Shown: piece by piece, positions 1 to 64,000 of the stretch
How positions within the stretch are numbered: position 1 is the stretch's first letter
Layout: every line of letters begins with the position of its first letter
DNA from: Acidobacteriota bacterium
GTDB taxonomy: Bacteria > Acidobacteriota > Vicinamibacteria > Vicinamibacterales > UBA823
Length of the DNA: 64,000 nt
Assembly: GCA_002730525.1 (NCBI GenBank)
Contig: PCAK01000033.1
Coordinates: 1 to 64,000, forward strand
Direction: 5' to 3'
Position numbers and translations under genes: made by a program
The notes under the pieces: model-generated
The model's input: only the letters and a program-made list of their open reading frames with translations
Database searches by the model: none
Told to the model about the DNA's origin: nothing

Positions 1-67
1 AGGCGCTGGCGCTCGTGGTGGTGAAGGCGACGGCCGACCGGGCTGGCTCATGGGAGGGGAAATCTGA

Positions 68-487
68 CCCGACCTCTCTCATAATCAATGGACCACCAAG
101 GGGGGCAAGTCAGTTCCGATCACGCCGTCCGCGAGTAATTTCGAACCGTCGATAGGGCTCGAGTATCGAGCGTCCCACAATCCGGATCCCGGGAGCTGGG
201 GATCTCGGTTCCTGGAGATCCTGCCCGAGTCGTATGCGCCGTTTTTCTCCGTCGATCTGAGGCATCGGAACATCTTCGATTTCCACAAGGCCGGTGGGCC
301 TGACGCTCCCGAGGAACGTCGCTTGTCAGTTAACCTCTTGGCAGGCTTTCGGACGCCTGTGTCGAACAGATTCCGCGTGCTGCGTGAGGCCTACGTGCGG
401 ATCTACCATGGCGTGAACCCTTATGGTCAGCTCCGGACGGAGGGGGATTACACACTCTTAGGTTTTGGATTCAACATCTGGCTCTGA
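68..487 (+). pseudogene. 3' remnant of an outer-membrane beta-barrel protein (DUF1207-like)
   Basis: The frame ending in TGA at 485-487 translates to about 139 residues with alternating polar and aromatic strands. It contains IGLEYRASHNPDPGSWGSR, FFSVDLRHRNIFDF and, near the end, RIYHGVNPYGQLRTEGDYTL, closing with GFNIWL. That resembles the last strands of DUF1207-type outer-membrane proteins. An in-frame TGA lies at 65-67 and no ATG or well-placed GTG/TTG with a Shine-Dalgarno follows it, so this is not an intact gene. Bases 3-68 are open in another frame (LALVVVKATADRAGSWEGK), so the gene may enter from the left with a one-base frameshift near 68-75. Codon use is less GC-biased than its neighbours (TTA, GTT, TTT). 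Family assignment is by resemblance only. Confidence 0.45.
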
Positions 488-534
488 AGGTCTTCGGATC
501 GCCCAGGAAGCTCTGATCCCGGACGGGTCTGGCC

Positions 535-1371
535 CTAGTGGCTCATCGCGTACAACACGACGTTGATGCCGACGGCGTACGAATCGATCGAGAACCGGTG
601 GAAGAACTCGGCCGATTCACCCTCGCGCTCCCAGCCGTCGGCGATATCGGTGTTGTGCGACATGAAGACCATCAGGCGGCCGTCGGCGTCGCTGATCCCC
701 CGGAAGTGCGGATCGCCGCTGTCGTCGCCGCGCTCGGACGTGGACGAGCCGCCGCTGCGGCGCCAGAACTGGATCGACGGCACCTGCGGAATCTTCTCGA
801 CCTTGTAGAGGCTCGTGAAGAGCGGGTGCGAGAGCGGCAGATCGCGAATCGGGTACTGCGACGAGGGCAGGACGCGCCCGATCTGCTCTTCCCAGTGCGC
901 CCACGCCGTCGGTCCCCAGAAGTCGTCGACCCAGAGGAACCCGCCCAGTTCGAGATACCGCCTGAGCCCATCGGCTTCTTCGGGTGAGAAGAGCGCCGTC
1001 CCGACGTCCGACATGAACAGGAACGGGTATTCGTAGATCGCCTCGTCGGTGAGCTGCACGACGACGTGATTCGGCTGGTCGCCGTCGAAGCTGACCGGTG
1101 TGTGGGTCAGCTCCGAGAGCCGGATCATGAAGTTGTAGTCGGAGTCGGGGTAGTCGGTGTCCCACCCGGTGCCCAGCCACTCGCGACGGACGCTCTGGTA
1201 CATCGCCCGGCTGAAGGCGAACGCCCGGCCGGACTCGCCGGGTGAGGCGAAGCGCGGCGCGTTACGGCGGCGCCATCCATACCCGCGACGCCCGTACTGC
1301 GCGTCGACGAACGACGCGGCAGCGATGATGAGAAGCAGTGTGGCGGCGATCCAAAGCGGTCGTCGCGGCAC
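535..1371 (-). CDS. DUF4159 domain protein, exported (copy 1 of 3)
   Basis: 278 residues. An N-terminal hydrophobic stretch (residues 5-24) ends in FVDAQ and looks like a signal peptide. The rest matches the DUF4159 pattern: an early YPDSDYNFMIRLSELT, the core GGFLWVDDFWG at 143-153, LPLSHPLF, a late MVFMSHNTDIADGWE, and the terminal VGINVVLYAMSH. DUF4159 is thought to adopt a class I amidotransferase/ThuA-like fold; no enzymatic role is established. It is the last gene of the minus-strand block, 8 bases after the DUF4175 gene. Two paralogues at 9173 and 13570 end in nearly the same sequence (GVNYIIYSMTH, GVNYIVYAMTH). Family call is strong, function unknown. Confidence 0.88.
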   Translation of the reverse strand: MPRRPLWIAATLLLIIAAASFVDAQYGRRGYGWRRRNAPRFASPGESGRAFAFSRAMYQSVRREWLGTGWDTDYPDSDYNFMIRLSELTHTPVSFDGDQPNHVVVQLTDEAIYEYPFLFMSDVGTALFSPEEADGLRRYLELGGFLWVDDFWGPTAWAHWEEQIGRVLPSSQYPIRDLPLSHPLFTSLYKVEKIPQVPSIQFWRRSGGSSTSERGDDSGDPHFRGISDADGRLMVFMSHNTDIADGWEREGESAEFFHRFSIDSYAVGINVVLYAMSH

Positions 1372-1379
1372 GGCGTGGC

Positions 1380-4300
1380 CTATTGCTCGGGCTGCTCCTG
1401 CGAAAGCGAGCGGAAGTACTCCTCGATCAGATCGCGGAAGCCCGACGGCACTTCGTCGGAGCCCGCGAGGAAGAGCTGGTCGGCCTCGTCGCCCTCGATC
1501 TCGCGCCGCAGCCGATACTCGAACCGCTTCAGGTTCTCGTTGACGAACGTCTGCAGCCGGGCGATCTCGTCGGCGTCGGCGTAGACACGCTGGTCGTCGA
1601 GGTCACGCAGTGCCTGGATGACCGCGTCGAGGTCCTCGGCGCCGAAGCCCTGCTGCTCGAGGCGCTGGCGGAGCTGTTCGGCGTCCATCGCCCGCTCGCG
1701 ATACTCGCGGCTGAACTGCTGCGCCTGGTCGGCGCCGACATCCCAGTCGCCCGGCCGCGCGTCGCCCCAGCCGCCGCCGAAGTCCGGGCCGCCGGTGCGG
1801 TCACCGCCGCTGCCCAACTGGCCGTCGGCCCGCTGGCCGCCCTGGCCTTCCTGGCCACCCTGACCCTCTTGGCCACCCTGACCCTGCTGGTCTTCCTGGC
1901 CGCCTTGGCCCTCTTGACCTTGCTGGCCCTGTTGACCTTCACCCTGCTGGCCCTGCTGACCTTCCTGGCCGGGCTGGCCCTCACCCTGTCGCGCTTGCTC
2001 GCCCACCCGCTGTTCGAGCGACTGGACGCCGCGCATCAGGTCGCGCGCATCCTCGAGCGCCTCGGCCCACTGATCGGCCGGGTCCCGCCCGATGGCGGCC
2101 TGGGCCTCGGTGAGCGCCTGCCGGATCTCCTCGATGTCCGACCCGATCTGCTGCTCGAACGCTTCTGAATACTCCGGCGCGCGGCCGAGGATGACGCCCT
2201 TCGAGTAGCGGATCTTCTCCTTCAGCTTGTTCTTCCGGATCGAGTCGGCGCCCGCCTGCAGACGGCGTGAGGCCTCGCGCTCATCGCGCCTGAAATCGGC
2301 CGACGTGTTGTCGAGCTGTCGCTCGAGGTCGGCGATCTCCGCGGCCATCTGATCCTTCTGCTCCATCAGCGGGGCCACCTGGGTCCGGCGGACCTGCGGG
2401 TCGACGTCGAGTCGGGCGACCTGGCCGGTCAGGTCACGCTCGGCGTCGGCCAGGGCGTCGACCCGGTCGAGCGCCTCGGCGATGTCCCGCTCGAGCCGGC
2501 CCGACTGTTCCTGTTCGAGCCGGCGCTGCGCCTCGCGCAACTGCTCGAGGGCGGCACCGGCGTCGGTCATGCCCTGGCTGCCCGGGTTCGCGGCGGCGCG
2601 CCGCATCGCGTCGGCGGCTTCCTGCAGCTGCCGCGCCGTCTGCATCATGTCGGGATCGGATTCCTCGCGGGCCAGCCGCTCGAGGCGGCGGGCGGCTTCT
2701 TCCGTCTCGTCGGCGAGCGCGCGCTGACTGGCGCCGCCGCCCGACGAGGCCGTGGGCTGGCCGCTCGAGCGCAGCCGCTGCCGCTCGGCTTCCTGCTCCT
2801 GGCGACGTGCGAGTTCCTTCAGCCGCTCGAGGGTCTCGTCGAGCTGCGTGTCGGCCATCTGCTGCTGCGCGCGCTGCATCGTCTCGTACTGATTCTGCAG
2901 CTTGTCCAGTTCCAGTTCGAAGAGGTCGGCCAGATCCTCGGCGGTCGACTGCTGCCCCCCCCCGCCGCCGCCCCCGCCGCCCTGCTGGCCCATCGAGACG
3001 CGCACATCCTCGTAGGCCTCTTCGGCGCGCTGAAGCATCTGCAGCGCGTGCTGCTCGGGTGGCAGCGCGTCCTCGACGTTCTGGGTCTGCAGCGTTTCCT
3101 CGGCCGCTTGCATCGACTCGGCGGCCTGCGGCAGGATCTCGGAAATCTTGACGAACGCCGGGTCGACGTTCGCGACGCGGCTATTCAGCCGGCTGAGCAG
3201 GGTCTGCACCTGCTCGCGCAGCTTGCCTTGCGCCAGCGCCAGGAAGACGACGTTCTCGCGGAACTCGTCGTCGGTGTAGTCATCGCGATCGCGCACGATG
3301 TTGAACGTGGCCGAGATGATCTCGCGCTGCTGCTGCGACAGCGCGTTGGGCTCCTGAGCGCCGCCGCCGCCCCCGCCTCCGCCACCCTGCGACTCCTCGG
3401 GCATGAAGTTCTTGCCGAACGGGCGGATCTGGACGAAGTAGAGGTCGCTGGTACCCAGATTCCCGGCATCAGCGTCAGTCGCGCCCTCGGTGGAGTCGTT
3501 CGCCCGAGCGTAGTACGAGATGAAATCGCCGGGTTCCAGCTCGAATTCCTCGAGGAAGAATGTATGGCCGGCGGCGACGTTGTGCAGCGCGCTGTCCGGG
3601 TCGTCGAGCAGCGAGAGCACTTCCTCCTCGCCGCCGTTGACCGAATAGACCAGCTCGAGGCTGCGCACGCCGAAATCATCGTCGGCCTTCGCCTCGACGA
3701 AGATCTCTTCGACGGGCGACGCCGTCGTATCACGGCCCGGCTTGCCGAATCCGACGACGGGCGGTTGATCGTCGAGGACGTCGATCGTGTACTGCGCCGA
3801 CGCCGTGACCATCGTGCCGTTCGGATCCTCGAGGTCGATCCGGAAGAAGCCGTCCGCGTCGATCGTGAAGCTCGTCGTGAACGACCCGTCGGCCTCGCGG
3901 GCCAGCGACAGGACCGTTTCCTCGTCCATCACGAGCTGGCCGGCCGGCGTGCCCATCGTCGGCACCGCGCGCACCCGCACTTCCGTGCCGCGCAGGGCCG
4001 CGACGTCGCCGCCGTTCTCGATCGTGCGCGGCGGCAGCCCGGTGTAGGCGGGGAAGTGGTACTCCAGTTCGAGCCGGCCCACGAATGGCACGTCGACGAC
4101 CTCGAGGGTGTAGACGGGCGACCGGATGCCGGACGACTGCACGAAGTACTCGGTCGGCTCGGCGACGTCGAACAGCATGACCTCGTAGGCGTCACCGTCG
4201 AGGCTGGGCACCAGCGGCAGCGGTTCGAACGGGACGTTCGCGTCGGCGCGCGAGTACAACTCCACGTCCTCGGCCTGGAAGCCGTCGAGCTGGGCCGTCA

Positions 4301-4961
4301 CCACCTGATCGGCGCCGCGCGCGATCGTGGCGTCGCCCGGCGCGACGACGATCTTGTACGGGCTTGCTGCCTCGACACTGCTGGTCGGGAAGGCGAGCGC
4401 CGAGAGTCCGTGGCGCAGATAGCCCGGACCGAACAGGAACAGCGCCAGGGCCGCGGCCGCCAGGCCGGCCAGCACGACCGATGACCGCTGAAGGCTCTGC
4501 CGCTCCACGCCGCGGCCGGAGTCGACCGTGCGGCACTTCTCGACCGCCACCATGATCAGTTGCCGAATGAGCGCGGGCGACATGTCGGCGCGTTCGAGCG
4601 CGTTCGGCTTGCCGCTCTCTTCGAGCGCGCTGACGAGCGCCGCCTGCAGCGACGGCTCGTGCTCCTCGAGGTACAGCGCGACCCGTTCGTCGGTGACCCG
4701 GCGCGCCAGCGGCAGGACGAGCGACCAGATCAGCAGTCCGGTCAGTCCGACGTAGGTCAGCAACCGGAAGGCGATGATCGCCGGTGCGCTGAAGCGGAAA
4801 TACTCGAGGCCGTAGGCCGAGAGCAGGAAGGCGATGACGCCGGCCGTGACCATTATGGCCGAGCCGCGCAGCGCGATCTTCAGCCGCCAGCGGTTACGAA
4901 CCTGACGGATGACGCGGACGAGTTCTTCCCGGCTAGAACGGGGTTCGTGGTCGCTCAACAT
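1380..4961 (-). CDS. Large DUF4175-like membrane protein with coiled coils and Gly/Gln repeats
   Basis: 1193 residues. Membrane segments lie near residues 33-52, 60-86 and about 160-182, followed by a beta-rich region (about 190-500) with motifs such as YHFPAYTGLPPRTIENGG, typical of the DUF4175-like proteins found beside MoxR/VWA genes. Poly-Gly tracts occur near 525 and 660. Residues 550-980 are rich in Glu, Gln, Arg and Leu and look like long coiled coils. About 990-1047 is a collagen-like run of GQ, GQQ and GQE units. The C-terminal 140 residues are again charged and helical. The upstream partner is the BatA/VWA gene 89 bases away. A structural or scaffold role in the periplasm is inferred, not shown. 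Confidence 0.8.
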   Translation of the reverse strand: MLSDHEPRSSREELVRVIRQVRNRWRLKIALRGSAIMVTAGVIAFLLSAYGLEYFRFSAPAIIAFRLLTYVGLTGLLIWSLVLPLARRVTDERVALYLEEHEPSLQAALVSALEESGKPNALERADMSPALIRQLIMVAVEKCRTVDSGRGVERQSLQRSSVVLAGLAAAALALFLFGPGYLRHGLSALAFPTSSVEAASPYKIVVAPGDATIARGADQVVTAQLDGFQAEDVELYSRADANVPFEPLPLVPSLDGDAYEVMLFDVAEPTEYFVQSSGIRSPVYTLEVVDVPFVGRLELEYHFPAYTGLPPRTIENGGDVAALRGTEVRVRAVPTMGTPAGQLVMDEETVLSLAREADGSFTTSFTIDADGFFRIDLEDPNGTMVTASAQYTIDVLDDQPPVVGFGKPGRDTTASPVEEIFVEAKADDDFGVRSLELVYSVNGGEEEVLSLLDDPDSALHNVAAGHTFFLEEFELEPGDFISYYARANDSTEGATDADAGNLGTSDLYFVQIRPFGKNFMPEESQGGGGGGGGGAQEPNALSQQQREIISATFNIVRDRDDYTDDEFRENVVFLALAQGKLREQVQTLLSRLNSRVANVDPAFVKISEILPQAAESMQAAEETLQTQNVEDALPPEQHALQMLQRAEEAYEDVRVSMGQQGGGGGGGGGQQSTAEDLADLFELELDKLQNQYETMQRAQQQMADTQLDETLERLKELARRQEQEAERQRLRSSGQPTASSGGGASQRALADETEEAARRLERLAREESDPDMMQTARQLQEAADAMRRAAANPGSQGMTDAGAALEQLREAQRRLEQEQSGRLERDIAEALDRVDALADAERDLTGQVARLDVDPQVRRTQVAPLMEQKDQMAAEIADLERQLDNTSADFRRDEREASRRLQAGADSIRKNKLKEKIRYSKGVILGRAPEYSEAFEQQIGSDIEEIRQALTEAQAAIGRDPADQWAEALEDARDLMRGVQSLEQRVGEQARQGEGQPGQEGQQGQQGEGQQGQQGQEGQGGQEDQQGQGGQEGQGGQEGQGGQRADGQLGSGGDRTGGPDFGGGWGDARPGDWDVGADQAQQFSREYRERAMDAEQLRQRLEQQGFGAEDLDAVIQALRDLDDQRVYADADEIARLQTFVNENLKRFEYRLRREIEGDEADQLFLAGSDEVPSGFRDLIEEYFRSLSQEQPEQ

Positions 4962-5050
4962 GGTCGTCTGCCCTCGAACCGGTCTTGAGACTGTGCTGTT
5001 GAACTGAGTCTAGTTATCTCACACTTTGCGGGATTCTCAGCTCCCGCTGC

Positions 5051-7126
5051 TTACGTTCGTGCCACCCGCGGCATCAGATTCGACAGCACGGTTTCCGCGG
5101 CCAGTAGCAGCAGCGCCACGACCAGCAGATACCGCCAGAGTCCCTGCCGCCCCTCGGTCTCCTCGGGGCTCCGCTCGCGCGCGACCAGGTTGCCCGGCGC
5201 CCCGGCGCCGGCGCGGCCGGTGATCGCGCCCGCCAACTCCTCGGGGTCGAGCATCGTGAGGTCCGACTCGCTGCGGTCCGTGTTCACCGCGACGGCGAGC
5301 GGAACATCGACGTCCGCGCCCGGCGTGTGCATCTCGTAGAACCCCTGATCGGCCAGTTCGAACAGGACCGCGGCTTCGCGAACGCGGATCGGCAACCGGT
5401 CGCCGGTCGGCGAGACCGCCACCGGGTCGTCGCGCTCGGGCTCGAGCCGATATCCGCTCGACGCGTACAAACTGGCCACGTCGAGAATCTGCGCGGTCGT
5501 GTGCCAGTCGGTCGGGTCGACGTAGCCCGCCAGATGCTTCGCCAACTGATGCACGAACGGCAGGTAGACCGGCTTGAGTGCCAGGTCGTTCCAGTAGCTG
5601 TCGAGCGTGGAGGCCCAGGCGAGCACTCGTCCGCGGCCCAGGTCGTGACCGGCCAGCGCCACCTGTCCGTCGTCGAACCGCGCCAGCACCGACTCTGGGT
5701 CGGTGACGGTGAACGGGCGGTACTGGAAGAAGCGCGCCGACGACAGGTCGCCGCTCCGCGGCGCGTTGAACACGTCGAACACGGGGTGGCTGTAGTCGAC
5801 GTAGCCCAGGACCCGGCCGCGGCTGCCGATGCGGTCGACCGCCGTGGTGAACGATCCGGGCAGCAGCGCCGGCGCACCCGACGACCACCGCACCCGCTCG
5901 CCGAGGATAGCCAGCACGCCGCCGCCGTTCTCCACGAAGGCGGTCAGCGCGTCGCCCACGGCGCCGGCGGGCGGTGCCGTGTCGTTCAAGATGACGACCG
6001 ATCGACCCACGAGCGCATCCGCGGTGAGGTCGCTCACCGCCATCACCTCGGTCACGAAGCTCGGCGTGCTGCCGATCGCCAGCGCGCGCTCGAGATAGAG
6101 GCTCGAATCGGGGTTGGGCGTGTCCGCCTCGACGATCAGGACCGTTACGAGCTGGCCCGGCGACAGCGTGAAGTGAAAAGCGTTGTCTCGCAGGAGGAGG
6201 TCGTCGCCGATGCGCACTGTGCCGCGGCGCTGGTCCTCACCCACGATGAACGGTTCGAACGCGACCGTGGCCGTGCCGGTGGCCTCCACGTCGACCGAGC
6301 GCGTCGCGACCTCGCGTCCGTCGAGCTCGAGCGTGACCGGCACGCGCGTTGCGTTGCTCGTGCTCAGGTTCACGAGCCGGGCCGAGGCGGTGACCTGCTC
6401 ACCGGCCGAGAACGGCTCGCGCTCGAACGATACCGAGGCGACGCTGAGGTTCGAGGTGTCGGGTTCGGCCACCGAGATCGGTCTCAGCACGACGCCTTCC
6501 GCGAACGCGATCCCCTCGTTGCCGGCCCACCCGTTCTTCTGGAAATCCGAGATCAAGATCGCCTCGCGGTCGGCGACCTCCGAGACCTCGAGAATCCCCT
6601 CGGCCAGCTTCAACGCCGGGCCGAACCGCGTTACCTCGACGCCGACCTCCGCGCGGTCGATGGCCGATCGCACACTGGCGTGATCGATCGACGAGCGCGC
6701 GCCGGCCTCCGCATTCCGCGCGAAGAGGATGAGCGTCGCGCCGTCGTCCGGGCCGAGCGCGTCGATCTCACGAAGCGCCGCGGCCTGCGCCCGCGCCCAG
6801 CGATCGCCGTACCCCATGCTGTAGGACTGGTCGAGCAGCACGACGACCTCGCGGCCGCCACCCAGCGCGCCGGCCACGGCGGTGGCGCTCGTGAAGAACG
6901 GCCGGGCAAAGGCCAGGACGAGCAAGATGAACGCAGCGCACCGGAGCAGGAACAGCGGCCAGTTACGGATCTTCTGCCGCCGCATCGACCGGTACGGCAC
7001 CCGTTCGAGGAACATCAGCGATGGGAACTGGATGATCTGGTCGCGTTCCCGGTGAATGAGGTGGACCAGTACAGGCACCGCCAGCGCGGCGAGGCTGAGC
7101 AACAGCAAGGGGGCAAGAAAAGCCAT
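5051..7126 (-). CDS. BatA/VWA domain membrane protein
   Basis: 691 residues. The N-terminus is the BatA (aerotolerance regulator) module: a membrane helix at 3-25, VLVHLIHRERDQIIQFPSL, then a second helix at about 56-76. A von Willebrand A domain follows with the metal-binding DxSxS motif LLDQSYSM (D99, S101, S103). A middle segment (about 310-520) has GGGVLAILGERVRW, like the amidotransferase-fold region of related proteins. A C-terminal helix lies at about 664-684. It shares one base with the DUF58 stop codon (TGATG), so the two are probably translationally coupled. In known systems MoxR ATPases work with VWA proteins as chaperone or assembly pairs; the client here is unknown. Confidence 0.88.
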   Translation of the reverse strand: MAFLAPLLLLSLAALAVPVLVHLIHRERDQIIQFPSLMFLERVPYRSMRRQKIRNWPLFLLRCAAFILLVLAFARPFFTSATAVAGALGGGREVVVLLDQSYSMGYGDRWARAQAAALREIDALGPDDGATLILFARNAEAGARSSIDHASVRSAIDRAEVGVEVTRFGPALKLAEGILEVSEVADREAILISDFQKNGWAGNEGIAFAEGVVLRPISVAEPDTSNLSVASVSFEREPFSAGEQVTASARLVNLSTSNATRVPVTLELDGREVATRSVDVEATGTATVAFEPFIVGEDQRRGTVRIGDDLLLRDNAFHFTLSPGQLVTVLIVEADTPNPDSSLYLERALAIGSTPSFVTEVMAVSDLTADALVGRSVVILNDTAPPAGAVGDALTAFVENGGGVLAILGERVRWSSGAPALLPGSFTTAVDRIGSRGRVLGYVDYSHPVFDVFNAPRSGDLSSARFFQYRPFTVTDPESVLARFDDGQVALAGHDLGRGRVLAWASTLDSYWNDLALKPVYLPFVHQLAKHLAGYVDPTDWHTTAQILDVASLYASSGYRLEPERDDPVAVSPTGDRLPIRVREAAVLFELADQGFYEMHTPGADVDVPLAVAVNTDRSESDLTMLDPEELAGAITGRAGAGAPGNLVARERSPEETEGRQGLWRYLLVVALLLLAAETVLSNLMPRVART

Positions 7127-8043
7127 CAGCGGAGCCTGATCATTCGTTCACGCGCCGAGAGGAACTTGAACAGCCCGTAGTCGAGCGGCGTCGACGTGTT
7201 GAACACGGCGTAGTCGACCTGATACTCGGTGAACCGCTTTGCGAGCGTCGATGTGTGCTCTTCGATCAGCTGCTTGTACTGATCGCGGAGATTGTCGGGC
7301 ACGATCGGCATCCGCACGCCCGTCTCCAGGTCCTCGAAGCTCGACGCGGAGTCGTACGGAAACTCGAGCTCGGCCGGGTCGAGGATGTGGAAGACCATCA
7401 CGTCGTGGCCCTGCGCGCGGAACCGCTTCACCGCGTCGATGATGACGTCGGGCTCTTCGTAGAAGTCGGAGATGATCGCGAGGATGCCGCGCCGCTTGAA
7501 AAACTCGGTCATCCGGAAGAGTGGATCTCTCAGCTGGCCTGGTCGGCCGGCGACGGCGCGGTCGATCGTGTGCAAGACGACATCGAGATGCTTGGCCGAC
7601 GACGGCACCCGCTCGAGGATCTGACTGTCGAACGTGACGAGGCCGACGCGATCGCGCTGCCGGTTCGCGAAGTAGGCGAGAGAAGCCGCCAGATACTTCG
7701 CGTAGTCGAGCTTCGTCAGGCCGCCGCTCGAGAAGGCCATCGACTTCGACACGTCGAGGATCGCCGAGAAGTTCGCGTTCGAGTCGGCCTCGAACTCCTT
7801 GACGTAGTAGCGGTCGGTGCGGGCGTAGAGTTGCCAGTCGATCCGACGGATGTCGTCGCCGGGCATGTAGCCGCGGTGCTCGGCGAAGTCGACCGACACC
7901 CCGAGGTACGAGGCCTTGTGGATGCCGTTGATGAATCCGTCGACGATCGTCCGCGCCAGCAGCTCGAGATTGCCGATGCGCGCCAGCACCTTCGGATCGA
8001 CGAACGACGCGCCGGGCGTCAGCGGATGTTCGTGGCTCGACAC
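7126..8043 (-). CDS. DUF58 domain protein (MoxR partner)
   Basis: 305 residues, the usual length for the family. The diagnostic DUF58 motif is present as YMPGDDIRRIDWQLYARTD at 59-77. It is followed by a VWA-like ILDVSKSM (D97, S99, S101). No membrane helix is evident, so it probably sits on the cytoplasmic side. The gene starts 5 bases after the MoxR stop and its own stop overlaps the BatA start, giving the standard MoxR-DUF58-VWA order. Neighbour order and motif make the family call secure. The specific role, presumably linking the ATPase to the membrane VWA protein, is inferred. Confidence 0.92.
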   Translation of the reverse strand: MSSHEHPLTPGASFVDPKVLARIGNLELLARTIVDGFINGIHKASYLGVSVDFAEHRGYMPGDDIRRIDWQLYARTDRYYVKEFEADSNANFSAILDVSKSMAFSSGGLTKLDYAKYLAASLAYFANRQRDRVGLVTFDSQILERVPSSAKHLDVVLHTIDRAVAGRPGQLRDPLFRMTEFFKRRGILAIISDFYEEPDVIIDAVKRFRAQGHDVMVFHILDPAELEFPYDSASSFEDLETGVRMPIVPDNLRDQYKQLIEEHTSTLAKRFTEYQVDYAVFNTSTPLDYGLFKFLSARERMIRLR

Positions 8044-8048
8044 GTCGT

Positions 8049-9089
8049 CTACATCCCCGACGCCGGGACCGCCACCAGCTCCAGCAACTGGTCGACGATC
8101 TGGTCGGTGGTCACGCCTTCCGAGGTCGCGTGGAAGTTCGTCAGCACACGATGCCGCATGACCGGGTGGGCCAGGGCTCGGATGTCATCGAAGTTGACGT
8201 GGTACCGGCCCTCCGTGAGCGCGCGTGCCTTGCCGCCCAGGACCAGATACTGCGCCGCGCGGACGCTGGCGCCGAAGGCCACCCACTTCTTCACGAAGTC
8301 GGGCGCGTCGTCGTTCTTGCCTGAGCGGCTCGTGCGGACCAGGTCCAGGGCGTAGCGCATGACGGGTTCGGAAACTGGCACCTTGCGGACAAGTTCCTGG
8401 AACTGCACGAGATCCGCGCCGGTGACGGCGTGCGAGAACTGCGGATCTTGGATCGCCGTGGTCGTGCGAACGACTTCGAGCTCTTCCTCCACGGGCGGAT
8501 GCTCGATGATCGTGTGGAACATGAACCGGTCGAGTTGCGCCTCTGGCAGCGGATAGGTGCCCTCGAGTTCGATCGGGTTCTGGGTTGCGAAGACGAAGAA
8601 CGGCTCCTCGAGCTCGTAGGTGCGCCCCTGGATCGTGACCCGGTGCTCCTGCATCGCTTCGAGCAGCGCCGACTGCGTCTTGGGCGGCGTCCGGTTGATC
8701 TCGTCGGCCAGCAGGATGTTCGTGAAGACCGGGCCCGGCGAGAAGACCATCTTGCGGCCACCGGTCGCCGGATCGTCCTGGATGATGTCGGTGCCGGTGA
8801 TGTCTGACGGCATCAGGTCGGGTGTGAACTGGATCCGGTTGAACTTGAGGTCGAGGACCTGCGCCATCGTCCGGATGATGAGGGTCTTGGCGAGTCCCGG
8901 CACGCCGACGATGAGGCTGTTGCCGCCGACGAACAGCGTCAGCAGAATCTCGTGGATCACGTCGTCCTGGCCGACGATCTGTTTCTTGATCTCCGAGATG
9001 ATCTGCTGGCGGCCGGCCTTCATCCGGTCGGCAAGCGCCACATCATCGGGCGACTCGAGGTCTTGCCGTTGGTTGTCGAATGCGTCCAC
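8049..9089 (-). CDS. MoxR-family AAA+ ATPase
   Basis: 346 residues. Walker A is GVPGLAKT at 62-69, Walker B is ILLADE at 125-130, and the sensor 1 region reads FATQNPIELEGTYPLPEAQ at 167-185, all typical of MoxR. The C-terminal lid with ALTEGRYHVNFDDIRALAHPV is intact. MoxR proteins are chaperone-like ATPases that help assemble or mature partner complexes, usually with VWA proteins encoded alongside, as here. It leads the DUF58-BatA-DUF4175-DUF4159 run. The 83-base gap before it holds GC-rich hairpins, so transcription from the upstream genes may be attenuated here. Confidence 0.95.
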   Translation of the reverse strand: MDAFDNQRQDLESPDDVALADRMKAGRQQIISEIKKQIVGQDDVIHEILLTLFVGGNSLIVGVPGLAKTLIIRTMAQVLDLKFNRIQFTPDLMPSDITGTDIIQDDPATGGRKMVFSPGPVFTNILLADEINRTPPKTQSALLEAMQEHRVTIQGRTYELEEPFFVFATQNPIELEGTYPLPEAQLDRFMFHTIIEHPPVEEELEVVRTTTAIQDPQFSHAVTGADLVQFQELVRKVPVSEPVMRYALDLVRTSRSGKNDDAPDFVKKWVAFGASVRAAQYLVLGGKARALTEGRYHVNFDDIRALAHPVMRHRVLTNFHATSEGVTTDQIVDQLLELVAVPASGM

Positions 9090-9120
9090 GAGATATCCCT
9101 CCGATTAATGAGTCCAGCGG

Positions 9121-9172
9121 CGCGGGGTCTTAGCCCCGCGACTTCAGTCCCGCGGCTCTAGCCCCGCGATCC
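9121..9172. repeat. Cluster of GC-rich palindromes between DUF4159 copy 2 and moxR
   Basis: CGCGGGG-TCTTAG-CCCCGCG at 9121-9140 is a perfect 7-bp stem. It is followed by two imperfect relatives, ACTTCAGTCCCGCG (from 9141) and CGCGGCTCTAGCCCCGCG (to about 9168). The TTCAG core and flanking GC stems recur in other gaps of this window. There is no U-tract, so this is not a classic terminator, but it could form RNA hairpins within the operon transcript. Confidence 0.7.
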
Positions 9173-10012
9173 TCAATGCGTCATCGAATAAATGATGTAG
9201 TTCACACCCAGCTTGTAGGCTTCGTTCGACAGCTCGATCGGCGTGAAGCCGGTGTCCGAGTACTCCCAGTACTCGCCGATGTCGTTGTTGTAGTTGGCGA
9301 TGAGCAGCAGCCGCTTCGTCGGGTCGTTGTCCTCGTAGATCCCGTGAAAGGTCGGCCGGCCGCCGCGCCCGTAGAACTGCACGAAGTCGAGAGTCTCGAT
9401 CTCGAAGAACGCATGGAAGATCGGGCTCGAGACGTCCAACTCGACCAGGCGCCCCTCGGGCAGCAGCCGCAGCATCTGCTCCTCGAAGTTGTACCAGTGG
9501 CCGCCGCGGAAGTCGTCGAAGATGAGGAACCCACCCTTCTCGACGTAGTGCCGGAGCGTCAGGACCTCCTCCTCGCTCATCGTCCAGAATCCCGGCTCCG
9601 ACATGTAGGCCAGCGGGTACTTGAACAGCTCGGGATCGCCCAGGCGCAGGATGTTGCCGCCGGTCGGCCCCAGGAACGGCGTGAGGCCGGTGATCTCGTC
9701 GAGGATCCTCATGAAGTTCCGCTCGGCGCGTGGGTAGTCGTGCGCCCAGGGCGGCAGCCCGCCGCCACGAAACCCGCCGCCCCCGAAGCCACCCAAACTT
9801 TCCCCCATGCCGTACTGCAGCCGTACGAACGTGAACTTGCCGTCGTACGGCGTGTTCGGCGCATCGAGCGAGACCGGCGGCTCGCGCCGTCGGCCGCGAC
9901 GGCGTTGCTCTTCCTCGCTGCCCAGCCCGGCACCGGTGGCGGCCGCGAGGGTCGTCACACCCGCCAAGACGGCGGCGGCGGCGACGGTGCGCCGGATCCC
10001 GCGGGTCGTCAT
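9173..10012 (-). CDS. DUF4159 domain protein, exported (copy 2 of 3)
   Basis: 279 residues. A hydrophobic N-terminal segment (about 8-30) suggests export. A basic stretch RRRGRRRE and a Gly-rich loop precede the DUF4159 domain, which has YPRAERNFMRILDEITGL at 93-110, KGGFLIFDDFRGGHW at 159-173, SSPIFHAFFEIETLDFVQ, LLLIANYNNDIGEYWE and the end GVNYIIYSMTH. The start codon overlaps the stop of the upstream caspase-fold gene (ATGA), pointing to co-translation. It differs from copy 1 mainly at the N-terminus. Function unknown; a non-enzymatic role is possible because no catalytic Cys is evident in the ThuA-like core. Confidence 0.88.
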   Translation of the reverse strand: MTTRGIRRTVAAAAVLAGVTTLAAATGAGLGSEEEQRRRGRRREPPVSLDAPNTPYDGKFTFVRLQYGMGESLGGFGGGGFRGGGLPPWAHDYPRAERNFMRILDEITGLTPFLGPTGGNILRLGDPELFKYPLAYMSEPGFWTMSEEEVLTLRHYVEKGGFLIFDDFRGGHWYNFEEQMLRLLPEGRLVELDVSSPIFHAFFEIETLDFVQFYGRGGRPTFHGIYEDNDPTKRLLLIANYNNDIGEYWEYSDTGFTPIELSNEAYKLGVNYIIYSMTH

Positions 10013-11208
10013 CGCTCGGGCATCTCGGCCTCGGCTTCGCGCACCTGACGGTTCTTGAGTGCCAGCTCGATGAGCAGCCGCTCGAGTTCCTGCTCGTACA
10101 CGTCTGTTTCCATGCCGTCCTTCAGCATCCGGTGCGCCTCGACACGCTCCTCGATCGCTCGGCGCTCGGCGTAGAGCGCCAGCAGCGCCGGGTCGTCCGT
10201 TTCCAGCTCGTTCGCGGCACGCACCGGACCCGCCGTGAAGAAGAGCGACTGGGCAACCCGTCCGTCAGCGCCGACCGCGACCGGATCGGGTTCGTCCGAT
10301 CCCTCGCCGTCGCCATTGTCGTCGAGCATCGCGTGCTCGGTCAGCAGCAGGCCATCCTGCTCGTAGACTCGCGCCACCTCGCGCCGCGCGTACTCGAAGG
10401 CTTCCAGCAGGGAGGTCCGTCCATCCTTGTTCGCGTCGGCCGCATCGTCGACGGTCGTGCTGGGGTCGTCGTCGTCGTCGGCTTCAGAGTCATTGGCCTC
10501 GGCGGCCTCCAGCGCGTCGACCGATCCGTCGGGCATCAGGATCGTCGCACCGACGCGCGCGCCCACCGGGGCTTCGGCAGGCGTCGCGTCCATCTCCTCG
10601 ACCGGCGCCGCCGCCGATGCGGGGCCGGCGATCGCGTCGACGAAGAAGCCGCCGAACTTCGTCTCGTTCCGTTCACGCGCCGTCTTGGTGGCGGTGACGA
10701 TCGTTCGGTTGGGGCCCGACAGGCCGGCGACGAACTCACCGCTGGCGCTGGCCGTGTTGACGAAGACGACGCGCTGCGCGCGGAGTTCGTCGAGCGCGAC
10801 CGCGAAGTCGCCCACGGTCGGATCGAGCCCGGGCACGTTGAACTGCGAGGTGCCGCCGGAGGACGAGCCGTGGCCGATGAGGACGATCAGCACGAGGTCG
10901 GCCGCCGCGGCGCGCTCGGCGACCGCGGTGATCGCCGTCTGGACGTTCTCCCACGTCGAGCGGGCCTGGATCCGTTCGGGATCGCGATCGGGGCGTTCGG
11001 CGAGGTAGACGACCTGGTCGGCCGAAATCCCGTGCCGCTCGATTGCGGCGTCGACGAGCCGGATGCTCCAGTCGTGGAACCGGTCGCGGTACTCCTCGGC
11101 CCCGCCGAGGCCCGAGACGACGATCAGGTGATGCTGCTGGGCTGACGCCGGCGCGGCGGCGAGGCTGGCGCACAGCAGACCGAAGACGATCGGCGCGCGC
11201 GTCTTCAT
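10009..11208 (-). CDS. Exported caspase-fold (peptidase C13-like) protein with Ser at the expected Cys position
   Basis: 399 residues from the ATG at 11208, chosen because it overlaps the upstream stop (ATGA) and opens directly into a signal peptide (MKTRAPIVFG..., ending ASAQ). The fold is suggested by LVLIVLIGHGSSSGG (His113), resembling the His motif of C13/caspase-like peptidases, and by VVFVNTASASGEFVAGL at 147-163, where relatives carry the nucleophile Cys in a segment like AC-Y-A-G-G-F. Ser154 occupies that place. An acidic insert is followed by an EF-hand-like loop DANKDGRTSLLE (258-269), a second acidic loop near LDDNGDGEG, and a charged helical tail. It may be a pseudoprotease or a serine-dependent variant. 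Domain call moderate, activity uncertain. Confidence 0.7.
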   Translation of the reverse strand: MKTRAPIVFGLLCASLAAAPASAQQHHLIVVSGLGGAEEYRDRFHDWSIRLVDAAIERHGISADQVVYLAERPDRDPERIQARSTWENVQTAITAVAERAAAADLVLIVLIGHGSSSGGTSQFNVPGLDPTVGDFAVALDELRAQRVVFVNTASASGEFVAGLSGPNRTIVTATKTARERNETKFGGFFVDAIAGPASAAAPVEEMDATPAEAPVGARVGATILMPDGSVDALEAAEANDSEADDDDDPSTTVDDAADANKDGRTSLLEAFEYARREVARVYEQDGLLLTEHAMLDDNGDGEGSDEPDPVAVGADGRVAQSLFFTAGPVRAANELETDDPALLALYAERRAIEERVEAHRMLKDGMETDVYEQELERLLIELALKNRQVREAEAEMPER

Positions 11209-13496
11209 GCCAACCCCCTGACGCGGCGGTAGCCCCACTCGCCGCCGACCAGCGCGAGCAGCAGGAAGAGGAGCGCGGGCATGTCCCACAATTCCAGTTC
11301 CTCGACGACGGTGACGCCGGCGCCGGTATAGGCGATGTCTTCGGGCAGCGACGCCACGGTGTCGACGGTGTAGGACTGCCCCCCGGTCTCATCCGCGATC
11401 CGGCGCAGCAGCGGCGCGCGCATCGCCGAGTCGAAGAACTCGTCGTCGCTGGCCGCCGCGAAGACGTAGGCCATGTCGCTGCCGATCAACTCGTCCTCGC
11501 TGGTCGCCTCGACGCGGATCTCGTAGAGCCCTTCTTCCCTCGGCGTGAACAGCCCTTCGTGCTCACCATCCCGCTCCGTGGTCCAGTCGAGTTCGACCTC
11601 GGTGAATCCGCCGGACGGTGAGGTCACCTCGGCATTGACCCGGCTGTTGTTCATCTCGAGGTAGGCGCCGTCGACCACCTCGGTCAGCAACTCGACCGGC
11701 TCGTTGGGTTCGACGCGGTCACGGCGGACACTGGCCACGACCTGGTCGGGCACGCCGTCGACCAGCCACCGCAGCAGCCGCCGCCAGAACAGTTCGTGGG
11801 TCAGGTCGTCGGGTTCGATGTCGGCGTGCATCTGCCACATCCAGGAGTCCTGAATCGGCAACGCCAAGGTCTTGCCCGCGCCGTAGCGCTGGAATGCGAG
11901 GACGATGCGCTCGTCCGACCCGCCGGCGCCGGTGCCGGTCAGCAGGGTCGTCGCGCCGGGTTTGATCTCAGAGATCGGGTTCAGACTCGAGACGGCGGGA
12001 AGGTTCTTCCACCGTTCGCCCGACTCCTCCTCGGTGTCGGCTACCTGCATCGCCGCGTGCGTCTCGCCGGCGCGGGTCGGCGAGACCATCAGCTCGGTGA
12101 ACATCGGTTTGCCGTCGACGAGCGTCGGCTCGCCCATGACGACCGGCAGGATGTCGGCGATCGGCGTGCCGGCGTAGCCACCCTCGGCGAAGGCGCTGCG
12201 GCCGCCGAGCATCAGGAACCCGCCGCCGCGCTGGTTCACGAAATCGGCGATCATCCGCAGCTGGTCGGGGGTGAAGTAATTCGCCTCGACGCTGCCGAGG
12301 ATCAGTCCGCGGTACTGGAACAGCTCTTCCCGGGTCTTCGGGAAGCCGCCGAGCAGGTCGTCCGCGTCGTCGACATCCAGCCGGAGATACTTGTTGTCGG
12401 CCGTCCGCTGCAGCACGACGACCTGCAGGTTTTCGTCGTCGGCGACGGCGCGCCGGATGAACTTCACCTCGAACCGCGGCTCGCCCTCGAAGTAGAGGAT
12501 CTTCTCGCGCCGGTCCTCGACGACGACCAGGACGTCGCGCACGTTGTTCTGCGTGACCATCTCATCTGGCTGGGGTGGGACGGAGAAGCGGAAGATGCGC
12601 GGTCCCGGCTCGGTCGCCGTGAATCGGACCCGCGCCGTGGCCGGTTCGCCGTTGGCCGGCAGCGTGACCGCTTCGGTGCTGACGATCCGGCCCTCGTCCT
12701 CGATCTGCAGGGTGATCGAATCGCCCGCGTACCCGACCTGGCCGATCACCACGTCGACGACCATCGAGGTGCCTTGCAGCACCGAACGCGGCGTCTCGAC
12801 GCGGCTCAGCTGGATGTCGCGGTCGAAGGCCTCGCGTCCGAGGCCGACCGTGTAGACCGGCACGCCGTCGGCGCCGAGGCCGCGCAGTGATTCGGTCAGC
12901 ACCGACTCGGAGTTGTCGGCGCCGTCGCTGATGACGACGAGGCCCGACAACGGCACGCCGGTCAACTCGTCGCGGGCCCGGTCGAGTGCCTGTCCGAGGT
13001 CGGTCCGCGACCCGGCGTAGCCCAGCTCGCCCAGGTCGGTCAGCCGTTCGGTGGCCGACGAGAATCTGAAGAATCTGAGCGCGAAGCGCTCGGCGAGCGC
13101 GGACCGGAGCACGCTCTCTTCGGTGCCGAAACTCGCATCGACGAAGGCGCGCCGCGGCTCGTCGTCGCGATCGGCGATCTCCATGCTGCGTGAGTCGTCG
13201 ATCAGGACGCCAAGAAAGTTCTGCTGCGGGACGATCGAACTCAGGACGAGCACCGGGCGGAACAGGCAGAAGACGACGACGGCGAGCGCGGCAATGCGCA
13301 GCGCCGCGAGGACACCGCGATCGAGCGGCGTGCTCTTGCCGCGAGCCTGGGCGTAGGTGGTGAGCGTGGCGGCCGCGCCGGCGCCGAGGACGGCGATGAG
13401 CAGGAGGTACGACCAGGGGGAGGCGAACACGAAGTCGCCCTGGTCGAAGACCAGCGGTCGGTACTTGAACAGCAGCTCGAACAACCGATCGAACAC
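11205..13496 (-). CDS. VWA and amidotransferase-like membrane protein
   Basis: 763 residues. Two N-terminal membrane helices (about 27-47 and 62-82) are followed by a VWA domain with LIDDSRSM (D100, S102, S104). A beta-sandwich region comes next, then an amidotransferase-like domain at about 325-545 with LYFEGEPRFEVKFIRRAV, GFLMLGGRSAFAEGGYAG and MFTELMVSPTRAGETHAA. Another beta region and a C-terminal helix (about 737-757) close the protein. This architecture is common in Acidobacteria, Planctomycetes and Bacteroidetes next to MoxR genes, often named putative glutamine amidotransferase although the activity is unproven. It overlaps the caspase-fold gene by 4 bases. Confidence 0.85.
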   Translation of the reverse strand: MFDRLFELLFKYRPLVFDQGDFVFASPWSYLLLIAVLGAGAAATLTTYAQARGKSTPLDRGVLAALRIAALAVVVFCLFRPVLVLSSIVPQQNFLGVLIDDSRSMEIADRDDEPRRAFVDASFGTEESVLRSALAERFALRFFRFSSATERLTDLGELGYAGSRTDLGQALDRARDELTGVPLSGLVVISDGADNSESVLTESLRGLGADGVPVYTVGLGREAFDRDIQLSRVETPRSVLQGTSMVVDVVIGQVGYAGDSITLQIEDEGRIVSTEAVTLPANGEPATARVRFTATEPGPRIFRFSVPPQPDEMVTQNNVRDVLVVVEDRREKILYFEGEPRFEVKFIRRAVADDENLQVVVLQRTADNKYLRLDVDDADDLLGGFPKTREELFQYRGLILGSVEANYFTPDQLRMIADFVNQRGGGFLMLGGRSAFAEGGYAGTPIADILPVVMGEPTLVDGKPMFTELMVSPTRAGETHAAMQVADTEEESGERWKNLPAVSSLNPISEIKPGATTLLTGTGAGGSDERIVLAFQRYGAGKTLALPIQDSWMWQMHADIEPDDLTHELFWRRLLRWLVDGVPDQVVASVRRDRVEPNEPVELLTEVVDGAYLEMNNSRVNAEVTSPSGGFTEVELDWTTERDGEHEGLFTPREEGLYEIRVEATSEDELIGSDMAYVFAAASDDEFFDSAMRAPLLRRIADETGGQSYTVDTVASLPEDIAYTGAGVTVVEELELWDMPALLFLLLALVGGEWGYRRVRGLA

Positions 13497-13528
13497 GATA
13501 GAAGCGTCCTCCTACGTCTAACTCGTAG

Positions 13529-13569
13529 CGCGGACTTCAGTCCCGCGATGGGCGATCCGAAGGATCGCC
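13529..13569. repeat. Paired hairpins between DUF4159 copy 3 and the VWA gene
   Basis: CGCGGACTTCAGTCCCGCG at 13529-13547 is followed by the perfect palindrome GGCGATCC-GAA-GGATCGCC at 13551-13569. The same two-hairpin arrangement, with different stem bases but the same TTCAG and CCGAAGG cores, occurs at 43016-43058. The second arm ends just before the DUF4159 stop codon at 13570. Confidence 0.75.
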
Positions 13570-14502
13570 TCAATGCGTCATCGCGTAGACGATGTAATTC
13601 ACGCCCATCTGGAACGCGTAGGTCGAGAACTTCAGCGGGTAGTACGGGTTGTCGGCCCACTCCCAGGCATCGCCCAGGTCGGTGTTCCAGTTGATCATCA
13701 CCATCATCCGGCCATCCTCGTCGAAGATCGCGCGCGTCTCGGGCACGTAGCCGTCGCGTTCCCACGTCCGGCCGCCGTAGACGGCGTTGTTCACCGCCGG
13801 CACCTGCAGAACCTCGTTGATCTCATAGACGGTGTGGAAGACCGGATGGTCGACCGGCACGTCGACGATCGGATACTCGGGCAGGACGCGCCTGATCTCC
13901 ATCTCGAAGTTCTGCCACTCCCAGGTGCCCCAGAAGTCGTCGACGAGCAGGAAGCCCCCGGCGTCCAGGTAGGAGCGCAGGCCGGCCACTTCCTTCTCGC
14001 TCATCGCCATCGAACCGACTTCGAGCGCGTAGAGAAAGGGGAATCGCCGGAGGTTCGGGTCGTCGAGGCGGATCGCGTTCTCGCTCTCGTAGACGCCGAG
14101 CCGCGTGACGCGCTGCAGGATAGAGATGAACTGCAGGTCGGCCTTGGGATAGTCGGTGGCCCACCGCGAGCCCCAGCGCCGGCCCCGACCGTTGCCGCTA
14201 TAGATCGCGCGGGTGAAGTAGAACTCCCAGGGGCCGACCGGATGCTGCAGCGTCGCGTCGGCGCGCGTCCGCACCGGCTGCGCGCCCGCCGGCTGCGCGA
14301 TGCGGACGTCGACGTCGACCCGCTGGCCCTGGAGCAGCGCTTCACCGAGCCAGAGGCCCGTCGCGAGGATGCCGACGGCGAGTGCCACGCGGTGCCGGAT
14401 GAATGGCCGCAAAGGGAGGCTCCACCAAGAACTCGGGTATGTCGGCAGCGTACCACAGTCCCCAGGGGCATTTCGGCGCCGGATTCCGGTCGAGCGGGCC
14501 AT
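13570..14502 (-). CDS. DUF4159 domain protein, exported (copy 3 of 3)
   Basis: 310 residues from the ATG at 14502. A TTG at 14412 with GGTGGAG 8 bases upstream is an attractive alternative start that would remove 30 unlikely residues and leave a normal signal anchor (HRVALAVGILATGLWLGEAL). The DUF4159 domain has YPKADLQFISILQRVTRLGV, AGGFLLVDDFWGTWEWQNFE at 181-200, VDHPVFHTVYEINEVLQVP, MVMINWNTDLGDAWE and the end GVNYIVYAMTH. It is most like copy 1 in the core. It heads the densely packed part of the minus-strand block. Function unknown. Confidence 0.87.
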   Translation of the reverse strand: MARSTGIRRRNAPGDCGTLPTYPSSWWSLPLRPFIRHRVALAVGILATGLWLGEALLQGQRVDVDVRIAQPAGAQPVRTRADATLQHPVGPWEFYFTRAIYSGNGRGRRWGSRWATDYPKADLQFISILQRVTRLGVYESENAIRLDDPNLRRFPFLYALEVGSMAMSEKEVAGLRSYLDAGGFLLVDDFWGTWEWQNFEMEIRRVLPEYPIVDVPVDHPVFHTVYEINEVLQVPAVNNAVYGGRTWERDGYVPETRAIFDEDGRMMVMINWNTDLGDAWEWADNPYYPLKFSTYAFQMGVNYIVYAMTH

Positions 14503-14554
14503 CTTACGGTGTTGACCTCTCGCGCTCCCCGAAAATTTTAGCGACGACGGAGGC

Positions 14555-15886
14555 TCAGACCCGAGGCAGTGCCCACGGCCCGCGATAGGTCGGCGTCAGG
14601 AACGCATTGGCCTCGGCGTCGTCCCGAAACCGCTGTCCGGCTTCGTCCCAGTGGACCTTCCGGTCCGTCCGGAACGCCACGTTGCCGAGATGCGCGTTGA
14701 CCGCGGCGAGGCTCCCGGTGTCGGCGTTGCAGCGCGGCTGCTGGCGAGTCTTCATGCACTCGAGAAAATTTTCCGTGTGCTGGTCGAGGCCGCCCTGGCC
14801 GGAGACGGCCCGATGCTCGGGCACCGGGTCCATCTTGTAGTACGGCTTGCCGTCCGCCGTGCCGGTTTCGGGGAAGACCTCCCATCGACCGCGATCGACG
14901 ACCAGCGTGCCCTCGTTGCCGATGAACGCGACGCCATGGTCGCGCTGGAAGGGGCCCAGGCCGATGCCGACGGCGTGCTCCCAGATCATCGAGAAGTCGT
15001 CGAACTCGTAGATCGCCTGGAGCGTGTCGGGCGTTTCCTCGGCATCGTCCGGATAGGCGAACTTGCCGCCGCTCGCCACGATCGAGTTGGGTGCTGTGGC
15101 CTGCATGCCGTACAGCACGATGTCGATGAGATGCACACCCCAGTCGGTCATCAGCCCGCCGGCGTAGTCCCAGAACCAGCGGAAGTTGAAATGGAACCGG
15201 TTCGGATTGAACCGGCGTTGCGGCGCCGGCCCCAGCCACATGTCGTAGTCGACGCCGTCCGGGGTCGGGCCGTCGGGCACCATCGGCACCTCCGGCATCC
15301 AGTTCATGTAGGCCCAGGCCCTAGCGGTGCGGATCCGTCCGAGTGCGCCCGACTGGAGAAACGCGATGGCGTCGGCCCAGTGCGGTCCGCTACGCTGCCA
15401 CTGGCCGACCTGCACGACCCGGTCGTAGCGCTCGGCAGCCGAGACCATCAGCCGGCACTCTTCAATTGAATTGGCGAGCGGCTTCTCGACGTAGACGTCC
15501 TTGCTGGCCTCGCACGCCATCACCATCTGCAGGCAATGCCAGTGGTCGGGCGTGCCGATCACGACCGCGTCGACATCGGGGTTCTCGAGGATGCGCCGGA
15601 AGTCGCCGTAGACTGGCGGCTTCGTGCCGGTCATCCGCTCGATGTCGCCGGCCCGCCGGGCGAGCACGCTTGCGTCGACGTCACAGAGCGCGACGCATTC
15701 GGCCTCAGGACGCTTCAACATCGACTGGATGTCGGAGAAGCCCATGCCGTTGCAGCCGATCACCCCGACTCCGATCCGGTCGGTCGGTGCCGACTGGGCC
15801 GCCCAGAGATCGGCGGTCGATAGGGTCGCCAGGCCGACGCCCGCGGCGGCGGAGTGCTCGAGGAAGCGACGTCGTGACTCGGCCAT
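14555..15886 (-). CDS. Tat-exported Gfo/Idh/MocA family oxidoreductase
   Basis: 443 residues. The N-terminus has a twin-arginine signal (SRRRFLEHSAAAGVGLATL). The nucleotide-binding part follows with IGVGVIGCNGMGFSDIQSM and CDVDASVLARRAGD, then VVIGTPDHWHCLQMVMAC and the catalytic-lysine motif YVEKPLANSIEEC. The substrate domain includes FNFRWFWDYAGGLMTDWGVH and a DQHTENFLECMKTR helix typical of the exported Acidobacteria/Planctomycetes branch. Such enzymes oxidise or epimerise sugars with NAD(P); the substrate cannot be read from sequence. It follows the GH3 gene by 20 bases, so a shared role in carbohydrate turnover is plausible. Confidence 0.92.
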   Translation of the reverse strand: MAESRRRFLEHSAAAGVGLATLSTADLWAAQSAPTDRIGVGVIGCNGMGFSDIQSMLKRPEAECVALCDVDASVLARRAGDIERMTGTKPPVYGDFRRILENPDVDAVVIGTPDHWHCLQMVMACEASKDVYVEKPLANSIEECRLMVSAAERYDRVVQVGQWQRSGPHWADAIAFLQSGALGRIRTARAWAYMNWMPEVPMVPDGPTPDGVDYDMWLGPAPQRRFNPNRFHFNFRWFWDYAGGLMTDWGVHLIDIVLYGMQATAPNSIVASGGKFAYPDDAEETPDTLQAIYEFDDFSMIWEHAVGIGLGPFQRDHGVAFIGNEGTLVVDRGRWEVFPETGTADGKPYYKMDPVPEHRAVSGQGGLDQHTENFLECMKTRQQPRCNADTGSLAAVNAHLGNVAFRTDRKVHWDEAGQRFRDDAEANAFLTPTYRGPWALPRV

Positions 15887-15906
15887 GACAGATCCTCCCG
15901 GGTCGA

Positions 15907-17694
15907 TCAGTCGCCGGGCAGCGTGACGGGTAGCGTGCCCGCCGCCTCGATTTCGCCCCTCATGAGTCGGGCGAACGCGTCGCCGTAGACGACCTGGTTG
16001 CCGTAGAAGCCGCCCTCGCCGTAGCCGACGACGAACGCCGCCGCGCCGCGAGCCTCACCCGCCAGGTACGGATTGCCGTACGACATGACGACCGTCCGGC
16101 CGGGCTTCGCGGCGATCAGTGCCCGGACGAGTTCGGCGTCTTCCGGCCGGAGCGGCCCGTGGTCGACGTAGACGGTCCGCGGGTGGAACAGCGAGACGAT
16201 GACGGTATCGGCCCGTCGCGCCGCCGCCACGGCCTCAGCGCGAACCGCCGGGTCGACGTTCGGGCGCACGGCGAAGGCCTGCTCGATCGGCAGCGACCCG
16301 GCGAGGTGCGCCGCCACGTCACGCGCCGCCTGGAGGTGCTCGGCTCTCTGGATCGACACGTGCACGACGCGGCCCAGTGCGTCGGCCGTCGTCGGGAAGA
16401 ACCCGTCGTTCTCGACGAGCGTGAGCGAGCGATCGGCGATGTCATGGACCAGCGCCGTGTGCTCGGCTGTACCAACGAGCCGGTCGATCCGGTCGGGGTC
16501 GACGAACCGGTTCCGATGCAGGTTCAGTCGCGCCTTCCAATAAAGGATGCGGCGGGCCGAGTCGTCGATCTGGGCGGTCGGGATTTCGCCCGCGTTGACC
16601 GCCTCGACGACGGCGCCGATCGTCTTGATCGCGTCGAGCGGTTTCAGGAGCGCGTCGTGGCCCGCCTGGATCGCCATAACGCCGACCTGCTCGGCGCCGA
16701 AGCGATCGACCACCTTGTCGTACCAGAGGTCGTCGGTCGTCAGCACGCCCTCGAAGCCGAGCTGATCGCGGACCCAGTCTGTCGAGAGCGCCGGTTCGAC
16801 ACTGGCCGGCAGTTCGGAGCCTTCGGTCACCGAGGGCACGCTGATGTGCTCGGTCATGATGAACGTGACCCCGGCGTCGATGGCGTGCTGGAACGCGAGG
16901 AAGTCGGTCTGTTCGACCTCGTCGGCCGACTTGTGATTCACCGTGAACTCGGTGCCGGGCACCAGTTCGACGTCGCCGCGGCCGGGGTAGTGCTTGGCCG
17001 TCGCGAGCATGCCGTTGTCCTGGTAGCCGCGGATGTAGGCCGAGGCCAAACGTCCGAGCAGATCGAGGTCGGGTCCGAACGAGCGGACGCCGAGGACCGG
17101 GTTGTTCGGCTGCGTCTGCACGTCGACGACGGGCGAGTACGTCAGGTGAATGCCGATCGCGCGGCCCTCGGTCGCTCCGACGCGGCCGACCTCGTAGGCC
17201 AGGTCCTCCGAGCCGATGGCGGAGAGCGCCATGTTCGCGGGAAACTCCGAGGCGCCGGCGAACTGCTGGCCCGGTCCGCCCTCGAAGTCGGCCGACATGA
17301 GCAGCGGCACGTCGGCCTCGGCCTGCAGCCGGTTCAGGAGATCGGCGGTGTCGTGCGGGGTGCCACCGTAGATGACGAACCCGCCGACGCCGTGGTCGCG
17401 GACGAGCGTGCGCCAGTACTGGAACATCGCGTCGTCGTCGGCGACGTACTCGCCACGCATCTGCTCGGTAATGAGCTGGCCAACCTTCTGCTCGAGCGTC
17501 AGCCGTGCGAGCGTCTCGTCGGCCCACGCCTCGGCTTCGTCGTGCGGCGCCGTCAGCGTCGGCGGGTCATCGGCGGTGGCCGAGCCGTTGTCTGGGGCCG
17601 AGCAGGCGGGCAGCGCGACGAGCGTGGCTAGCGTGAGCGGCGCGAGCCACGCCAGGCAGGATCGGGTTCCTGGGCGTCCGGACATCCGTGGCAT
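15907..17694 (-). CDS. Glycoside hydrolase family 3 lipoprotein
   Basis: 595 residues. The signal peptide ends in a lipobox (LVALPAC, Cys near residue 30), so the protein is likely lipid-anchored. The GH3 barrel has LLMSADFEGGPGQQFAG, the KHYPGRGDVELVPG loop and VLTTDDLWYD, whose Asp fits the GH3 nucleophile. The C-terminal GH3 sandwich domain runs from about 420 (ADTVIVSLFHPRT, TVVMSYGNPYLAG). NagZ-type enzymes carry a DSH general-acid dyad just after the KH-PG-GD motif. Here that position reads ELVPGTEF, so it is probably not a classical NagZ. Cluster with the Gfo/Idh oxidoreductase and RDD genes suggests a small operon. Confidence 0.88.
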   Translation of the reverse strand: MPRMSGRPGTRSCLAWLAPLTLATLVALPACSAPDNGSATADDPPTLTAPHDEAEAWADETLARLTLEQKVGQLITEQMRGEYVADDDAMFQYWRTLVRDHGVGGFVIYGGTPHDTADLLNRLQAEADVPLLMSADFEGGPGQQFAGASEFPANMALSAIGSEDLAYEVGRVGATEGRAIGIHLTYSPVVDVQTQPNNPVLGVRSFGPDLDLLGRLASAYIRGYQDNGMLATAKHYPGRGDVELVPGTEFTVNHKSADEVEQTDFLAFQHAIDAGVTFIMTEHISVPSVTEGSELPASVEPALSTDWVRDQLGFEGVLTTDDLWYDKVVDRFGAEQVGVMAIQAGHDALLKPLDAIKTIGAVVEAVNAGEIPTAQIDDSARRILYWKARLNLHRNRFVDPDRIDRLVGTAEHTALVHDIADRSLTLVENDGFFPTTADALGRVVHVSIQRAEHLQAARDVAAHLAGSLPIEQAFAVRPNVDPAVRAEAVAAARRADTVIVSLFHPRTVYVDHGPLRPEDAELVRALIAAKPGRTVVMSYGNPYLAGEARGAAAFVVGYGEGGFYGNQVVYGDAFARLMRGEIEAAGTLPVTLPGD

Positions 17695-17703
17695 CCCCGA
17701 CCG

Positions 17704-18222
17704 CTACGAATCGGTTTCGACGACGCGCGTGACGGCCAGCTTGTCGCCGAGGCGACGACCGTCGGGGTCGACGAGGACGAGGACGATCTCGACGATGCCG
17801 ATCACGAAGGCGACCAGCGCGAGCGGAATCGCGACGACCAGCCCGATGATCGTGATGGCCAGCAGTTGCGAGATGCCGCCGAGTGCGAACATCCAGTTCC
17901 GCTTCATCGACGTGGCGATGTCCATCGGCGCACCGTCGATGCGGATCGGGCGGATCTTGACGAGCCGCTTGCCGATCGACCGGCGATCCATGAAGTCGAG
18001 GTCCATGCCGTCGCGCACCAGCCAGTAGGCCGTGGCGGCCAGGCCGCCGACGAGCGGGATAAAGCCGACGACCACGGCGATGACGGCGTCGATGGCCGCG
18101 GCAACGAAGCGCTTGCCCAGTTCGGCCTTCGGGGCGTCACCGCTGCCGGGGCCGGGCGGTGGCGCGGCCACCTCGCCCATCGGTGTCTCGCCGCCCGTTC
18201 CACTTGCAGTTTCGTCAATCAT
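17704..18222 (-). CDS. RDD family membrane protein
   Basis: 172 residues. A Pro/Gly-rich N-terminus precedes GKRFVAAAIDAVIAVVVGF, where the Arg and Asp of the RDD motif sit in the first helix. DRRSIGKRLVKIRPI is a typical loop, and the last helices carry DPDGRRLGDKLAVTRVV, which supplies the final conserved Asp. Three or four membrane helices are evident. RDD proteins are small integral membrane proteins, some linked to ion transport. The GH3 gene starts 9 bases downstream of its stop. Function not assigned. Confidence 0.88.
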   Translation of the reverse strand: MIDETASGTGGETPMGEVAAPPPGPGSGDAPKAELGKRFVAAAIDAVIAVVVGFIPLVGGLAATAYWLVRDGMDLDFMDRRSIGKRLVKIRPIRIDGAPMDIATSMKRNWMFALGGISQLLAITIIGLVVAIPLALVAFVIGIVEIVLVLVDPDGRRLGDKLAVTRVVETDS

Positions 18223-18438
18223 GGCTGTCTCCTCCCGGGACCGCGTCGGCGGTCAAGCCTATCTTATGGCATCTGCGCCGGGGCGGAGCGCGCCACGGCA
18301 GGGTATCTCCAGGAGCCGTTTCTGGCGGCGCTGAACCTTCCTCCAGCGCGACCCGTATCTCCCATGTGAGGCCGACGGAACGGGTTCGGCCGGCCGTTGA
18401 TACCGCTACACCGGGATTTCGACTAGGGAGGCATCTCC

Positions 18439-19029
18439 ATGAAGCGAGCAGTCTGGATCGTGGCATTGGTGCTCGGCGTTACGGCTCTGGGAGCCGGCGT
18501 GTGGGCGCAGAACGCCCAGTCGTCGACCACGCCGTGGCTGCACGTTCGGGTCATGGAGCAGGGCGACGACTCGGCCAACGTCAATCTGAACATTCCACTG
18601 ACCGCGGTGGAGGCGGTTCTGGCGATGATGCCCGAGCGGGCGATGGATCGCGGGCGGATCCGGATGAGCCGCGACTTCGAACTGTCGGTCAGCGATCTGC
18701 GGTCGGTCTGGGAAGCCGTGCGTGAGACCGGTGACGGTGAGTTCGTCTCGATCGATCGCGATGAAGGCCAGGGGCGCGTTGCGTTGAGCGGCGACGTCAT
18801 TCAGATCCGGTTCGATCGGCGCGCCGGCCGCGATGATGATTCGAGCGACGAACGCAGCGTCCGCGCGGAGATTCCGATCGCGGTCGTCGACGCGCTGCTG
18901 TCGGGCGACGACGATGTGCTCAATCTCGTCGGCGCGCTGGAGCAGCTCAAGGAGGTCCGCGGCGACCTGGTGCGGGTGACCGACGGTGACGAGCGGGTCC
19001 GCGTCTGGATCGACAACGAGCAGAGCTAA
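18439..19029 (+). CDS. Exported protein of unknown function with two similar halves
   Basis: 196 residues, starting at an ATG preceded by GGGAGG. A signal peptide (MKRAVWIVALVLGVTALGAG, cleavage near VWAQ) is clear. Two segments share a pattern of a beta strand, an IP-hydrophobic start and a helix: NVNLNIPLTAVEAVLAMMP and RAEIPIAVVDALLSGDDD. Each is followed by a strand ending in VSIDRDEGQ or VRVWIDNE. I do not recognise the family. It faces the DUF4097-like gene across a strong convergent terminator, and both may concern envelope stress, but that is speculation. Confidence 0.75.
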   Translation: MKRAVWIVALVLGVTALGAGVWAQNAQSSTTPWLHVRVMEQGDDSANVNLNIPLTAVEAVLAMMPERAMDRGRIRMSRDFELSVSDLRSVWEAVRETGDGEFVSIDRDEGQGRVALSGDVIQIRFDRRAGRDDDSSDERSVRAEIPIAVVDALLSGDDDVLNLVGALEQLKEVRGDLVRVTDGDERVRVWIDNEQS

Positions 19030-19085
19030 CACGCGGCCGCGCGAGCTTCGCTCGGTCCCTCCTCCGAGCGTCGCTCAGACCTGCC

Positions 19086-19139
19086 CCGTACAGGCGAAAG
19101 GGGTGGCGATCGACTCGCCACCCCTTTCGTCTGTACCGG
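19086..19139. terminator. Long bidirectional hairpin between convergent genes
   Basis: A perfect 15-bp stem, CGAAAGGGGTGGCGA (19095-19109) with TCGCCACCCCTTTCG (19115-19129), has a 5-base loop. The complementarity continues outward through CCGTACAG and CTGTACCGG with small mismatches. A stem of this strength between two convergent genes fits a bidirectional terminator. The A3/T3 in the stem gives only a short U-run. Confidence 0.8.
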
Positions 19140-19166
19140 CTCCGAGGACGCGGTCAGCGCCCGTCG

Positions 19167-20008
19167 CTACGGGATGGACCGCAGCCGGACCCTTCCGCGG
19201 TCAGATTCGATCAGCAGCTCCGGGCCGCCGCCGTTGATCGTGCCGCGAAAGTCTCGCCCGTCCATCGACTGCATCGTCATCGGAAAGTCGCTTTCGAATT
19301 CAGCGCGCCGTGACATGTCGGCGATGAGGGTCAACCCCTGATCCCCGGCGAGATCGATCTCGAGGTCGCCGCGGTCCATCTCGATCCGCGAGTCATCGTC
19401 GATCGCGACGCTTCGCATCGTGATGTCGGTGCGGTCGGCTTCGAGATCGATCGAGCCGGACAGGCCTCCACGCGGGAACTGTCACCGCGGTCGATCACGA
19501 TCTGGATGCGCCCGCTCAGGTCGCGCAGCATCGCCTCGCCCCGGTCGGTCTCGATGTCGAGGTCGCCCTCGAAGCCGGAGATCGTCGCCGGCCCGCGATC
19601 CGACTCGGCCACGAGCTGGATCCGGCGGGGCGCGCTGATCTCGAAGTGGATGAACGGGATGCTGCGCGAGTTGTCGTTCCAGCGGTCTCCCCGGTACGGC
19701 ACGTCCGAATAGTCGGGCTCGATCCGCACCGACGATCCGCTGCCCGACACGTCGATCCGTGTCGCCTCGACCGCCCGCCGCGCGTAGTCGGCGCTGACGT
19801 TCTGCGGCGCCTCGATCCGGGCGTGGACCTCGACTTCCTCTCGGTCCCAGGCCGTCAGCTGCAAGCTGCCCTTGCTGGCTTCGATCGAGAGGCGTCCTCC
19901 AGAGTCCAACTGGACCGTCTGCTCGAATACCCGGTTCTGGGCCATCGCGGCCAGCGGCAGCAGTAGTCCGCAGGCGACGGCCGCGGCCGTGATACGCACA
20001 CGAAGCAT
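19167..20008 (-). pseudogene. DUF4097-like exported beta-repeat protein, interrupted by a one-base frameshift
   Basis: The first part (from ATG at 20008) has a signal peptide (MLRVRITAAAVACGLLLPLA, then AMAQ) and then beta-strand repeats such as RLSIEASKGSLQLTAWDREE, DRGPATISGFEGDLDIETD and DRGEAMLRDLSGRIQIVID, the DUF4097/adhesin-like pattern. After DRGDSSRV the frame is lost. In the next frame it resumes with GGLSGSIDLEADRTDITM and runs to the TAG at 19167. The total length, 842 bases, is one short of 281 codons. The break lies within about 19464-19478, beside a CCTCC/GGAGG run. A consensus error is likely; real inactivation cannot be excluded. Confidence 0.8.
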
Positions 20009-20057
20009 GTCAAACCTCCCAATATCGCCCCGCCGGCTGGCGGGATCCCTGTGGAGT

Positions 20058-20081
20058 TTAGACGGAAACCCGGCCGTCTAA
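20058..20081. promoter_or_regulatory. Inverted repeat in divergent intergenic gap
   Basis: TTAGACGG (20058-20065) and CCGTCTAA (20074-20081) form a perfect 8-bp inverted repeat with an 8-base spacer. It lies about 50 bases upstream of the DUF4097-like start and about 90 before the gene on the other strand. It may be an operator or an RNA hairpin. No regulator is identified. Confidence 0.35.
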
Positions 20082-20169
20082 GGTTGCAGCGGGCTGCCGG
20101 CGGCCCGGACGATCGGTCGAGCCCCGGCGCCCTTGCAAAATCGGGAACGGCGCTCTAGCCTCATCCGTC

Positions 20170-21013
20170 ATGGCGGAGAACCCTGGACCGGCCCCCGCGG
20201 CCGGGGCACGGCAGACACTTATCGACGTCGACCCGCAGCGGCTGCTGATCTGGGTGGTGGCGACCTGCGTCGGTCTCGAGGTGGCGTTCGTCCTCCTCGA
20301 CTACCACGTGAACTACGGCCGCCTCGTCGACATCGGCGCCATTCGCCGGTTCTCGAACATCGCCCGGGAGGACGGCGTCGCGTCGTGGTTCGGCACCGCG
20401 CAGACGATGTGCGTGGCGCTCACCGCCTGGGCCATCTACGTGGTGGTCGGCGCCCAGCAGTTGCAGCAGTGGCGGCGCGTCGGGTGGCTGTGCTGGCGCT
20501 CTGGTTCTCGTACATGACCGTCGACGACGGCGCGCAGTTGCACGAGCGGATCGGCACGACGGTCAGCATCCTCCAGGAGGACGCCGGCAGCTCGGCGCTC
20601 GATCTGTTTCCGAGCTACACCTGGCAGCTGGTGTTCCTGCCGCTCTTCGGCGGGCTCGGCCTCTTCATGGCGGCCTTCCTCTGGCGCGAACTGCAGGACC
20701 GCCCGGCCCGGCTGGCCGTCATCGCCGCGATCGGCTGCCTCGTCGTCGCCGTGGGCTTGGACTTCTTCGAGGGGCTCGAAGAGGACCACGCCTGGAACCT
20801 GTACGCCGCGTTGCCGGTAGTTTCGATCTCGATACGTTCACCGAAGCGCGGTTTCAGCAGACTGCCTACGACGCACTCGACCACTTCTCGCGATCGATCG
20901 AGGAGTTTCTCGAGATGTTCGCGATGACGCTGCTGTGGGGGGTGTTCCTGCGGCACCTCACCACGCTGGGTGGCGACATCAACGTCAGATTCCGAGGGCG
21001 GTGGCGCGCCTGA
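20170..21013 (+). pseudogene. Integral membrane protein interrupted by two one-base frameshifts
   Basis: From ATG 20170 the frame encodes LLIWVVATCVGLEVAFVLLD and a second helix, then is lost after QQLQQWRR near 20485. The next frame continues with VAVLALWFSYMTVDDGAQLHER, two more membrane helices and LDFFEGLEEDHAWNLYAAL, and is lost near 20816. The third frame gives SFDLDTFTEARFQQTAYDAL, HFSRSIEEFLEMFAMTLLWG and a TGA at 21011-21013. Restoring one base at each site gives about 281 residues. Both sites sit in G runs (CGTCGGGTGG and CCGGTAG). The DDGAQLHER motif suggests a multi-helix membrane family of unknown function. Consensus error is the simplest explanation. Confidence 0.75.
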
Positions 21014-21029
21014 CCCTCCGCCGCCCCTG

Positions 21030-21995
21030 ATGCAGGTCATCGACGAAGCGACGCTACGTGCCCGCGTCGGTCCGGCGTCTGCGCTCGACGCGGTGGAGGC
21101 CGCGTTCCGGGCGCTCGGTGAGGGCCGGGTGACGCTGCCGCCGCCGATGGGGCTCGAGATCGCGCCGGTCGGCGGCGAGGTGCACGTCAAGGGTGCGTAC
21201 CTGGCCGGCGCGCCGGTCTTCGCGGTCAAGATCGCGTCGGGCTTCTACGCGAACGCCGAGCGCGGTCTGCCCAGTGGTTCCGGTCTGATGCTGGTCTTCG
21301 ACGCGTCGACCGGCTTCCCGCTGGCGCTGCTGCAGGATAACGGCTACCTCACCGATCTTCGAACCGCGGCGGCGGGCGCCCTGGCGGCGAAGCTCCTTAC
21401 CGCCGAGCCGCTGGGGAAGGTGGCGATCATCGGCAGCGGCCTCCAGGCGCGCTTTCAGAGTCGGGCCCTGGCCGACGTGCGTACCTGGCGGCAACTCGTC
21501 GTCTGGGGCCGCCACCTCGAGCACGCCGAGCGGTGCGCGGCCGAACTGGCCGAGCACCTGGACCGTCCGGTCGAGGCGGCCGAGAGCGCGGAGGCCGCCG
21601 TGCGAGACGCCGACCTGATCGTGACGGTCACGCCGAGCCGCGTTCCGCTCGTCGAGGCAGACTGGGTCGGCGACGGCGCGACGGTCATCGCGGTCGGATC
21701 GGACGGCCCTGACAAGCAGGAGCTGTCGTCGTCGGTCCTCGAGCGGGCCGACAAGGTGGTGGCGGACCGGATCGCGCAGTGTGTCGAGCTGGGCGAAATC
21801 CACCATGCGATCCGCGACGGCGTCCTGAGCCGAGAACGGATTCACGGAGAACTGGGTCAGATCGTGATCGGGGAGGTCGCCGGTCGCGAGGGGCGGGAGC
21901 GGATCGTCTGCGATCTGACCGGTGTCGGCGTCCAGGACGCCGCCATCGCCGAAGCCGCGTGGCGCGCGACCTGCTCGGAAACGCCTCCCGCTTGA
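21030..21995 (+). CDS. Ornithine cyclodeaminase / mu-crystallin family protein
   Basis: 321 residues from ATG 21030, the start matching the family N-terminus MQVIDEATLRARVGPASAL. The substrate-proximal lysine region reads HVKGAYLAGAPVFAVKIASG, and the nucleotide-binding part has KVAIIGSGLQARFQSRALA followed by a VVWGRHLEHAERCA strand. The end carries VCDLTGVGVQDAAIAEAA, as in family members. These enzymes catalyse NAD-dependent deamination of ornithine or reduction of cyclic imino acids. The substrate is not predictable from what I can see. It starts 16 bases after the frameshifted membrane protein. Confidence 0.9.
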   Translation: MQVIDEATLRARVGPASALDAVEAAFRALGEGRVTLPPPMGLEIAPVGGEVHVKGAYLAGAPVFAVKIASGFYANAERGLPSGSGLMLVFDASTGFPLALLQDNGYLTDLRTAAAGALAAKLLTAEPLGKVAIIGSGLQARFQSRALADVRTWRQLVVWGRHLEHAERCAAELAEHLDRPVEAAESAEAAVRDADLIVTVTPSRVPLVEADWVGDGATVIAVGSDGPDKQELSSSVLERADKVVADRIAQCVELGEIHHAIRDGVLSRERIHGELGQIVIGEVAGREGRERIVCDLTGVGVQDAAIAEAAWRATCSETPPA

Positions 21996-22055
21996 CGTTT
22001 CGAAGCGATTCCTTTGAGATCGTCGTCCACGGTACTGACTGATAGAGCGATTCGA

Positions 22056-23699
22056 ATGACGAAGCCTTTCTCTCGACGATGCCGGCCGGGCCTCACGTGC
22101 GCGGCGCTGCTGTTGGCGGCCAACCTGGCGTCGCCCACGGCGGTGTTGGTGCAGGCGCCCAGGCTGGTCGTCGTCCTGGTCATCGATCAGTTTCGGGCCG
22201 ACTACATCGAGACCTACGGGTCGCACTGGACCGGCGGGCTGCGCCGGCTGCTCGATGAGGGGGCCTGGTTCACCGAGGCGGCCTACCCGTACTACAACAC
22301 CGTGACGTGCGCCGGCCATTCGACGATCTCGACGGGCAGCTTCCCGGCGACCCACGGCATGATCGCCAACAGCTGGTGGGACAGGGAGGCGGCACGCCGG
22401 GTGCGCTGCACCTTCGATCCCGAGACGCCGGCCGTGAGCTACGGCGCCACCGAGGTGGAGCGCGAGGGTGAGAGCGCTCACCGGTTCCTGGTGCCGACCC
22501 TGCCCGACGAGATGCGGACGCAACTCGACGGCGTGCGGATCGCCACGTTCTCGTTGAAGGAGCGCTCGGCGATCGGGCTGGCCGGTCAGCGAGCTGACGC
22601 GCTGCTCTGGCTCGGCGGTGACGGTTCGTGGCTGACATCGCGCGCGTTCAGCCCAGCCCCGGTGCCCTTCCTCGCGGAGTGGCTGCGCGCGGACCCGCTG
22701 ACCGATGCCGTCGGCCAGGCCTGGGAGCGGGTGGGAGACCTCGAGAGCTATCTCCACGTCGATGATGCCGAGGGCGAGCGACCGCCCGCCGAGTGGGCCC
22801 GGGCGTTTCCCCACCCGCTCATCGGCGCGGCCGGTGCCGACCCGCAGTTCCTCGAACGCTGGAAGACGAGCCCCTGGTCCGATGCCTACCTGGGAAAGCT
22901 GGGCCGGGCAGCCCTCGACTCGCTCGCGCTCGGCCAGCGCGACAGCGTCGACTACCTCGGCATCGCGTTCTCGGCCCTGGACCTGGTGGGCCACCGCTTC
23001 GGGCCGCGCAGCCACGAGGTGCAGGACCTCCTGCGGCAACTCGATCGGACGATCGGTGAACTGCTCGACGCACTCGACCGCGAGGTGGGTGCGGGCCGCT
23101 ACGTCGTGGCACTGTCGGCGGACCACGGCGTCTCACCGATTCCGGAGCAGATGCAGGCGGAAGGCTTCGACGCCGGCCGGGTGCTGATGCGGCCGATCGG
23201 CGAACGGTTGGAAGCGGTGCTGGTTCCTCGGTTCGGTCCGGGGCCTCACGTGGCCGCCGTGACCGCGGGTGGTGTCTACTTCGCGCCCGGCGTCTACGAC
23301 CGGTTGACGGCGGATCCGCCGGCCCTCGACGAGGCGATCGCCGCGCTCGCCGGGAGCCCTGGTGTTGCCAAGGTCTTCCGCCGCGAGGCGCTGATGAACG
23401 GCGCGCCGGCCGATCCTGACGCACGTGCCGTGGCGCTGAGCTTCCATCCCGACCGCAGCGGAGATCTCTTGTTCACGCAGAAGCCGTACTGGATGAGCGG
23501 CGTCGCGGCCTCCCACGGGACCTCGAATCTCTACGATCAAGAGGTGCCGGTCGTGCTCTACGGCGCTGGGATTCAACCCGGCCGGTACCGTGGGCCGGTC
23601 ACGCCCGCCGACATCGCGCCAACGCTCGGCCGGATGATCGGTGTGACTCTGCCGCGCCCGGACGGCCGCGTCCTCACCGAAGCCCTCGCCCCCCGGTAG
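22056..23699 (+). CDS. PafA-like alkaline phosphatase, exported
   Basis: 547 residues from ATG 22056; an upstream ATG at 22014 is possible but gives an unlikely leader. A signal peptide covers roughly residues 1-33. Metal ligands and nucleophile are visible: VVLVIDQFRADYIETY (first Asp) and YYNTVTCAGHSTISTG with the Thr nucleophile typical of PafA rather than Ser. SALDLVGHRFGPRS and LSADHGVSPIPEQM supply Asp/His ligands, and GVAASHGTSNLYDQEVPV supplies the last His. PafA enzymes release phosphate from organic monoesters in the periplasm. The M48 peptidase gene begins 8 bases later. Confidence 0.9.
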   Translation: MTKPFSRRCRPGLTCAALLLAANLASPTAVLVQAPRLVVVLVIDQFRADYIETYGSHWTGGLRRLLDEGAWFTEAAYPYYNTVTCAGHSTISTGSFPATHGMIANSWWDREAARRVRCTFDPETPAVSYGATEVEREGESAHRFLVPTLPDEMRTQLDGVRIATFSLKERSAIGLAGQRADALLWLGGDGSWLTSRAFSPAPVPFLAEWLRADPLTDAVGQAWERVGDLESYLHVDDAEGERPPAEWARAFPHPLIGAAGADPQFLERWKTSPWSDAYLGKLGRAALDSLALGQRDSVDYLGIAFSALDLVGHRFGPRSHEVQDLLRQLDRTIGELLDALDREVGAGRYVVALSADHGVSPIPEQMQAEGFDAGRVLMRPIGERLEAVLVPRFGPGPHVAAVTAGGVYFAPGVYDRLTADPPALDEAIAALAGSPGVAKVFRREALMNGAPADPDARAVALSFHPDRSGDLLFTQKPYWMSGVAASHGTSNLYDQEVPVVLYGAGIQPGRYRGPVTPADIAPTLGRMIGVTLPRPDGRVLTEALAPR

Positions 23700-23707
23700 T
23701 CGTTCCG

Positions 23708-24952
23708 ATGAACACCTACGCGGTCATCATTCTCGTTGCGCTGGTGGGCGAGTTCCTCCTGTCACTGACCGCGGGCCTGCTGAACGTGCGCGCGATGTCG
23801 GTCGAGGTGCCTGACGAATTCCGCGGGCTGTACGACACCGAGCGCTACACGAAGTCGCAGGACTACACGCGTGTCCGCACCCGATTCGAACTGGTGCAGG
23901 GCACGGTGCTGCTGGCGGTGCTGCTGGCGTTCTGGCGGCTCGGGGGCTTCGGGTGGCTCGACGGCGCCGTGCGCGCGCAGGGGTTCGGGCCGATCGGTTC
24001 CGGCCTGCTGTTCGTGGCTGTGCTGATGGCCGCGCAGATCGTGCTGGGCCTGCCGTTCCGGGTGTACTCGACCTTCGTCATCGAGGAGCGGTTCGGCTTC
24101 AACCGAACGACGATGGCGACGTTCTGGGCCGACCGGGTGAAGGCGCTGGCGCTGACGGTGGTCCTGGGCGGGGCGCTGCTGAGTGCGATCCTCTTCTTCT
24201 TCGGCTGGGCCGGCGGCACCGCGTGGCTCTGGTGCTGGGCGCTCGCGACGGCGTTCATGCTGGTGACTCAGTTCGTCGCGCCGACCTGGATCATGCCGCT
24301 GTTCAACACGTTCTCGCCCTTGGGCGAGGGCGACCTGCGGGAAGCGATTCTCGGCTACGCGCGGGCGGTGGCCTTTCCGCTCGACGGCGTCTTTGTCATC
24401 GACGGCTCGCGGCGATCCTCGAAGGCCAACGCGTTCTTCACCGGATTCGGCAGCCACAAGCGGATCGCGCTGTTCGATACGCTGATTGCCCAGCAGACAG
24501 TGGACGAACTGGTCGCCGTCGTGGCCCACGAAGTCGGGCACTACAAGCGGCGGCACGTGCTCGAGCGGCTCGTGCTCGCGACGGTGCACACCGGCGTGAT
24601 GTTCTGGCTGCTGTCGGTGTTTCTCGAGCAGCCCGCGCTGTTCGCGGCATTCGGCGTCGCCGAGCCGTCGGTCTACGGCGGGCTGGTCTTCTTCGGCCTC
24701 CTGTTCACGCCGATCGAGCTACTGCTGTCCATCGCCGTCAACGCGCGTTCACGGCAGAACGAGTTCGAGGCCGACGAGTTCGCGGTGCGGACGACTGGCA
24801 GCGCCGGCGCGCTGGTGTCGGCCCTGAAGAAGCTGTCGGTCGAGCGATTGGCCAACCTGACGCCGCATCGGCTGAGTGTCGTGCTCGACCACTCGCATCC
24901 GCCGCTCCTCAGGCGGATCGCGGCGATGCGAGCCGTCGAGGCGCGCGGCTGA
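23708..24952 (+). CDS. M48 family (Ste24/CAAX-type) membrane metallopeptidase
   Basis: 414 residues with about six membrane helices. The zinc motif HEVGH is in VVAHEVGHYKRRH (near residue 280), and the third ligand Glu is in QNEFEADEFAVR. The Ste24-like N-terminal part has LYDTERYTKSQDYTRVRTRF and YSTFVIEERFGFNRTT, both characteristic of the CAAX prenyl protease 1 branch. FIDGS-like VIDGSRRSSKANAFFTGFG is also conserved. Bacterial members probably process membrane proteins as part of quality control. It lies between the PafA-like and M28 genes with short gaps. Confidence 0.93.
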   Translation: MNTYAVIILVALVGEFLLSLTAGLLNVRAMSVEVPDEFRGLYDTERYTKSQDYTRVRTRFELVQGTVLLAVLLAFWRLGGFGWLDGAVRAQGFGPIGSGLLFVAVLMAAQIVLGLPFRVYSTFVIEERFGFNRTTMATFWADRVKALALTVVLGGALLSAILFFFGWAGGTAWLWCWALATAFMLVTQFVAPTWIMPLFNTFSPLGEGDLREAILGYARAVAFPLDGVFVIDGSRRSSKANAFFTGFGSHKRIALFDTLIAQQTVDELVAVVAHEVGHYKRRHVLERLVLATVHTGVMFWLLSVFLEQPALFAAFGVAEPSVYGGLVFFGLLFTPIELLLSIAVNARSRQNEFEADEFAVRTTGSAGALVSALKKLSVERLANLTPHRLSVVLDHSHPPLLRRIAAMRAVEARG

Positions 24953-24975
24953 ATCCGTCCATCCGGGAGGCAGGT

Positions 24976-26649
24976 GTGGAAGCGTCGCGAGGGGCATCAC
25001 CCTTTTCGTCAGCATCGGCCAAGGCGCTCGTCGTCGCTGCCGTGCTCGGCCTCGGCGTGGCGGCGTGTCAGCCGTCCAACGACGCCGCGCGCAGCGGCAT
25101 CGCCGCGGAGTCGCTGATGGAGCACATCCGCGTCCTGGCGTCGGACGAGTTCGAGGGCCGGGCTCCGGGGTCGGCCGGCGAGGCCCGGACCGTCGCCTAC
25201 CTGACCGATCAGTTCCAGCAGCTCGGGCTCGCGCCCGGCAACCCGGATGGCACCTACGTGCAGGCGGTGCCGCTCGTGGGGATCACGCCGCGGCCCAACG
25301 GCGGTCTGGAGATCGCTGGCGGCGGGGCGACCGCGACCCTCGAGCCCGGCGCCGACTACGTCGCCTACACGAAGCGCGTCGTCGAGGAGGTCGAGCTCGA
25401 CGGCGAGCTGGTCTTCGTCGGCTACGGCGCGGTGGCGCCGGAGTACGACTGGGACGACTTCAAGGACGTCGATGTCAGCGGCAAGGTGCTGCTGATGCTA
25501 GTGAATGACCCGCCCGGCCCCGACATCTTCGGGGGAAAGGCGATGACCTACTACGGGCGGTGGACCTACAAGTTCGAGATCGCGGCGGCGCGCGGCGCGG
25601 CCGGCGCGCTGGTCATCCACGAGACCGGGCCGGCGGGCTATCCCTGGGAGGTGATCGGCAGCAGCCCCTACGGCGAGCAGTTCGATCTCGTCACCGAGGA
25701 TCGCAACATGGGCCGGGCGCGCGTCGAAGGGTGGATCCAGCAGGACGCGACGGCGCGGCTGTTCGAGATGGCCGGATTGGATTTCGAGGACGCCAAGCGC
25801 GCCGCCACGCAGCGTGATTTCGAGCCGATCGCGCTCGGCCTGACGGCACGCACGACGATCGTCAACACGCTCAGAACGGTCGACTCACAGAACGTCGTGG
25901 CGCGACTCGAGGGCTCGGACGCGTCCGACGAGAGCGTCTTCTACGTCGCCCACTGGGACCACCTGGGCCGCGACGCGACGCTCGCGGGCGACCAGATCTT
26001 CAACGGCGCGGCCGACAACGCGAGCGGCACGGCGGGGCTGCTGGAGATCGCCGGCGCGTTCGCCCGAGCGGGCGCGCAGCAGCGCAGCGTCGTCTTCCTG
26101 GCCGTGACCGCCGAAGAGCAGGGGCTGCTGGGGTCGCGCTACTACGCGGGGCAGCCGCTCTACCCGACGGCGCGGACCGTGGCGGCGCTCAACATGGACG
26201 TCCTGAACCTGCTGGGTCGGACCCGGGACGTGACCGTGGTCGGCATGGGCCAGTCGAGTCTGGACGACCTGGCAACGCGCCTGGCGAGGGACCGGGCGCG
26301 GGTGCTGCGGCCGGACCCGGAGCCCGAGAAGGGCTTCTACTATCGATCGGACCACTTCGAGTTTGCCAAGGTCGGCATCCCGGCCTTCAATCCGGACGGC
26401 GGCGTTGAGTTCTTGAGCGAGGACAAGGAGGAAGGTTACGGCCTCCGGATGCGCGAACAGTACACCGCCGAGGATTATCACCAGGTGTCGGACGAGGTGA
26501 AGGACTACTGGGATCTCTCGGGCGCCGTGGACGATCTCGATCTCTTCTTCGAGATGGGCCGCGAGCTGGCGAACAGCGCGGCGTGGCCCGAGTGGAGTGA
26601 ATCGAGTGAATTCCGCGCGGTGCGCGAGGCGGATCGCGACCAACCATAG
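24976..26649 (+). CDS. M28 family aminopeptidase lipoprotein
   Basis: 557 residues from a GTG at 24976 preceded by GGGAGG. The long open frame extending further upstream overlaps the M48 gene and is not used. The leader ends in a lipobox (LGVAAC). A PA-like insert (about 120-290) precedes the M28 core, where the zinc ligands are visible: VAHWDHLGRD, FNGAADNASGTAG, VTAEEQGLLGSRYY, NMDVLN and YYRSDHFEFAKVGIP. Members are exported aminopeptidases or carboxypeptidases acting on peptides. It ends in front of a hairpin shared with the convergent TPP gene. Confidence 0.93.
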   Translation: MEASRGASPFSSASAKALVVAAVLGLGVAACQPSNDAARSGIAAESLMEHIRVLASDEFEGRAPGSAGEARTVAYLTDQFQQLGLAPGNPDGTYVQAVPLVGITPRPNGGLEIAGGGATATLEPGADYVAYTKRVVEEVELDGELVFVGYGAVAPEYDWDDFKDVDVSGKVLLMLVNDPPGPDIFGGKAMTYYGRWTYKFEIAAARGAAGALVIHETGPAGYPWEVIGSSPYGEQFDLVTEDRNMGRARVEGWIQQDATARLFEMAGLDFEDAKRAATQRDFEPIALGLTARTTIVNTLRTVDSQNVVARLEGSDASDESVFYVAHWDHLGRDATLAGDQIFNGAADNASGTAGLLEIAGAFARAGAQQRSVVFLAVTAEEQGLLGSRYYAGQPLYPTARTVAALNMDVLNLLGRTRDVTVVGMGQSSLDDLATRLARDRARVLRPDPEPEKGFYYRSDHFEFAKVGIPAFNPDGGVEFLSEDKEEGYGLRMREQYTAEDYHQVSDEVKDYWDLSGAVDDLDLFFEMGRELANSAAWPEWSESSEFRAVREADRDQP

Positions 26650-26692
26650 GAACAACGGTTGACCCGATCGGACTTCGCCTACGGCTCGTCCC

Positions 26693-26712
26693 GGCAGGGC
26701 TGAAGCCCTGCC
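26693..26712. terminator. Hairpin between convergent genes (dispersed repeat family)
   Basis: GGCAGGGC-TGAA-GCCCTGCC is a perfect 8-bp stem with a TGAA loop, lying just before the stop codon of the minus-strand TPP gene at 26713 and 44 bases after the M28 stop. It belongs to the same GC-stem/TTCA-TGAA-loop family as other gaps here. Position fits a bidirectional terminator, though no T-run follows. Confidence 0.6.
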
Positions 26713-28620
26713 CTACGTCATTCTTGGCTCACCCTTGGCGATCGAGAAACGGTCGTACCAGGTCGAGTCGGCGCCGCCGAGCCGCCGCGCCAGCCTGACG
26801 TCCACGAGGTACGGCCGACCGTTTGACGTCGCCTCGAAGCAGCGATCGAGCGCGCCGCCGAGCTCGGCCGGATCGTCCACGCGCTCGGCCTCCACGCCGT
26901 ACCCCTTGCAAAGCGCGACGTTGTCAATGTCCGGCCCCTGCAGGTTGGCGCCGATGTACTTGCCGGTCGCCGCCGCCCGCTTCCCGTAGAGGTGCAGGAA
27001 CTTCCGGTTCGCCTGGTACCCGCCGTTGTTGTAGACGACGACGCCCAGCGGCACCTCGTAGCGCGTCGCGCTCCAGAGCGCCTGGATCCCGAACTGCAGG
27101 CTGCCGTCGCCGACCAGCGCGACGACCTGGCGGTCGGGCCGGCCGATCTTGGCGCCGACGCCCGCGGCCACGCCCCAGCCGAGCACGCCGCCGCTCGACG
27201 TGTAGTTCACCCGCCGCGCCGTGCCGGTCGAGACGTCCATGTAGGCGGGGAGGTACTCCTCCGATGTGATCAGCTCGCTGACGACGATGGCGTCGTCCGC
27301 CATCTTCGCGTTGAGCTCCTTGGTCAGCCGGGCCGTCGAAATCGGCGAATCGTTCCAGCGGGCAGCGGCCGCGTCGTCGAGCCGCTGGCGCCGCGCCTGG
27401 GCATAGGCCTGCACCGTTCGCCGACGATCATCAACCGCAATCGGCGAGAGCGTCCGCTTCCGCAACTCTGCCAGGACACCGGCCGCCGCCTTGCGGACGT
27501 CGGCCAACATCGCGAGGTCGACCGGATAGCTGCGACCGATCTCTTCGGCATCGACGCCGGTGTGGATCACCTTCGCCCCGGGCGGAACCGGCGAAGCCGA
27601 CGGCCGGCCGCCGAACGCGAACATCGTTCCACCGACGCTCCAGTAGAGATCGAAGTCCTGCCTGTAGTCGCGATCGAACATGAACATTCCCGAGTAGTGG
27701 GGATGCGTCGTCGGGAACGGGACGCCGGCGTGACTGGTCTGGAGGTCGAGGAAGACCGGCGCGCCCAAGAGATCGGCGATCGCCATGATCTCGTCGGCGC
27801 CGCCGTAGCGAACCATTTCACGACCGACGACGATGATCGGGAACTCGGCCTCGGCGAGCATCCGCGCCGCCTCGGCCACCTGGTCGGGATCGGGCTCGAG
27901 CGACAGTTCAACCTCCGACCGGGAGCGCGGCACGATCTCGGCCTGCTCGACCGGTGTTTCCCAGAGGTCCTTGGAAAAGGTGACGAACGTCGGCCCGCCG
28001 GGCGGCACGCGTGCGAGCAGGAAGGCACGGCGCAGCACCTCCGGGATGGTGCCGGCGTTCATCACATCCCAGGTCCATCGGGTGTAGTCGCGCGGCAGTT
28101 GATGCAGGTTGACCGCTTCGAGGAAGGCGTTCGTGCCGCGCAGGCCCGTGGCCTGCCGACCGACCGTGACGACGACGGGTGTTCGGTCCTTGAAGGCGTT
28201 GACCATCGGCGCCAGGGCGTAGCCGGCGCCGGCGACCGAATGGAGATTCATGATCGCCGTCTGGCCCGATGCGCGTGCGTAGCCGTCGGCCATCGACATG
28301 ACCGAGCCCTCGTGCAGCGACTGGACGTACTGCAGCGATAGCCGGTCGACCAGCGCGTCAAGGAAGCCGACCTCCTCCGAGCCGCCGAGGCCGAAGACGT
28401 AGGGGACCTTCCAGTCGACGAGGAACTCGGCCATCAACTCGCCGCCGGTCTGGCCGCGGAGGACGCGGCCAGGCGCGGCACCGCCGACCTGGCCTGACGC
28501 CGACAGTGAGCCGGCGAGGCTGCTGGCCGCTGACGCGCCGACGCCGACCTGGGCGACGCGCGAGACGAACGTCCGCCTGTCGATCTGGCGATCGAGGAAC
28601 TGCTTCGCGATCTCTTTCAT
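26713..28620 (-). CDS. Tat-exported thiamine pyrophosphate-dependent enzyme (decarboxylase/acetolactate synthase-like)
   Basis: 635 residues. The N-terminus is unusual for this family: a Tat-like leader DRRTFVSRVAQVGVGASAA followed by a Gly/Ser-rich linker. The catalytic-Glu motif is in SLHEGSVMSMADGYARASG, and the TPP/metal motif is VGDGSLQFGIQALW with YNNGGYQ about 25 residues later. The middle domain (about 235-370) is complete. Overall it resembles benzoylformate decarboxylase or acetolactate synthase-type enzymes, but the substrate is unknown. If the leader works, the cofactor-loaded enzyme is periplasmic. It lies 94 bases downstream of the sigma/anti-sigma/Spy-like genes on the same strand. 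Confidence 0.88.
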   Translation of the reverse strand: MKEIAKQFLDRQIDRRTFVSRVAQVGVGASAASSLAGSLSASGQVGGAAPGRVLRGQTGGELMAEFLVDWKVPYVFGLGGSEEVGFLDALVDRLSLQYVQSLHEGSVMSMADGYARASGQTAIMNLHSVAGAGYALAPMVNAFKDRTPVVVTVGRQATGLRGTNAFLEAVNLHQLPRDYTRWTWDVMNAGTIPEVLRRAFLLARVPPGGPTFVTFSKDLWETPVEQAEIVPRSRSEVELSLEPDPDQVAEAARMLAEAEFPIIVVGREMVRYGGADEIMAIADLLGAPVFLDLQTSHAGVPFPTTHPHYSGMFMFDRDYRQDFDLYWSVGGTMFAFGGRPSASPVPPGAKVIHTGVDAEEIGRSYPVDLAMLADVRKAAAGVLAELRKRTLSPIAVDDRRRTVQAYAQARRQRLDDAAAARWNDSPISTARLTKELNAKMADDAIVVSELITSEEYLPAYMDVSTGTARRVNYTSSGGVLGWGVAAGVGAKIGRPDRQVVALVGDGSLQFGIQALWSATRYEVPLGVVVYNNGGYQANRKFLHLYGKRAAATGKYIGANLQGPDIDNVALCKGYGVEAERVDDPAELGGALDRCFEATSNGRPYLVDVRLARRLGGADSTWYDRFSIAKGEPRMT

Positions 28621-28714
28621 GGCGTCACTCCCAGACGCGGCGCGGTGGCGCCGCGAGGCTGCACGGGAACGACGCGATTATAGCGTGGGTGGGAGGACGG
28701 GCGGAGCCGAACCG

Positions 28715-29185
28715 CTATTGGCGGCCCCGGCCATTACCCCGGCGGAAATCTCCGCGCGAGCGCTCTCGGCGCTCGACCGTCAACTCCGCGAAGCGCTCCT
28801 GCTGTTCGGCCGTGAGGATCTCGGCGATGGCGGAGCGGAGTTCCTGCTGCGCCGACCGGAACTGCTCGCGCACTCCTTCGTTGAGCGAGCGCATCCGGTC
28901 GCGCTGCTCGTCGAACAGTGCGTCCAACTCGTCACGCTGTTCCGGGGTCAGTTCGAGTTCGTCGGCCAGCCGGCCGATCAGACGCTCGGGCGATGCGCCA
29001 CGCCTACCGTCACGGAATCTGTCCTCCGAGTCATCGTCTTGCGGGCGATCGTCAGCGATCGACCTCCGGGGCATCCGGTCGGACGGTGTGAGCCAGGTGC
29101 CGGCCAGGACGCCGGCGCCGATGCCGCCCGCAAAGACCACGACGACGAAGAGCGCGAGCCAGATGCGCGCGATGTTACTGGTCAT
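28715..29185 (-). CDS. Spy/CpxP-like membrane-anchored protein linked to anti-sigma factor
   Basis: 156 residues. A single N-terminal helix (about 8-30) precedes a charged region and the helical segment LADELELTPEQRDELDALF, like LTxxQ repeats of Spy/CpxP and of periplasmic heavy-metal sensor proteins. A second helix with LRSAIAEILTAEQQERFAEL follows, and the end is Arg/Gly-rich. Its start overlaps the anti-sigma gene by 11 bases, indicating translational coupling. It likely senses or buffers unfolded protein or metal in the periplasm for the ECF system; inferred from context. Confidence 0.78.
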   Translation of the reverse strand: MTSNIARIWLALFVVVVFAGGIGAGVLAGTWLTPSDRMPRRSIADDRPQDDDSEDRFRDGRRGASPERLIGRLADELELTPEQRDELDALFDEQRDRMRSLNEGVREQFRSAQQELRSAIAEILTAEQQERFAELTVERRERSRGDFRRGNGRGRQ

Positions 29186-29681
29186 AGCCAGCCTCCAGGA
29201 GTGGGTCGTCGGGATCCGCGGTCAGGACGGCCTCGAGCATCGAATCGGCGCTGACCTCGGCCTGCCAGAAGAGCGCCGTGGTCGGCAACTCCGTGAGTTC
29301 CGGATCGATCGCCCAGGTCTCAGCGACCTGTGCCAGATCGATAGGGTCGGCCGCCGTCACACGCTCGGCCGTCGCCGCGGCCGCGATGATGAGCGCGGCC
29401 GCGACGGGCGCGAGACGAACGGTCCACGTGCGCCAGTTCAGCATGTCGGCCCAACTGACCTCGGCATCGAGGCGATCGGACAGGCGCCCGGCGAAGCCGA
29501 GCGGTACGTTGGCTTCGGGCCGCGCCGTCAGCGCGCGCACGACGATTGCCTGATCCTCCGCAAGCGGCCGGCAGGCGTTGCACTCGCGCAGGTGCCGTGC
29601 GAGCGCCACGCCGTCGTCGGTCTCGAGCGCGCCGTCCGCCCGGCGGGCGATGAGCGCCTCGGCCTCCTTGCAGGTCAACAT
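29175..29681 (-). CDS. Zinc-finger (zf-HC2) anti-sigma factor
   Basis: 168 residues. The N-terminal anti-sigma zinc motif is CKEAEALI...HLRECNAC (His-x3-Cys-x2-Cys). A membrane helix lies near 90-110 (RLAPVAAALIIAAAATAE). The acidic C-terminal part would be periplasmic. It overlaps the sigma factor stop by 7 bases, the common arrangement for a cognate pair. It probably holds the ECF factor inactive until an envelope signal. Confidence 0.9.
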   Translation of the reverse strand: MLTCKEAEALIARRADGALETDDGVALARHLRECNACRPLAEDQAIVVRALTARPEANVPLGFAGRLSDRLDAEVSWADMLNWRTWTVRLAPVAAALIIAAAATAERVTAADPIDLAQVAETWAIDPELTELPTTALFWQAEVSADSMLEAVLTADPDDPLLEAGYDQ

Positions 29682-30322
29682 GCCTTGGCCTCCACAGGGC
29701 GGCCGGAACTCTGACCGCCGGATTGCGACGCGCCGGGCGACGACGATGTCGTCCGAGTCATGAGCGGTTCGAGCAGCGGCCGCAGCCGATGACGCGCCCG
29801 GAAAATCCGCGATTCGACGGTCCCGATCGGGATGTCGAGCAACTCGGCGATCTCGCGGTAGCCGAGGCCGTGGATGTCGCGCAGTGTGACCGCGACCCGC
29901 AGCTCCTCGGGCAGTGCCGCCAGCGCCTTGTCGATCGCGTCCCGGCGCACGACATCACCCTCGACATCTTCTCGGCTGACGGCACGTTCGGGCGCCTCGG
30001 GTGCGTCGGCGTCGAGCGAGGCACCCCAGAAGGCGCCGCGGCGTTTCTGGCGCGCCATGTGCGCCCGGATAACGTTGGTCGCCACGCTGTACATCCACGT
30101 CTTGAACGTGCTGTCGCCGCGAAACTTCTTGATGGCGCGATACGCCCTCACGAACGCCTCCTGCGTGAGATCCTCGGCGTCGCCGTCGTTCGACGTGAGG
30201 CTGCGCGCGAGGTTGAAGATGCGCCGCTGGTACCGGCGCACCAGTTCGTCGAATGCCTCGCGGCTGCCTCCCGCGGCCGCCTCGACCAGTTCCCGATCGA
30301 CGTCTGTTCCGGCATCAGCCAT
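29675..30322 (-). CDS. ECF RNA polymerase sigma factor (RpoE-like)
   Basis: 215 residues from ATG 30322, preferred because MADAGTDVDRELVEAAAGGS is a normal ECF N-terminus; an open extension to 30397 is Arg-rich and unlikely. Region 2 has LTQEAFVRAYRAIKKFRGDS and FKTWMYSVATNVIRAHM. Region 4 has LPEELRVAVTLRDIHGLGYR followed by EIAELLDIPIGTVESRIFRA. The Ser/Gly-rich tail is extra. With the overlapping anti-sigma gene it forms a regulatory module whose likely targets include the neighbouring Spy-like genes. Confidence 0.93.
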   Translation of the reverse strand: MADAGTDVDRELVEAAAGGSREAFDELVRRYQRRIFNLARSLTSNDGDAEDLTQEAFVRAYRAIKKFRGDSTFKTWMYSVATNVIRAHMARQKRRGAFWGASLDADAPEAPERAVSREDVEGDVVRRDAIDKALAALPEELRVAVTLRDIHGLGYREIAELLDIPIGTVESRIFRARHRLRPLLEPLMTRTTSSSPGASQSGGQSSGRPVEAKAC

Positions 30323-30399
30323 GGGCGCAACGTTGCGCGCTCGAGGTTGCGGCCAAGCACGACGCTGGACCCTGCGGTCCAGCGCCGCGATCAGCACGG

Positions 30400-30912
30400 C
30401 TATCGGTTGCCTCGTCGAGCGCGTCTCTCTTCCATACGACGTTCGCGCCCGCCTCGAAGTTCTGCGGCCTCGGCCCGTTGCTCGGGTGTCAGGACCGCCA
30501 GCACCTCGCTCCGGATGTTCGCCTGCAGGATCATGGCGTCGGCCTGCACCTCGGCGAGTTCGGCACTGTGCCGTCGGATCAGGGCTTCATCGATCGGCGT
30601 GGCTTCCGCCGCCAGGCGCAGCGCCTCGCGGATCGGCGTACTGCGCTCACGCAACTCGGCCTGCGTGTCCCGCTCGCCACTCACGATCTCACGGATCTCG
30701 GTCCGCTGCGCCTCGCTGAGGTCGAGTTCCCGCAGCCCCCGCATGACGGCCGAGCCGCGGCCGCGGTCCATGGAGCCTCGTTGCCCTCGGCCGAAACCCT
30801 GCTGGCCGGCGGCATCCAGATTGGGGGACACGGCGACGAGGCCGGCCGCCACCAGGCTCGCCACACCGAGCGTCAGTCCGATTCCGCGTGCTTTCGACGT
30901 TCTGCTTCGCAT
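30400..30912 (-). CDS. Exported Spy/LTxxQ-like protein
   Basis: 170 residues from ATG 30912, which follows a GGGAGGA ribosome site; open sequence upstream is a shadow of the propeller gene. The signal peptide is SLVAAGLVAVSPNLDAA. Two helical segments carry Spy-type motifs: LRELDLSEAQRTEIREIVS and VLAVLTPEQRAEAAELRGG. An Arg/Glu-rich tail follows. The sigma factor gene begins 77 bases downstream on the same strand, so it could be co-transcribed with the sigma/anti-sigma pair. A periplasmic chaperone or sensor function is inferred from the family. Confidence 0.83.
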   Translation of the reverse strand: MRSRTSKARGIGLTLGVASLVAAGLVAVSPNLDAAGQQGFGRGQRGSMDRGRGSAVMRGLRELDLSEAQRTEIREIVSGERDTQAELRERSTPIREALRLAAEATPIDEALIRRHSAELAEVQADAMILQANIRSEVLAVLTPEQRAEAAELRGGRERRMEERRARRGNR

Positions 30913-31037
30913 GCTGTTCCTCCCGGTTAGATGGTTGGGCGAACGGTGCCGATCCGGCCCTGGTGTCGGGTCCGAACGGCCACGCCCGCCGTCAATCAGG
31001 TAGACCGGGTGGGGGCGGCGGATATTCCCGCCTCTAT

Positions 31038-32786
31038 CTATTGGGCCAGTTCGGCGGCCCAGGCGAGAACGAGCCGGATCTCCCGGCTTGGATCGGCCGG
31101 CTGCAGCATGAGGAAGCGTCCGTCGGAGGCGACATCGTAGTTGGCGAGATGACTGCCGAGGTCGACGTCGAACGGGCGTTCGAAGAGCCGGCGGGGTGCG
31201 TCCGGCACGAGCGCGTCGGCGGTCGTCTCGATGTCGGCGACGAGCATCTCGGCGCCGCGCCGGTAGAAGAGCTGTCGCCCGTCGCACGACCAGACCGGTT
31301 CGGTGCCGCCGGCCGGCGACACGATGAGCTCTCGACCGTCCGGCGGATACGCCTGGACGTATACCTGATCGAATCCCGCGGCGTCGGAGACATAGGCAAG
31401 GGCGCGGCCGTCGGGCGCCCACGCCGGCGAGCGCTCGTCGGCCTGCGTCGCCGCGAGCGGCGTGTTCGTGCCGTCAGCCGTGCGGACCAGTACGTCGCGC
31501 CCGTTCGCCCCGACCTCGTAATAGGCGAGACGGCCGTCGCCGGTCCACGCGCCTGGGTTCTGAGAGATCGACGCGGTGATGAGTCGGTCGGCGCCGTCGT
31601 CGTCGCCATCGCGCATGCGCGGCGTCGTCAGGAAGATGTTCTGGGGACCCTCACGATTCGAGGCGAAGCTCAGACCGCCGTCACGCGTCCAGGCCGGCGA
31701 CCGGTTGTCGCTGCCCGCGGTCGAGAGGCGCGCGCGGTTGCCGCCCGGCAACTCCTCGAGCCACAGTTCATGGCCGAGCAGGCCAGCCCGGATGACGACC
31801 GCCGCCTGTCGGCCGTCGGGCGACAGGCGCGGTGTCCGGTGCCGGTCGGCCACGGGCTGGGCGGCCGTCGGCGACGCCCGGCCGGTGCGGTCGACCCAGG
31901 CCAGGACATTGTCGGGCGATGGAGCCGGCAGATAGGCAAGCGCGCCGTCGGTCGACACGTCGAAGCGCGCGGTGCCCAGGCCCGAGACGTCGGCGACCGA
32001 CGCGGCGACCCCCTCGAGGGCGACCGTCGGTGTGCCGGTGACGTCGAGCGCATCGAGGTCGAAGCCGACAGTGAGTAGTTCCCCGCCGAGCACGTAGGCG
32101 AGCCGCCCCGGGGCGACGTAGCGAGCGCGGCCGTTCATCGGGAAGTGCAGTTGCCAGTCGCCGTCGTCGCGATCGGGTGACCAGACGGCCATCCGGGTGT
32201 CGCGATCGCGCCGGGCGACGGCGAAGACGAGTCCCGCCCCGTCCGGCAGCGCCGATGGCCAGCCGTGCTCGATTTCGCCTCCCCGGACGTCGGGCGCAGT
32301 GAGCGCCGTTGGCGCGCCGCCGTCGGCGTCGACCCGCATGAGCCCTTGTCCCCTGAGCGGGGCGAAGACGATCGTCGCGTCGTCGACCCAGGCGCCCCCG
32401 GCGCTGTCGCTCGGGGCGTCGGTCACGGTGGCCACGGTGCCATCGTCGAGCGAGACGTGTCGCAGTTCGTCGTCTGCGAAGAAGCCGATCGACCGTCCGT
32501 CGGGGGAGAAGAACGGGCGCCTAGCGCCGTCGGTGCCGGGCAGCGCCACGGCGCGCGCCCGCTCGAGCGGCCGGAAGAACAACTGCGGGCGGCCATTGCC
32601 GTACGCCGCGAAGGCGATGCCCGATCCGTCGGGCGCTACCGCGATCTCCGCGATCTGATGATCGGCCGGGGCCGGCAAGCTGAAGCGGACGACGGTAGGC
32701 GGTTCGGGGACCGGCGCCGGCCGGGCGAGCCAGCCGGCCAACCCGCCGAGCACCAGACCGGCCGAAAGCCAGATCCAACGGCGCAT
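31038..32786 (-). CDS. Membrane-anchored TolB/WD40-like beta-propeller protein
   Basis: 582 residues. A single N-terminal helix (about 5-22) precedes repeated propeller motifs of the TolB/PD40 type: IAVAPDGSGIAFAAY, FFSPDGRSIGFFADD, RLSPDGRQAAVVIRA, AWTRDGGLSFASNRE, AWAPDGRALAYVSDA and VWSCDGRQLFYRRG. In Acidobacteria such domains often form the C-terminal half of Ser/Thr kinases; no kinase domain is encoded here. It probably faces the periplasm. It lies upstream of the Spy-like gene on the same strand with a 125-base gap. Confidence 0.82.
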   Translation of the reverse strand: MRRWIWLSAGLVLGGLAGWLARPAPVPEPPTVVRFSLPAPADHQIAEIAVAPDGSGIAFAAYGNGRPQLFFRPLERARAVALPGTDGARRPFFSPDGRSIGFFADDELRHVSLDDGTVATVTDAPSDSAGGAWVDDATIVFAPLRGQGLMRVDADGGAPTALTAPDVRGGEIEHGWPSALPDGAGLVFAVARRDRDTRMAVWSPDRDDGDWQLHFPMNGRARYVAPGRLAYVLGGELLTVGFDLDALDVTGTPTVALEGVAASVADVSGLGTARFDVSTDGALAYLPAPSPDNVLAWVDRTGRASPTAAQPVADRHRTPRLSPDGRQAAVVIRAGLLGHELWLEELPGGNRARLSTAGSDNRSPAWTRDGGLSFASNREGPQNIFLTTPRMRDGDDDGADRLITASISQNPGAWTGDGRLAYYEVGANGRDVLVRTADGTNTPLAATQADERSPAWAPDGRALAYVSDAAGFDQVYVQAYPPDGRELIVSPAGGTEPVWSCDGRQLFYRRGAEMLVADIETTADALVPDAPRRLFERPFDVDLGSHLANYDVASDGRFLMLQPADPSREIRLVLAWAAELAQ

Positions 32787-32902
32787 CGTGTGGATTCCTG
32801 ATCCTTAATCAAGGATACGCGTGGCCGGGAGGCCGGAACAGGGTCGAGCGGGTCGCCGTCCTAGTGTGAGAGGATGCGGCGGTTCCCACGCGAGGAGGAC
32901 TC

Positions 32903-34051
32903 ATGAAGATCTCTGCTCTCTCTCTCCGGTCCGTCGTCGCGGCCGTGGCGATCGCCACGTTGCTGCTGACGGCCAGCGTCGCCGGCGCCCAGTCGGACGC
33001 CGACACGATTGTCGCCTATCTCGAGCAGGTCCGCCATCAGACTGGAGCCCCAGGCGTCTCCGCTGCGGTCGCCGTTGACGGCGAGATCGTCTTCTCGGGG
33101 GGTACCGGCTTCGCGGAACTCGACAACCGGACTCCGGCCGATGGCGCCACTGTCTGGAACGTCGGGTCAGTCTCGAAGGTGATGGCGTCGATCGCCATCA
33201 TGCAGCTGGTCGAGCAGGGGAAGGTCGCTCTCGTCGACGACATCCGGACCTACGTGCCGGCGTTCCCCGACAAGGGCGTGCCGATCACGCTCGGGCAGAT
33301 CCTGACCCACACCTCGGGCATTCGACACTATCGCGATGGCGAGTTCGGACCTCACGGTCTCAGGTCGATGCGATTCTTCGAGGACTTCGACGAAGCGATC
33401 CAGCACTTCACCGACGATCCGTTGTTGTTCGAGCCCGGCGAACTCTGGCTCTACTCCTCGCACGCCTACAACCTGCTGCAGGGCGTCGTGGAACAGACCG
33501 TGGGGTTCGGGTTCGAGGACTACATGCGCGCCTATGTCTGGGAGCCGGCCGGGATGCTCAGCAGCTCGTTCGACGTGCCCTCGCGGGTCGTGCATCGACG
33601 CGGCCACGGCTATGCGCGTGACGACGATGGGACGATCGTGAAGAGCCGCTACGAGGATGTGAGCTACAAGTATGCCGGCGGCGGCATGCTGTCGACCGTC
33701 GAAGACCTGGTGCGGATGGGCGCGGCGATCAATGACGGTACGCTCCTCGGCGCGGAGGCCGTCGCGGAGCTGCATGCGCCGCACATCGATCCGGTCATGC
33801 AGTACCGGCCGGACGACGAGCCACGCGAGCTGCCGTTCAAGCAGGCGCTGGGCTGGGACCTGCCGACCGATGTGCTGGGTCGTCCGTACATCAGCAAGAC
33901 CGGCACTGTGCGCGGTACCCGCTCGGTGCTCATCAATTTTCCGGATCACGGTGTCGTCGTGGCGATGCAGGCGAACATCGCGCCGTTCCCGATCCTGCGT
34001 CACGGTATGGCGATCGCGCAGATGTTCCTGCCGCCGGTGCACGCGCGGTAG
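32903..34051 (+). CDS. Exported serine hydrolase (beta-lactamase / class C-like), copy 1
   Basis: 382 residues from an ATG following GAGGAGG. The leader ends at VAGAQ. The active-site SxxK is SVSK in VWNVGSVSKVMASIAIM, the second motif lies in LWLYSSHAYNLLQ, and the third is KTG in YISKTGTVRGTRSV. This is the beta-lactamase-related serine hydrolase fold, which includes D-aminopeptidases, esterases and PBPs as well as beta-lactamases. It is followed one base later by a paralogue, suggesting tandem duplication. Resistance function is not implied. Confidence 0.9.
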   Translation: MKISALSLRSVVAAVAIATLLLTASVAGAQSDADTIVAYLEQVRHQTGAPGVSAAVAVDGEIVFSGGTGFAELDNRTPADGATVWNVGSVSKVMASIAIMQLVEQGKVALVDDIRTYVPAFPDKGVPITLGQILTHTSGIRHYRDGEFGPHGLRSMRFFEDFDEAIQHFTDDPLLFEPGELWLYSSHAYNLLQGVVEQTVGFGFEDYMRAYVWEPAGMLSSSFDVPSRVVHRRGHGYARDDDGTIVKSRYEDVSYKYAGGGMLSTVEDLVRMGAAINDGTLLGAEAVAELHAPHIDPVMQYRPDDEPRELPFKQALGWDLPTDVLGRPYISKTGTVRGTRSVLINFPDHGVVVAMQANIAPFPILRHGMAIAQMFLPPVHAR

Positions 34052-34052
34052 G

Positions 34053-35177
34053 ATGCGCAGGCCGATGCGTTCCGTGGTCTCCGTTCATCGCCTCCGCCCG
34101 GTCGTCGCCCTGGTGGGTCTGATCCTGGCGACCACCGTCTCGGCCCAGGAGGCACCCGATCAGGGCGCCATCCTCGACGCGCTGGGTGAGATCCGGCGTG
34201 CGGCCGGGGTGCCGGGTGTGACCGCCGCGGTGGCCGTTGACGGCGAGGCGATCTTCTCGGGCGGCACCGGCTGGGCCGATCTCGAAAACCAGGCACCGTC
34301 AGCCGGGGTGACGGTGCACAACGTCGCGTCGATCTCGAAGGCGATGACGACGGTGGCGATTCTGCAGCTGGTCGAGCAAGAGGTGCTGGGCCTCGACGAC
34401 CGGATCCGGGAGCACCTGCCCGCGCTGCCGGCAAGCGTCGACCGCGTGACCGTGCGTCAGATCATGACGCACACGTCTGGACTCAGAGAGAGCTACGAGT
34501 TGCCGCTGCGCACCGTCGACGCATTGGTCGCGGCGATCGGTGACGCCGGCGCTGACGCGTTGCGCTTCGCGCCGGGTGAGTTCTGGTCCTATTCGTCCGC
34601 GGGGTTCAATCTATTGCAGGCGGTGATCGAGTCGGTGTCGGGTCTCGACTTCGAGCTCTACATGCGTACGCGAATCTGGCAGCCCGCCGAAATGTCGCGG
34701 ACCGCGCTGGACGTGCCGGCGCAGATCGTGCCGCGGCGAGGCCGGGGCTACGGGCGGGACGGCGATGGGAATCGGATCAACGCCACGTTCTTCGACATGC
34801 CTGCCCTCTGGGCTGCGGGAGGGGTGCTATCGACGGCCGGCGATCTCGCGAGACTGGGCGTGGCGATCAACGACGGCGCGCTCCTGGAGCGCTCGACCGT
34901 GACGCTGATGCACCGGGCCCAGGTCGACCCGGTGATGGAGTTCAAGGTCGGCGGGCCGCCCGAGGAACGGGACTTCGTCCAGGCGCTGGGTTGGTGGATC
35001 GACACCGATGCTCGCGGGCGGCGCTACGTCAACCACACCGGACAGATCAGAGGCGTCAGCTCGATCCTCATGAACTATCTGGATGACGATCTGGTGATCG
35101 CCCTCGTCGCCAACATCCTGCCGTTCGACGCGCGGACACACGGCGAGGCGCTCGCGCAGATCTTCTTCGAACAGTAG
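34053..35177 (+). CDS. Exported serine hydrolase (beta-lactamase / class C-like), copy 2
   Basis: 374 residues. Two ATGs (34053, 34065) are possible; both lead into the signal peptide VVALVGLILATTVSAQ. The active-site motifs are SISK in VASISKAMTTVAILQLVE, YSSAGFNLLQ, and HTG in YVNHTGQIRGVSS. It shares long stretches with the preceding gene (AVAVDGEAIFSGGTGWADLE versus AVAVDGEIVFSGGTGFAELD), so the two arose by duplication. The start lies directly after the upstream stop, implying one transcript. Confidence 0.9.
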   Translation: MRRPMRSVVSVHRLRPVVALVGLILATTVSAQEAPDQGAILDALGEIRRAAGVPGVTAAVAVDGEAIFSGGTGWADLENQAPSAGVTVHNVASISKAMTTVAILQLVEQEVLGLDDRIREHLPALPASVDRVTVRQIMTHTSGLRESYELPLRTVDALVAAIGDAGADALRFAPGEFWSYSSAGFNLLQAVIESVSGLDFELYMRTRIWQPAEMSRTALDVPAQIVPRRGRGYGRDGDGNRINATFFDMPALWAAGGVLSTAGDLARLGVAINDGALLERSTVTLMHRAQVDPVMEFKVGGPPEERDFVQALGWWIDTDARGRRYVNHTGQIRGVSSILMNYLDDDLVIALVANILPFDARTHGEALAQIFFEQ

Positions 35178-35224
35178 GCCCCTGCCTGGCGCAATGCCCA
35201 CGTTCGCGCGGTAGAGGGCTATTC

Positions 35225-35242
35225 GCGCCCCTGAAGGGGCGC
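35225..35242. terminator. GC hairpin after the serine hydrolase pair
   Basis: GCGCCCC-TGAA-GGGGCGC is a perfect 7-bp stem with a TGAA loop. It lies between the hydrolase stop (35177) and the convergent ACT-domain gene stop (35289). It shares the loop type of the dispersed hairpins and probably acts as a bidirectional terminator. Confidence 0.6.
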
Positions 35243-35288
35243 GCCACCAAGAGAAAGTCAAAGAGAGGCCCGAGCGGAAGACCGCCGC

Positions 35289-35945
35289 TCAGTACTTGCG
35301 ATTCTGCTGGCGGAGGATGTCGAACTGCGCCGTGTCGGCGACGGCCATCACCGCCATCACGCCGGCCTGCACCGGATCGGTCACGACCAGGTCGGCCGCG
35401 TCGGGGACGCCGCCCGCCATGTTGAGCGAGATGACGATGAGGCCCTGGCGGCGGACATCCTCGACCGCCGCCGTGATCTCGCCGCCCATGATCGCGCCGG
35501 CCAGGACGAGCAGATGGACGCGCGGCAGCTGGACGACTGCGCGCACCGCGCCACTGATCGACTCTTCGCCCACGAGCGGAATCGTGTCGACCGAGATCCG
35601 CTCGCCCCGGATGTTGTGGCGGTCGGCCTCGGAAATGGCGCCGAGCGCGACCTGACCCACCTGCGCCCCGCCGCCAATGATGATGATGCGCTTCCCGTAG
35701 ATCGCGCCCGACGACGACTTCGATTCGACCGCGCTGGCGACCGGCAGGGCCGTGAGCTCGGCGAGGAGCGGGTCCGCGCTCCCGTCCAGCGTGAACTCCA
35801 CCGACAGGCGGCGCACCGCCGGCGCGTGCGACACCACTTCGAGCGACGTTACGTTCGCGCCGTGGCCGGCCAGCACCTTCGACACCTGGTGCAGCGAGCC
35901 TGGCTCGTCGGCGAGCTTCAGGACGAGCGCATGTGCATCCGCCAT
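35289..35945 (-). CDS. ACT-domain protein with Rossmann-like C-terminal half (DUF5612-like)
   Basis: 218 residues. Residues 1-80 form an ACT domain (LVLKLADEPGSLHQVSKVLA, then NVTSLEVVSH). From about 88 a glycine-rich strand-turn-helix RIIIIGGGAQVGQVALGA looks like a dinucleotide-binding start, followed by SVDTIPLVGEESISGAVRAV and LVLAGAIMGGEITAAVED. Such ACT plus Rossmann-like proteins are, to my knowledge, best known from archaea as DUF5612-type proteins of unknown role. ACT domains bind amino acids, so ligand-responsive regulation is plausible. No operon partner; both flanking gaps are short. Confidence 0.7.
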   Translation of the reverse strand: MADAHALVLKLADEPGSLHQVSKVLAGHGANVTSLEVVSHAPAVRRLSVEFTLDGSADPLLAELTALPVASAVESKSSSGAIYGKRIIIIGGGAQVGQVALGAISEADRHNIRGERISVDTIPLVGEESISGAVRAVVQLPRVHLLVLAGAIMGGEITAAVEDVRRQGLIVISLNMAGGVPDAADLVVTDPVQAGVMAVMAVADTAQFDILRQQNRKY

Positions 35946-35971
35946 GAGTGGATTCTACCGCCTCCGACCGA

Positions 35972-37978
35972 TCACCGCGTGGCCCAGTCGTAGTGGGCGG
36001 CGGCCCGTTCGATGACCTCGGGCAGATCGCTCGCCAGCAGATAGCGCTCGGCTACCAGCGCCAGCGCGGCCGCGGTGATCCGGCCGAGGTAGTCGTGCCT
36101 GTCCCGGTAGCGCTCGTCGATCGACCGCCGGTCGTCACCGATCCGCTCACGCTCCGCCCGCGTGCGGGCCAGCGGGAAGTACGACCCGATTTCACTCGAC
36201 AGCCGACCCGGCGCGCCGATGCTGGCATGGCGGTAGTTCCAGCCGGTCTGGGTGGCCAGCGGCACCTCGATCTCAGGCATCCGGATTCCGGCGCGGTCGT
36301 TGCCGGCCTCGTCGACGGCCGGCACGCGCTGAACGAACGGCTCGCCGATGCCCGGCGGCTCACGCGAGACGATGCCCGACGCCCAGTCGGGGCCGTAATC
36401 GAGCCGGAGCGCCGTCAACGGCGCGCGCGGCAATGCGTTCGGCGGGCCCGCTGGCCAGCCGGCGTCGGGGGGCGCCGTCAGCGTGGCGTCGGCCAACCGC
36501 GGGTACTGGCTCGGAGGCGGCTCGTGCTCGTCGGTGACCCAGGCGTCGAGGGCGTCGAACAGCGCGCGGATCACCGGCGCGTAGACGAGCGTGTTCATCG
36601 AGGCCTGGCCCAGAAAGATGGCGGATGGGTTCGGCGCCGGCGGGAACCGCCCGATGATGTGCGGCGCCGACGCAATCGTGTAGATCCGGCTCGTCGCGGG
36701 CGGCGCGATGTCGCGGGTGCCGGTGGGGTCGGTGTGCACCAGCGATCCGGCGCGGTTGAAGTACTCGGAGTTGGTCAGGACATGGAAGAACTTGGGCACC
36801 GTGCCGTTCGCCTCGGCGCGGCGGAGCAGGCCATCGCGCGCGCCCGTCACCGGGTCGGTGAGCGTCGTATCGGTGAACGGGAACATGTCGACCGGGAAGA
36901 GGAAGTTGTAGTGCTGCAGCGCGTCACGCGACGCCTGGGCGAAGCGGTGGTTGAACGACCCCCGGCCGCCGCCGCCGACCTGATCGATGATGCCGTCGAA
37001 GACCTGCCGCCCCGATTCGTCCTCGTTGAATCCCTGGTAGACGAGGTGGCGGAGGAACCGGCCGGTTTGCGAGACACCCCACGCCAGCGCGTGCTCGACG
37101 CCCGGCAGCGGATTGTCGGGGCTCTCGGAATACTTGAAGAAGCTGACGATGTCGCGCGTGCCGGCGAGTCCGGTGCCGACGACGCGCGGGCCCTCACTCA
37201 GATAGACGACGTCGTAGATGCGGCCGGGTTCGAACCCGCCGTCGAGCGTGACTGTTCCAGGCTCGGTGAACCGCCACCGGTCGCGCGCCACCACCTCGGG
37301 CCGGTCGGTCGGCAACGTCTTGACCAGCATCACGTGCTCGTCGCTCGAGGGATCGACGACCGGATAGGCGCGATGGCCCCGATCGGCGAGGCGCGCCGTC
37401 GGATCGACGGGCCCGACGAAGTTGCCGCGCACGAGGCCGGTGATCGGTTCGCCCTCGTTCGTTGCGATAGGCATCGACATCCGCATCCGCCCGTCGGGGA
37501 CGTCCCACTGCCAGCCCAGCCAGAGCAACGAGAAGCCGCGCCGCATCAGCGCGCCGTCGCCGAACTCCTCGTCGGTCGTCGGGTCGGCCGAGTTGCTCGC
37601 CTTCTGGAAGGTGCGAAGGATCCGCTTGCCGCCCCGGTTGCCGGCTTCGTAGAAGAGCCGACCGTTGCCGCGGCTCGGATCCACCGGTTTGAGGAGATAG
37701 AAGTCGGCGCTGAACTCGACTTCACCGCGGGCGTTGCGCGGTGCCAGCGCGAGGTCGACGACGATCTCGTTCTGGCGTTGATCGGGATCGAGCGCGAAGT
37801 GCGCCGTGCCGACCAACTTCTCGTAGGGGCCGGCGAGGCCGAACGGCCGACCGTCGAGGACGACTTCACGCCGTTCGATCTCCAGGCGGACCAGCCGAGC
37901 GTCGCTAGTGTCGGCGACGGCCAAGCAGAACACGAGCCCGATCAGGGCACGAATGAGCACGGTGCGAGGACAGGGCAT
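35972..37978 (-). CDS. Alpha/beta hydrolase domain protein (Abhydrolase_10), exported
   Basis: 668 residues from ATG 37978, preceded by GAGAGGTAG and leading into a signal peptide (RALIGLVFCLAVADTSDA). The family hallmarks are the N-terminal LEIERREVVLDGRPFGLAG, FYEAGNRGGKRILRTFQ and the nucleophile elbow AWGVSQTGRFLRHLVYQG (Ser in GVSQTG). NRIP/N-rich FNEDE and TNSEYFNRAGSLVHTD follow. The fold is a secreted hydrolase of unknown substrate, common in soil Acidobacteria. It is divergent from the SnoaL-like gene. Confidence 0.88.
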   Translation of the reverse strand: MPCPRTVLIRALIGLVFCLAVADTSDARLVRLEIERREVVLDGRPFGLAGPYEKLVGTAHFALDPDQRQNEIVVDLALAPRNARGEVEFSADFYLLKPVDPSRGNGRLFYEAGNRGGKRILRTFQKASNSADPTTDEEFGDGALMRRGFSLLWLGWQWDVPDGRMRMSMPIATNEGEPITGLVRGNFVGPVDPTARLADRGHRAYPVVDPSSDEHVMLVKTLPTDRPEVVARDRWRFTEPGTVTLDGGFEPGRIYDVVYLSEGPRVVGTGLAGTRDIVSFFKYSESPDNPLPGVEHALAWGVSQTGRFLRHLVYQGFNEDESGRQVFDGIIDQVGGGGRGSFNHRFAQASRDALQHYNFLFPVDMFPFTDTTLTDPVTGARDGLLRRAEANGTVPKFFHVLTNSEYFNRAGSLVHTDPTGTRDIAPPATSRIYTIASAPHIIGRFPPAPNPSAIFLGQASMNTLVYAPVIRALFDALDAWVTDEHEPPPSQYPRLADATLTAPPDAGWPAGPPNALPRAPLTALRLDYGPDWASGIVSREPPGIGEPFVQRVPAVDEAGNDRAGIRMPEIEVPLATQTGWNYRHASIGAPGRLSSEIGSYFPLARTRAERERIGDDRRSIDERYRDRHDYLGRITAAALALVAERYLLASDLPEVIERAAAHYDWATR

Positions 37979-38055
37979 CTCACTACCTCTCGTCCCATGG
38001 ATCCTATATCCTGTTTTACTCCTGTTCGGAGTTTCAGGGACAAATAGGAGGTGTC

Positions 38056-38499
38056 GTGAGCAATCGACGATTCCGGCCGTGGTTCGCGGCGGTGATCGGC
38101 GCGGTGGTCGTGTACGGCGCGGCGGCCGCCCAGTCGGACGACGAGGCCACACTCAGATCCCTCGAAGCGGCCCAGGCCGATGGGGTCGTCACGAAGAACT
38201 ACGCGGCGCTCGAGCGGATCTACGCTGACGACTTCGTCTTCACCCACGGCACCGGTGAGGTCCACGACACCGCGCAGTGGATCGCCGCGCTCAAGGCAGG
38301 CCGCGACTACCAGTCGCGCCAGCACGAAGCGCTCGAGGTGGAGTTGCACGATGACCTGGCCGTCGTCTATGGGGTGCTGCGCATCGAGGCGAGCGATCAG
38401 GGACGCTTTCGCGCGCGCTACGTGCGCGTCTACGAGCGCCGGGACGGCCGCTGGCGGCTAGTGTCGCACCGGACGGTGGAGCAGACGAGCCTCGATTGA
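38056..38499 (+). CDS. Exported SnoaL-like (NTF2 fold, DUF4440) protein
   Basis: 147 residues from a GTG at 38056 with AGGAGG 4 bases upstream. A signal peptide (FAAVIGAVVVYGAAAAQ) precedes one NTF2-like domain: RSLEAAQADGVVTKNYAALE, YADDFVFTHGTGEVHD, VELHDDLAVVYGVLRIEAS and the end VRVYERRDGRWRLVSHRT. These small cone-shaped proteins may be enzymes or ligand binders; nothing here fixes a ligand. Confidence 0.88.
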   Translation: MSNRRFRPWFAAVIGAVVVYGAAAAQSDDEATLRSLEAAQADGVVTKNYAALERIYADDFVFTHGTGEVHDTAQWIAALKAGRDYQSRQHEALEVELHDDLAVVYGVLRIEASDQGRFRARYVRVYERRDGRWRLVSHRTVEQTSLD

Positions 38500-38536
38500 G
38501 CGCGTCGGGACCGGGCTGTAGTGGTCCTCGGCGGCG

Positions 38537-38565
38537 TTGCGCCCACGGTCCCGAGGGTGTATCGT
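38537..38565 (+). promoter_or_regulatory. Putative sigma-70-like promoter for the RRM protein
   Basis: TTGCGC (38537-38542), a 17-base spacer and TATCGT (38560-38565) match the sigma-70 pattern at 4 of 6 bases each. It would give an untranslated leader of about 130 bases before the RRM coding region, as is common for cold-regulated RNA-binding protein genes. Untested prediction. Confidence 0.3.
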
Positions 38566-38703
38566 TTAGAGAACTCGCCTAGGACATCAGCGTTCCAGTT
38601 TGATCCTCTCCGGTGTGATCAGCCGACAACGTTGAGACCGGTGTCGCAGGTCGTGGACGACCCGCCGGCTGCCGAGGCGCATTGAGTCACCAGGGAGGAC
38701 GTC

Positions 38704-39075
38704 ATTTCTTCAAGAGTATTCGTCGGCAATCTCAACTACGAAACCACACAGCAAGACCTCGAGACCCTCTTCGCTACGGTTGGAGGGATCTCCGAAGTCT
38801 TCCTACCGACCGACCGGGCGACGGGCCGACCGCGCGGCTTCGCGTTCGTCGAGTTCAGCGATTCGGCTACCGTTTCGCTGGCTATCGAGAAACTGGATGG
38901 CGCCGAACTGCAGGGGCGCAACATCCGCGTGAGCGAGGCTCGCGAGCGCGCGCCGCGCGCGCCGGATATGCCGTTCGAGCCGTCGCCGTGGGGCGACGAC
39001 CGGCCGAAGCGCGGCGCGGGCGGCAAGCCGAAGGGCAGCCGCCGAGGGCTTCGCGCCCGCAAGCGCGGCTTCTGA
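38704..39075 (+). CDS. RRM-type RNA-binding protein with an apparent AUU start
   Basis: 123 residues. One RNA recognition motif: RNP2 is VFVGNL at 5-10 and RNP1 is RGFAFVEF at 44-51, with the helix TTQQDLETLFATVGG between. A basic, Gly-rich tail (RPKRGAGGKPKGSRRGLRAR) follows, as in small bacterial RNA-binding proteins of the Rbp type. No ATG, GTG or TTG precedes the domain: the frame is closed by TGA at 38683. The only position with good spacing is ATT at 38704, 5 bases after AGGGAGGA (38692-38699). AUU initiation is rare but known for infC. A base error from ATG is the alternative. The parvulin gene lies 33 bases downstream. Confidence 0.82.
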   Translation: MSSRVFVGNLNYETTQQDLETLFATVGGISEVFLPTDRATGRPRGFAFVEFSDSATVSLAIEKLDGAELQGRNIRVSEARERAPRAPDMPFEPSPWGDDRPKRGAGGKPKGSRRGLRARKRGF

Positions 39076-39108
39076 TTCCCGCCCGTTCCCCCCCCTGGAG
39101 ATTCGTTG

Positions 39109-39387
39109 ATGCCTAGCGCGCGTGCCCGACACATCCTCGTCAAGACCGAAGACGCCTGCACCGCTCTGAAGACCGAGATCGAAGGTGGCGCGGATTTCGC
39201 GGCCGTCGCGAAGCAGCATTCGCAATGTCCGTCAGGGCAAGAGGGCGGCGACCTGGGTGAGTTCGGTCCTGGGCAGATGGTGCCCGAGTTCGATCAGGTC
39301 GTCTTCAACGAGGAAGTGGGCAAGGCGCACGGTCCGATCAAGACCCAGTTCGGGTTTCATCTGGTCGAGATCACGAGCCGGACCTAG
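39109..39387 (+). CDS. ppiC: Parvulin-type peptidyl-prolyl isomerase (PpiC-like)
   Basis: 92 residues, the length of E. coli PpiC. The whole protein is one parvulin domain: RARHILVKTEDACTALKTE, CPSGQEGGDLGEFGPGQMV, FDQVVFNEEVGKAHGPIKTQ and the end FGFHLVEITSRT. No signal peptide, so it acts in the cytoplasm on prolyl bonds. ATG 39109 is preferred over TTG 39106; GGAG lies 8 bases upstream. It probably shares a transcript with the RRM gene. Confidence 0.9.
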   Translation: MPSARARHILVKTEDACTALKTEIEGGADFAAVAKQHSQCPSGQEGGDLGEFGPGQMVPEFDQVVFNEEVGKAHGPIKTQFGFHLVEITSRT

Positions 39388-39419
39388 CCGTCTCCCAGCC
39401 TTCGCCTCAGAGCGAGGGG

Positions 39420-39944
39420 TCACCACCCTTCACGTTTACGCAAGCCGGTGACGTGCGCCGTGTGATGGCACCCGTGCCAAGCGTAGATCTGCAGCATGTC
39501 GTCGAGGTTCAACTCGCCGAGCTCGGGATGCGTGAGCGTGCGCGCCAGATCTGCCGGCGAGAGCCCCCGCAGCATCAGTACCCACCGCGCGTGCAACTGC
39601 TCCAGGGCACCGAGCGACACCTCGACCGGCGCCGTGTGCGCTTCAGACAGCGTCGCCCAGCGGTCCTAGTCGTAGACCTTGATCGCCGGCGCGTCTTCAC
39701 TGAGCGCCCACTTGAATCGCACGTACGAGTTCACATGGCTGTCGAAGACGTGATGCACCACCTGGCGCACGGTCCAGCCATCGGGCCGGTAGGGCGTGTC
39801 GAGTTGGTGGTCGTCGAGTCCTTCGATGGCGCTGCGTAGCTGCTTCGGTGCGGCGGCGATCTCGTCGGTCCAGTCTGCACGCATGCCGTCGGTCACGTCC
39901 TTGGTCAGCTGCAGCTCACCGATCGGGTATCGCAAGTCGTTCAT
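39420..39944 (-). pseudogene. YfiT/DinB-family thiol transferase-like gene with an in-frame stop
   Basis: Reading from ATG 39944 gives 92 residues typical of YfiT-like proteins (YPIGELQLTKDVTDGMRADW, LDTPYRPDGWTVRQVVHHVF), then TAG at 39668-39666. The same frame continues with DRWATLSEAHTAPVEVSL, ARWVLMLRGLSPADLARTLT and the metal-binding IYAWHGCHHTAHV to the true stop at 39420. Ignoring the TAG, the product is 174 residues, the normal family length, with all His ligands. A GAG-to-TAG change is the simplest cause. It may be a base error, a recent nonsense mutation or, less likely, readthrough. Confidence 0.8.
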
Positions 39945-40004
39945 CGGGTCATTCTATCGTTCCGGCGAGCGCGCGAGTCCTGTGAGAGTATAGGCCCGAG
40001 TCCC

Positions 40005-41945
40005 ATGGCGACCATCGACCCAACCGACGGCCGGTCCGGTCCCGTCGTTCCGGCGTCGCAGACCTTGCCCGAGATCACGGCGAAGGCGGTGGTGCTCGGC
40101 GTCGTCCTGTCGATCGTCCTGGCCGCTGCGAATGCCTACCTCGGTCTGTTCGCCGGCATGACGGTCTCGGCGTCGATCCCCGCGGCCGTCATTTCGATGG
40201 CGGTACTGCGCCTGTTCGCGCGGTCGAACATTCTCGAGAACAACATCGTGCAGACGGCTGCGTCGGCCGGCGAGAGCCTGGCTGCAGGGGTGATCTTCAC
40301 GATTCCGGCGCTCATCATTCTGGAGACCTGGACCGAGTTTCGCTACTGGGAAGTGACGCTGATTGCCGGATTCGGCGGCCTGCTCGGCGTGCTGTTCACG
40401 ATCCCGCTCCGGCGCGCGCTGATCGTCGAGCAACCTTTGAGATTCCCGGAGGGTGTCGCCACGGCGGAGGTGTTGAAGGTCGCCGACAGCGGCGGCGGTG
40501 GCATCGGGTATCTGATGACGGCAGGCGGCGTGGGCGCGCTGTTCAAACTCGGCGGCCTCGGACTGCAGCTGTGGCACGAGGCTATCGAGTATGCGAGGTT
40601 CGCGGGCGGGACGATTCTCTACATCGGCACGAACCTGTCACCCGCACTCGTCGGTGTCGGCTACATCGTCGGATTGAACGTCGCGGTCCTCCTGCTGGTC
40701 GGCGGGCTGCTGAACTGGTGGATCGTGATTCCGACGATCGTCGGCTCCGGTGGTGTGACCGACGGCGACCCGGTCGCGATCGCCGGCACCCTGTGGAGCA
40801 CGCAGACCCGGTATCTGGGTGTCGGCGCCATGGTCGTCGGCGGTCTCTGGGCACTCGTGCAGTTGAGGGCCAGTCTGGTGTCGGGCATCCGCTCCGGCAT
40901 CGAGGCGTATCACCGGGTCCGCGCCGGCGGCGGCGGTGACGTCCCGCGCACCGAACGCGATGCGCCGATGCCGTGGGTCGGCTGGACGCTGCTGCTGTCG
41001 GTCGTGCCGCTGTTCCTGGTCTTCAATCAGTTTACCGGTAGCGCCGCCGTGTCCGCCGTGATGGCCGCGGTCATGCTGGTGGCCGGATTCCTGTTCTCGG
41101 CGGTGGCGGGTTATATGGCGGGCCTCGTCGGTTCGTCCAATAATCCGATCTCCGGCGTCACGATCGCGACCCTGCTGATGTCGTCGTTGCTGCTGCTGCT
41201 CATGCTGGGCGCCGACAACCCGACCGGTCCGGCCGCGGCGCTGTTCATCGCCGCGGTGGTCGCCTGTGGCGGTGCGATTGCCGGCGACAACATGCAGGAT
41301 CTCAAGGCTGGCTATCTGGTCGGCGCGACGCCCTACAAGCAGCAGGTGATGCAGGCGGTCGGCGTCGTCGCGGCCGCCACCGTGATGGCACCGATTCTGA
41401 CGCTCCTGCTGCGGGCCTACGGCATCGGCATCGCGACCGCGGAGCATCCCGAGCCATTGGCGGCACCGCAGGCCACGCTGATGGCGTCGGTGGCGCAGGG
41501 CGTCTTCGGCGGCGACCTGCCCTGGACGATGGTCTTCATCGGCATGGCGATCGCGGCTGCGGTGATTGTGATCGATCTGGTGCTCGAGCGGCGCGGGTCG
41601 ACGTTTCGTGCGCCGGTACTCGCGGTGGCGGTCGGGATCTACCTGCCGCTCGAACTCGAAGTGCCGATCTTCGTCGGGGGAGCGATCGCCTCGGTGGCCG
41701 AGCGCGCGCGACGCCGACGTGGTGGCACCGACGGGGCCCGCCATGGCCTCTTGTTCGCCGCCGGTCTGATCACCGGCGAGGCGCTGGTGGGGATCCTCAT
41801 GGCGATCCCGATCGTGCTGACCAGTAACCCCGCGGTGCTCGCGGCCGGCGTGCCGCCGCAGACATGGTTGGGGCTGGTGCTGCTCGTCGGCGTGCTGTTC
41901 GGCCTGTACCGGAGCGCCACGAGCGAGGGCGGGGCGAACGGTTGA
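40005..41945 (+). CDS. OPT family oligopeptide/metal-chelate transporter
   Basis: 646 residues with about 14-16 membrane helices. Family hallmarks are the N-terminal ITAKAVVLGVVLSIVLAAAN followed by AYLGLFAGMTVSASIPAAVI, ENNIVQTAASAGESLAAGVI, the cytoplasmic FPEGVATAEVLKVAD, and SSNNPISGVTIATLLMSSLL. GDNMQDLKAGYLVGATPYKQ is also typical of bacterial members. OPT proteins import oligopeptides or metal chelates with protons; the substrate is not predictable. It is divergent from the interrupted YfiT-like gene and is followed by an S66 carboxypeptidase, so peptide or muropeptide uptake is an attractive inference. Confidence 0.95.
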   Translation: MATIDPTDGRSGPVVPASQTLPEITAKAVVLGVVLSIVLAAANAYLGLFAGMTVSASIPAAVISMAVLRLFARSNILENNIVQTAASAGESLAAGVIFTIPALIILETWTEFRYWEVTLIAGFGGLLGVLFTIPLRRALIVEQPLRFPEGVATAEVLKVADSGGGGIGYLMTAGGVGALFKLGGLGLQLWHEAIEYARFAGGTILYIGTNLSPALVGVGYIVGLNVAVLLLVGGLLNWWIVIPTIVGSGGVTDGDPVAIAGTLWSTQTRYLGVGAMVVGGLWALVQLRASLVSGIRSGIEAYHRVRAGGGGDVPRTERDAPMPWVGWTLLLSVVPLFLVFNQFTGSAAVSAVMAAVMLVAGFLFSAVAGYMAGLVGSSNNPISGVTIATLLMSSLLLLLMLGADNPTGPAAALFIAAVVACGGAIAGDNMQDLKAGYLVGATPYKQQVMQAVGVVAAATVMAPILTLLLRAYGIGIATAEHPEPLAAPQATLMASVAQGVFGGDLPWTMVFIGMAIAAAVIVIDLVLERRGSTFRAPVLAVAVGIYLPLELEVPIFVGGAIASVAERARRRRGGTDGARHGLLFAAGLITGEALVGILMAIPIVLTSNPAVLAAGVPPQTWLGLVLLVGVLFGLYRSATSEGGANG

Positions 41946-41971
41946 GTTGAACGATCGAGGAGAGTGAACTG

Positions 41972-43000
41972 ATGACGATGACACGCCGGGCGTTCGTGGG
42001 ATCCGTCGGCATGGCGGCGTTCGGGGCCGGCCTGCCGCTGGCGGGCCAGACCGCGGCCTCACCTCTGGTGAAGCCGCCGCGTTTGCGGCCGGGCGACACG
42101 GTCGGCCTCGTGAACCCGGCCACGGCCGCCTTCGAGACCGAACCGATCGAGATTCTGACCGAGGCGTTCGAAGCCCTCGGACTCCGCGTGAGGCTGGGCC
42201 AGCACTACTACGAGCGCCACGGCTACTTCGCCGGCCGCGATGCGGAGCGCGCGTCGGATCTGAACGCCTTCTTCCGCGACCCTGCGGTGAAGCTCATCTA
42301 CGCGCGCGGCGGCTGGGGCTCGACCCGACTGCTCCCGTTGCTCGACTACGACGCGATTCGCCAGAACCCGAAGATTCTGCTGGGCTACAGCGACGTCACC
42401 GGCATCTTGCTCGGGATCCACGCCAAGACCGGCCTGGTCACGCTGCATGGCCCCGCCCCGGACGACCATTTCAGCGCCGAGCATCTGCGCTGGGTGGCGT
42501 TCGACGGTGAGATGGTGACGATGAAGAATCCGAGCACGATCGACGAGGAGATGACGGTCCAGACGGAGGACCGCACCCAGACGATCACGCCCGGGCGTGC
42601 GCGCGGCCGGATGCTGGGTGGGAACCTGACGTTGCTGACGGCGATCATGGGATCGGGCTACGTGCCCGACTTCCGTGGCAGCATCCTCTTTCTGGAAGAT
42701 GTCGACGAGCAGGTCTATCGTATCGATCGGATGTTGACCGAACTGAAGCTGGCCGGCATCCTCGACACGATTGCCGGCTTCGCCTTCGGACGATGCACGA
42801 ACTGCGGGCCGGGCTCGGGCTTCGGATCGCTGACCCTCGAGCAGGTGCTGGCAGAGCATATCGGGACGCTGGGAGTCCCCGCCTGGCGCGGTTCGATGAT
42901 CGGCCACATCGACCGGCAGTTCACGGTGCCGATCGGGTGCGAGGTCGAGATCGACGCCGACGCCGGGACGATCCGGATGCTGGAACCGGCGGTGACGTAG
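41972..43000 (+). CDS. LD-carboxypeptidase (peptidase S66), Tat-exported
   Basis: 342 residues. The leader MTMTRRAFVGSVGMAAFGAG has a twin-arginine start. The S66 nucleophile lies in KILLGYSDVTGILLGIHAK, the Glu in LFLEDVDEQVYRIDRMLTEL and the His in GSMIGHIDRQFTVPIGCE, completing the Ser-Glu-His triad. Family members cleave the terminal D-Ala from murein tetrapeptides or degrade related peptides such as microcin C. It begins 26 bases after the OPT gene and fits a peptidoglycan-recycling pair. Confidence 0.92.
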   Translation: MTMTRRAFVGSVGMAAFGAGLPLAGQTAASPLVKPPRLRPGDTVGLVNPATAAFETEPIEILTEAFEALGLRVRLGQHYYERHGYFAGRDAERASDLNAFFRDPAVKLIYARGGWGSTRLLPLLDYDAIRQNPKILLGYSDVTGILLGIHAKTGLVTLHGPAPDDHFSAEHLRWVAFDGEMVTMKNPSTIDEEMTVQTEDRTQTITPGRARGRMLGGNLTLLTAIMGSGYVPDFRGSILFLEDVDEQVYRIDRMLTELKLAGILDTIAGFAFGRCTNCGPGSGFGSLTLEQVLAEHIGTLGVPAWRGSMIGHIDRQFTVPIGCEVEIDADAGTIRMLEPAVT

Positions 43001-43015
43001 GGGAAATGACCGTGG

Positions 43016-43058
43016 CGCGGGGCTTCAGCCCCACGATGGGGCGCTCCGAAGGAGCGCC
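43016..43058. repeat. Paired hairpins upstream of lpxD
   Basis: GCGCGGGGCTTCAGCCCCACG is followed by GGGCGCTCC-GAA-GGAGCGCCC (43038-43058), a perfect 9-bp stem. The arrangement is the same as at 13529-13569: a TTCAG-loop hairpin, CGATG spacer and a CCGAAGG-loop hairpin, with stem bases changed in a compensated way. Confidence 0.78.
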
Positions 43059-43081
43059 CTCGGGCCCCGAGGAGCACGAAA

Positions 43082-44296
43082 ATGACCAAGACCGTTGCGG
43101 AGATCGCGGAGAGCCTGGGCGCCGAGGTGGTGGGCGACGGCTCGCGCCGGATCAGCGGCGTGGCGTCGCTCGAGCGCGCCGGGGCCGACGAGATCGCGTT
43201 CATCGACAAGCCCGAGCGCGTGGAGGTGGCACTCCAGTCGGCCGCCGGCTGCTTGGTGGTGCCCTCCGGCGTGACCTCCGACGCCAAGCCGCTTATCCAG
43301 GCGGCCAACCCGAAGCTCGCGTTCGTCCGCGCCATCCAGCTCTTCCAGTCGCCCAGGTCGAGCGTCCCCGGTGTCCACCCGACGGCGGTGGTCGGTGATG
43401 GTGTCAGTCTGGGCGACGGCGTCCGCATCGGTCCATTTGCCGTGATCGAGGCCGGTGTGCGGATCGGTGCCGGCACCGACGTGGGCCCGGGCGTCTATGT
43501 GGGTGCGCGCTGTGTGATCGGCGCGGCGTGCGCGCTGCATCCGCACGCGGTGCTCTACGCCGACGTGACGCTCGGGGATCGCGTGGCGGTGCACGCCGGT
43601 GCGGTGCTCGGCAGCGACGGCTTCGGCTACGTCGTCGAGGACGGCGTGTACCACAAGTTTCCGCAGATCGGTCGGCTCGAGGTCGGCGACGACGTCGACA
43701 TCGGCGCGAACACGACGATCGACCGCGGCGCGCTCGACGCGACGGTCATCGAGCGCGGAGCCAAGATCGACAACCTCGTCCAGATCGCGCACAACGTGAC
43801 CGTCGGCGAGCACGCCGCGCTCTCTGCCCAGGTCGGGGTGGCGGGCAGCTCGACGGTGGAGGCGCGGGCCGTCCTCGCGGGTCAGGTCGGCGTCGCGGAT
43901 CACGTCACGATCGGCGAAGGCGCGATCGTGGGTGCGCAGGGCGGGGTGCCCACCGGCAAGAAGATCCGGCCGAAGCAGATCGTCTGGGGGACGCCGGCGC
44001 GTCCGTTGAGTGAGTTCAAGGCGCAGTTCGCGGCAGCTAGCCGGCTGCCGAAGTGGAAGGCCGAACTGGACGAGTTGCGCGCCAAGGTGGCCGAGATCGA
44101 CGCCCTGCGGACCCAGGTAGCCGAACTGGACGGTCTCCGCGCCCGAGTCGCCGACGTGGACGACCTGCAGGCTCGCGTGGCCGAACTGGATGCCCTTCGG
44201 ACCAAGGCGGCCGAGGTCGACGCGCTGCGGACGCGCCTGGCCGAGCTGGAGCGTCGGATCGCTCAGGCGCCGGCGCTCCCGCCGACCCAACTATAA
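43082..44296 (+). CDS. lpxD: UDP-3-O-acylglucosamine N-acyltransferase with a coiled-coil tail
   Basis: 404 residues. The N-terminal uridine-binding domain has RRISGVASLERAGADEIAFI, and the left-handed beta helix follows from about residue 100 with hexapeptides and the catalytic His in LVQIAHNVTVGEHAAL. The end of the core is KIRPKQIVWGTPARPLSEFK. E. coli LpxD is 341 residues; here residues 328-393 add six near-exact 10-residue repeats of the type DALRTQVAEL. LpxD is a homotrimer that adds the second acyl chain in lipid A synthesis, so the tail may form a trimeric coil. Location cytoplasmic. Confidence 0.93.
   Translation: MTKTVAEIAESLGAEVVGDGSRRISGVASLERAGADEIAFIDKPERVEVALQSAAGCLVVPSGVTSDAKPLIQAANPKLAFVRAIQLFQSPRSSVPGVHPTAVVGDGVSLGDGVRIGPFAVIEAGVRIGAGTDVGPGVYVGARCVIGAACALHPHAVLYADVTLGDRVAVHAGAVLGSDGFGYVVEDGVYHKFPQIGRLEVGDDVDIGANTTIDRGALDATVIERGAKIDNLVQIAHNVTVGEHAALSAQVGVAGSSTVEARAVLAGQVGVADHVTIGEGAIVGAQGGVPTGKKIRPKQIVWGTPARPLSEFKAQFAAASRLPKWKAELDELRAKVAEIDALRTQVAELDGLRARVADVDDLQARVAELDALRTKAAEVDALRTRLAELERRIAQAPALPPTQL
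44063..44242 (+). repeat. Six tandem 30-bp repeats inside lpxD
   Basis: Each unit encodes ten residues with hydrophobics at positions 2, 5 and 9 (ELDELRAKVA, EIDALRTQVA, ELDGLRARVA, DVDDLQARVA, ELDALRTKAA, EVDALRTRLA). DNA identity between units is high but imperfect. Tandem slippage and selection for helix pattern would explain this. It is coding, not CRISPR. Confidence 0.85.
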
Positions 44297-44297
44297 T
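44292..44297 (+). promoter_or_regulatory. Possible -10 box overlapping the lpxD stop
   Basis: TATAAT is a perfect -10 consensus in otherwise GC-rich DNA, 45 bases before the next start. No good -35 is visible at the right distance, so it remains a weak call. Confidence 0.3.
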
Positions 44298-44342
44298 CGT
44301 CGCTTCCGTTTGGTCCGTTCATCACTAGGTGGAGGTTCGGGA

Positions 44343-44777
44343 ATGAGCAGTGCGAAGCCAACGTACCAAGATGCCGATCTGCTGCTGCGCGTGTACGAAC
44401 TCAGACGCGAGAGCGTGACGCGTGCCGCGCGCAACAAGATCAACGGCGAGTTTTGGCCCAAGAGCTACGATGACGTGAAAGCGGTGAGCGACTTCGAGCA
44501 TCCGCTGAACGAAGCCTGGCGACAGGTCACGTCGTACTGGGAAATGGTCTATGGCATGGCGTACCACGATATCGTGCACGCCGACTACTGGGTCGAGAAC
44601 AATGGTGAGGGCTTGTTCATGTTCGCCAAGGTCGAGCCGTATCTGAGCGAGATTCGCGCCGCCGGCTCGCCGACGGCGTTCCAGCATCTCGAGTGGGCGG
44701 CGAAGCACACCGAGAAGGGGAAGCAGTACTTCCTGATGCTGCAGGGCTATGTGAAGCAGCGGCTCGAATCGGAGTAG
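44343..44777 (+). CDS. Conserved-looking small cytoplasmic protein, function unknown
   Basis: 144 residues from ATG 44343, with GGAGG 7 bases upstream. No signal peptide or membrane helix. It is helix-rich with many aromatic residues: DADLLLRVYELRRESVTRAA, INGEFWPKSYDDVKAV, NEAWRQVTSYWEMVYGMAYH and YFLMLQGYVKQRLESE. I do not recognise the family; the composition and good ribosome site argue for a real gene. It sits between lpxD and the YkvI-like gene on the same strand. Confidence 0.8.
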   Translation: MSSAKPTYQDADLLLRVYELRRESVTRAARNKINGEFWPKSYDDVKAVSDFEHPLNEAWRQVTSYWEMVYGMAYHDIVHADYWVENNGEGLFMFAKVEPYLSEIRAAGSPTAFQHLEWAAKHTEKGKQYFLMLQGYVKQRLESE

Positions 44778-44853
44778 CGAGCCGTCAGCGAGTTCGTCCG
44801 GCGGCTCACGTCGGGCCGCCGGGCGTCACCAGACCCGCCGAGGAGCGACGACC

Positions 44854-45942
44854 GTGAGATCAGCCTTCTTTCAGAAGTACCTGCTGCCCGGCTTCGTCTT
44901 CCAGTCGATCGTCATCGCCGGCGGCTACGGCACCGGCCGCGAGCTGGTCGAGTTTTTCCTCGGCCTCGGGCCGCTCGGCGGGTTGCTCGCGATGGGCCTG
45001 GCGATGGTGATCTGGAGCGCCGTCGCTGCGACGAGCTTCGAGTTGGCCCGGCTCACGCGGAGCTACGACTACCGGACGTTCTGCCTCCACCTGCTCGGTC
45101 GCGCGTGGTTCCTCTACGAGATCCTGTACTTCGTGATGGCCTTCCTGGTGCTCGCCGTGATCGCGGCGGCGGCCGGCGCGATCCTGCGTCAGACGTTCGG
45201 GGCGCCCGAGCTGGCCGGGATCGTCAGCATGATGGCTGCCGTAGGGTTCCTGACGCTGCGCGGGACGCCGGCCATCGAGCGGTTCCTGGCGGGCTGGTCG
45301 TTCGTCCTGTACGGCTTCTTCGCGGTCTTCTTCGTCTGGTGCGTCATGCGGTTCGGCGAGTCGATCGGCGCCGGCTTCGCGGCATCGACTGTCGACACCC
45401 GGTGGGTGCTGGGTGGTGTGGCCTACGCCGGCTATAACCTCCAGATGATCCCGGCCGTCCTCTTCACCATGCGGCACTCGGAGACGCGGCGCCAGGCCGT
45501 CGGCGCCGGTCTGCTTACCGGACCGATCGCGATGCTGCCGGGGCTGCTGTTCTACGTCGCGATGGTCGGGCAGTATCCGGCCATTCTGGACGAAGCGGTG
45601 CCGGCGAACGTCATGCTCGAGCTGCTGGGCTCGCGGCTGTTCCAGGTCGTCTTTCAGGTCGTGCTGTTCGGCACGTTGATCGAAAGCGGCGCGGGTCTGG
45701 TGCACGGGGTGAACGAGCGCCTGGCCGCGACGTATGCGGAGAAACATCGCGAAATGCCGACGCGCCTCCGGCCGGCGATCGCGATCGGGATGCTCTTGAT
45801 CGGCGCCGTCTCGGCGCAGTTCGGCCTGATCGATCTGATCGCGCAGGGCTACGGGACGATCACCTGGGGCTTCATCGTCGTCTACGTCGTTCCGGTCCTC
45901 ACACTCGGCGTCTGGAAGATCGTTCACAGCGACGCCGCGTAG
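44854..45942 (+). CDS. YkvI-like integral membrane protein (APC-type permease relative)
   Basis: 362 residues with about ten helices, from a GTG start at 44854. The first helix carries VIAGGYGTGRELVEFFLGLG, the broken-helix signature of YkvI/APC superfamily proteins. LVLAVIAAAAGAILRQTFGA and GGVAYAGYNLQMIPAVLFTM are further family-like segments, and ESGAGLVHGVNERLAATYAE follows near the end. Function in bacteria is not settled; amino-acid or solute transport is likely. Confidence 0.85.
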   Translation: MRSAFFQKYLLPGFVFQSIVIAGGYGTGRELVEFFLGLGPLGGLLAMGLAMVIWSAVAATSFELARLTRSYDYRTFCLHLLGRAWFLYEILYFVMAFLVLAVIAAAAGAILRQTFGAPELAGIVSMMAAVGFLTLRGTPAIERFLAGWSFVLYGFFAVFFVWCVMRFGESIGAGFAASTVDTRWVLGGVAYAGYNLQMIPAVLFTMRHSETRRQAVGAGLLTGPIAMLPGLLFYVAMVGQYPAILDEAVPANVMLELLGSRLFQVVFQVVLFGTLIESGAGLVHGVNERLAATYAEKHREMPTRLRPAIAIGMLLIGAVSAQFGLIDLIAQGYGTITWGFIVVYVVPVLTLGVWKIVHSDAA

Positions 45943-46049
45943 CGCAGCGCCAGTCTAGGCCGCTGTCCCGCAGGGGTACCACGTAGGGCAGTCCTTCAGG
46001 GCTGCCCGGCCGAGCCGCAGGCGAAGGCCACGGAGGGCGTCGCCCTACC

Positions 46050-46210
46050 CTACGCACTTCTCACGAGCCGCTCGACGACGTCGCATGCGACGTCGAGGGG
46101 GCGGTCGGCGCGGATGAGGTCCGCGGCCCGGGCACACGCGGCGGCGACCTGTGCATCTGTCGTCAACTCGACCAGCGCTTCGGCGACGGCAGGCCCGCGA
46201 TAGGCAGCGG
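46050..46210 (-). pseudogene. C-terminal fragment of a glycosyltransferase-like gene
   Basis: The minus strand reads PAVAEALVELTTDAQVAAAC, then ARAADLIRADRPLDVACDVV and ERLVRSA before TAG at 46052-46050. This looks like the last 50 residues of a UDP-glycosyltransferase of the MGT type (small helices ending the domain). There is no upstream body: the sequence meets a plus-strand remnant at about 46210. Identification is by resemblance of a short piece. Confidence 0.4.
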
Positions 46211-46330
46211 GTCGGAGCGACCACCGAAACTGTCTACACGACCGTCCTCGGCGTTGGTCAGCACGACCTCTATCACGCCGGGCAGATCGCGGCGCTGAAG
46301 CGCGCGGCTGAGTCGGGTTCGGACGTCTAG
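46200..46330 (+). pseudogene. C-terminal fragment of a DinB-family gene
   Basis: The plus strand from about 46200 reads TVYTTVLGVGQHDLYHAGQ, then IAALKRAAESGSDV and TAG at 46328-46330. HDLYHAGQI is the conserved metal-binding end of DinB-superfamily proteins. The N-terminal two thirds are absent. It abuts the minus-strand remnant, so a deletion or rearrangement junction lies near 46200-46225. Confidence 0.55.
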
Positions 46331-46461
46331 CGCTCGGGAAGCCAGCTTCGGCCCGAGATTCAGCAGGGCGAGTGCAGCGCGTAGTCGGCGCGCGCTACGG
46401 GCTTCGCCGCCGGCGATCCGGGGTAAACTCGCGCCGGGCGCGCCGACGCGCTCCCGCCGTC

Positions 46462-47376
46462 ATGCCGCTGGTCGATCGAGCCATCGCCTCGCTGTTGCCA
46501 CTCGTGCCGAAGCCGCTCGTGCGAGCCGTGGCCCGCCCCTACATCGCCGGTGAGACCGTCGCCGAGCTGGTCGCCGCGCTCACGCGGCTCAACCACGACG
46601 GCTGCATGGCGGCAGCCGGCATGCTCGGCGAGCTTGTCGAGAGCCGCGGCGAAGCCGAGGCGGCCGTGCGCGGGTACGAGTCGGTCCTCGAGGCGATCGA
46701 GCGGCGCAACATCGACAGCAACATTCATGTCAAACCGACACACCTCGGCCTGAAGATCGACGAGACCTTCTGCTTCGAGAATCTGCGGCGCCTGGCGGGG
46801 GCGGCCCGCGAATGTGACAACTTCGTCCGGATCGACATGGAGGACGCCAGTTGCGCGACGGCGACGCTGGCGCTGCATGCGCGGCTGCGCGAGGAGTTCG
46901 ACAACGTCGGCACGGTGATCCAGTCCTACCTGCGCCGGAGCCTCGACGACGTCCGCGCGTTGGTCAGGATGCCGAAGCCTCCCAATGTGCGCCTCTGCAA
47001 GGGTGTCTACATCGAGCCGCGGACTGTGGCGTACAGCCAGCGCGAGATCATCCAGGACAACTTCGTCTGGCTGCTGCAGGAACTGCTCGACGCCGGGTGC
47101 TACGTCGGCATCGCGACGCACGACGAGCACCTGGTCTGGCGGGCCGCTAAGGTCATCGACCGGATGCAGATCGACCGGTCTCGCTACGAGTTCCAGATGC
47201 TGCTGGGCGTCCAGCCGTCGCTGCGCCGGATCATCCTCGACGCGGGGCATCGGCTCCGGGTGGCCGCGCCGTTCGGTCCGCAGTGGTATCCCTATTCCGT
47301 CAGACGACTAAGGAAGAACCCCGCGATAGCGAAGCACGTGATTCAGGCGATGCTCAGCCGGGAGCGGTGGGCATGA
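46462..47376 (+). CDS. Proline dehydrogenase
   Basis: 304 residues, the size of a monofunctional enzyme. Barrel motifs include NIHVKPTHLGLKIDETFCFE, FVRIDMEDASCATATLALHA, IQSYLRRSLDDVRALV, VRLCKGVYIEPRTVAYSQRE and FQMLLGVQPSLRRIIL, and the flavin/substrate end motif RVAAPFGPQWYPYSVRRLR. The enzyme oxidises proline to pyrroline-5-carboxylate with FAD, feeding electrons to quinones. No P5C dehydrogenase is adjacent. The next gene is an M24 (Xaa-Pro-type) peptidase, which would supply proline; a functional link is plausible. Confidence 0.92.
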   Translation: MPLVDRAIASLLPLVPKPLVRAVARPYIAGETVAELVAALTRLNHDGCMAAAGMLGELVESRGEAEAAVRGYESVLEAIERRNIDSNIHVKPTHLGLKIDETFCFENLRRLAGAARECDNFVRIDMEDASCATATLALHARLREEFDNVGTVIQSYLRRSLDDVRALVRMPKPPNVRLCKGVYIEPRTVAYSQREIIQDNFVWLLQELLDAGCYVGIATHDEHLVWRAAKVIDRMQIDRSRYEFQMLLGVQPSLRRIILDAGHRLRVAAPFGPQWYPYSVRRLRKNPAIAKHVIQAMLSRERWA

Positions 47377-47396
47377 TCACTCGACAGGAGGAGGCG

Positions 47397-48656
47397 ATGG
47401 TCGATCGACGAAGTTTCTTGCGAGCGTCCGCGGTGACGGCGGGTGCCGCCCTGGTTGGGAGGCCGGCCGTGTCGGCGCATGACCTGCCGGGGTCGATCCA
47501 GAGTCTGCGGCCGCTGACCGACGGAATCGTGCCGATCAGCGATGACGAACGTCGCGGCCGCCTCGAGAAGGCGCGGCGTCTCATGGCCGAGCACGAAATT
47601 GACGCCATCTACATGGAAGGCGGTTCGGGCCTCTTCTATTACACCGGCGTGCGGTGGGGCAACAGCGAGCGGATGTTTGCGATGGTGCTGCCGGCGCGCG
47701 GCGCGCCGGCCTACGTCTGCCCGAAATTCGAGGAAGAACGTGCCCGAGAACTGATTCGATTCGGAGACGACATCCGGACTTGGGAGGAGGACGAGAGCCC
47801 GTACCGACGCGTGGCCGAGATCTTCCGCGATCGCGGCATCGCCACCGGCCGCGTCGGCTTCGAGGAGCGGGTCCGTTTCTTTCTCTACGACGGAATCCGG
47901 CAGGAAGCGACGCACCTGGAGTACGTGAGCGCGGATCCGATCACCATCGGCTGCCGCGTCGCCAAGTCCGAGGCCGAACTGGCGCTGATGCAGCGTGCGA
48001 ACGACATCACGATCGCCGCCTACAAGGCGACGATCGCGACGCTGCACGAGGGCATGACGAAGGAGGAGTTCCGTGCGAATTCGGCGGCCGCGTACGACGC
48101 GCTCGGCGCGTCGGGCGCGATCGGGGTCAACTTCGGCGAATCGACGGCATATCCGCACGGCAGCATCCAGCCGCGGCACCTCCGCGAGGGCGACATCGTC
48201 TTGATGGACGGTGGCTGCAAGGTCGAGGGCTACAGTTCGGACATGAGCCGGACGATCGTCTTCGGCACGCCGACCGACCGGCAGCGGGAGATCTGGAACC
48301 TGGAGCGCCGGGCCCAGGACGCCGCACTCGCGGCGGCCGAGATCGGCGTACCGTGCGCGGACGTCGATGCGGCCGCGCGCAAGGTCATCACCGACGCGGG
48401 CTTCGGGCCCGACTACCTGGTGCCCGGGCTGCCGCACCGCACGGGCCACGGGATCGGCCTCGACGGCCACGAGTGGGTCAACCTCGTGCGCGGCAATACG
48501 ACGCCGCTTGCGCGCGGGATGTGCTTCAGCGACGAGCCGATGGTGGCGATCTACGGGGAGTTCGGGATCCGGCTCGAGGACTGTTTCCACATGACCGACG
48601 ACGGCCCGCGGCTGTTCACACCGCAGAGCCCATCGATCGAGGAGCCGTTCGGATAG
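47397..48656 (+). CDS. M24 (Xaa-Pro aminopeptidase-like) peptidase, Tat-exported
   Basis: 419 residues from ATG 47397, which directly follows AGGAGGAGG; an ATG at 47373 is weaker. The leader VDRRSFLRASAVTAGAAL has a twin-arginine motif. Metal ligands of the pita-bread fold are visible: VLMDGGCKVEGYSSDMSRT (two Asp), GLPHRTGHGIGLDGHE (His), FSDEPMVAIYGEFG (Glu) and IRLEDCFHM (Glu). Such enzymes cleave Xaa-Pro bonds using two Mn or Co ions. It overlaps little with the upstream proline dehydrogenase (20-base gap), suggesting proline salvage. Confidence 0.93.
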   Translation: MVDRRSFLRASAVTAGAALVGRPAVSAHDLPGSIQSLRPLTDGIVPISDDERRGRLEKARRLMAEHEIDAIYMEGGSGLFYYTGVRWGNSERMFAMVLPARGAPAYVCPKFEEERARELIRFGDDIRTWEEDESPYRRVAEIFRDRGIATGRVGFEERVRFFLYDGIRQEATHLEYVSADPITIGCRVAKSEAELALMQRANDITIAAYKATIATLHEGMTKEEFRANSAAAYDALGASGAIGVNFGESTAYPHGSIQPRHLREGDIVLMDGGCKVEGYSSDMSRTIVFGTPTDRQREIWNLERRAQDAALAAAEIGVPCADVDAAARKVITDAGFGPDYLVPGLPHRTGHGIGLDGHEWVNLVRGNTTPLARGMCFSDEPMVAIYGEFGIRLEDCFHMTDDGPRLFTPQSPSIEEPFG

Positions 48657-48661
48657 CGACG

Positions 48662-49456
48662 ATGGCCCAGATTCACCCAGGCGCATTCGTTGATGCCGGC
48701 GCCAAGCTGGCCGACGACGTCGTCGTCGGCCCGGGCGCGGTCATCGAGGCCGGGGTCGCGGTCGGTGCGCGCGGCCGGGTCGGCCCCCATGCCGTGCTGC
48801 ATCGCGGCACCACGCTGGCCGACGAGGTCACCGTGGCCGTTGGCGCCGTGATCGGTGGCGCGCCGCAGGACGTGAAGTTCAGCGGCGGGGAAAGCGGGGT
48901 GACGATCGGCCCGCAGACGGTCATTCGGGAGTATGCGACGGTCCACCGCTGCTCCGAACCCGGGGCGGTCACGCGTGTCGGTGCCGACTGCATGCTGATG
49001 GCGACGAGTCACGTCGCCCACGAGTGCGTCCTTGGCGACGGCGTCATCCTGGCCAACGGGGCGACGCTGGCCGGGCATGTGACGCTCGCGGACGGCGTCT
49101 TCGTATCGGGCCACGCGCAGATTCATCAGTTCGTGCGCGCGGGCCCACTGGTCATGATCGGCGGCGGGTCGAAAGTGCTCAAGGACCTGCCGCCGTACTG
49201 CGTCGCCGATGGCCATCCGGCGAGGCTGTTCGGGCTGAACTCGATCGGCCTGCGTCGAGCGGCTTTCGCCCCGGAGCGTGTGCAGGCGATCAAGGAGGCC
49301 TACCGGACACTGTTCGGCGCGGGTGTGCAGCTCGAGGCCGCCCTGACGTCACTCGATCGGCTTGGCCGCAACGGCAATCCGTCGGCCGCCGAGTTCGCGG
49401 CGTTCGTGCGCGCTTCGGAGCGAGGGATCGCCCGGCCCGGTCGATCCGGCGGGTAA
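48662..49456 (+). CDS. lpxA: Acyl-ACP--UDP-N-acetylglucosamine O-acyltransferase
   Basis: 264 residues, the family's usual size. The left-handed beta helix runs from residue 1 to about 190 with repeated hexapeptides (VVVGPGAVIEAGVAVGA). The catalytic His is in ATSHVAHECVLGDGV, and QIHQFVRAGPLVMIGGGSKV is typical of LpxA, as is the helical tail (PERVQAIKEAYRTLFGAG). It performs the first lipid A step. It starts 5 bases after the M24 gene, far from lpxD, with no lpxB, lpxC or fabZ nearby. Confidence 0.93.
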   Translation: MAQIHPGAFVDAGAKLADDVVVGPGAVIEAGVAVGARGRVGPHAVLHRGTTLADEVTVAVGAVIGGAPQDVKFSGGESGVTIGPQTVIREYATVHRCSEPGAVTRVGADCMLMATSHVAHECVLGDGVILANGATLAGHVTLADGVFVSGHAQIHQFVRAGPLVMIGGGSKVLKDLPPYCVADGHPARLFGLNSIGLRRAAFAPERVQAIKEAYRTLFGAGVQLEAALTSLDRLGRNGNPSAAEFAAFVRASERGIARPGRSGG

Positions 49457-49695
49457 GCTCGCCGTGCTATTCTTCCGATCTCCACCGGCAGCCTGACGGG
49501 TTCTTCGCGTGTGCCGGTGTCCCTGGGTCGTGGTCATCGCGGGGCCCCACCCCCAACGAGCCGCTGCTCCTCGGCTCCGCTCGTCGCAGCAGCTTGCGGG
49601 CCTACAATGTCTGGACTGGGCGATCGGCGCTGTGAGTCGTTCACGAGCGACGAGCGGCAGATCGGTACCTTCGCGGCGGCCACGGAGTCCGTCCG

Positions 49696-50175
49696 ATGAC
49701 GGTCACGCTCTGGGTCGTGGCGGGGTTGCTGATCGTGCTCGGCGTGATCGGCACCGTCGTGCCGGCGATGCCGGGGCCGACCCTGGTCTTCGGCGGCATG
49801 CTGCTGGCCGCCTGGATCGACAGCTTCGATCGCGTGGGGTGGCTGACGGTGTCGGTGCTGGGCCTGCTGACGTTCACGACGGTGGGCGTCGACGTGTTGG
49901 CCGCCAGCCTCGGGGCGGGGCGGCTCGGTGCGAGCCGGCTGGCGATCGTGGGGGCGATCGCGGGCACAGTGCTCGGCCTGTTCGCCGGGCTGCCCGGGCT
50001 GATCATCGGACCGTTCGTCGGCGCCGTGGCGGGTGAGTTGCTGGCGGGGCGGGACCTCGAGCGCGCGGGCCGCGTCGGCGTCGGCACCTGGCTCGGTCTG
50101 GCCGTGGGCGTGGCGATGAAGATCGGCCTGGTCTTCGCGATGCTGGGGATCTTTGCGACGGCCTATCTTCTCTAG
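49696..50175 (+). CDS. DUF456 family membrane protein
   Basis: 159 residues with four or five helices. DUF456 features are the N-terminal LLIVLGVIGTVVPAMPGPTL, the Gly-rich core FAGLPGLIIGPFVGAVAGEL, and the end GLAVGVAMKIGLVFAMLGIF. The glycine-zipper-like pattern is visible in the middle. Function unknown in all organisms I know of. The 239-base gap upstream holds a possible -10 box TACAAT near 49613 and no gene. Confidence 0.88.
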   Translation: MTVTLWVVAGLLIVLGVIGTVVPAMPGPTLVFGGMLLAAWIDSFDRVGWLTVSVLGLLTFTTVGVDVLAASLGAGRLGASRLAIVGAIAGTVLGLFAGLPGLIIGPFVGAVAGELLAGRDLERAGRVGVGTWLGLAVGVAMKIGLVFAMLGIFATAYLL

Positions 50176-50177
50176 AT

Positions 50178-50247
50178 GGGCGCCTTGCGCCCCAAGCCAA
50201 CGGTTCGCGACCCTGCGGGTCGCGGATCGCGGGGCTGAAGTCCCGCG
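50178..50247. repeat. Three tandem hairpins between DUF456 gene and permease relic
   Basis: GGGCGC-CTT-GCGCCC (50178-50192), CGCGACCC-TGC-GGGTCGCG (50206-50224) and CGCGGGGC-TGAA-GTCCCGCG (50228-50247) lie in tandem. The last matches the TGAA/TTCA-loop hairpins elsewhere. Probable terminators or mobile palindromic repeats. Confidence 0.75.
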
Positions 50248-50273
50248 CCACCTCGGAACCTGCGCGGAGGTCC

Positions 50274-50393
50274 TTACTCCGCCCGAAGCGCGGTGATCGG
50301 GTCGACGCGCGTCAGCCCCTGGGCGGAGACCAGGTGCGCCGACAACATCGACGCGATCGATACGGCCAGGACGACGGATCTGCGAACTCTCAT
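50274..50393 (-). pseudogene. Miniature gene: signal peptide joined to the tail of a MacB/ADOP-type permease
   Basis: Reading from ATG 50393, preceded by AGAGGTGA, gives 39 residues. The first 25 form a complete signal peptide (MRVRRSVVLAVSIASMLSAH, ending SAQ). The last 13 are LTRVDPITALRAE, which closely match the conserved C-terminus of MacB/FtsX-type permeases (RVDPxxALRxE), common in the duplicated permeases of Acidobacteria. A deletion that fused the start of one gene to the end of another explains it. It is probably nonfunctional. Confidence 0.6.
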
Positions 50394-50423
50394 GAGGTCA
50401 CCTCTGTTGATTGGATGGGGCGG

Positions 50424-51566
50424 CTACGGCCCGAGCCGCGAACCCAGCGCGACACCGACGAATGTCGCAGTCGCGTAGCCGAGCGTGCCGCAGAGGATGG
50501 CCGGAATCACGAGCCCGTGCCAGCCGCGGGCCGTTGCCATCGCCGCCGCCGTCGTCGGCCCACCGGCGTTGGCGTTCGAGGCGACGACGATCTCCGCGAG
50601 ATCGAGCCTGAGTACCGCGCCAGCCACCAGCAGGAACAGGAGGTGCACACTCAGGATGACCGCCGCGAACACGAAGAGCGAGGGGCCGGTGCGGGCGACG
50701 ACGGCGATGTTGGCGCTCGCACCGATCGTCGCGAAGAAGAGTTGCATCATCACCGTGCCCAGTTCCTGCGCTCCGCCCAGGCGTCCGAGGCGGGACGGCA
50801 ACGTGGTCGCGGCAGCGACCGCGACCGCGGTCAGAAGCAGAATGCCGCCGCCGTCCCAGCCGAACGCGGATGCCACGGTGTATCCGAGGCCGCAGCAGAC
50901 CGCCGCGATAGCGAGCGATGTCATCATGCTGGGGACCGTGATCGGATCGGTGGCGTCGGCCGTGACGGCGGCAGGCGCGCCCGCGGCGTGGCGCTCGGGG
51001 TACCATCGTCGCAGCGCCGCCACGGACGGCAGCGTGAAGAGCACGAGGAAATAGAGCGTCATCACCAGGTTGTCCGCCGCCACCCCGGCCGTGAGCAGGT
51101 CACCCGACCTGAGGCCAAGTGCCTCGGCGGCGCCGGCGTAGTTCACCGATCCGCCGATGAACGTGGATGCGAAGATCCCGGCCAGACGCCACCCGTCGTC
51201 TGGGAGTGGCACGAGTGCGAAGGCTAGGAGGGTGCCGAGCACGGTGCCGACGGCGCCGCACCCGAACGCGACGAGCGTCGGTCCCGCCTCGCGGACGATC
51301 CGGCGGAGGTCGGCCTTGAAGAGCAGCAGCGGAATCGCCAGCGGCACGACGTAGCCCCAGACGATGTCGTAGACCGGCGCCGTGACCGGAATCACGTTGA
51401 GGTTCGACAGCGCGAACGTCGAGGCGATCGCGACGATCACGCCGGAGACCCGGGCGCCCCACCGGGTGTACTGCTCGGCCCAGAAGCCGAAGGCGGCAGC
51501 CGAGAGCAGCACTGCCAGGAGTGCCCAGGTGTCGTCGGGAGTGATGAGCGGCATCGAAGGGTTCAA
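50424..51566 (-). CDS. DUF819 family membrane protein (YjcL-like)
   Basis: 380 residues with about ten helices. Family hallmarks are the N-terminal LLSAAAFGFWAEQYTRWGAR, PLAIPLLLFKADLRRIVREA, the conserved STFIGGSVNYAGAAEALGL, AADNLVMTLYFLVLF and, near the end, ASNANAGGPTTAAAMATARG. The internal similarity of the two Gly/Asn-rich segments suggests an inverted repeat fold like transporters. Substrate unknown. Divergent from the M20 peptidase gene. Confidence 0.9.
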   Translation of the reverse strand: MNPSMPLITPDDTWALLAVLLSAAAFGFWAEQYTRWGARVSGVIVAIASTFALSNLNVIPVTAPVYDIVWGYVVPLAIPLLLFKADLRRIVREAGPTLVAFGCGAVGTVLGTLLAFALVPLPDDGWRLAGIFASTFIGGSVNYAGAAEALGLRSGDLLTAGVAADNLVMTLYFLVLFTLPSVAALRRWYPERHAAGAPAAVTADATDPITVPSMMTSLAIAAVCCGLGYTVASAFGWDGGGILLLTAVAVAAATTLPSRLGRLGGAQELGTVMMQLFFATIGASANIAVVARTGPSLFVFAAVILSVHLLFLLVAGAVLRLDLAEIVVASNANAGGPTTAAAMATARGWHGLVIPAILCGTLGYATATFVGVALGSRLGP

Positions 51567-51615
51567 GGCTACGAGGAGTTGGCGGCGCGTGCAACTTCCA
51601 CTGCAGTTCTGGGGT

Positions 51616-51621
51616 TAGAAT
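51616..51621 (+). promoter_or_regulatory. Possible -10 box for the M20 peptidase gene
   Basis: TAGAAT follows GGGGT and lies 21 bases before the ATG. The same GTTAGAAT string precedes the RND gene. No convincing -35 element. Confidence 0.3.
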
Positions 51622-51642
51622 CGGCGTTTCCGAAGGAGACCG

Positions 51643-52812
51643 ATGCCTGTTGACCACGCGCTCGCCGTCAGCCTGCTGCAAGACCTCGTCCGGATCCCGT
51701 CGGTGAATCCCGACCTCGTGCCCGGCGCGCCGGGGGAAGCCGACGTGGCGGCCTACATCGAAGATACGCTGCGGAGATGGGGGCTCACCGTCGACGTCGT
51801 CGAGCCCGCGGCCGGGCGACCGAACGTCGTGGCGACGTTAGAGGGCACCGGCGGCGGCCGGACGCTCCTCTTCAACGGGCATATGGACACGGTGGGTGTC
51901 GAGGGCATGGTGGTGCCGTACTCCGGTGAACTGCGCGCCGGGCGCGTGCATGGCCGGGGAGCGATCGACATGAAGGGATCGCTCGCTGCGACGATGGCGG
52001 CGACCAAGGCCGTCGTCGACGACGGAGCCAGGCTGCGCGGCGACGTTATCTTCACCTACGTCGCCGATGAGGAGTACGCCAGCCTCGGGACCGAACGGAT
52101 CGTGGCCGACATCGCTTTGGAGCGTCTGCCGCGCCCAGACGCCGCCGTGAACACCGAGCCGACCGGTCTACGGGTCGGACTCGGCCACAAGGGATTCACC
52201 TGGGTCGAGGTCGCGACCGAAGGGAAGGCGGCACACGGCTCCCGCCCGGACCTGGGTGTCGACGCCATCGCGCAGATGGGGAAGGTTCTGGTCGAGGTCG
52301 GGCGATGGCAGGCCAGACTCGGGGCCGGCGAGCGGCACCCGCTGCTCGGGCCCGGTTCCGTGCATGCATCGCTCATCGACGGTGGTCGTGAGATGTCGTC
52401 GTATCCCGATCGCTGCACGCTGAAGCTCGAGCGCCGGACCGTGCCACCCGAGACCGCCGACACCGTGGCCGCCGAGGTCGGCGGAATTCTCGACCAGCTC
52501 GCGGCGGCCGACCGGACGTTCGAGGCGTCGTCGACCGTCACGTTCGTGCGCAACCCATGGCAAGCCGACCCCGGTTCCGAGATCGTCAGGACGACCTCCG
52601 CGGCAATCGCCACGGTCACAGAGGCTCCGGCCGAGACGATGACTCAGACCGGCTGGCTCGATTCGGCCCTCCTGGGCGATGCGGGGATCCCCACGGTCAT
52701 CTGCGGCCCGCGCGGCGATGGCCTCCACGCCGTCGACGAGTCGGTCGAGGCGGCGTCGCTCGGGATCTGCGCCGAGATCTACGAGGAGATCATCCGCCAG
52801 TTCTGTGGCTAG
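51643..52812 (+). CDS. M20 family metallopeptidase (ArgE/DapE-like)
   Basis: 389 residues. The zinc-binding pattern is complete: LFNGHMDTVGVEG, VHGRGAIDMKGSLAATM, YVADEEYASLGTE with the catalytic Glu pair, VNTEPTGLRVG, and a late GDGLHAVDESVE. The dimerisation domain contains HGSRPDLGVDAIAQMGKVL. No leader peptide, so it is cytoplasmic. It could be an acetylornithine deacetylase, succinyl-diaminopimelate desuccinylase or general peptidase; the neighbours do not decide. AGGAG precedes the ATG. Confidence 0.92.
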   Translation: MPVDHALAVSLLQDLVRIPSVNPDLVPGAPGEADVAAYIEDTLRRWGLTVDVVEPAAGRPNVVATLEGTGGGRTLLFNGHMDTVGVEGMVVPYSGELRAGRVHGRGAIDMKGSLAATMAATKAVVDDGARLRGDVIFTYVADEEYASLGTERIVADIALERLPRPDAAVNTEPTGLRVGLGHKGFTWVEVATEGKAAHGSRPDLGVDAIAQMGKVLVEVGRWQARLGAGERHPLLGPGSVHASLIDGGREMSSYPDRCTLKLERRTVPPETADTVAAEVGGILDQLAAADRTFEASSTVTFVRNPWQADPGSEIVRTTSAAIATVTEAPAETMTQTGWLDSALLGDAGIPTVICGPRGDGLHAVDESVEAASLGICAEIYEEIIRQFCG

Positions 52813-52857
52813 TACGGTTGGATCGAGAGCGTGGAGGAAGAAGGCCGGGTGCCGATG

Positions 52858-53727
52858 CTAGCTCCCGGTCACGACGTCGAACAGGAGTGCCCAATCGCCG
52901 CCGGTCGTCCGTGACCAGGCCCGGAGGTAGCCGCCCGGTGCCCTGCCCATCGCCCGCGTCGAGCCAAACGTATAGGCCAGGTCCCCCGACCTCGCGATGG
53001 CGGCATCGATCTGCTCCCGCGTGAGACCTTCGGTGTTCGCCAGGTCGGCCAGGGCGTCGCGACCGGCCACGACGGCCCGTCCGTCGCGGTGGGCGCTGGC
53101 GGTCGGGTGGATGTCGTCGCGCGTCGGAGCCGCGGTCCGGTCGAGGGCCCGGAGCGCGTCGAGTCGAGCGTCGACCGCGTCTTCCGAGAGGTCGACGGCC
53201 GCGGCACGTGACGCGAGTGACCCCGCCTCGACCGATGTCGGCCAGTCGAGGTCGCCCGGTGCGGCCGTACCGATGTCGGCGGTGACCCGCCAGGACCCTT
53301 CGATCGTCCGCTGCCACAGCGTGACGTACCGCCCGAACGTCCGAGCGCCACCGGCGTCGGTGCGGCGCCAGACGCCGATGGTCAGCCCAAGGTCACCGGC
53401 TTGTGACAACTCGACCCGCGCCGGCGCCCACTCCAGGGTCACGCCGTCATCGCGCTGCTGCGCGACGGTGTCCCAGCCGTTTACCGGCCCCGGTCGGAAG
53501 ATGACCGCGTCACGCGCCAGGTAGGTGCGAAACGCCGCTCGCGATCCCACTTCGACGGAGGCCGCCGAGAAGCGGCGCTCGGTGTCGACCAGCGAGCGGT
53601 ACCGCCGACCGACCGGCGTCTGCGCCTCGGCGAAGGTGGTGGCGGCCGCTACACCGACGCACGCGATGCCGAGCCAGGCGGTCAGACGCGTCGCGCTCAT
53701 CACCATCGTCGTCGGCATCATCTGCAT
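52858..53727 (-). CDS. Exported protein with two SnoaL-like (NTF2) halves
   Basis: 289 residues. A signal peptide (AWLGIACVGVAAATTFAEAQ) is followed by two NTF2/DUF4440-like segments: one beginning LVDTERRFSAASVEVGSRA and ending SWRVTADIGTAA, the other ending GYLRAWSRTTGGDWALLFDV. Internal ATGs at 53718 and 53706 are possible starts. It resembles two-domain DUF4440 proteins with no known function. It converges with the M20 gene. Confidence 0.82.
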   Translation of the reverse strand: MQMMPTTMVMSATRLTAWLGIACVGVAAATTFAEAQTPVGRRYRSLVDTERRFSAASVEVGSRAAFRTYLARDAVIFRPGPVNGWDTVAQQRDDGVTLEWAPARVELSQAGDLGLTIGVWRRTDAGGARTFGRYVTLWQRTIEGSWRVTADIGTAAPGDLDWPTSVEAGSLASRAAAVDLSEDAVDARLDALRALDRTAAPTRDDIHPTASAHRDGRAVVAGRDALADLANTEGLTREQIDAAIARSGDLAYTFGSTRAMGRAPGGYLRAWSRTTGGDWALLFDVVTGS

Positions 53728-53746
53728 GAATAAGGAAGTCTCCCGA

Positions 53747-54602
53747 TTATGCCTCGGCCCTCGGCCGGCGCGGCAGAAAAACGTACGCGATCGCCAGGCC
53801 GTAGACGAAGTTCGACCAGCCGACCTCGAACATGTGCCAGAAGCGGATCGACGCCGGCATGTAGGGGCTGGGCGCGACGAGCCCGCCGATCCCCCGGATG
53901 AGACAGAGCGCGGCCCCGGCCGTGATGCCGGCTCTCAGCCATCCACCCGGGACGAGCCGAACAAGCGGCAGGGTGATCAGGGCGAACCAGACGCCGTTCA
54001 GGTGCTCCCATTCGAACAGCAGCAGCCCGAGCCGCTGCTGCTCGAGCTGGGCGGTGTAGAAGTCCTGAACGAACGGCCAGATGATGAGACCGGCGGCGAA
54101 GAAGAGCACGAAGTAGATCGCCCCGCTGGCGGGAATTCGCCAGAGCCACTGCAGGTCGGAGAGTTCGAAACCTCCGGTTTGGCCGTGGGCGACCCGCGAC
54201 GACGAGTCCACGCCAAGCATGAGGGCGGCCGATACGGCGAGGAATGTCGACGTGAGAAGAAGCTGCACGATCACGCCGGTGAACCGCACGGCACTCACGT
54301 CGGGCTCGAAGAAGTACGCCGCCTGGGCGTGGGCCGCGAATTGGAGCCCGGCCAGGATGACGAACAAGGCGACGAACAACTGCTCCGTCGGCCCGGGCGC
54401 GCCGGGCGACGAAGGCTAGGGCCCAGACGACGAAGAAGGCACTGACCATCGCCCAGCCGATCCGATTGAGGAGCGGCGACGCCACTGGAGGTGAGCCGAA
54501 CAGCCTGCCGACGAACGGCGCGACCAACAGCTCCTCGATCAGGGCGAAGCCGATGGCGATTGCCACGACGCGGTTCCAGGGCAATCCGAGGGGCTGGGTC
54601 AT
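53747..54602 (-). pseudogene. PadR-linked integral membrane protein with a one-base frameshift
   Basis: From ATG 54602 the frame encodes MTQPLGLPWNRVVAIAIGFA, LIEELLVAPFVGRLFG and a helix FFVVWALAFVARRAR, then is lost near 54385-54400. Another frame continues GPTEQLFVALFVILAGLQFA and five more helices, ending LPRRPRAEA at 53747. The total, 856 bases, is one more than 285 codons, so one extra base (or two missing) in the GCGCCCGGGCCG run explains it. The start overlaps the PadR stop (ATGA), implying coexpression and PadR control. The family is not recognised. Consensus error is likely. Confidence 0.75.
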
Positions 54603-55162
54603 CGCGCCTTCCTCCCGCGACGGCGGTTCCCGAGCCGTCGACGTGCGCGGCGTGCCCAGGCCGCGCGCCCGCGCAGCCCTTCCAGGCCACTTTCGAGTGC
54701 GAGAGTCGCGTGCGAGGTCATCCCCGCGGCGTCCATGAACGGTGCGATCGACTCGACGTAGTCGTCGATGGACGCAGCCATCGTCTTGAGGAACCGGTCG
54801 ACCTGGGCCGGCGGGAGCAAGCTGTCCATCAACGCGAACCGCAGCATCAGTTCCCGTTCCCTGAGCGCGGCGTCTTCGACCGTGACTGGCGGGGAAAGCC
54901 ATCGGCGGAGGGCTTCGCGGCCACGCGAGGTCAGGTGATAGACGCGACGTGGCCGCAGCGAACCCTGTCGTTCGACCGCCCCCCGGATCAGCCCGCCACG
55001 CTCGAGCTTCCGCAGCGCCGGGTACACCGCGCCGGGGCTGCCGCTGTACTGGCGCATCGGCGTCGTCTGGAACGTCTTCATCAGGGCGTAGCCGCTGAGC
55101 GGCGCCTGCTGGATGAGACCCAGGAGCGCGTAGGTGAGGGTCGTCAGGGGGCGGACACTCAT
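54599..55162 (-). CDS. PadR family transcriptional regulator
   Basis: 187 residues. The winged-helix domain opens with LTYALLGLIQQAPLSGYALM, then YSGSPGAVYPALRKLERGGL and RPRRVYHLTSRGREALRRWL, all diagnostic of PadR. The C-terminal dimerisation helices follow, with a basic end (RRARRRLGNRRRGRKAR). Upstream lies an AT-rich palindrome inside an excellent promoter, so it is probably autoregulated. It overlaps the membrane protein gene by four bases, the usual partner of PadR repressors. Confidence 0.92.
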   Translation of the reverse strand: MSVRPLTTLTYALLGLIQQAPLSGYALMKTFQTTPMRQYSGSPGAVYPALRKLERGGLIRGAVERQGSLRPRRVYHLTSRGREALRRWLSPPVTVEDAALRERELMLRFALMDSLLPPAQVDRFLKTMAASIDDYVESIAPFMDAAGMTSHATLALESGLEGLRGRAAWARRARRRLGNRRRGRKAR

Positions 55163-55199
55163 ACGACAAGTAATATTACTAATCGTAATATATTGTCAA
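55163..55199 (-). promoter_or_regulatory. Autoregulated promoter/operator of the PadR operon
   Basis: On the minus strand TTGACA (complement of 55194-55199) is followed after 16-18 bases by AATATT/TATTAC as -10. Between and over them lies the palindrome ATATTAC-N5-GTAATAT (55173-55191). A stretch this AT-rich is unique in the window. A dimeric PadR binding here would block RNA polymerase. Confidence 0.7.
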
Positions 55200-55278
55200 G
55201 ACTCGGCCCTTATTCCCCTCACCGCGGCCTCTCTCCGCTGGGGAGAGGGGGTTTCACCGTGGCAGCGGAGCTAGGCGC

Positions 55279-55746
55279 CTAGTCGCCGACCGTGGCCAGG
55301 CACTCGATCTCGAGCGCCGCGCCCAGGGCCAGACCGGTCGAGCCGAACGCGCTCCGGGCGGGCAGGCGCTCGGGGAAGAACGTGACGTAGACCTCGTTCA
55401 TCGCCGGCCACTGGCTCATGTCCTCCATGAAGACCATGCACTTGACGACGTGGTTCATCGACGACCCGGCGTTCTCGAGGGTCCGGCCGATGTTCTCGAG
55501 CGCCTGTCGCGTCTCGGCCTGCACGCCGCCCTCGGCCAGGCCGCCGCCCGGTCGGTTGCCGAGCATGCCCGAGAGATACAGCATGTCGTCGACCCGGACG
55601 TACGACGAGAACGGGCGGCCCGGGGCGCCGCCGACGTACTCCACATCGGGGCCCGAGCGCTGGGCGCGGGTGGTGAACGAGCCGAGCGCGAAGGCGACGG
55701 CGGCGAGGGCAACGAGCGCAGCGCGGATGGACGTGGGTGAGGTCAT
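55279..55746 (-). CDS. RidA/YjgF family protein with a signal peptide
   Basis: 155 residues. A leader (ALVALAAVAFALGSFTTRAQ) precedes one complete Rid domain: YVRVDDMLYLSGMLGNRPGG, ETRQALENIGRTLENAGSS, NHVVKCMVFMEDMSQWPAMN and LALGAALEIECLATVGD. Where RidA proteins have an active-site Arg (VEVARLP-like), this one reads AFGSTGLALG, so imine deaminase activity is doubtful. Exported Rid proteins are a known but little-studied branch. Confidence 0.85.
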   Translation of the reverse strand: MTSPTSIRAALVALAAVAFALGSFTTRAQRSGPDVEYVGGAPGRPFSSYVRVDDMLYLSGMLGNRPGGGLAEGGVQAETRQALENIGRTLENAGSSMNHVVKCMVFMEDMSQWPAMNEVYVTFFPERLPARSAFGSTGLALGAALEIECLATVGD

Positions 55747-55934
55747 GATGGTGGTGGCTCCTTCTGGAAAACCTTCGGAAGATCTTTGTCCGGGCGACCC
55801 CGGCGGTCGTCCCGCAGGGGTATCAAACGTCAGGCACGGGTCCAGATCAAGCTAGTCCGGCCGTCGGCGAACCGTTCGCCCGCAACCTGCGTCCTTCTAG
55901 GGGAGAGGTCAACCGGCCGGGTCGGCCGTACTGT

Positions 55935-55940
55935 TAGAAT
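55935..55940 (+). promoter_or_regulatory. Extended -10 promoter candidate for the RND gene
   Basis: TAGAAT with an upstream TGT (TG at 55932-55933) fits an extended -10 element, 57 bases before the ATG. No good -35, which extended -10 promoters can do without. Confidence 0.35.
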
Positions 55941-55997
55941 GCAAAGAGTTTCCACCTTCCCCACGGGTCTCGGTAGTCGGTCGAAAGATTCAGGTTC

Positions 55998-58900
55998 ATG
56001 AAGGTCATTCAAGACGCGGTGCGCTATCCGGTCACGACGGCAGTCGGCGTGATCCTGCTGGTGATGTTCGGCCTCATCTCGCTGTTTGGGCTACCGGTGC
56101 AGCTCACCCCAGACATCACGCAGCCGGAAGTGACGGTGATGACGTTCTGGCCGGGTGCGAGTCCGGAGGAGGTCGAGCGCGAGATCATCGACGAGCAGGA
56201 AGAGCAGTTGAAGTCGCTCGAAGGGCTCGAGAAGATGTTCAGTTCGAGCGCCGACAGCGTGGGAACGCTCACGCTGCGGTTCTACGTTGGCATCGACAAG
56301 GACGCGGCGATCCTGCGGGTCGCGAATCGCCTCGACCAGGTGCCCAGCTACCCGGACGACGTCGACAAACCGGTCATCTCGTCACAGGGTCTTCGGCCGG
56401 TCGCCTCGGCCTACTTCGCGCTCGAGCCGCTGCCCGAGGACGGCTTCGAAGGGGACATTTCGACGCTCTGGGACCTGGCGGACGACTTCATCAAACCCGA
56501 GTTCGAGCGGATCCCAGGCGTGGCGTCGTCGCAGATCTTCGGCGGACGCGAGCAGGAGTTGCAGGTCATCGTCGACCCGGCGAAGCTCGCCGCGCGGCAG
56601 ATCACGATGAACGAACTGGGCGCCGCGCTCGACCGCGAGAACCGGAACTACAGCGGCGGCGATTTCTACGAAGGGAAGCGGCGATACATCGTCAGGACGG
56701 TCGGCGAGTATCAGTCACCCGAGGACGTCAACAACATCGTCGTCGCGGTGCGGGGCGGCGTGCCGGTCTATCTGCGGGACGTGGGCGAAGCATCGCTCGG
56801 CTATCGCAAGGCCGCCGACCGGGTCTTCGGGATGAACGGCCAGGTGCTCGTGCTTCCCGTGATGAAGCAGCCGGGCGCGAACGTGCTGGACATCATGGAT
56901 GAGCTCCAGCTCACCGTCGAGCGGTTGAACGAGGCGCGGCTCGCGCCGCTCGGCCTTCAACTCGTTCAGGTTTACGACGAGACCGTCTACGTGCGCAGTG
57001 CGATCAGCCTCGTCCAGAGCAGCCTGCTGGTCGGCGCGTCGCTGGCGATCGTCGTCCTCCTGCTGTTCCTCCGGAGCGTCACGAGCACACTCATCATCGC
57101 CGTGGCGATTCCGACCAGCCTGATCGGCACGTTTCTCATGATGTCGTGGCTGGGTCGGACGCTGAACGTCATCAGCCTGGCGGGGCTCGCCTTCGCGGTC
57201 GGCATGGCGGTCGACAACTCGATCGTCGTCCTGGAGAACATTTATCGTCACCGGCAGATAGGCAAGTCTCGGAGCGTCGCGGCCGTCGATGGCGCGAAGG
57301 AGGTCTGGGGCGCCGTCCTCGCCAGCACCTTGACGACAATCGCCGTGTTCATACCGATCGCGTTCATCGAGGAGGAAGCCGGGCAGCTCTTCGGTGACAT
57401 CGCCATCGCCATCAGCTGCACGGTCGCGCTCAGCCTCATCGTGGCCATCACCGTCATCCCGAGCCTGTCGGCGAAGATCCTCCATGCCGCGGAGGCCGAC
57501 GAAACCCGGAAGGGGCTGCACAATCTCTGGGGCATGACGCGAATCGCGGGCGGCTTCGCCAACGTGGTCTCCGCCGTGGTCGGCTGGATCATCGGCTCGA
57601 CGGTGCGGCGCGTCGCGATCGTCGTCGTGTTGTTCGCGGCGTCGGTCGGCGGCAGCGCGTGGCTCATGCCGCAGACCGAGTATCTTCCAGTCGGCAACAC
57701 GAACTTCTTGATGGGGATGATGTTGCCGCCGCCCGGCTATAACGTCGACGAGATGACCGACATCTTCCATACCTACGAGGAAGAGTTGAAGCCGCTGTGG
57801 GAAACCGAACCGGGCTCTCCCGAAGCGTTGCAGCAGCCCGGAGGCGGCATCGACCAGTTCTTCTTCGCGGCGGCGCCGTCGTTCGGATTCATGGGGGTCT
57901 CGGCGCGCGATCCGATGCGGGTCCGCGAGCTGGTCCCACCGTTCTTCGCGTTGAACACGGCCGTGCCCGGCGCGATCATCGTGGCGCAGCAGTTCAGCAT
58001 CTTTACGACCGAGGCCGGCGCCGCGCGGGCCATTGACATCGAATTGACGGGCCCGGATCTGGAACGCTTGATCGGCCTCGGCGTCCAGGTCTTCGGCCAG
58101 GTGATGCAGAAGATACCCGGCGCCCAGGCGCAGCCGATTCCCGGCCTCGACCTCGGCAATCCCGAGGTGCGCGTCGTGACCGATCGCCGCCGCGCGGCCG
58201 AAGCGGGACTGTCGAACCGCGAACTAGGGTTTGCCGTGAGCGCGCTCGTCGATGGTGCGAAGGCCAGCGACTACCGGTTCGAAGGGAAGGAAATCGATCT
58301 GCGCTTGATGGCCGAACAGAGCTTCGCGCATCGGACCCACCTGCTCGAGCAGATGCCGATCGCCACCTCCGAGGGTCGAATCATCACGCTCGGCTCGGTC
58401 GCCGAGGTGTCGCAGACGAGTGGGCCCGTCTCGATCGACCATCGGAACCGGGAGCGCGCGATCACGATCCAGGTCTCCCCGGACGAGCGGATGCCGCTCG
58501 AAGCGGCGATGGAGATCGTCGAGAACGAGATCATCGCGCCGCTCCAGGCGTCTGGGCAGATGAGCCGCCTCGAGCACGCTACCCTGGCGGGCAGCGCCGA
58601 CAAGCTGACCCAGACGTTCGATGTGCTGCGGTTCAACTTCCTGCTGGCGATCGTGATCACCTACCTGTTGATGGCGGCGCTCTTCGAGAGCTTCCTCTAT
58701 CCATTCGTCATCATGTTCAGCGTGCCGCTCGCCGCACTCGGGGGCTTCCTCGGCCTCGTGGCCCTCAATGCCTTCGTGGCCTACCAGGCGCTGGACGTGT
58801 TGACGATGCTCGGGTTCGTCGTGCTCGTTGGCACGACCGTGAACAACGCGATCCTCATCGTGCATCAGTCGCTGAACCATATGCGCGAGGAGGGGATGGA

Positions 58901-59171
58901 GCCGAAAGAGGCGATCCGCGAATCGACTCGGACCCGGGTCCGCCCGATCTTCATGACCGTCACGACGACGGTCTTCGCGATGCTTCCGCTCGTGCTGTTC
59001 CCCGGCGCCGGCTCGGAGCTCTACCGGGGGCTGGGCAGCGTCGTCGTCGGCGGCCTGATCGTCTCGACCGTGTTCACGCTCTTCCTCGTCCCGGCCCTGT
59101 TCAGCCTGGTGCTCGATGCCCGGGCGGCGCTCGGCCGCTGGCTCCGTCCGGCGCTGCAGCCCGGCCACTGA
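55998..59171 (+). CDS. RND family efflux transporter permease
   Basis: 1057 residues, full length for the AcrB-like class, with twelve helices in two repeats. Features are the start VGVILLVMFGLISLFGLPVQ and PDITQPEVTVMTFWPGASPE. The TM4 motif GLAFAVGMAVDNSIVVLENI has a single Asp followed by Asn where AcrB has two Asp. Periplasmic porter domains are complete, and LGFVVLVGTTVNNAILIVHQ is the second-half equivalent. No membrane fusion protein or outer-membrane channel gene adjoins it, so partners must be elsewhere. The substrate is unknown. Confidence 0.94.
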   Translation: MKVIQDAVRYPVTTAVGVILLVMFGLISLFGLPVQLTPDITQPEVTVMTFWPGASPEEVEREIIDEQEEQLKSLEGLEKMFSSSADSVGTLTLRFYVGIDKDAAILRVANRLDQVPSYPDDVDKPVISSQGLRPVASAYFALEPLPEDGFEGDISTLWDLADDFIKPEFERIPGVASSQIFGGREQELQVIVDPAKLAARQITMNELGAALDRENRNYSGGDFYEGKRRYIVRTVGEYQSPEDVNNIVVAVRGGVPVYLRDVGEASLGYRKAADRVFGMNGQVLVLPVMKQPGANVLDIMDELQLTVERLNEARLAPLGLQLVQVYDETVYVRSAISLVQSSLLVGASLAIVVLLLFLRSVTSTLIIAVAIPTSLIGTFLMMSWLGRTLNVISLAGLAFAVGMAVDNSIVVLENIYRHRQIGKSRSVAAVDGAKEVWGAVLASTLTTIAVFIPIAFIEEEAGQLFGDIAIAISCTVALSLIVAITVIPSLSAKILHAAEADETRKGLHNLWGMTRIAGGFANVVSAVVGWIIGSTVRRVAIVVVLFAASVGGSAWLMPQTEYLPVGNTNFLMGMMLPPPGYNVDEMTDIFHTYEEELKPLWETEPGSPEALQQPGGGIDQFFFAAAPSFGFMGVSARDPMRVRELVPPFFALNTAVPGAIIVAQQFSIFTTEAGAARAIDIELTGPDLERLIGLGVQVFGQVMQKIPGAQAQPIPGLDLGNPEVRVVTDRRRAAEAGLSNRELGFAVSALVDGAKASDYRFEGKEIDLRLMAEQSFAHRTHLLEQMPIATSEGRIITLGSVAEVSQTSGPVSIDHRNRERAITIQVSPDERMPLEAAMEIVENEIIAPLQASGQMSRLEHATLAGSADKLTQTFDVLRFNFLLAIVITYLLMAALFESFLYPFVIMFSVPLAALGGFLGLVALNAFVAYQALDVLTMLGFVVLVGTTVNNAILIVHQSLNHMREEGMEPKEAIRESTRTRVRPIFMTVTTTVFAMLPLVLFPGAGSELYRGLGSVVVGGLIVSTVFTLFLVPALFSLVLDARAALGRWLRPALQPGH

Positions 59172-59194
59172 ACCGGCGGCGCGAGGTGCTGGCG

Positions 59195-59935
59195 ATGGCC
59201 GTTGTCCTGACCGTCTTGGGCTGTGGCGACGCGTTCGGCAGCGGCGGTCGGTTCCAGACCTGCTTCGCGATCGACGCCGGCGAGACCCGCGTCCTGCTCG
59301 ACTGTGGGGCCTCGTCGCTGGTGGCGATGCGCCAAATCGGCGTCGATCCGCGCACGATCGACGCGATCATCCTGACCCATCTCCACGGCGACCACTTCGG
59401 CGGCCTGCCGTTCTTCATCCTCGACGCGCAGTTTCTCTCGAAGCGCACCGCGCCGCTCACCGTGGCCGGGCCGCCCGGGACCGAGGCGCGCGTCGTGCAG
59501 GCGATGGAGGCGTTCTTCCCCGGTTCGTCCGGCACCACGCGGAAGTTCGAGCTGCGCTTCGTCGAACTGCCAGCGGACGCGCCGACGGCGGTGGGCAAGG
59601 TCGTCGTCACACCCACCGACGTCATTCACGGCAGCGGCGCGCCGGCGTACGCGCTGCGCCTCGAAGTCGACGGTCGGGCGATCGGCTACTCGGGCGATAC
59701 CGAATGGACCGAGGCGCTGTTGCCCGTCGCGCGTGACGCCGACCTCTTCATCTGCGAGGCGTCGGTCTTCGACAAGGCGATCCCGGGCCATATCACCTAC
59801 ACCACGCTCGTCGCGCGGCGCGCGCAACTCGAGTGCCGGCGGCTGCTGCTGACCCACCTGGGGCCCGACGTGCTGGCACGGCTCGACGAGCTCGAGATCG
59901 ACGCCGCGACCGACGGGCAAGTCATCACACTATAG
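59195..59935 (+). CDS. Metallo-beta-lactamase fold hydrolase (RNase Z-like)
   Basis: 246 residues from ATG 59195, with GAGGTG upstream; a GTG at 59186 is possible. The start VLTVLGCGDAFGSGGRFQTC is like RNase Z/PhnP-type members. The metal motif is ILTHLHGDHFGGLPFF, the bridging Asp is in IGYSGDTEWTEALL, and a late LLLTHLGPDV supplies the last His. The exosite of true RNase Z is absent, so a phosphodiesterase or other hydrolase is as likely. GlnRS begins 9 bases later. Confidence 0.9.
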   Translation: MAVVLTVLGCGDAFGSGGRFQTCFAIDAGETRVLLDCGASSLVAMRQIGVDPRTIDAIILTHLHGDHFGGLPFFILDAQFLSKRTAPLTVAGPPGTEARVVQAMEAFFPGSSGTTRKFELRFVELPADAPTAVGKVVVTPTDVIHGSGAPAYALRLEVDGRAIGYSGDTEWTEALLPVARDADLFICEASVFDKAIPGHITYTTLVARRAQLECRRLLLTHLGPDVLARLDELEIDAATDGQVITL

Positions 59936-59944
59936 AATGAGGCC

Positions 59945-61687
59945 ATGACCCCACCGGCAGCGGGGCCCGCTGGCACGTCCGACACGCGCGACATGGAGAC
60001 GGGTTCCGACGCACCGCTCGATTTCATCCGCACGATCATCGCCGCCGACGTCGCTGCGCAGAAGCACGGCGGCCGCGTGGCGACCCGGTTTCCGCCCGAG
60101 CCCAACGGGTATCTGCACATCGGCCACGCCAAGTCGATCTGCCTGAACTTCGGTGTGGCAGCCGAGTATGGTGGCACGTGCAACGTCCGCTTCGATGACA
60201 CGAACCCCACCACAGAGGATGTCGAGTACGTCGATGCGATCCAGGCCGACGTGCGCTGGCTGGGATTCGACTGGGGTGATCGGCTCTACTACGCGTCGGA
60301 CTACTTCGAGGAGTTGTACCGCTTCGCAGTTCGCCTGATCGAACAGGGCCAAGCCTATGTCGACGACCTCGATGCCGAAGCGATCCGCGAGTATCGCGGC
60401 ACCCTGACGGCGCCCGGGCGCGCGAGCCCGCATCGAGACCGCTCGGTTGCCGACAACCTCGACCTGTTCGGCCGGATGCGTGCGGGCGAGTTCCCGGATG
60501 GGTCGAAGGTGCTGCGCGCGAAGATTGACATGGCCTCGGGCAACATGAATCTGCGCGATCCGACCCTGTACCGGATCCGGCGCGCCGCCCATCACCGGAC
60601 CGGCGAGACGTGGTGCGTCTATCCGATGTACGACTTCACCCACGCGCTGTCGGATGCCATCGAGCGGATCACGCATTCGCTGTGCACGCTCGAGTTCGAA
60701 GACCACCGCCCGCTGTACGACTGGGTCGTGAGGGAAGCCGATGCGCCGTCTCGCCCGCAGCAGATCGAGTTCGCGCGCCTGAATCTGTCGTACACCGTGC
60801 TCAGCAAGCGGAAGCTGCTGAAGCTGGTGACGGACGGCCACGTCTCGGGGTGGGACGACCCGCGGATGCCGACGCTGGTCGGCATGCGGCGGCGTGGCTA
60901 TCCGCCAGGGGCGATTCGAGTGTTTTGCGACCGGATCGGGATGGCCAAGCGTGAGAACGTCGTCGATGTGGCGGCGATCGAGCACGCCGTGCGCGAAGAG
61001 TTGAACCGGACGTCGCCGCGGGTGATGGCGGTGCTGCGGCCGTTGAAGGTGGTCATCGAGAACTATCCGGAAGGACAGGTTGAGGAACTCGATGTCATCA
61101 ACAATCCCGAGGATGCGGCGGCGGGCACGCGGAAGGTCCCGTTCTCGCGGGTGCTGTATCTGGATCGCGCCGACTTCCGCGAGGATCCGCCCAAGAAGTT
61201 CTTTCGGCTCGCGCCCGGCCGCGAGGTGCGCCTGCGGTGCGCCTACTTCGTGACCTGCGTCGGCGTCGTGAAGGATGACCAGGGCGAGGTCGTGGAGCTG
61301 CGGTGCACCTATGATCCGACGACGCGTGGTGGGTCGGCGCCCGATGGACGAAAGGTGAAGGCGACGCTGCACTGGGTCTCGGCCGAGCACGCGCTCCCGG
61401 CGTCTGTCCGCCAGTACGATCGGCTATTTGTCGATGAGCACCCGGGAGAGTCGCGCGAGTTTCTCGAGGCACTGAACCCAGACTCCCTCGAGGTCATTGA
61501 GACCTGTCAGGTTGAGCCGAGCGTCGCCGGTGCGGTCGGGGGAACGCGCTATCAGTTCGAGCGCCTCGGCTACTTCTGCGTCGATCCGGAGTCGACCGGT
61601 GAACGGCTCGTGTTCAACCGCACGGTATCGCTGCGCGACGCGTGGGCGAAGATCGCGCGCGCAACGAAGACGAAGACGGGCGGCTGA
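59945..61687 (+). CDS. glnS: Glutaminyl-tRNA synthetase
   Basis: 580 residues. Class I signatures are [19 protein letters not shown] (HIGH near residue 59) and [15 protein letters not shown] (KMSKS-type). Other glutamine-specific regions are [38 protein letters not shown] and [18 protein letters not shown]. The anticodon-binding beta-barrels follow from about 355. It charges tRNA-Gln directly; presence of glnS suggests the organism does not depend only on the GatCAB route. No auxiliary domain. Confidence 0.97.
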
Positions 61688-61722
61688 CTCCAGCCGGCGC
61701 CAAGGCGCGAGAGGATGACGAC

Positions 61723-62163
61723 ATGACCGGCTTGCTCCTTGTGGCGTTGCTCGTGGGCCTCGTCCTGCCGCTCCAGGCAGGGATCAACTCGCAGCTCAGG
61801 ATTCACGTCGGCCACCCGCTCTGGGCCGCGCTCGTGTCGTTCAGCGTCGGCACCTGCGTGCTGGCGCTGGTCCTGGCCGTGACCCGTGTCGGCTGGCCCG
61901 AGGCCGGCTGGGTCGGCCGGGTGCCATGGTGGCAGTGGACCGGAGGCTTGCTCGGGGCGACGTTCGTCACGTCCTCCATCGTCCTGGCGCCGCGACTGGG
62001 CGCGGCCGTGCTCATCGCGACCGTCGTCGCGGGGCAGATGGTCGGATCGCTCTTCGTCGATCACTACGGCGCCGTCGGCTACCCGCAGCATGCGGTGAGC
62101 GTTTCACGCGTGGTCGGCGTGGCCCTGATCGTTGCGGGCGTCGCCCTCATTCAGTACCGATGA
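61723..62163 (+). CDS. YdcZ-family (DMT) small membrane transporter
   Basis: 146 residues from ATG 61723 (GAGAGGA upstream). Family features are the first helix LVGLVLPLQAGINSQLRIHV, the mid GGLLGATFVTSSIVLAPRLG, VLIATVVAGQMVGSLFVDHY, and the end SRVVGVALIVAGVALIQYR, in five helices. YdcZ-type proteins are half-size relatives of EamA transporters. Its stop overlaps the next start (ATGA). Confidence 0.9.
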   Translation: MTGLLLVALLVGLVLPLQAGINSQLRIHVGHPLWAALVSFSVGTCVLALVLAVTRVGWPEAGWVGRVPWWQWTGGLLGATFVTSSIVLAPRLGAAVLIATVVAGQMVGSLFVDHYGAVGYPQHAVSVSRVVGVALIVAGVALIQYR

Positions 62164-62900
62164 CGACCTCAGGCCCCACGCGAGTCCGTCGTCCGCGGGC
62201 GCGTTGGCTCGCCGTTGGCGTGCTGGCCACCGCGGCCGTGGCCGGTGCCTGCAGCCGGGAGCGGACGAACGTGCTGGTGCCCGATGGCGCCGGGACGGTG
62301 ACGGTGATGGACTTCCAAGAGCCATTCCCGCTCGATCCGCTGCCCGAGGGCTGGCGGCATCGAACGTTCTGGCGCCACCGACCGATGGAGATGTCATTCG
62401 TCACCAAGGCGGGGGTGGCCGCCATGCGCTTCGCCACGCGTGACACGGCGTCGATGCTGTTCCGCCATGTACAGGTCGACCTCGGCACCTACCCCCATCT
62501 TAGCTGGCGCTGGTTCATCGAGACCGAGATCGACGGAACTGTCGATGAGCGTACCCGTGAGGGCGACGATCACCCGGCCAGGTTCTTCCTCAGCTTCGTG
62601 ACGACCAACGGCGTGGCCCGACAGATGGAGATCATCTGGGCCAACCGGCGGTTCGCGGCCGGTGAGTACAAGATGCTCGGGAGGTTCCCCCACTACGTGG
62701 CGAACGGGGGTGCCGCGAACGTCGGGCGCTGGCACGACGAGACGGTCGATCTGGCAGCCGTCTACCAAGAGTTGTGGGGTGGTGATCCTCTCGGCGTGAC
62801 ACTGGTTGACCTCGGGGTGTTCTGCGACTCCGATGACACCGGCGCCGAGAGCGTCGCCTACATCGCCGACGTGCGCGTGTCACAGACGCCGCCGAGTTGA
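62160..62900 (+). CDS. DUF3047 lipoprotein
   Basis: 246 residues. The leader RARWLAVGVLATAAVAGACS has a lipobox Cys. The DUF3047 domain is recognised by LSWRWFIETEIDGTVDERTR, DDHPARFFLSFVTTNG and IIWANRRFAAGEYKML, then ADLQ-like VDLAAVYQELWGGDPLGVTL and DSDDTGAESVAYIADVRVS. It looks like a sugar-binding-type sandwich. Role unknown. It begins within the YdcZ stop, so expression is coupled. Confidence 0.85.
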   Translation: MTTSGPTRVRRPRARWLAVGVLATAAVAGACSRERTNVLVPDGAGTVTVMDFQEPFPLDPLPEGWRHRTFWRHRPMEMSFVTKAGVAAMRFATRDTASMLFRHVQVDLGTYPHLSWRWFIETEIDGTVDERTREGDDHPARFFLSFVTTNGVARQMEIIWANRRFAAGEYKMLGRFPHYVANGGAANVGRWHDETVDLAAVYQELWGGDPLGVTLVDLGVFCDSDDTGAESVAYIADVRVSQTPPS

Positions 62901-62902
62901 CC

Positions 62903-63640
62903 ATGCCCGAGCGCGCTACGGTCCAGCTGTTCGCCACGTGCCTGGTCGACACGATCCGACCCAGCGCAGGAATGGCCACGCTCCGCCTGCTCGAGCGGCT
63001 CGGCGTGACCGTCATCGTTCCAGACGGCCAGACCTGCTGCGGGCAGCCGGCGTTCAACAGCGGGTGCCTGGACGACGCGCGCGCCATGGCGCGCTACACG
63101 ATCGACCTGCTCGAGCGCTCGCCGGCGCCCGTAGTCGTCCCTTCGGGATCGTGCGGCGACATGATCGCCCACCAGTATCGCGAGCTGTTCAGCGGCGACC
63201 CGATCTACGGACCGAAAGCCGAACGCGTGGCGGCGCGCACGTACGAACTCGGCCAGTACCTGGTCGACGTCCTGGGCGTGGAGGACGTCGGAGCGAAGGC
63301 CCGGCGGACGATGGCGTACCACCCGTCGTGTCACCTGCTGCGGGGGCTGGGTGTCCGGGAGGCCGCGCCGCGCCTGCTCGAAGCGGTTGCCGGAGCGCAG
63401 TCGGTGGAGTTGGCGGGCGGCGAGGAGTGCTGCGGGTTCGGCGGCACGTTCGCGGTGAAGATGAGCGAGCTGTCGAGCGCGATGCTCGACCGCAAGCTCG
63501 ACGCCATCATCGGCTCGGGCGCCGATACCGTCGTGGCTTGTGACGCCGGATGCCTCTTGCACATCGAGGGCGGGCTGCGTCGCCGAGGCGCGCGCGTGGC
63601 GGTGTGCCACCTCGCGGAGATTCTGGCGGAGGCTGAATGA
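62903..63640 (+). CDS. lutA: LutA-like (Fe-S)-binding lactate utilisation protein
   Basis: 245 residues from ATG 62903. Two cysteine-rich CCG domains are visible: QTCCGQPAFNSGC with PSGSCGDMI, and YHPSCHLLRGLG with EECCGFGGTFAV, plus CDAGCLLHIEGGL. LutA is part of the LutABC complex oxidising L-lactate to pyruvate. The stop overlaps the lutB-like start (ATGA). No lutC or permease is visible before the window ends. Confidence 0.9.
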   Translation: MPERATVQLFATCLVDTIRPSAGMATLRLLERLGVTVIVPDGQTCCGQPAFNSGCLDDARAMARYTIDLLERSPAPVVVPSGSCGDMIAHQYRELFSGDPIYGPKAERVAARTYELGQYLVDVLGVEDVGAKARRTMAYHPSCHLLRGLGVREAAPRLLEAVAGAQSVELAGGEECCGFGGTFAVKMSELSSAMLDRKLDAIIGSGADTVVACDAGCLLHIEGGLRRRGARVAVCHLAEILAEAE

Positions 63641-64000
63641 ACTCGCAGCCAGTCTCGTTTCATCGGCGAATCTCGAAGGCCCTGGCCGATAGCCAGCTTC
63701 GCCTGGCACTCGGACGCACGACGGAGCGGTTCACGGCGAAGCGAGCCGCGGGGTTGGCATCGCTGCCAGACGTGGACGCGGTGCGTGACCGTGCGCGCGC
63801 GATCCGCCTGCACACCTTGTCCAGGCTCGACACCTATCTCGAGCAGTTCGAGGCCGCGGTGACGGCCGCCGGCGGCCAGGTGCATTGGGCCGCCGATGCG
63901 AAGGAGGCGAGCGCGATCGTACTCGACCTGGCGCGCGCGCAGTCGGTCGAACGCGTGGTGAAGTCGAAGTCGATGGTGAGCGAGGAGGTCGCGCTCAACG
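63637..64000 (+). CDS. lutB: LutB-like iron-sulfur protein, 5' part only
   Basis: The first 121 residues, cut by the window end. RALADSQLRLALGRTTERF, RAIRLHTLSRLDTYLEQFEA and ARAQSVERVVKSKSMVSEEV match the LUD-domain start of LutB. The Fe-S ferredoxin part would follow outside. Its start overlaps the LutA stop. Confidence 0.88.
   Translation, partial: MNSQPVSFHRRISKALADSQLRLALGRTTERFTAKRAAGLASLPDVDAVRDRARAIRLHTLSRLDTYLEQFEAAVTAAGGQVHWAADAKEASAIVLDLARAQSVERVVKSKSMVSEEVALN

Follow-up and report, generated by a model that had tools for sequence, protein, structure and literature searches.

The C13ps gene and its operon

The 64,000-nucleotide stretch of DNA analysed here (the window) carries on its minus strand a run of genes in which a protein of 399 aa, predicted to be exported and called C13ps below, is encoded between a membrane VWA protein and a DUF4159 protein. 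The genes of the run are:

1380..4961, minus strand: DUF4175 membrane protein
5051..7126, minus strand: BatA-type membrane VWA protein
7126..8043, minus strand: DUF58 protein
8049..9089, minus strand: MoxR AAA+ ATPase
9173..10012, minus strand: DUF4159 protein b
10009..11208, minus strand: C13ps, putative exported pseudo-legumain of 399 aa, ATG start (reading frame and predicted fold)
11205..13496, minus strand: VWA/GATase membrane protein, a Bat-type VWA protein with a GATase1-like domain set in (sequence and model)
13570..14502, minus strand: DUF4159 protein a

MoxR, DUF58 and VWA membrane genes stand here in one run, as is characteristic of Bat-type operons, and the same gene order is found at Acidobacteriota and Gemmatimonadota loci. 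The stop codon of the VWA/GATase gene overlaps the start codon of C13ps in an ATGA, and the C13ps stop overlaps the start of DUF4159 protein b in the same way. A GFO/IDH/MocA-type oxidoreductase gene and a gene for a 595-aa protein (14555-17694) precede the operon, and do so likewise in the close relatives L034 and L036.

In order to describe the family we used 180 distinct rows from four phyla, each scoring above 110 bits against the profile of a 56-row alignment (A1), with identical rows merged; L030, whose gene is broken by a frame change, contributes two of them. With the window excluded and four rows with fewer than 700 bases upstream left out, the VWA/GATase gene lies no more than 400 bases upstream of the C13ps domain in 163 of 175 testable rows. 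Of the 12 non-adjacent rows, a DUF4159 gene intervenes in five, one is a fragment of L030, and the remaining six lack any operon gene in the available stretch. The link to MoxR/VWA and DUF4159 genes made in the initial annotation is thus a tight one, as judged by these counts and the ATGA overlaps. Six Planctomycetota sequences (L233, L235, L242-L244 and L261) represent a distant form that lies behind a DUF4159 gene, not behind VWA/GATase, and whose residue at the site discussed below is Pro or Gly. The genome of the window also carries a second C13ps copy (L004, contig C21), 37% identical over residues 10-193, in another operon, which likewise contains genes for DUF58, BatA, DUF4175 and VWA/GATase.

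The predicted model of the VWA/GATase protein has a mean pLDDT of 90.6, and its domains match a Bat-type VWA domain (4jdu, Z 19.9; 3ibs, Z 19.4) and a GATase1-like domain (3rht, Z 23.3). The DxSxS MIDAS motif of the VWA domain is invariant in 35 of 35 rows. The putative nucleophile turn of the inserted domain reads LMLGGRSAF and has Cys in at most two of 35 rows; the GATase1-like domain seems to lack a nucleophile Cys, and the neighbouring DUF4159 proteins have no Cys past the N-terminal segment. Foldseek ranked subunits of the eukaryotic oligosaccharyltransferase highest (E 7.5e-9), with TM no higher than 0.37 in the first three rows; PMC7226087 offered nothing firm on this likeness, a second structure comparison favoured the GATase1-like and VWA folds, and we draw no conclusion from it. 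By our reading of its hydrophobic ends and charge pattern, the large part of the VWA/GATase protein would lie outside, in the compartment to which C13ps is predicted to be exported. The VWA domain of a Borrelia BatA-type protein is reported to face the periplasm (PMC5700661, in the portion available).

Predicted fold of C13ps and the position of Ser154

The features of C13ps that bear on its function are:

11140..11208, minus strand: signal peptide, about residues 1-23 (by sequence and hydropathy)
10870..10872, minus strand: His113, catalytic-His position (family alignment)
10747..10749, minus strand: Ser154, codon AGC, position of the catalytic Cys (alignments)
10741..10743, minus strand: Ser156 (family alignment and the CxSG motif of Cys-bearing relatives)
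10450..10629, minus strand: acidic linker of about 60 residues, about residues 194-253 (low model confidence)
10402..10437, minus strand: EF-hand-like loop, D258-E269 (sequence; ligand positions conserved)
10306..10323, minus strand: second Asp-rich loop, DDNGDG, residues 296-301 (sequence)
10024..10191, minus strand: C-terminal helical hairpin, about residues 340-395 (model and family rows)

His113 lies in a GHG motif (G112-H113-G114) and Ser154 in the segment NTASASGEF, residues 151-159 (N151-T-A-S154-A-S156-G157). The acidic linker is common to C13ps and its same-genus relative, which is 88-89% identical, and is mostly missing in the next relatives. The signal peptide agrees with the export proposed in the initial annotation.

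An AlphaFold2 model of C13ps built from A1 has a mean pLDDT of 87.4. Legumains rank first in a Foldseek search with this model (E 1.4e-7), and VIA-align superposes it on legumain with Z 22.4 and an rmsd of 2.4 over 205 residues, with metacaspase-4 about one Z behind (Z 21.3). The helical hairpin falls outside the region matched to legumain. These comparisons predict a clan CD (caspase/legumain-type) fold for C13ps, and the caspase fold named by the initial annotation stands as a prediction.

The sequence comparisons are less one-sided as to kinship with C13 or C14. C13ps scores 15.4 bits against PF01650 (C13), below the Pfam cut-off of 22.8; family members L054 and L060 and the Cys-bearing L232 score above it, and within A1 a match to PF01650 at E<=0.01 is found for 29 of 56 rows. 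C13ps has no match to PF00656 (C14) at E<=1, and the distant members L233 and L232, the latter with Cys, score 21.0 and 21.5 against a cut-off of 21.4. In the window's genome, neither C13 nor C14 of Pfam is matched at E<=0.001, NCBIfam gave no match for C13ps, and single-sequence searches of the PDB gave no meaningful match. When searched as a profile against the PDB, A1 matches metacaspase-4 best (E 9.8e-5, aligned only up to the His) and legumain at E 1.1. We therefore call C13ps legumain-like with reservation, as Pfam and structure favour legumain and the PDB sequence profiles metacaspase-4.

Alignment A2, made from 11 Cys-bearing relatives recovered in the phylum searches, has invariant His151, Cys201 and Gly204 and a nearly invariant Ser203. 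The profile-profile alignment of A1 with A2 extends over 238 columns (probability 99.9, E 5.1e-31) and, in our reading of the printed alignment, sets His113 opposite the His and Ser154 opposite the invariant Cys; the A2 rows were found with the A1 profile, and the alignment is a check of register, not an independent discovery. Against the PDB, A2 matches metacaspase-4 (E 5.8e-20), plant legumain (3.4e-13) and GPI transamidase (4.9e-12), and its Cys falls on the metacaspase active-site motif, whose Cys we take to be catalytic, in agreement with the C139A in the title of 6w8r. Among 20 weak relatives, nine have a letter at the Ser154 column and all nine have Cys.

The alignments of sequences confirm that Ser154 occupies the column of the catalytic Cys of clan CD peptidases, as the initial annotation had placed it; residue numbers and the range 10729-10770 agree. 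The observation is not due to chance, since relatives occur in 86 of 100 nearby genomes and the fold match is strong. The sole Cys of C13ps, Cys13, lies within the signal peptide, and the mature protein has none; the idea that a Cys elsewhere in the chain has taken over is thereby rejected. A laxer search gave six weak Verrucomicrobiota matches in frames of about 800-900 aa (L191-L196), which lack Cys at the site and have the His in five of six cases.

The EF-hand-like loop expected at residues 258-269 is present and reads D258-A-N-K-D-G-R-T-S-L-L-E269, with Asp or Asn at loop positions 1, 3 and 5 and Glu at 12. Across the family, among rows with a letter, D258 is kept in 175 of 176, Asp or Asn at 260 in 172 of 176, Asp, Asn or Ser at 262 in 174 of 177, and Glu or Asp at 269 in 179 of 179 (Glu in 173). 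This conserved DxD/NxD/N...E pattern is consistent with calcium binding by C13ps. The loop does not mark the Ser form, as Cys-bearing relatives carry it too; the SG motif and the loop are both common to these relatives and hence inherited.

Variation of the active site and history of the family

Matches at E<=1e-30 were found in 69 of 247 Acidobacteriota genomes, 77 of 150 in the Gemmatimonadota set, 32 of 294 in the Planctomycetota set (one of these, G365, belongs with the outgroup) and 5 of 194 in the Verrucomicrobiota set, giving 183 genomes over four phylum sets. The phylum searches scored the best candidates per genome, and extra copies may have been missed.

Site 154 is occupied in the 180 rows by Ser (136), Thr (14), Ala (9), Pro (8), Gly (6), Cys (4) or Asn (2), with one gap. 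Cys is absent from 175 of the 179 rows with a letter at this site, and 129 of 180 rows are free of Cys in all mature-part profile columns. Hence Ser154 is not a one-off mutation, the Cys being missing across nearly the whole sampled family. His113 is kept in C13ps, as the initial annotation states, and in 177 of 179 rows with a letter, and Ser156 in 173 of 179. The two exceptions at His113 are L081, which has Tyr in its place, and L185, which has Gln. When the 325 columns are ranked by information content, Asp258 is 5th, His113 7th and Ser156 14th, and site 154 is 73rd. The Ser codons at site 154 are of both kinds (AGY 92, TCN 41; four rows were unreadable). Within the window's own family-level group the site is Ser in the window and in L034, Ala in L035, and Thr in L036 and L008. 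Cys two residues before the nucleophile column occurs in 16 of the 21 Planctomycetota rows L062 and L158-L177, and the 180 rows contain 16 rows of this kind altogether.

A C-terminal hairpin was detected in 161 of 179 family rows. The 18 rows without it are three Cys members, their two Ser sisters, L183, the incomplete or broken L021 and L030, and ten further Cys-less Planctomycetota; absence of the hairpin is thus not tied to Cys. None was detected in nine outgroup-type Cys proteins, L183 included.

Four Planctomycetota members (L178, L179, L184 and L253) have both His and a Cys at the nucleophile column and lie behind the VWA/GATase gene. The four Cys rows among the 180 are L178, L179, L184 and L183; L253 was found later, outside the 180, and L183 is placed among the outgroup proteins by the tree and stands next to no operon gene. 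The motifs of the four members (SACGSD, SACCSD, GGMCGSD and GGMCASD) are of the form CxSD, not CxSG, and all four have a second Cys nine residues on, at a column where no other row of the 180 has Cys. The gene of L178, also listed as L232, scores above Pfam's cut-offs for C13 as well as for C14.

In a quick first tree long branches met, the Cys protein L246 was oddly placed and three changes between Cys and not-Cys were needed, and we relied on a careful tree of 48 rows. In this tree the family stands apart from three outgroup Cys proteins (100/98). The four Cys members make up a single clade (100/97), which has two Ser members as its sisters (97/89) and is nested among Cys-less members, so that two changes suffice. 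Joining the four with the outgroup was rejected (p-AU 0.007), in a test whose group was chosen after the first tree.

Alternative readings of the missing cysteine

The initial annotation had left room for a Ser-type variant, in which Ser154 (Thr in close relatives) would work with His113 as a hydrolase of the caspase fold. In favour of this, the His is kept as described above and 150 of 179 rows have Ser or Thr at the site. However, Ala, Pro, Gly or Asn is accepted in 25 of 179 rows, the closely related L035 (Ala) among them; 23 of these 25 have a VWA/GATase gene in the available stretch and only one has lost His113. Since these residues are also accepted at site 154, the site does not hold a nucleophile, and the Ser-type variant fails: the residue stays small, yet not as a nucleophile. 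We regard a working Ser-type hydrolase as very improbable, although members with Ser or Thr might formally retain some weak activity, Ser being the commonest residue (136 of 180). The near-invariant Ser156 might instead be the real nucleophile, which its presence in 173 of 179 rows would suit; the Cys-bearing relatives, however, have the same Ser (S203 in A2) two residues after their Cys, which makes it an inherited part of CxSG, and we consider this barely plausible. Decay of a gene without function would explain the lost catalytic residue and the frame change in L030, but the family persists in 183 genomes at E<=1e-30 and has kept other residues invariant, and this reading is next to negligible.

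The Planctomycetota Cys clade raises the question of whether the operon once had an active Cys peptidase whose Cys was lost many times, the four Cys members being the surviving active form. Their His and Cys behind the same VWA/GATase gene, and the passing of both the C13 and C14 cut-offs by one of them, speak for such a history. Against it, the four form a single nested clade beside Ser members, their grouping with outgroup Cys proteins is rejected by the test above, about seven losses would be needed by our reading of the tree as opposed to two changes, and their motif is CxSD with a second Cys nine residues on. On this evidence we judge it unlikely. A history in which Cys was lost once at the base of the family, the protein served as a binding subunit across four phyla, and one Planctomycetota clade then regained the nucleophile Cys and may again be an enzyme is itself a quite unlikely one in our estimation. 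The gain of Cys in a pair points to a disulfide no less than to renewed catalysis, and more plainly the clade may have acquired a new Cys154-Cys163 disulfide; the score of one of the four above the C13 and C14 cut-offs speaks for the other side.

C13ps as a putative binding subunit

We consider it reasonably probable that C13ps is an exported legumain-like pseudopeptidase, a putative binding component within an envelope machine of the Bat-like MoxR/VWA kind, and probably stabilised by calcium. We infer the binding function and the calcium from the sequence features and context described above, and gene order suggests the VWA/GATase protein as the partner. In such a model catalysis would have been lost early and C13ps kept as a peptide- or protein-binding subunit. 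The place of C13ps would be the periplasm, beside the two DUF4159 proteins and the VWA/GATase membrane protein, which has an intact metal-ion-dependent adhesion site (MIDAS) motif, while cytoplasmic MoxR and DUF58 would remodel the assembly using ATP. Ca2+ in the 258-269 loop would hold the C-terminal half of C13ps in shape, the C-terminal helical hairpin may act as a docking element, and the old active-site pocket may serve as the binding site for a peptide, a protein or the VWA/GATase partner. Against this reading stand the six rows without an operon gene, the four Cys members in the same neighbourhood, one of them passing the C13 and C14 cut-offs, and the best match of the sequence profiles to metacaspase-4, which leaves kinship with C13 or C14 two-sided.

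C13ps has in common with legumain and other C13 proteins the predicted fold, the position of the His, the S-G after the nucleophile site and export; unlike them it has no Cys at the site, carries an EF-hand-like loop and scores below the Pfam cut-off. Its hairpin of about 56 residues stands where legumain is described as having a larger C-terminal domain (PMC4357240, available part). The C14-like pseudo-orthocaspases are likewise clan CD folds without the His-Cys dyad that are conserved as groups; as far as the accessible text of PMC6426788 goes, those are typically Tyr-Ser and 90% come from Alphaproteobacteria and Cyanobacteria, with substitutions of one or both catalytic residues in 858 of 9,994 orthocaspases. 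The C13ps family, in contrast, keeps the His, has its Pfam affinity mainly with C13 and is tied to a VWA/MoxR operon. In the part available of a 2012 survey (PMC3501461), Ser is the commonest replacement of the Cys, and a single Gemmatimonadetes homologue with a dyad that is not intact is listed, which may or may not belong to the C13ps family. The pseudo-orthocaspase SyOC has been studied by knock-out (PMC7889975, seen in part).

Like the Bat (aerotolerance) operons, this one places MoxR, DUF58 and several VWA membrane proteins, the BatA type among them, next to one another; it adds VWA/GATase, two DUF4159 proteins, DUF4175 and the pseudo-legumain. The MoxR-vWA ternary conflict systems (VMAP etc.) also combine MoxR and VWA, sometimes with caspase-like domains, but there, in the sections of PMC7159879 that were available, the caspase-like domain is fused to VWA/VMAP, whereas C13ps is a separate, exported protein of a Bat-like operon. 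Our literature search, which covered few subscription papers, found among the matches listed no account of an operon-bound C13ps family and no occurrence of ‘peptidase C13’, and the literature searched held no mention of DUF4159. As far as this search tells, what is new is a legumain-like family, bound to an operon, that keeps the His and has lost the Cys almost entirely; bacterial pseudo-caspases as such are already in print.

We know of no settled function for Bat-like MoxR/VWA envelope machines or for DUF4159. A conserved pseudopeptidase gene that overlaps the gene of a VWA subunit suggests that the machine handles periplasmic peptides or proteins, and C13ps and VWA/GATase form a pair of proteins to study together. 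The family is also a large and well-sampled example of a protease fold that lost its enzyme function, a loss that may have been reversed in one clade.
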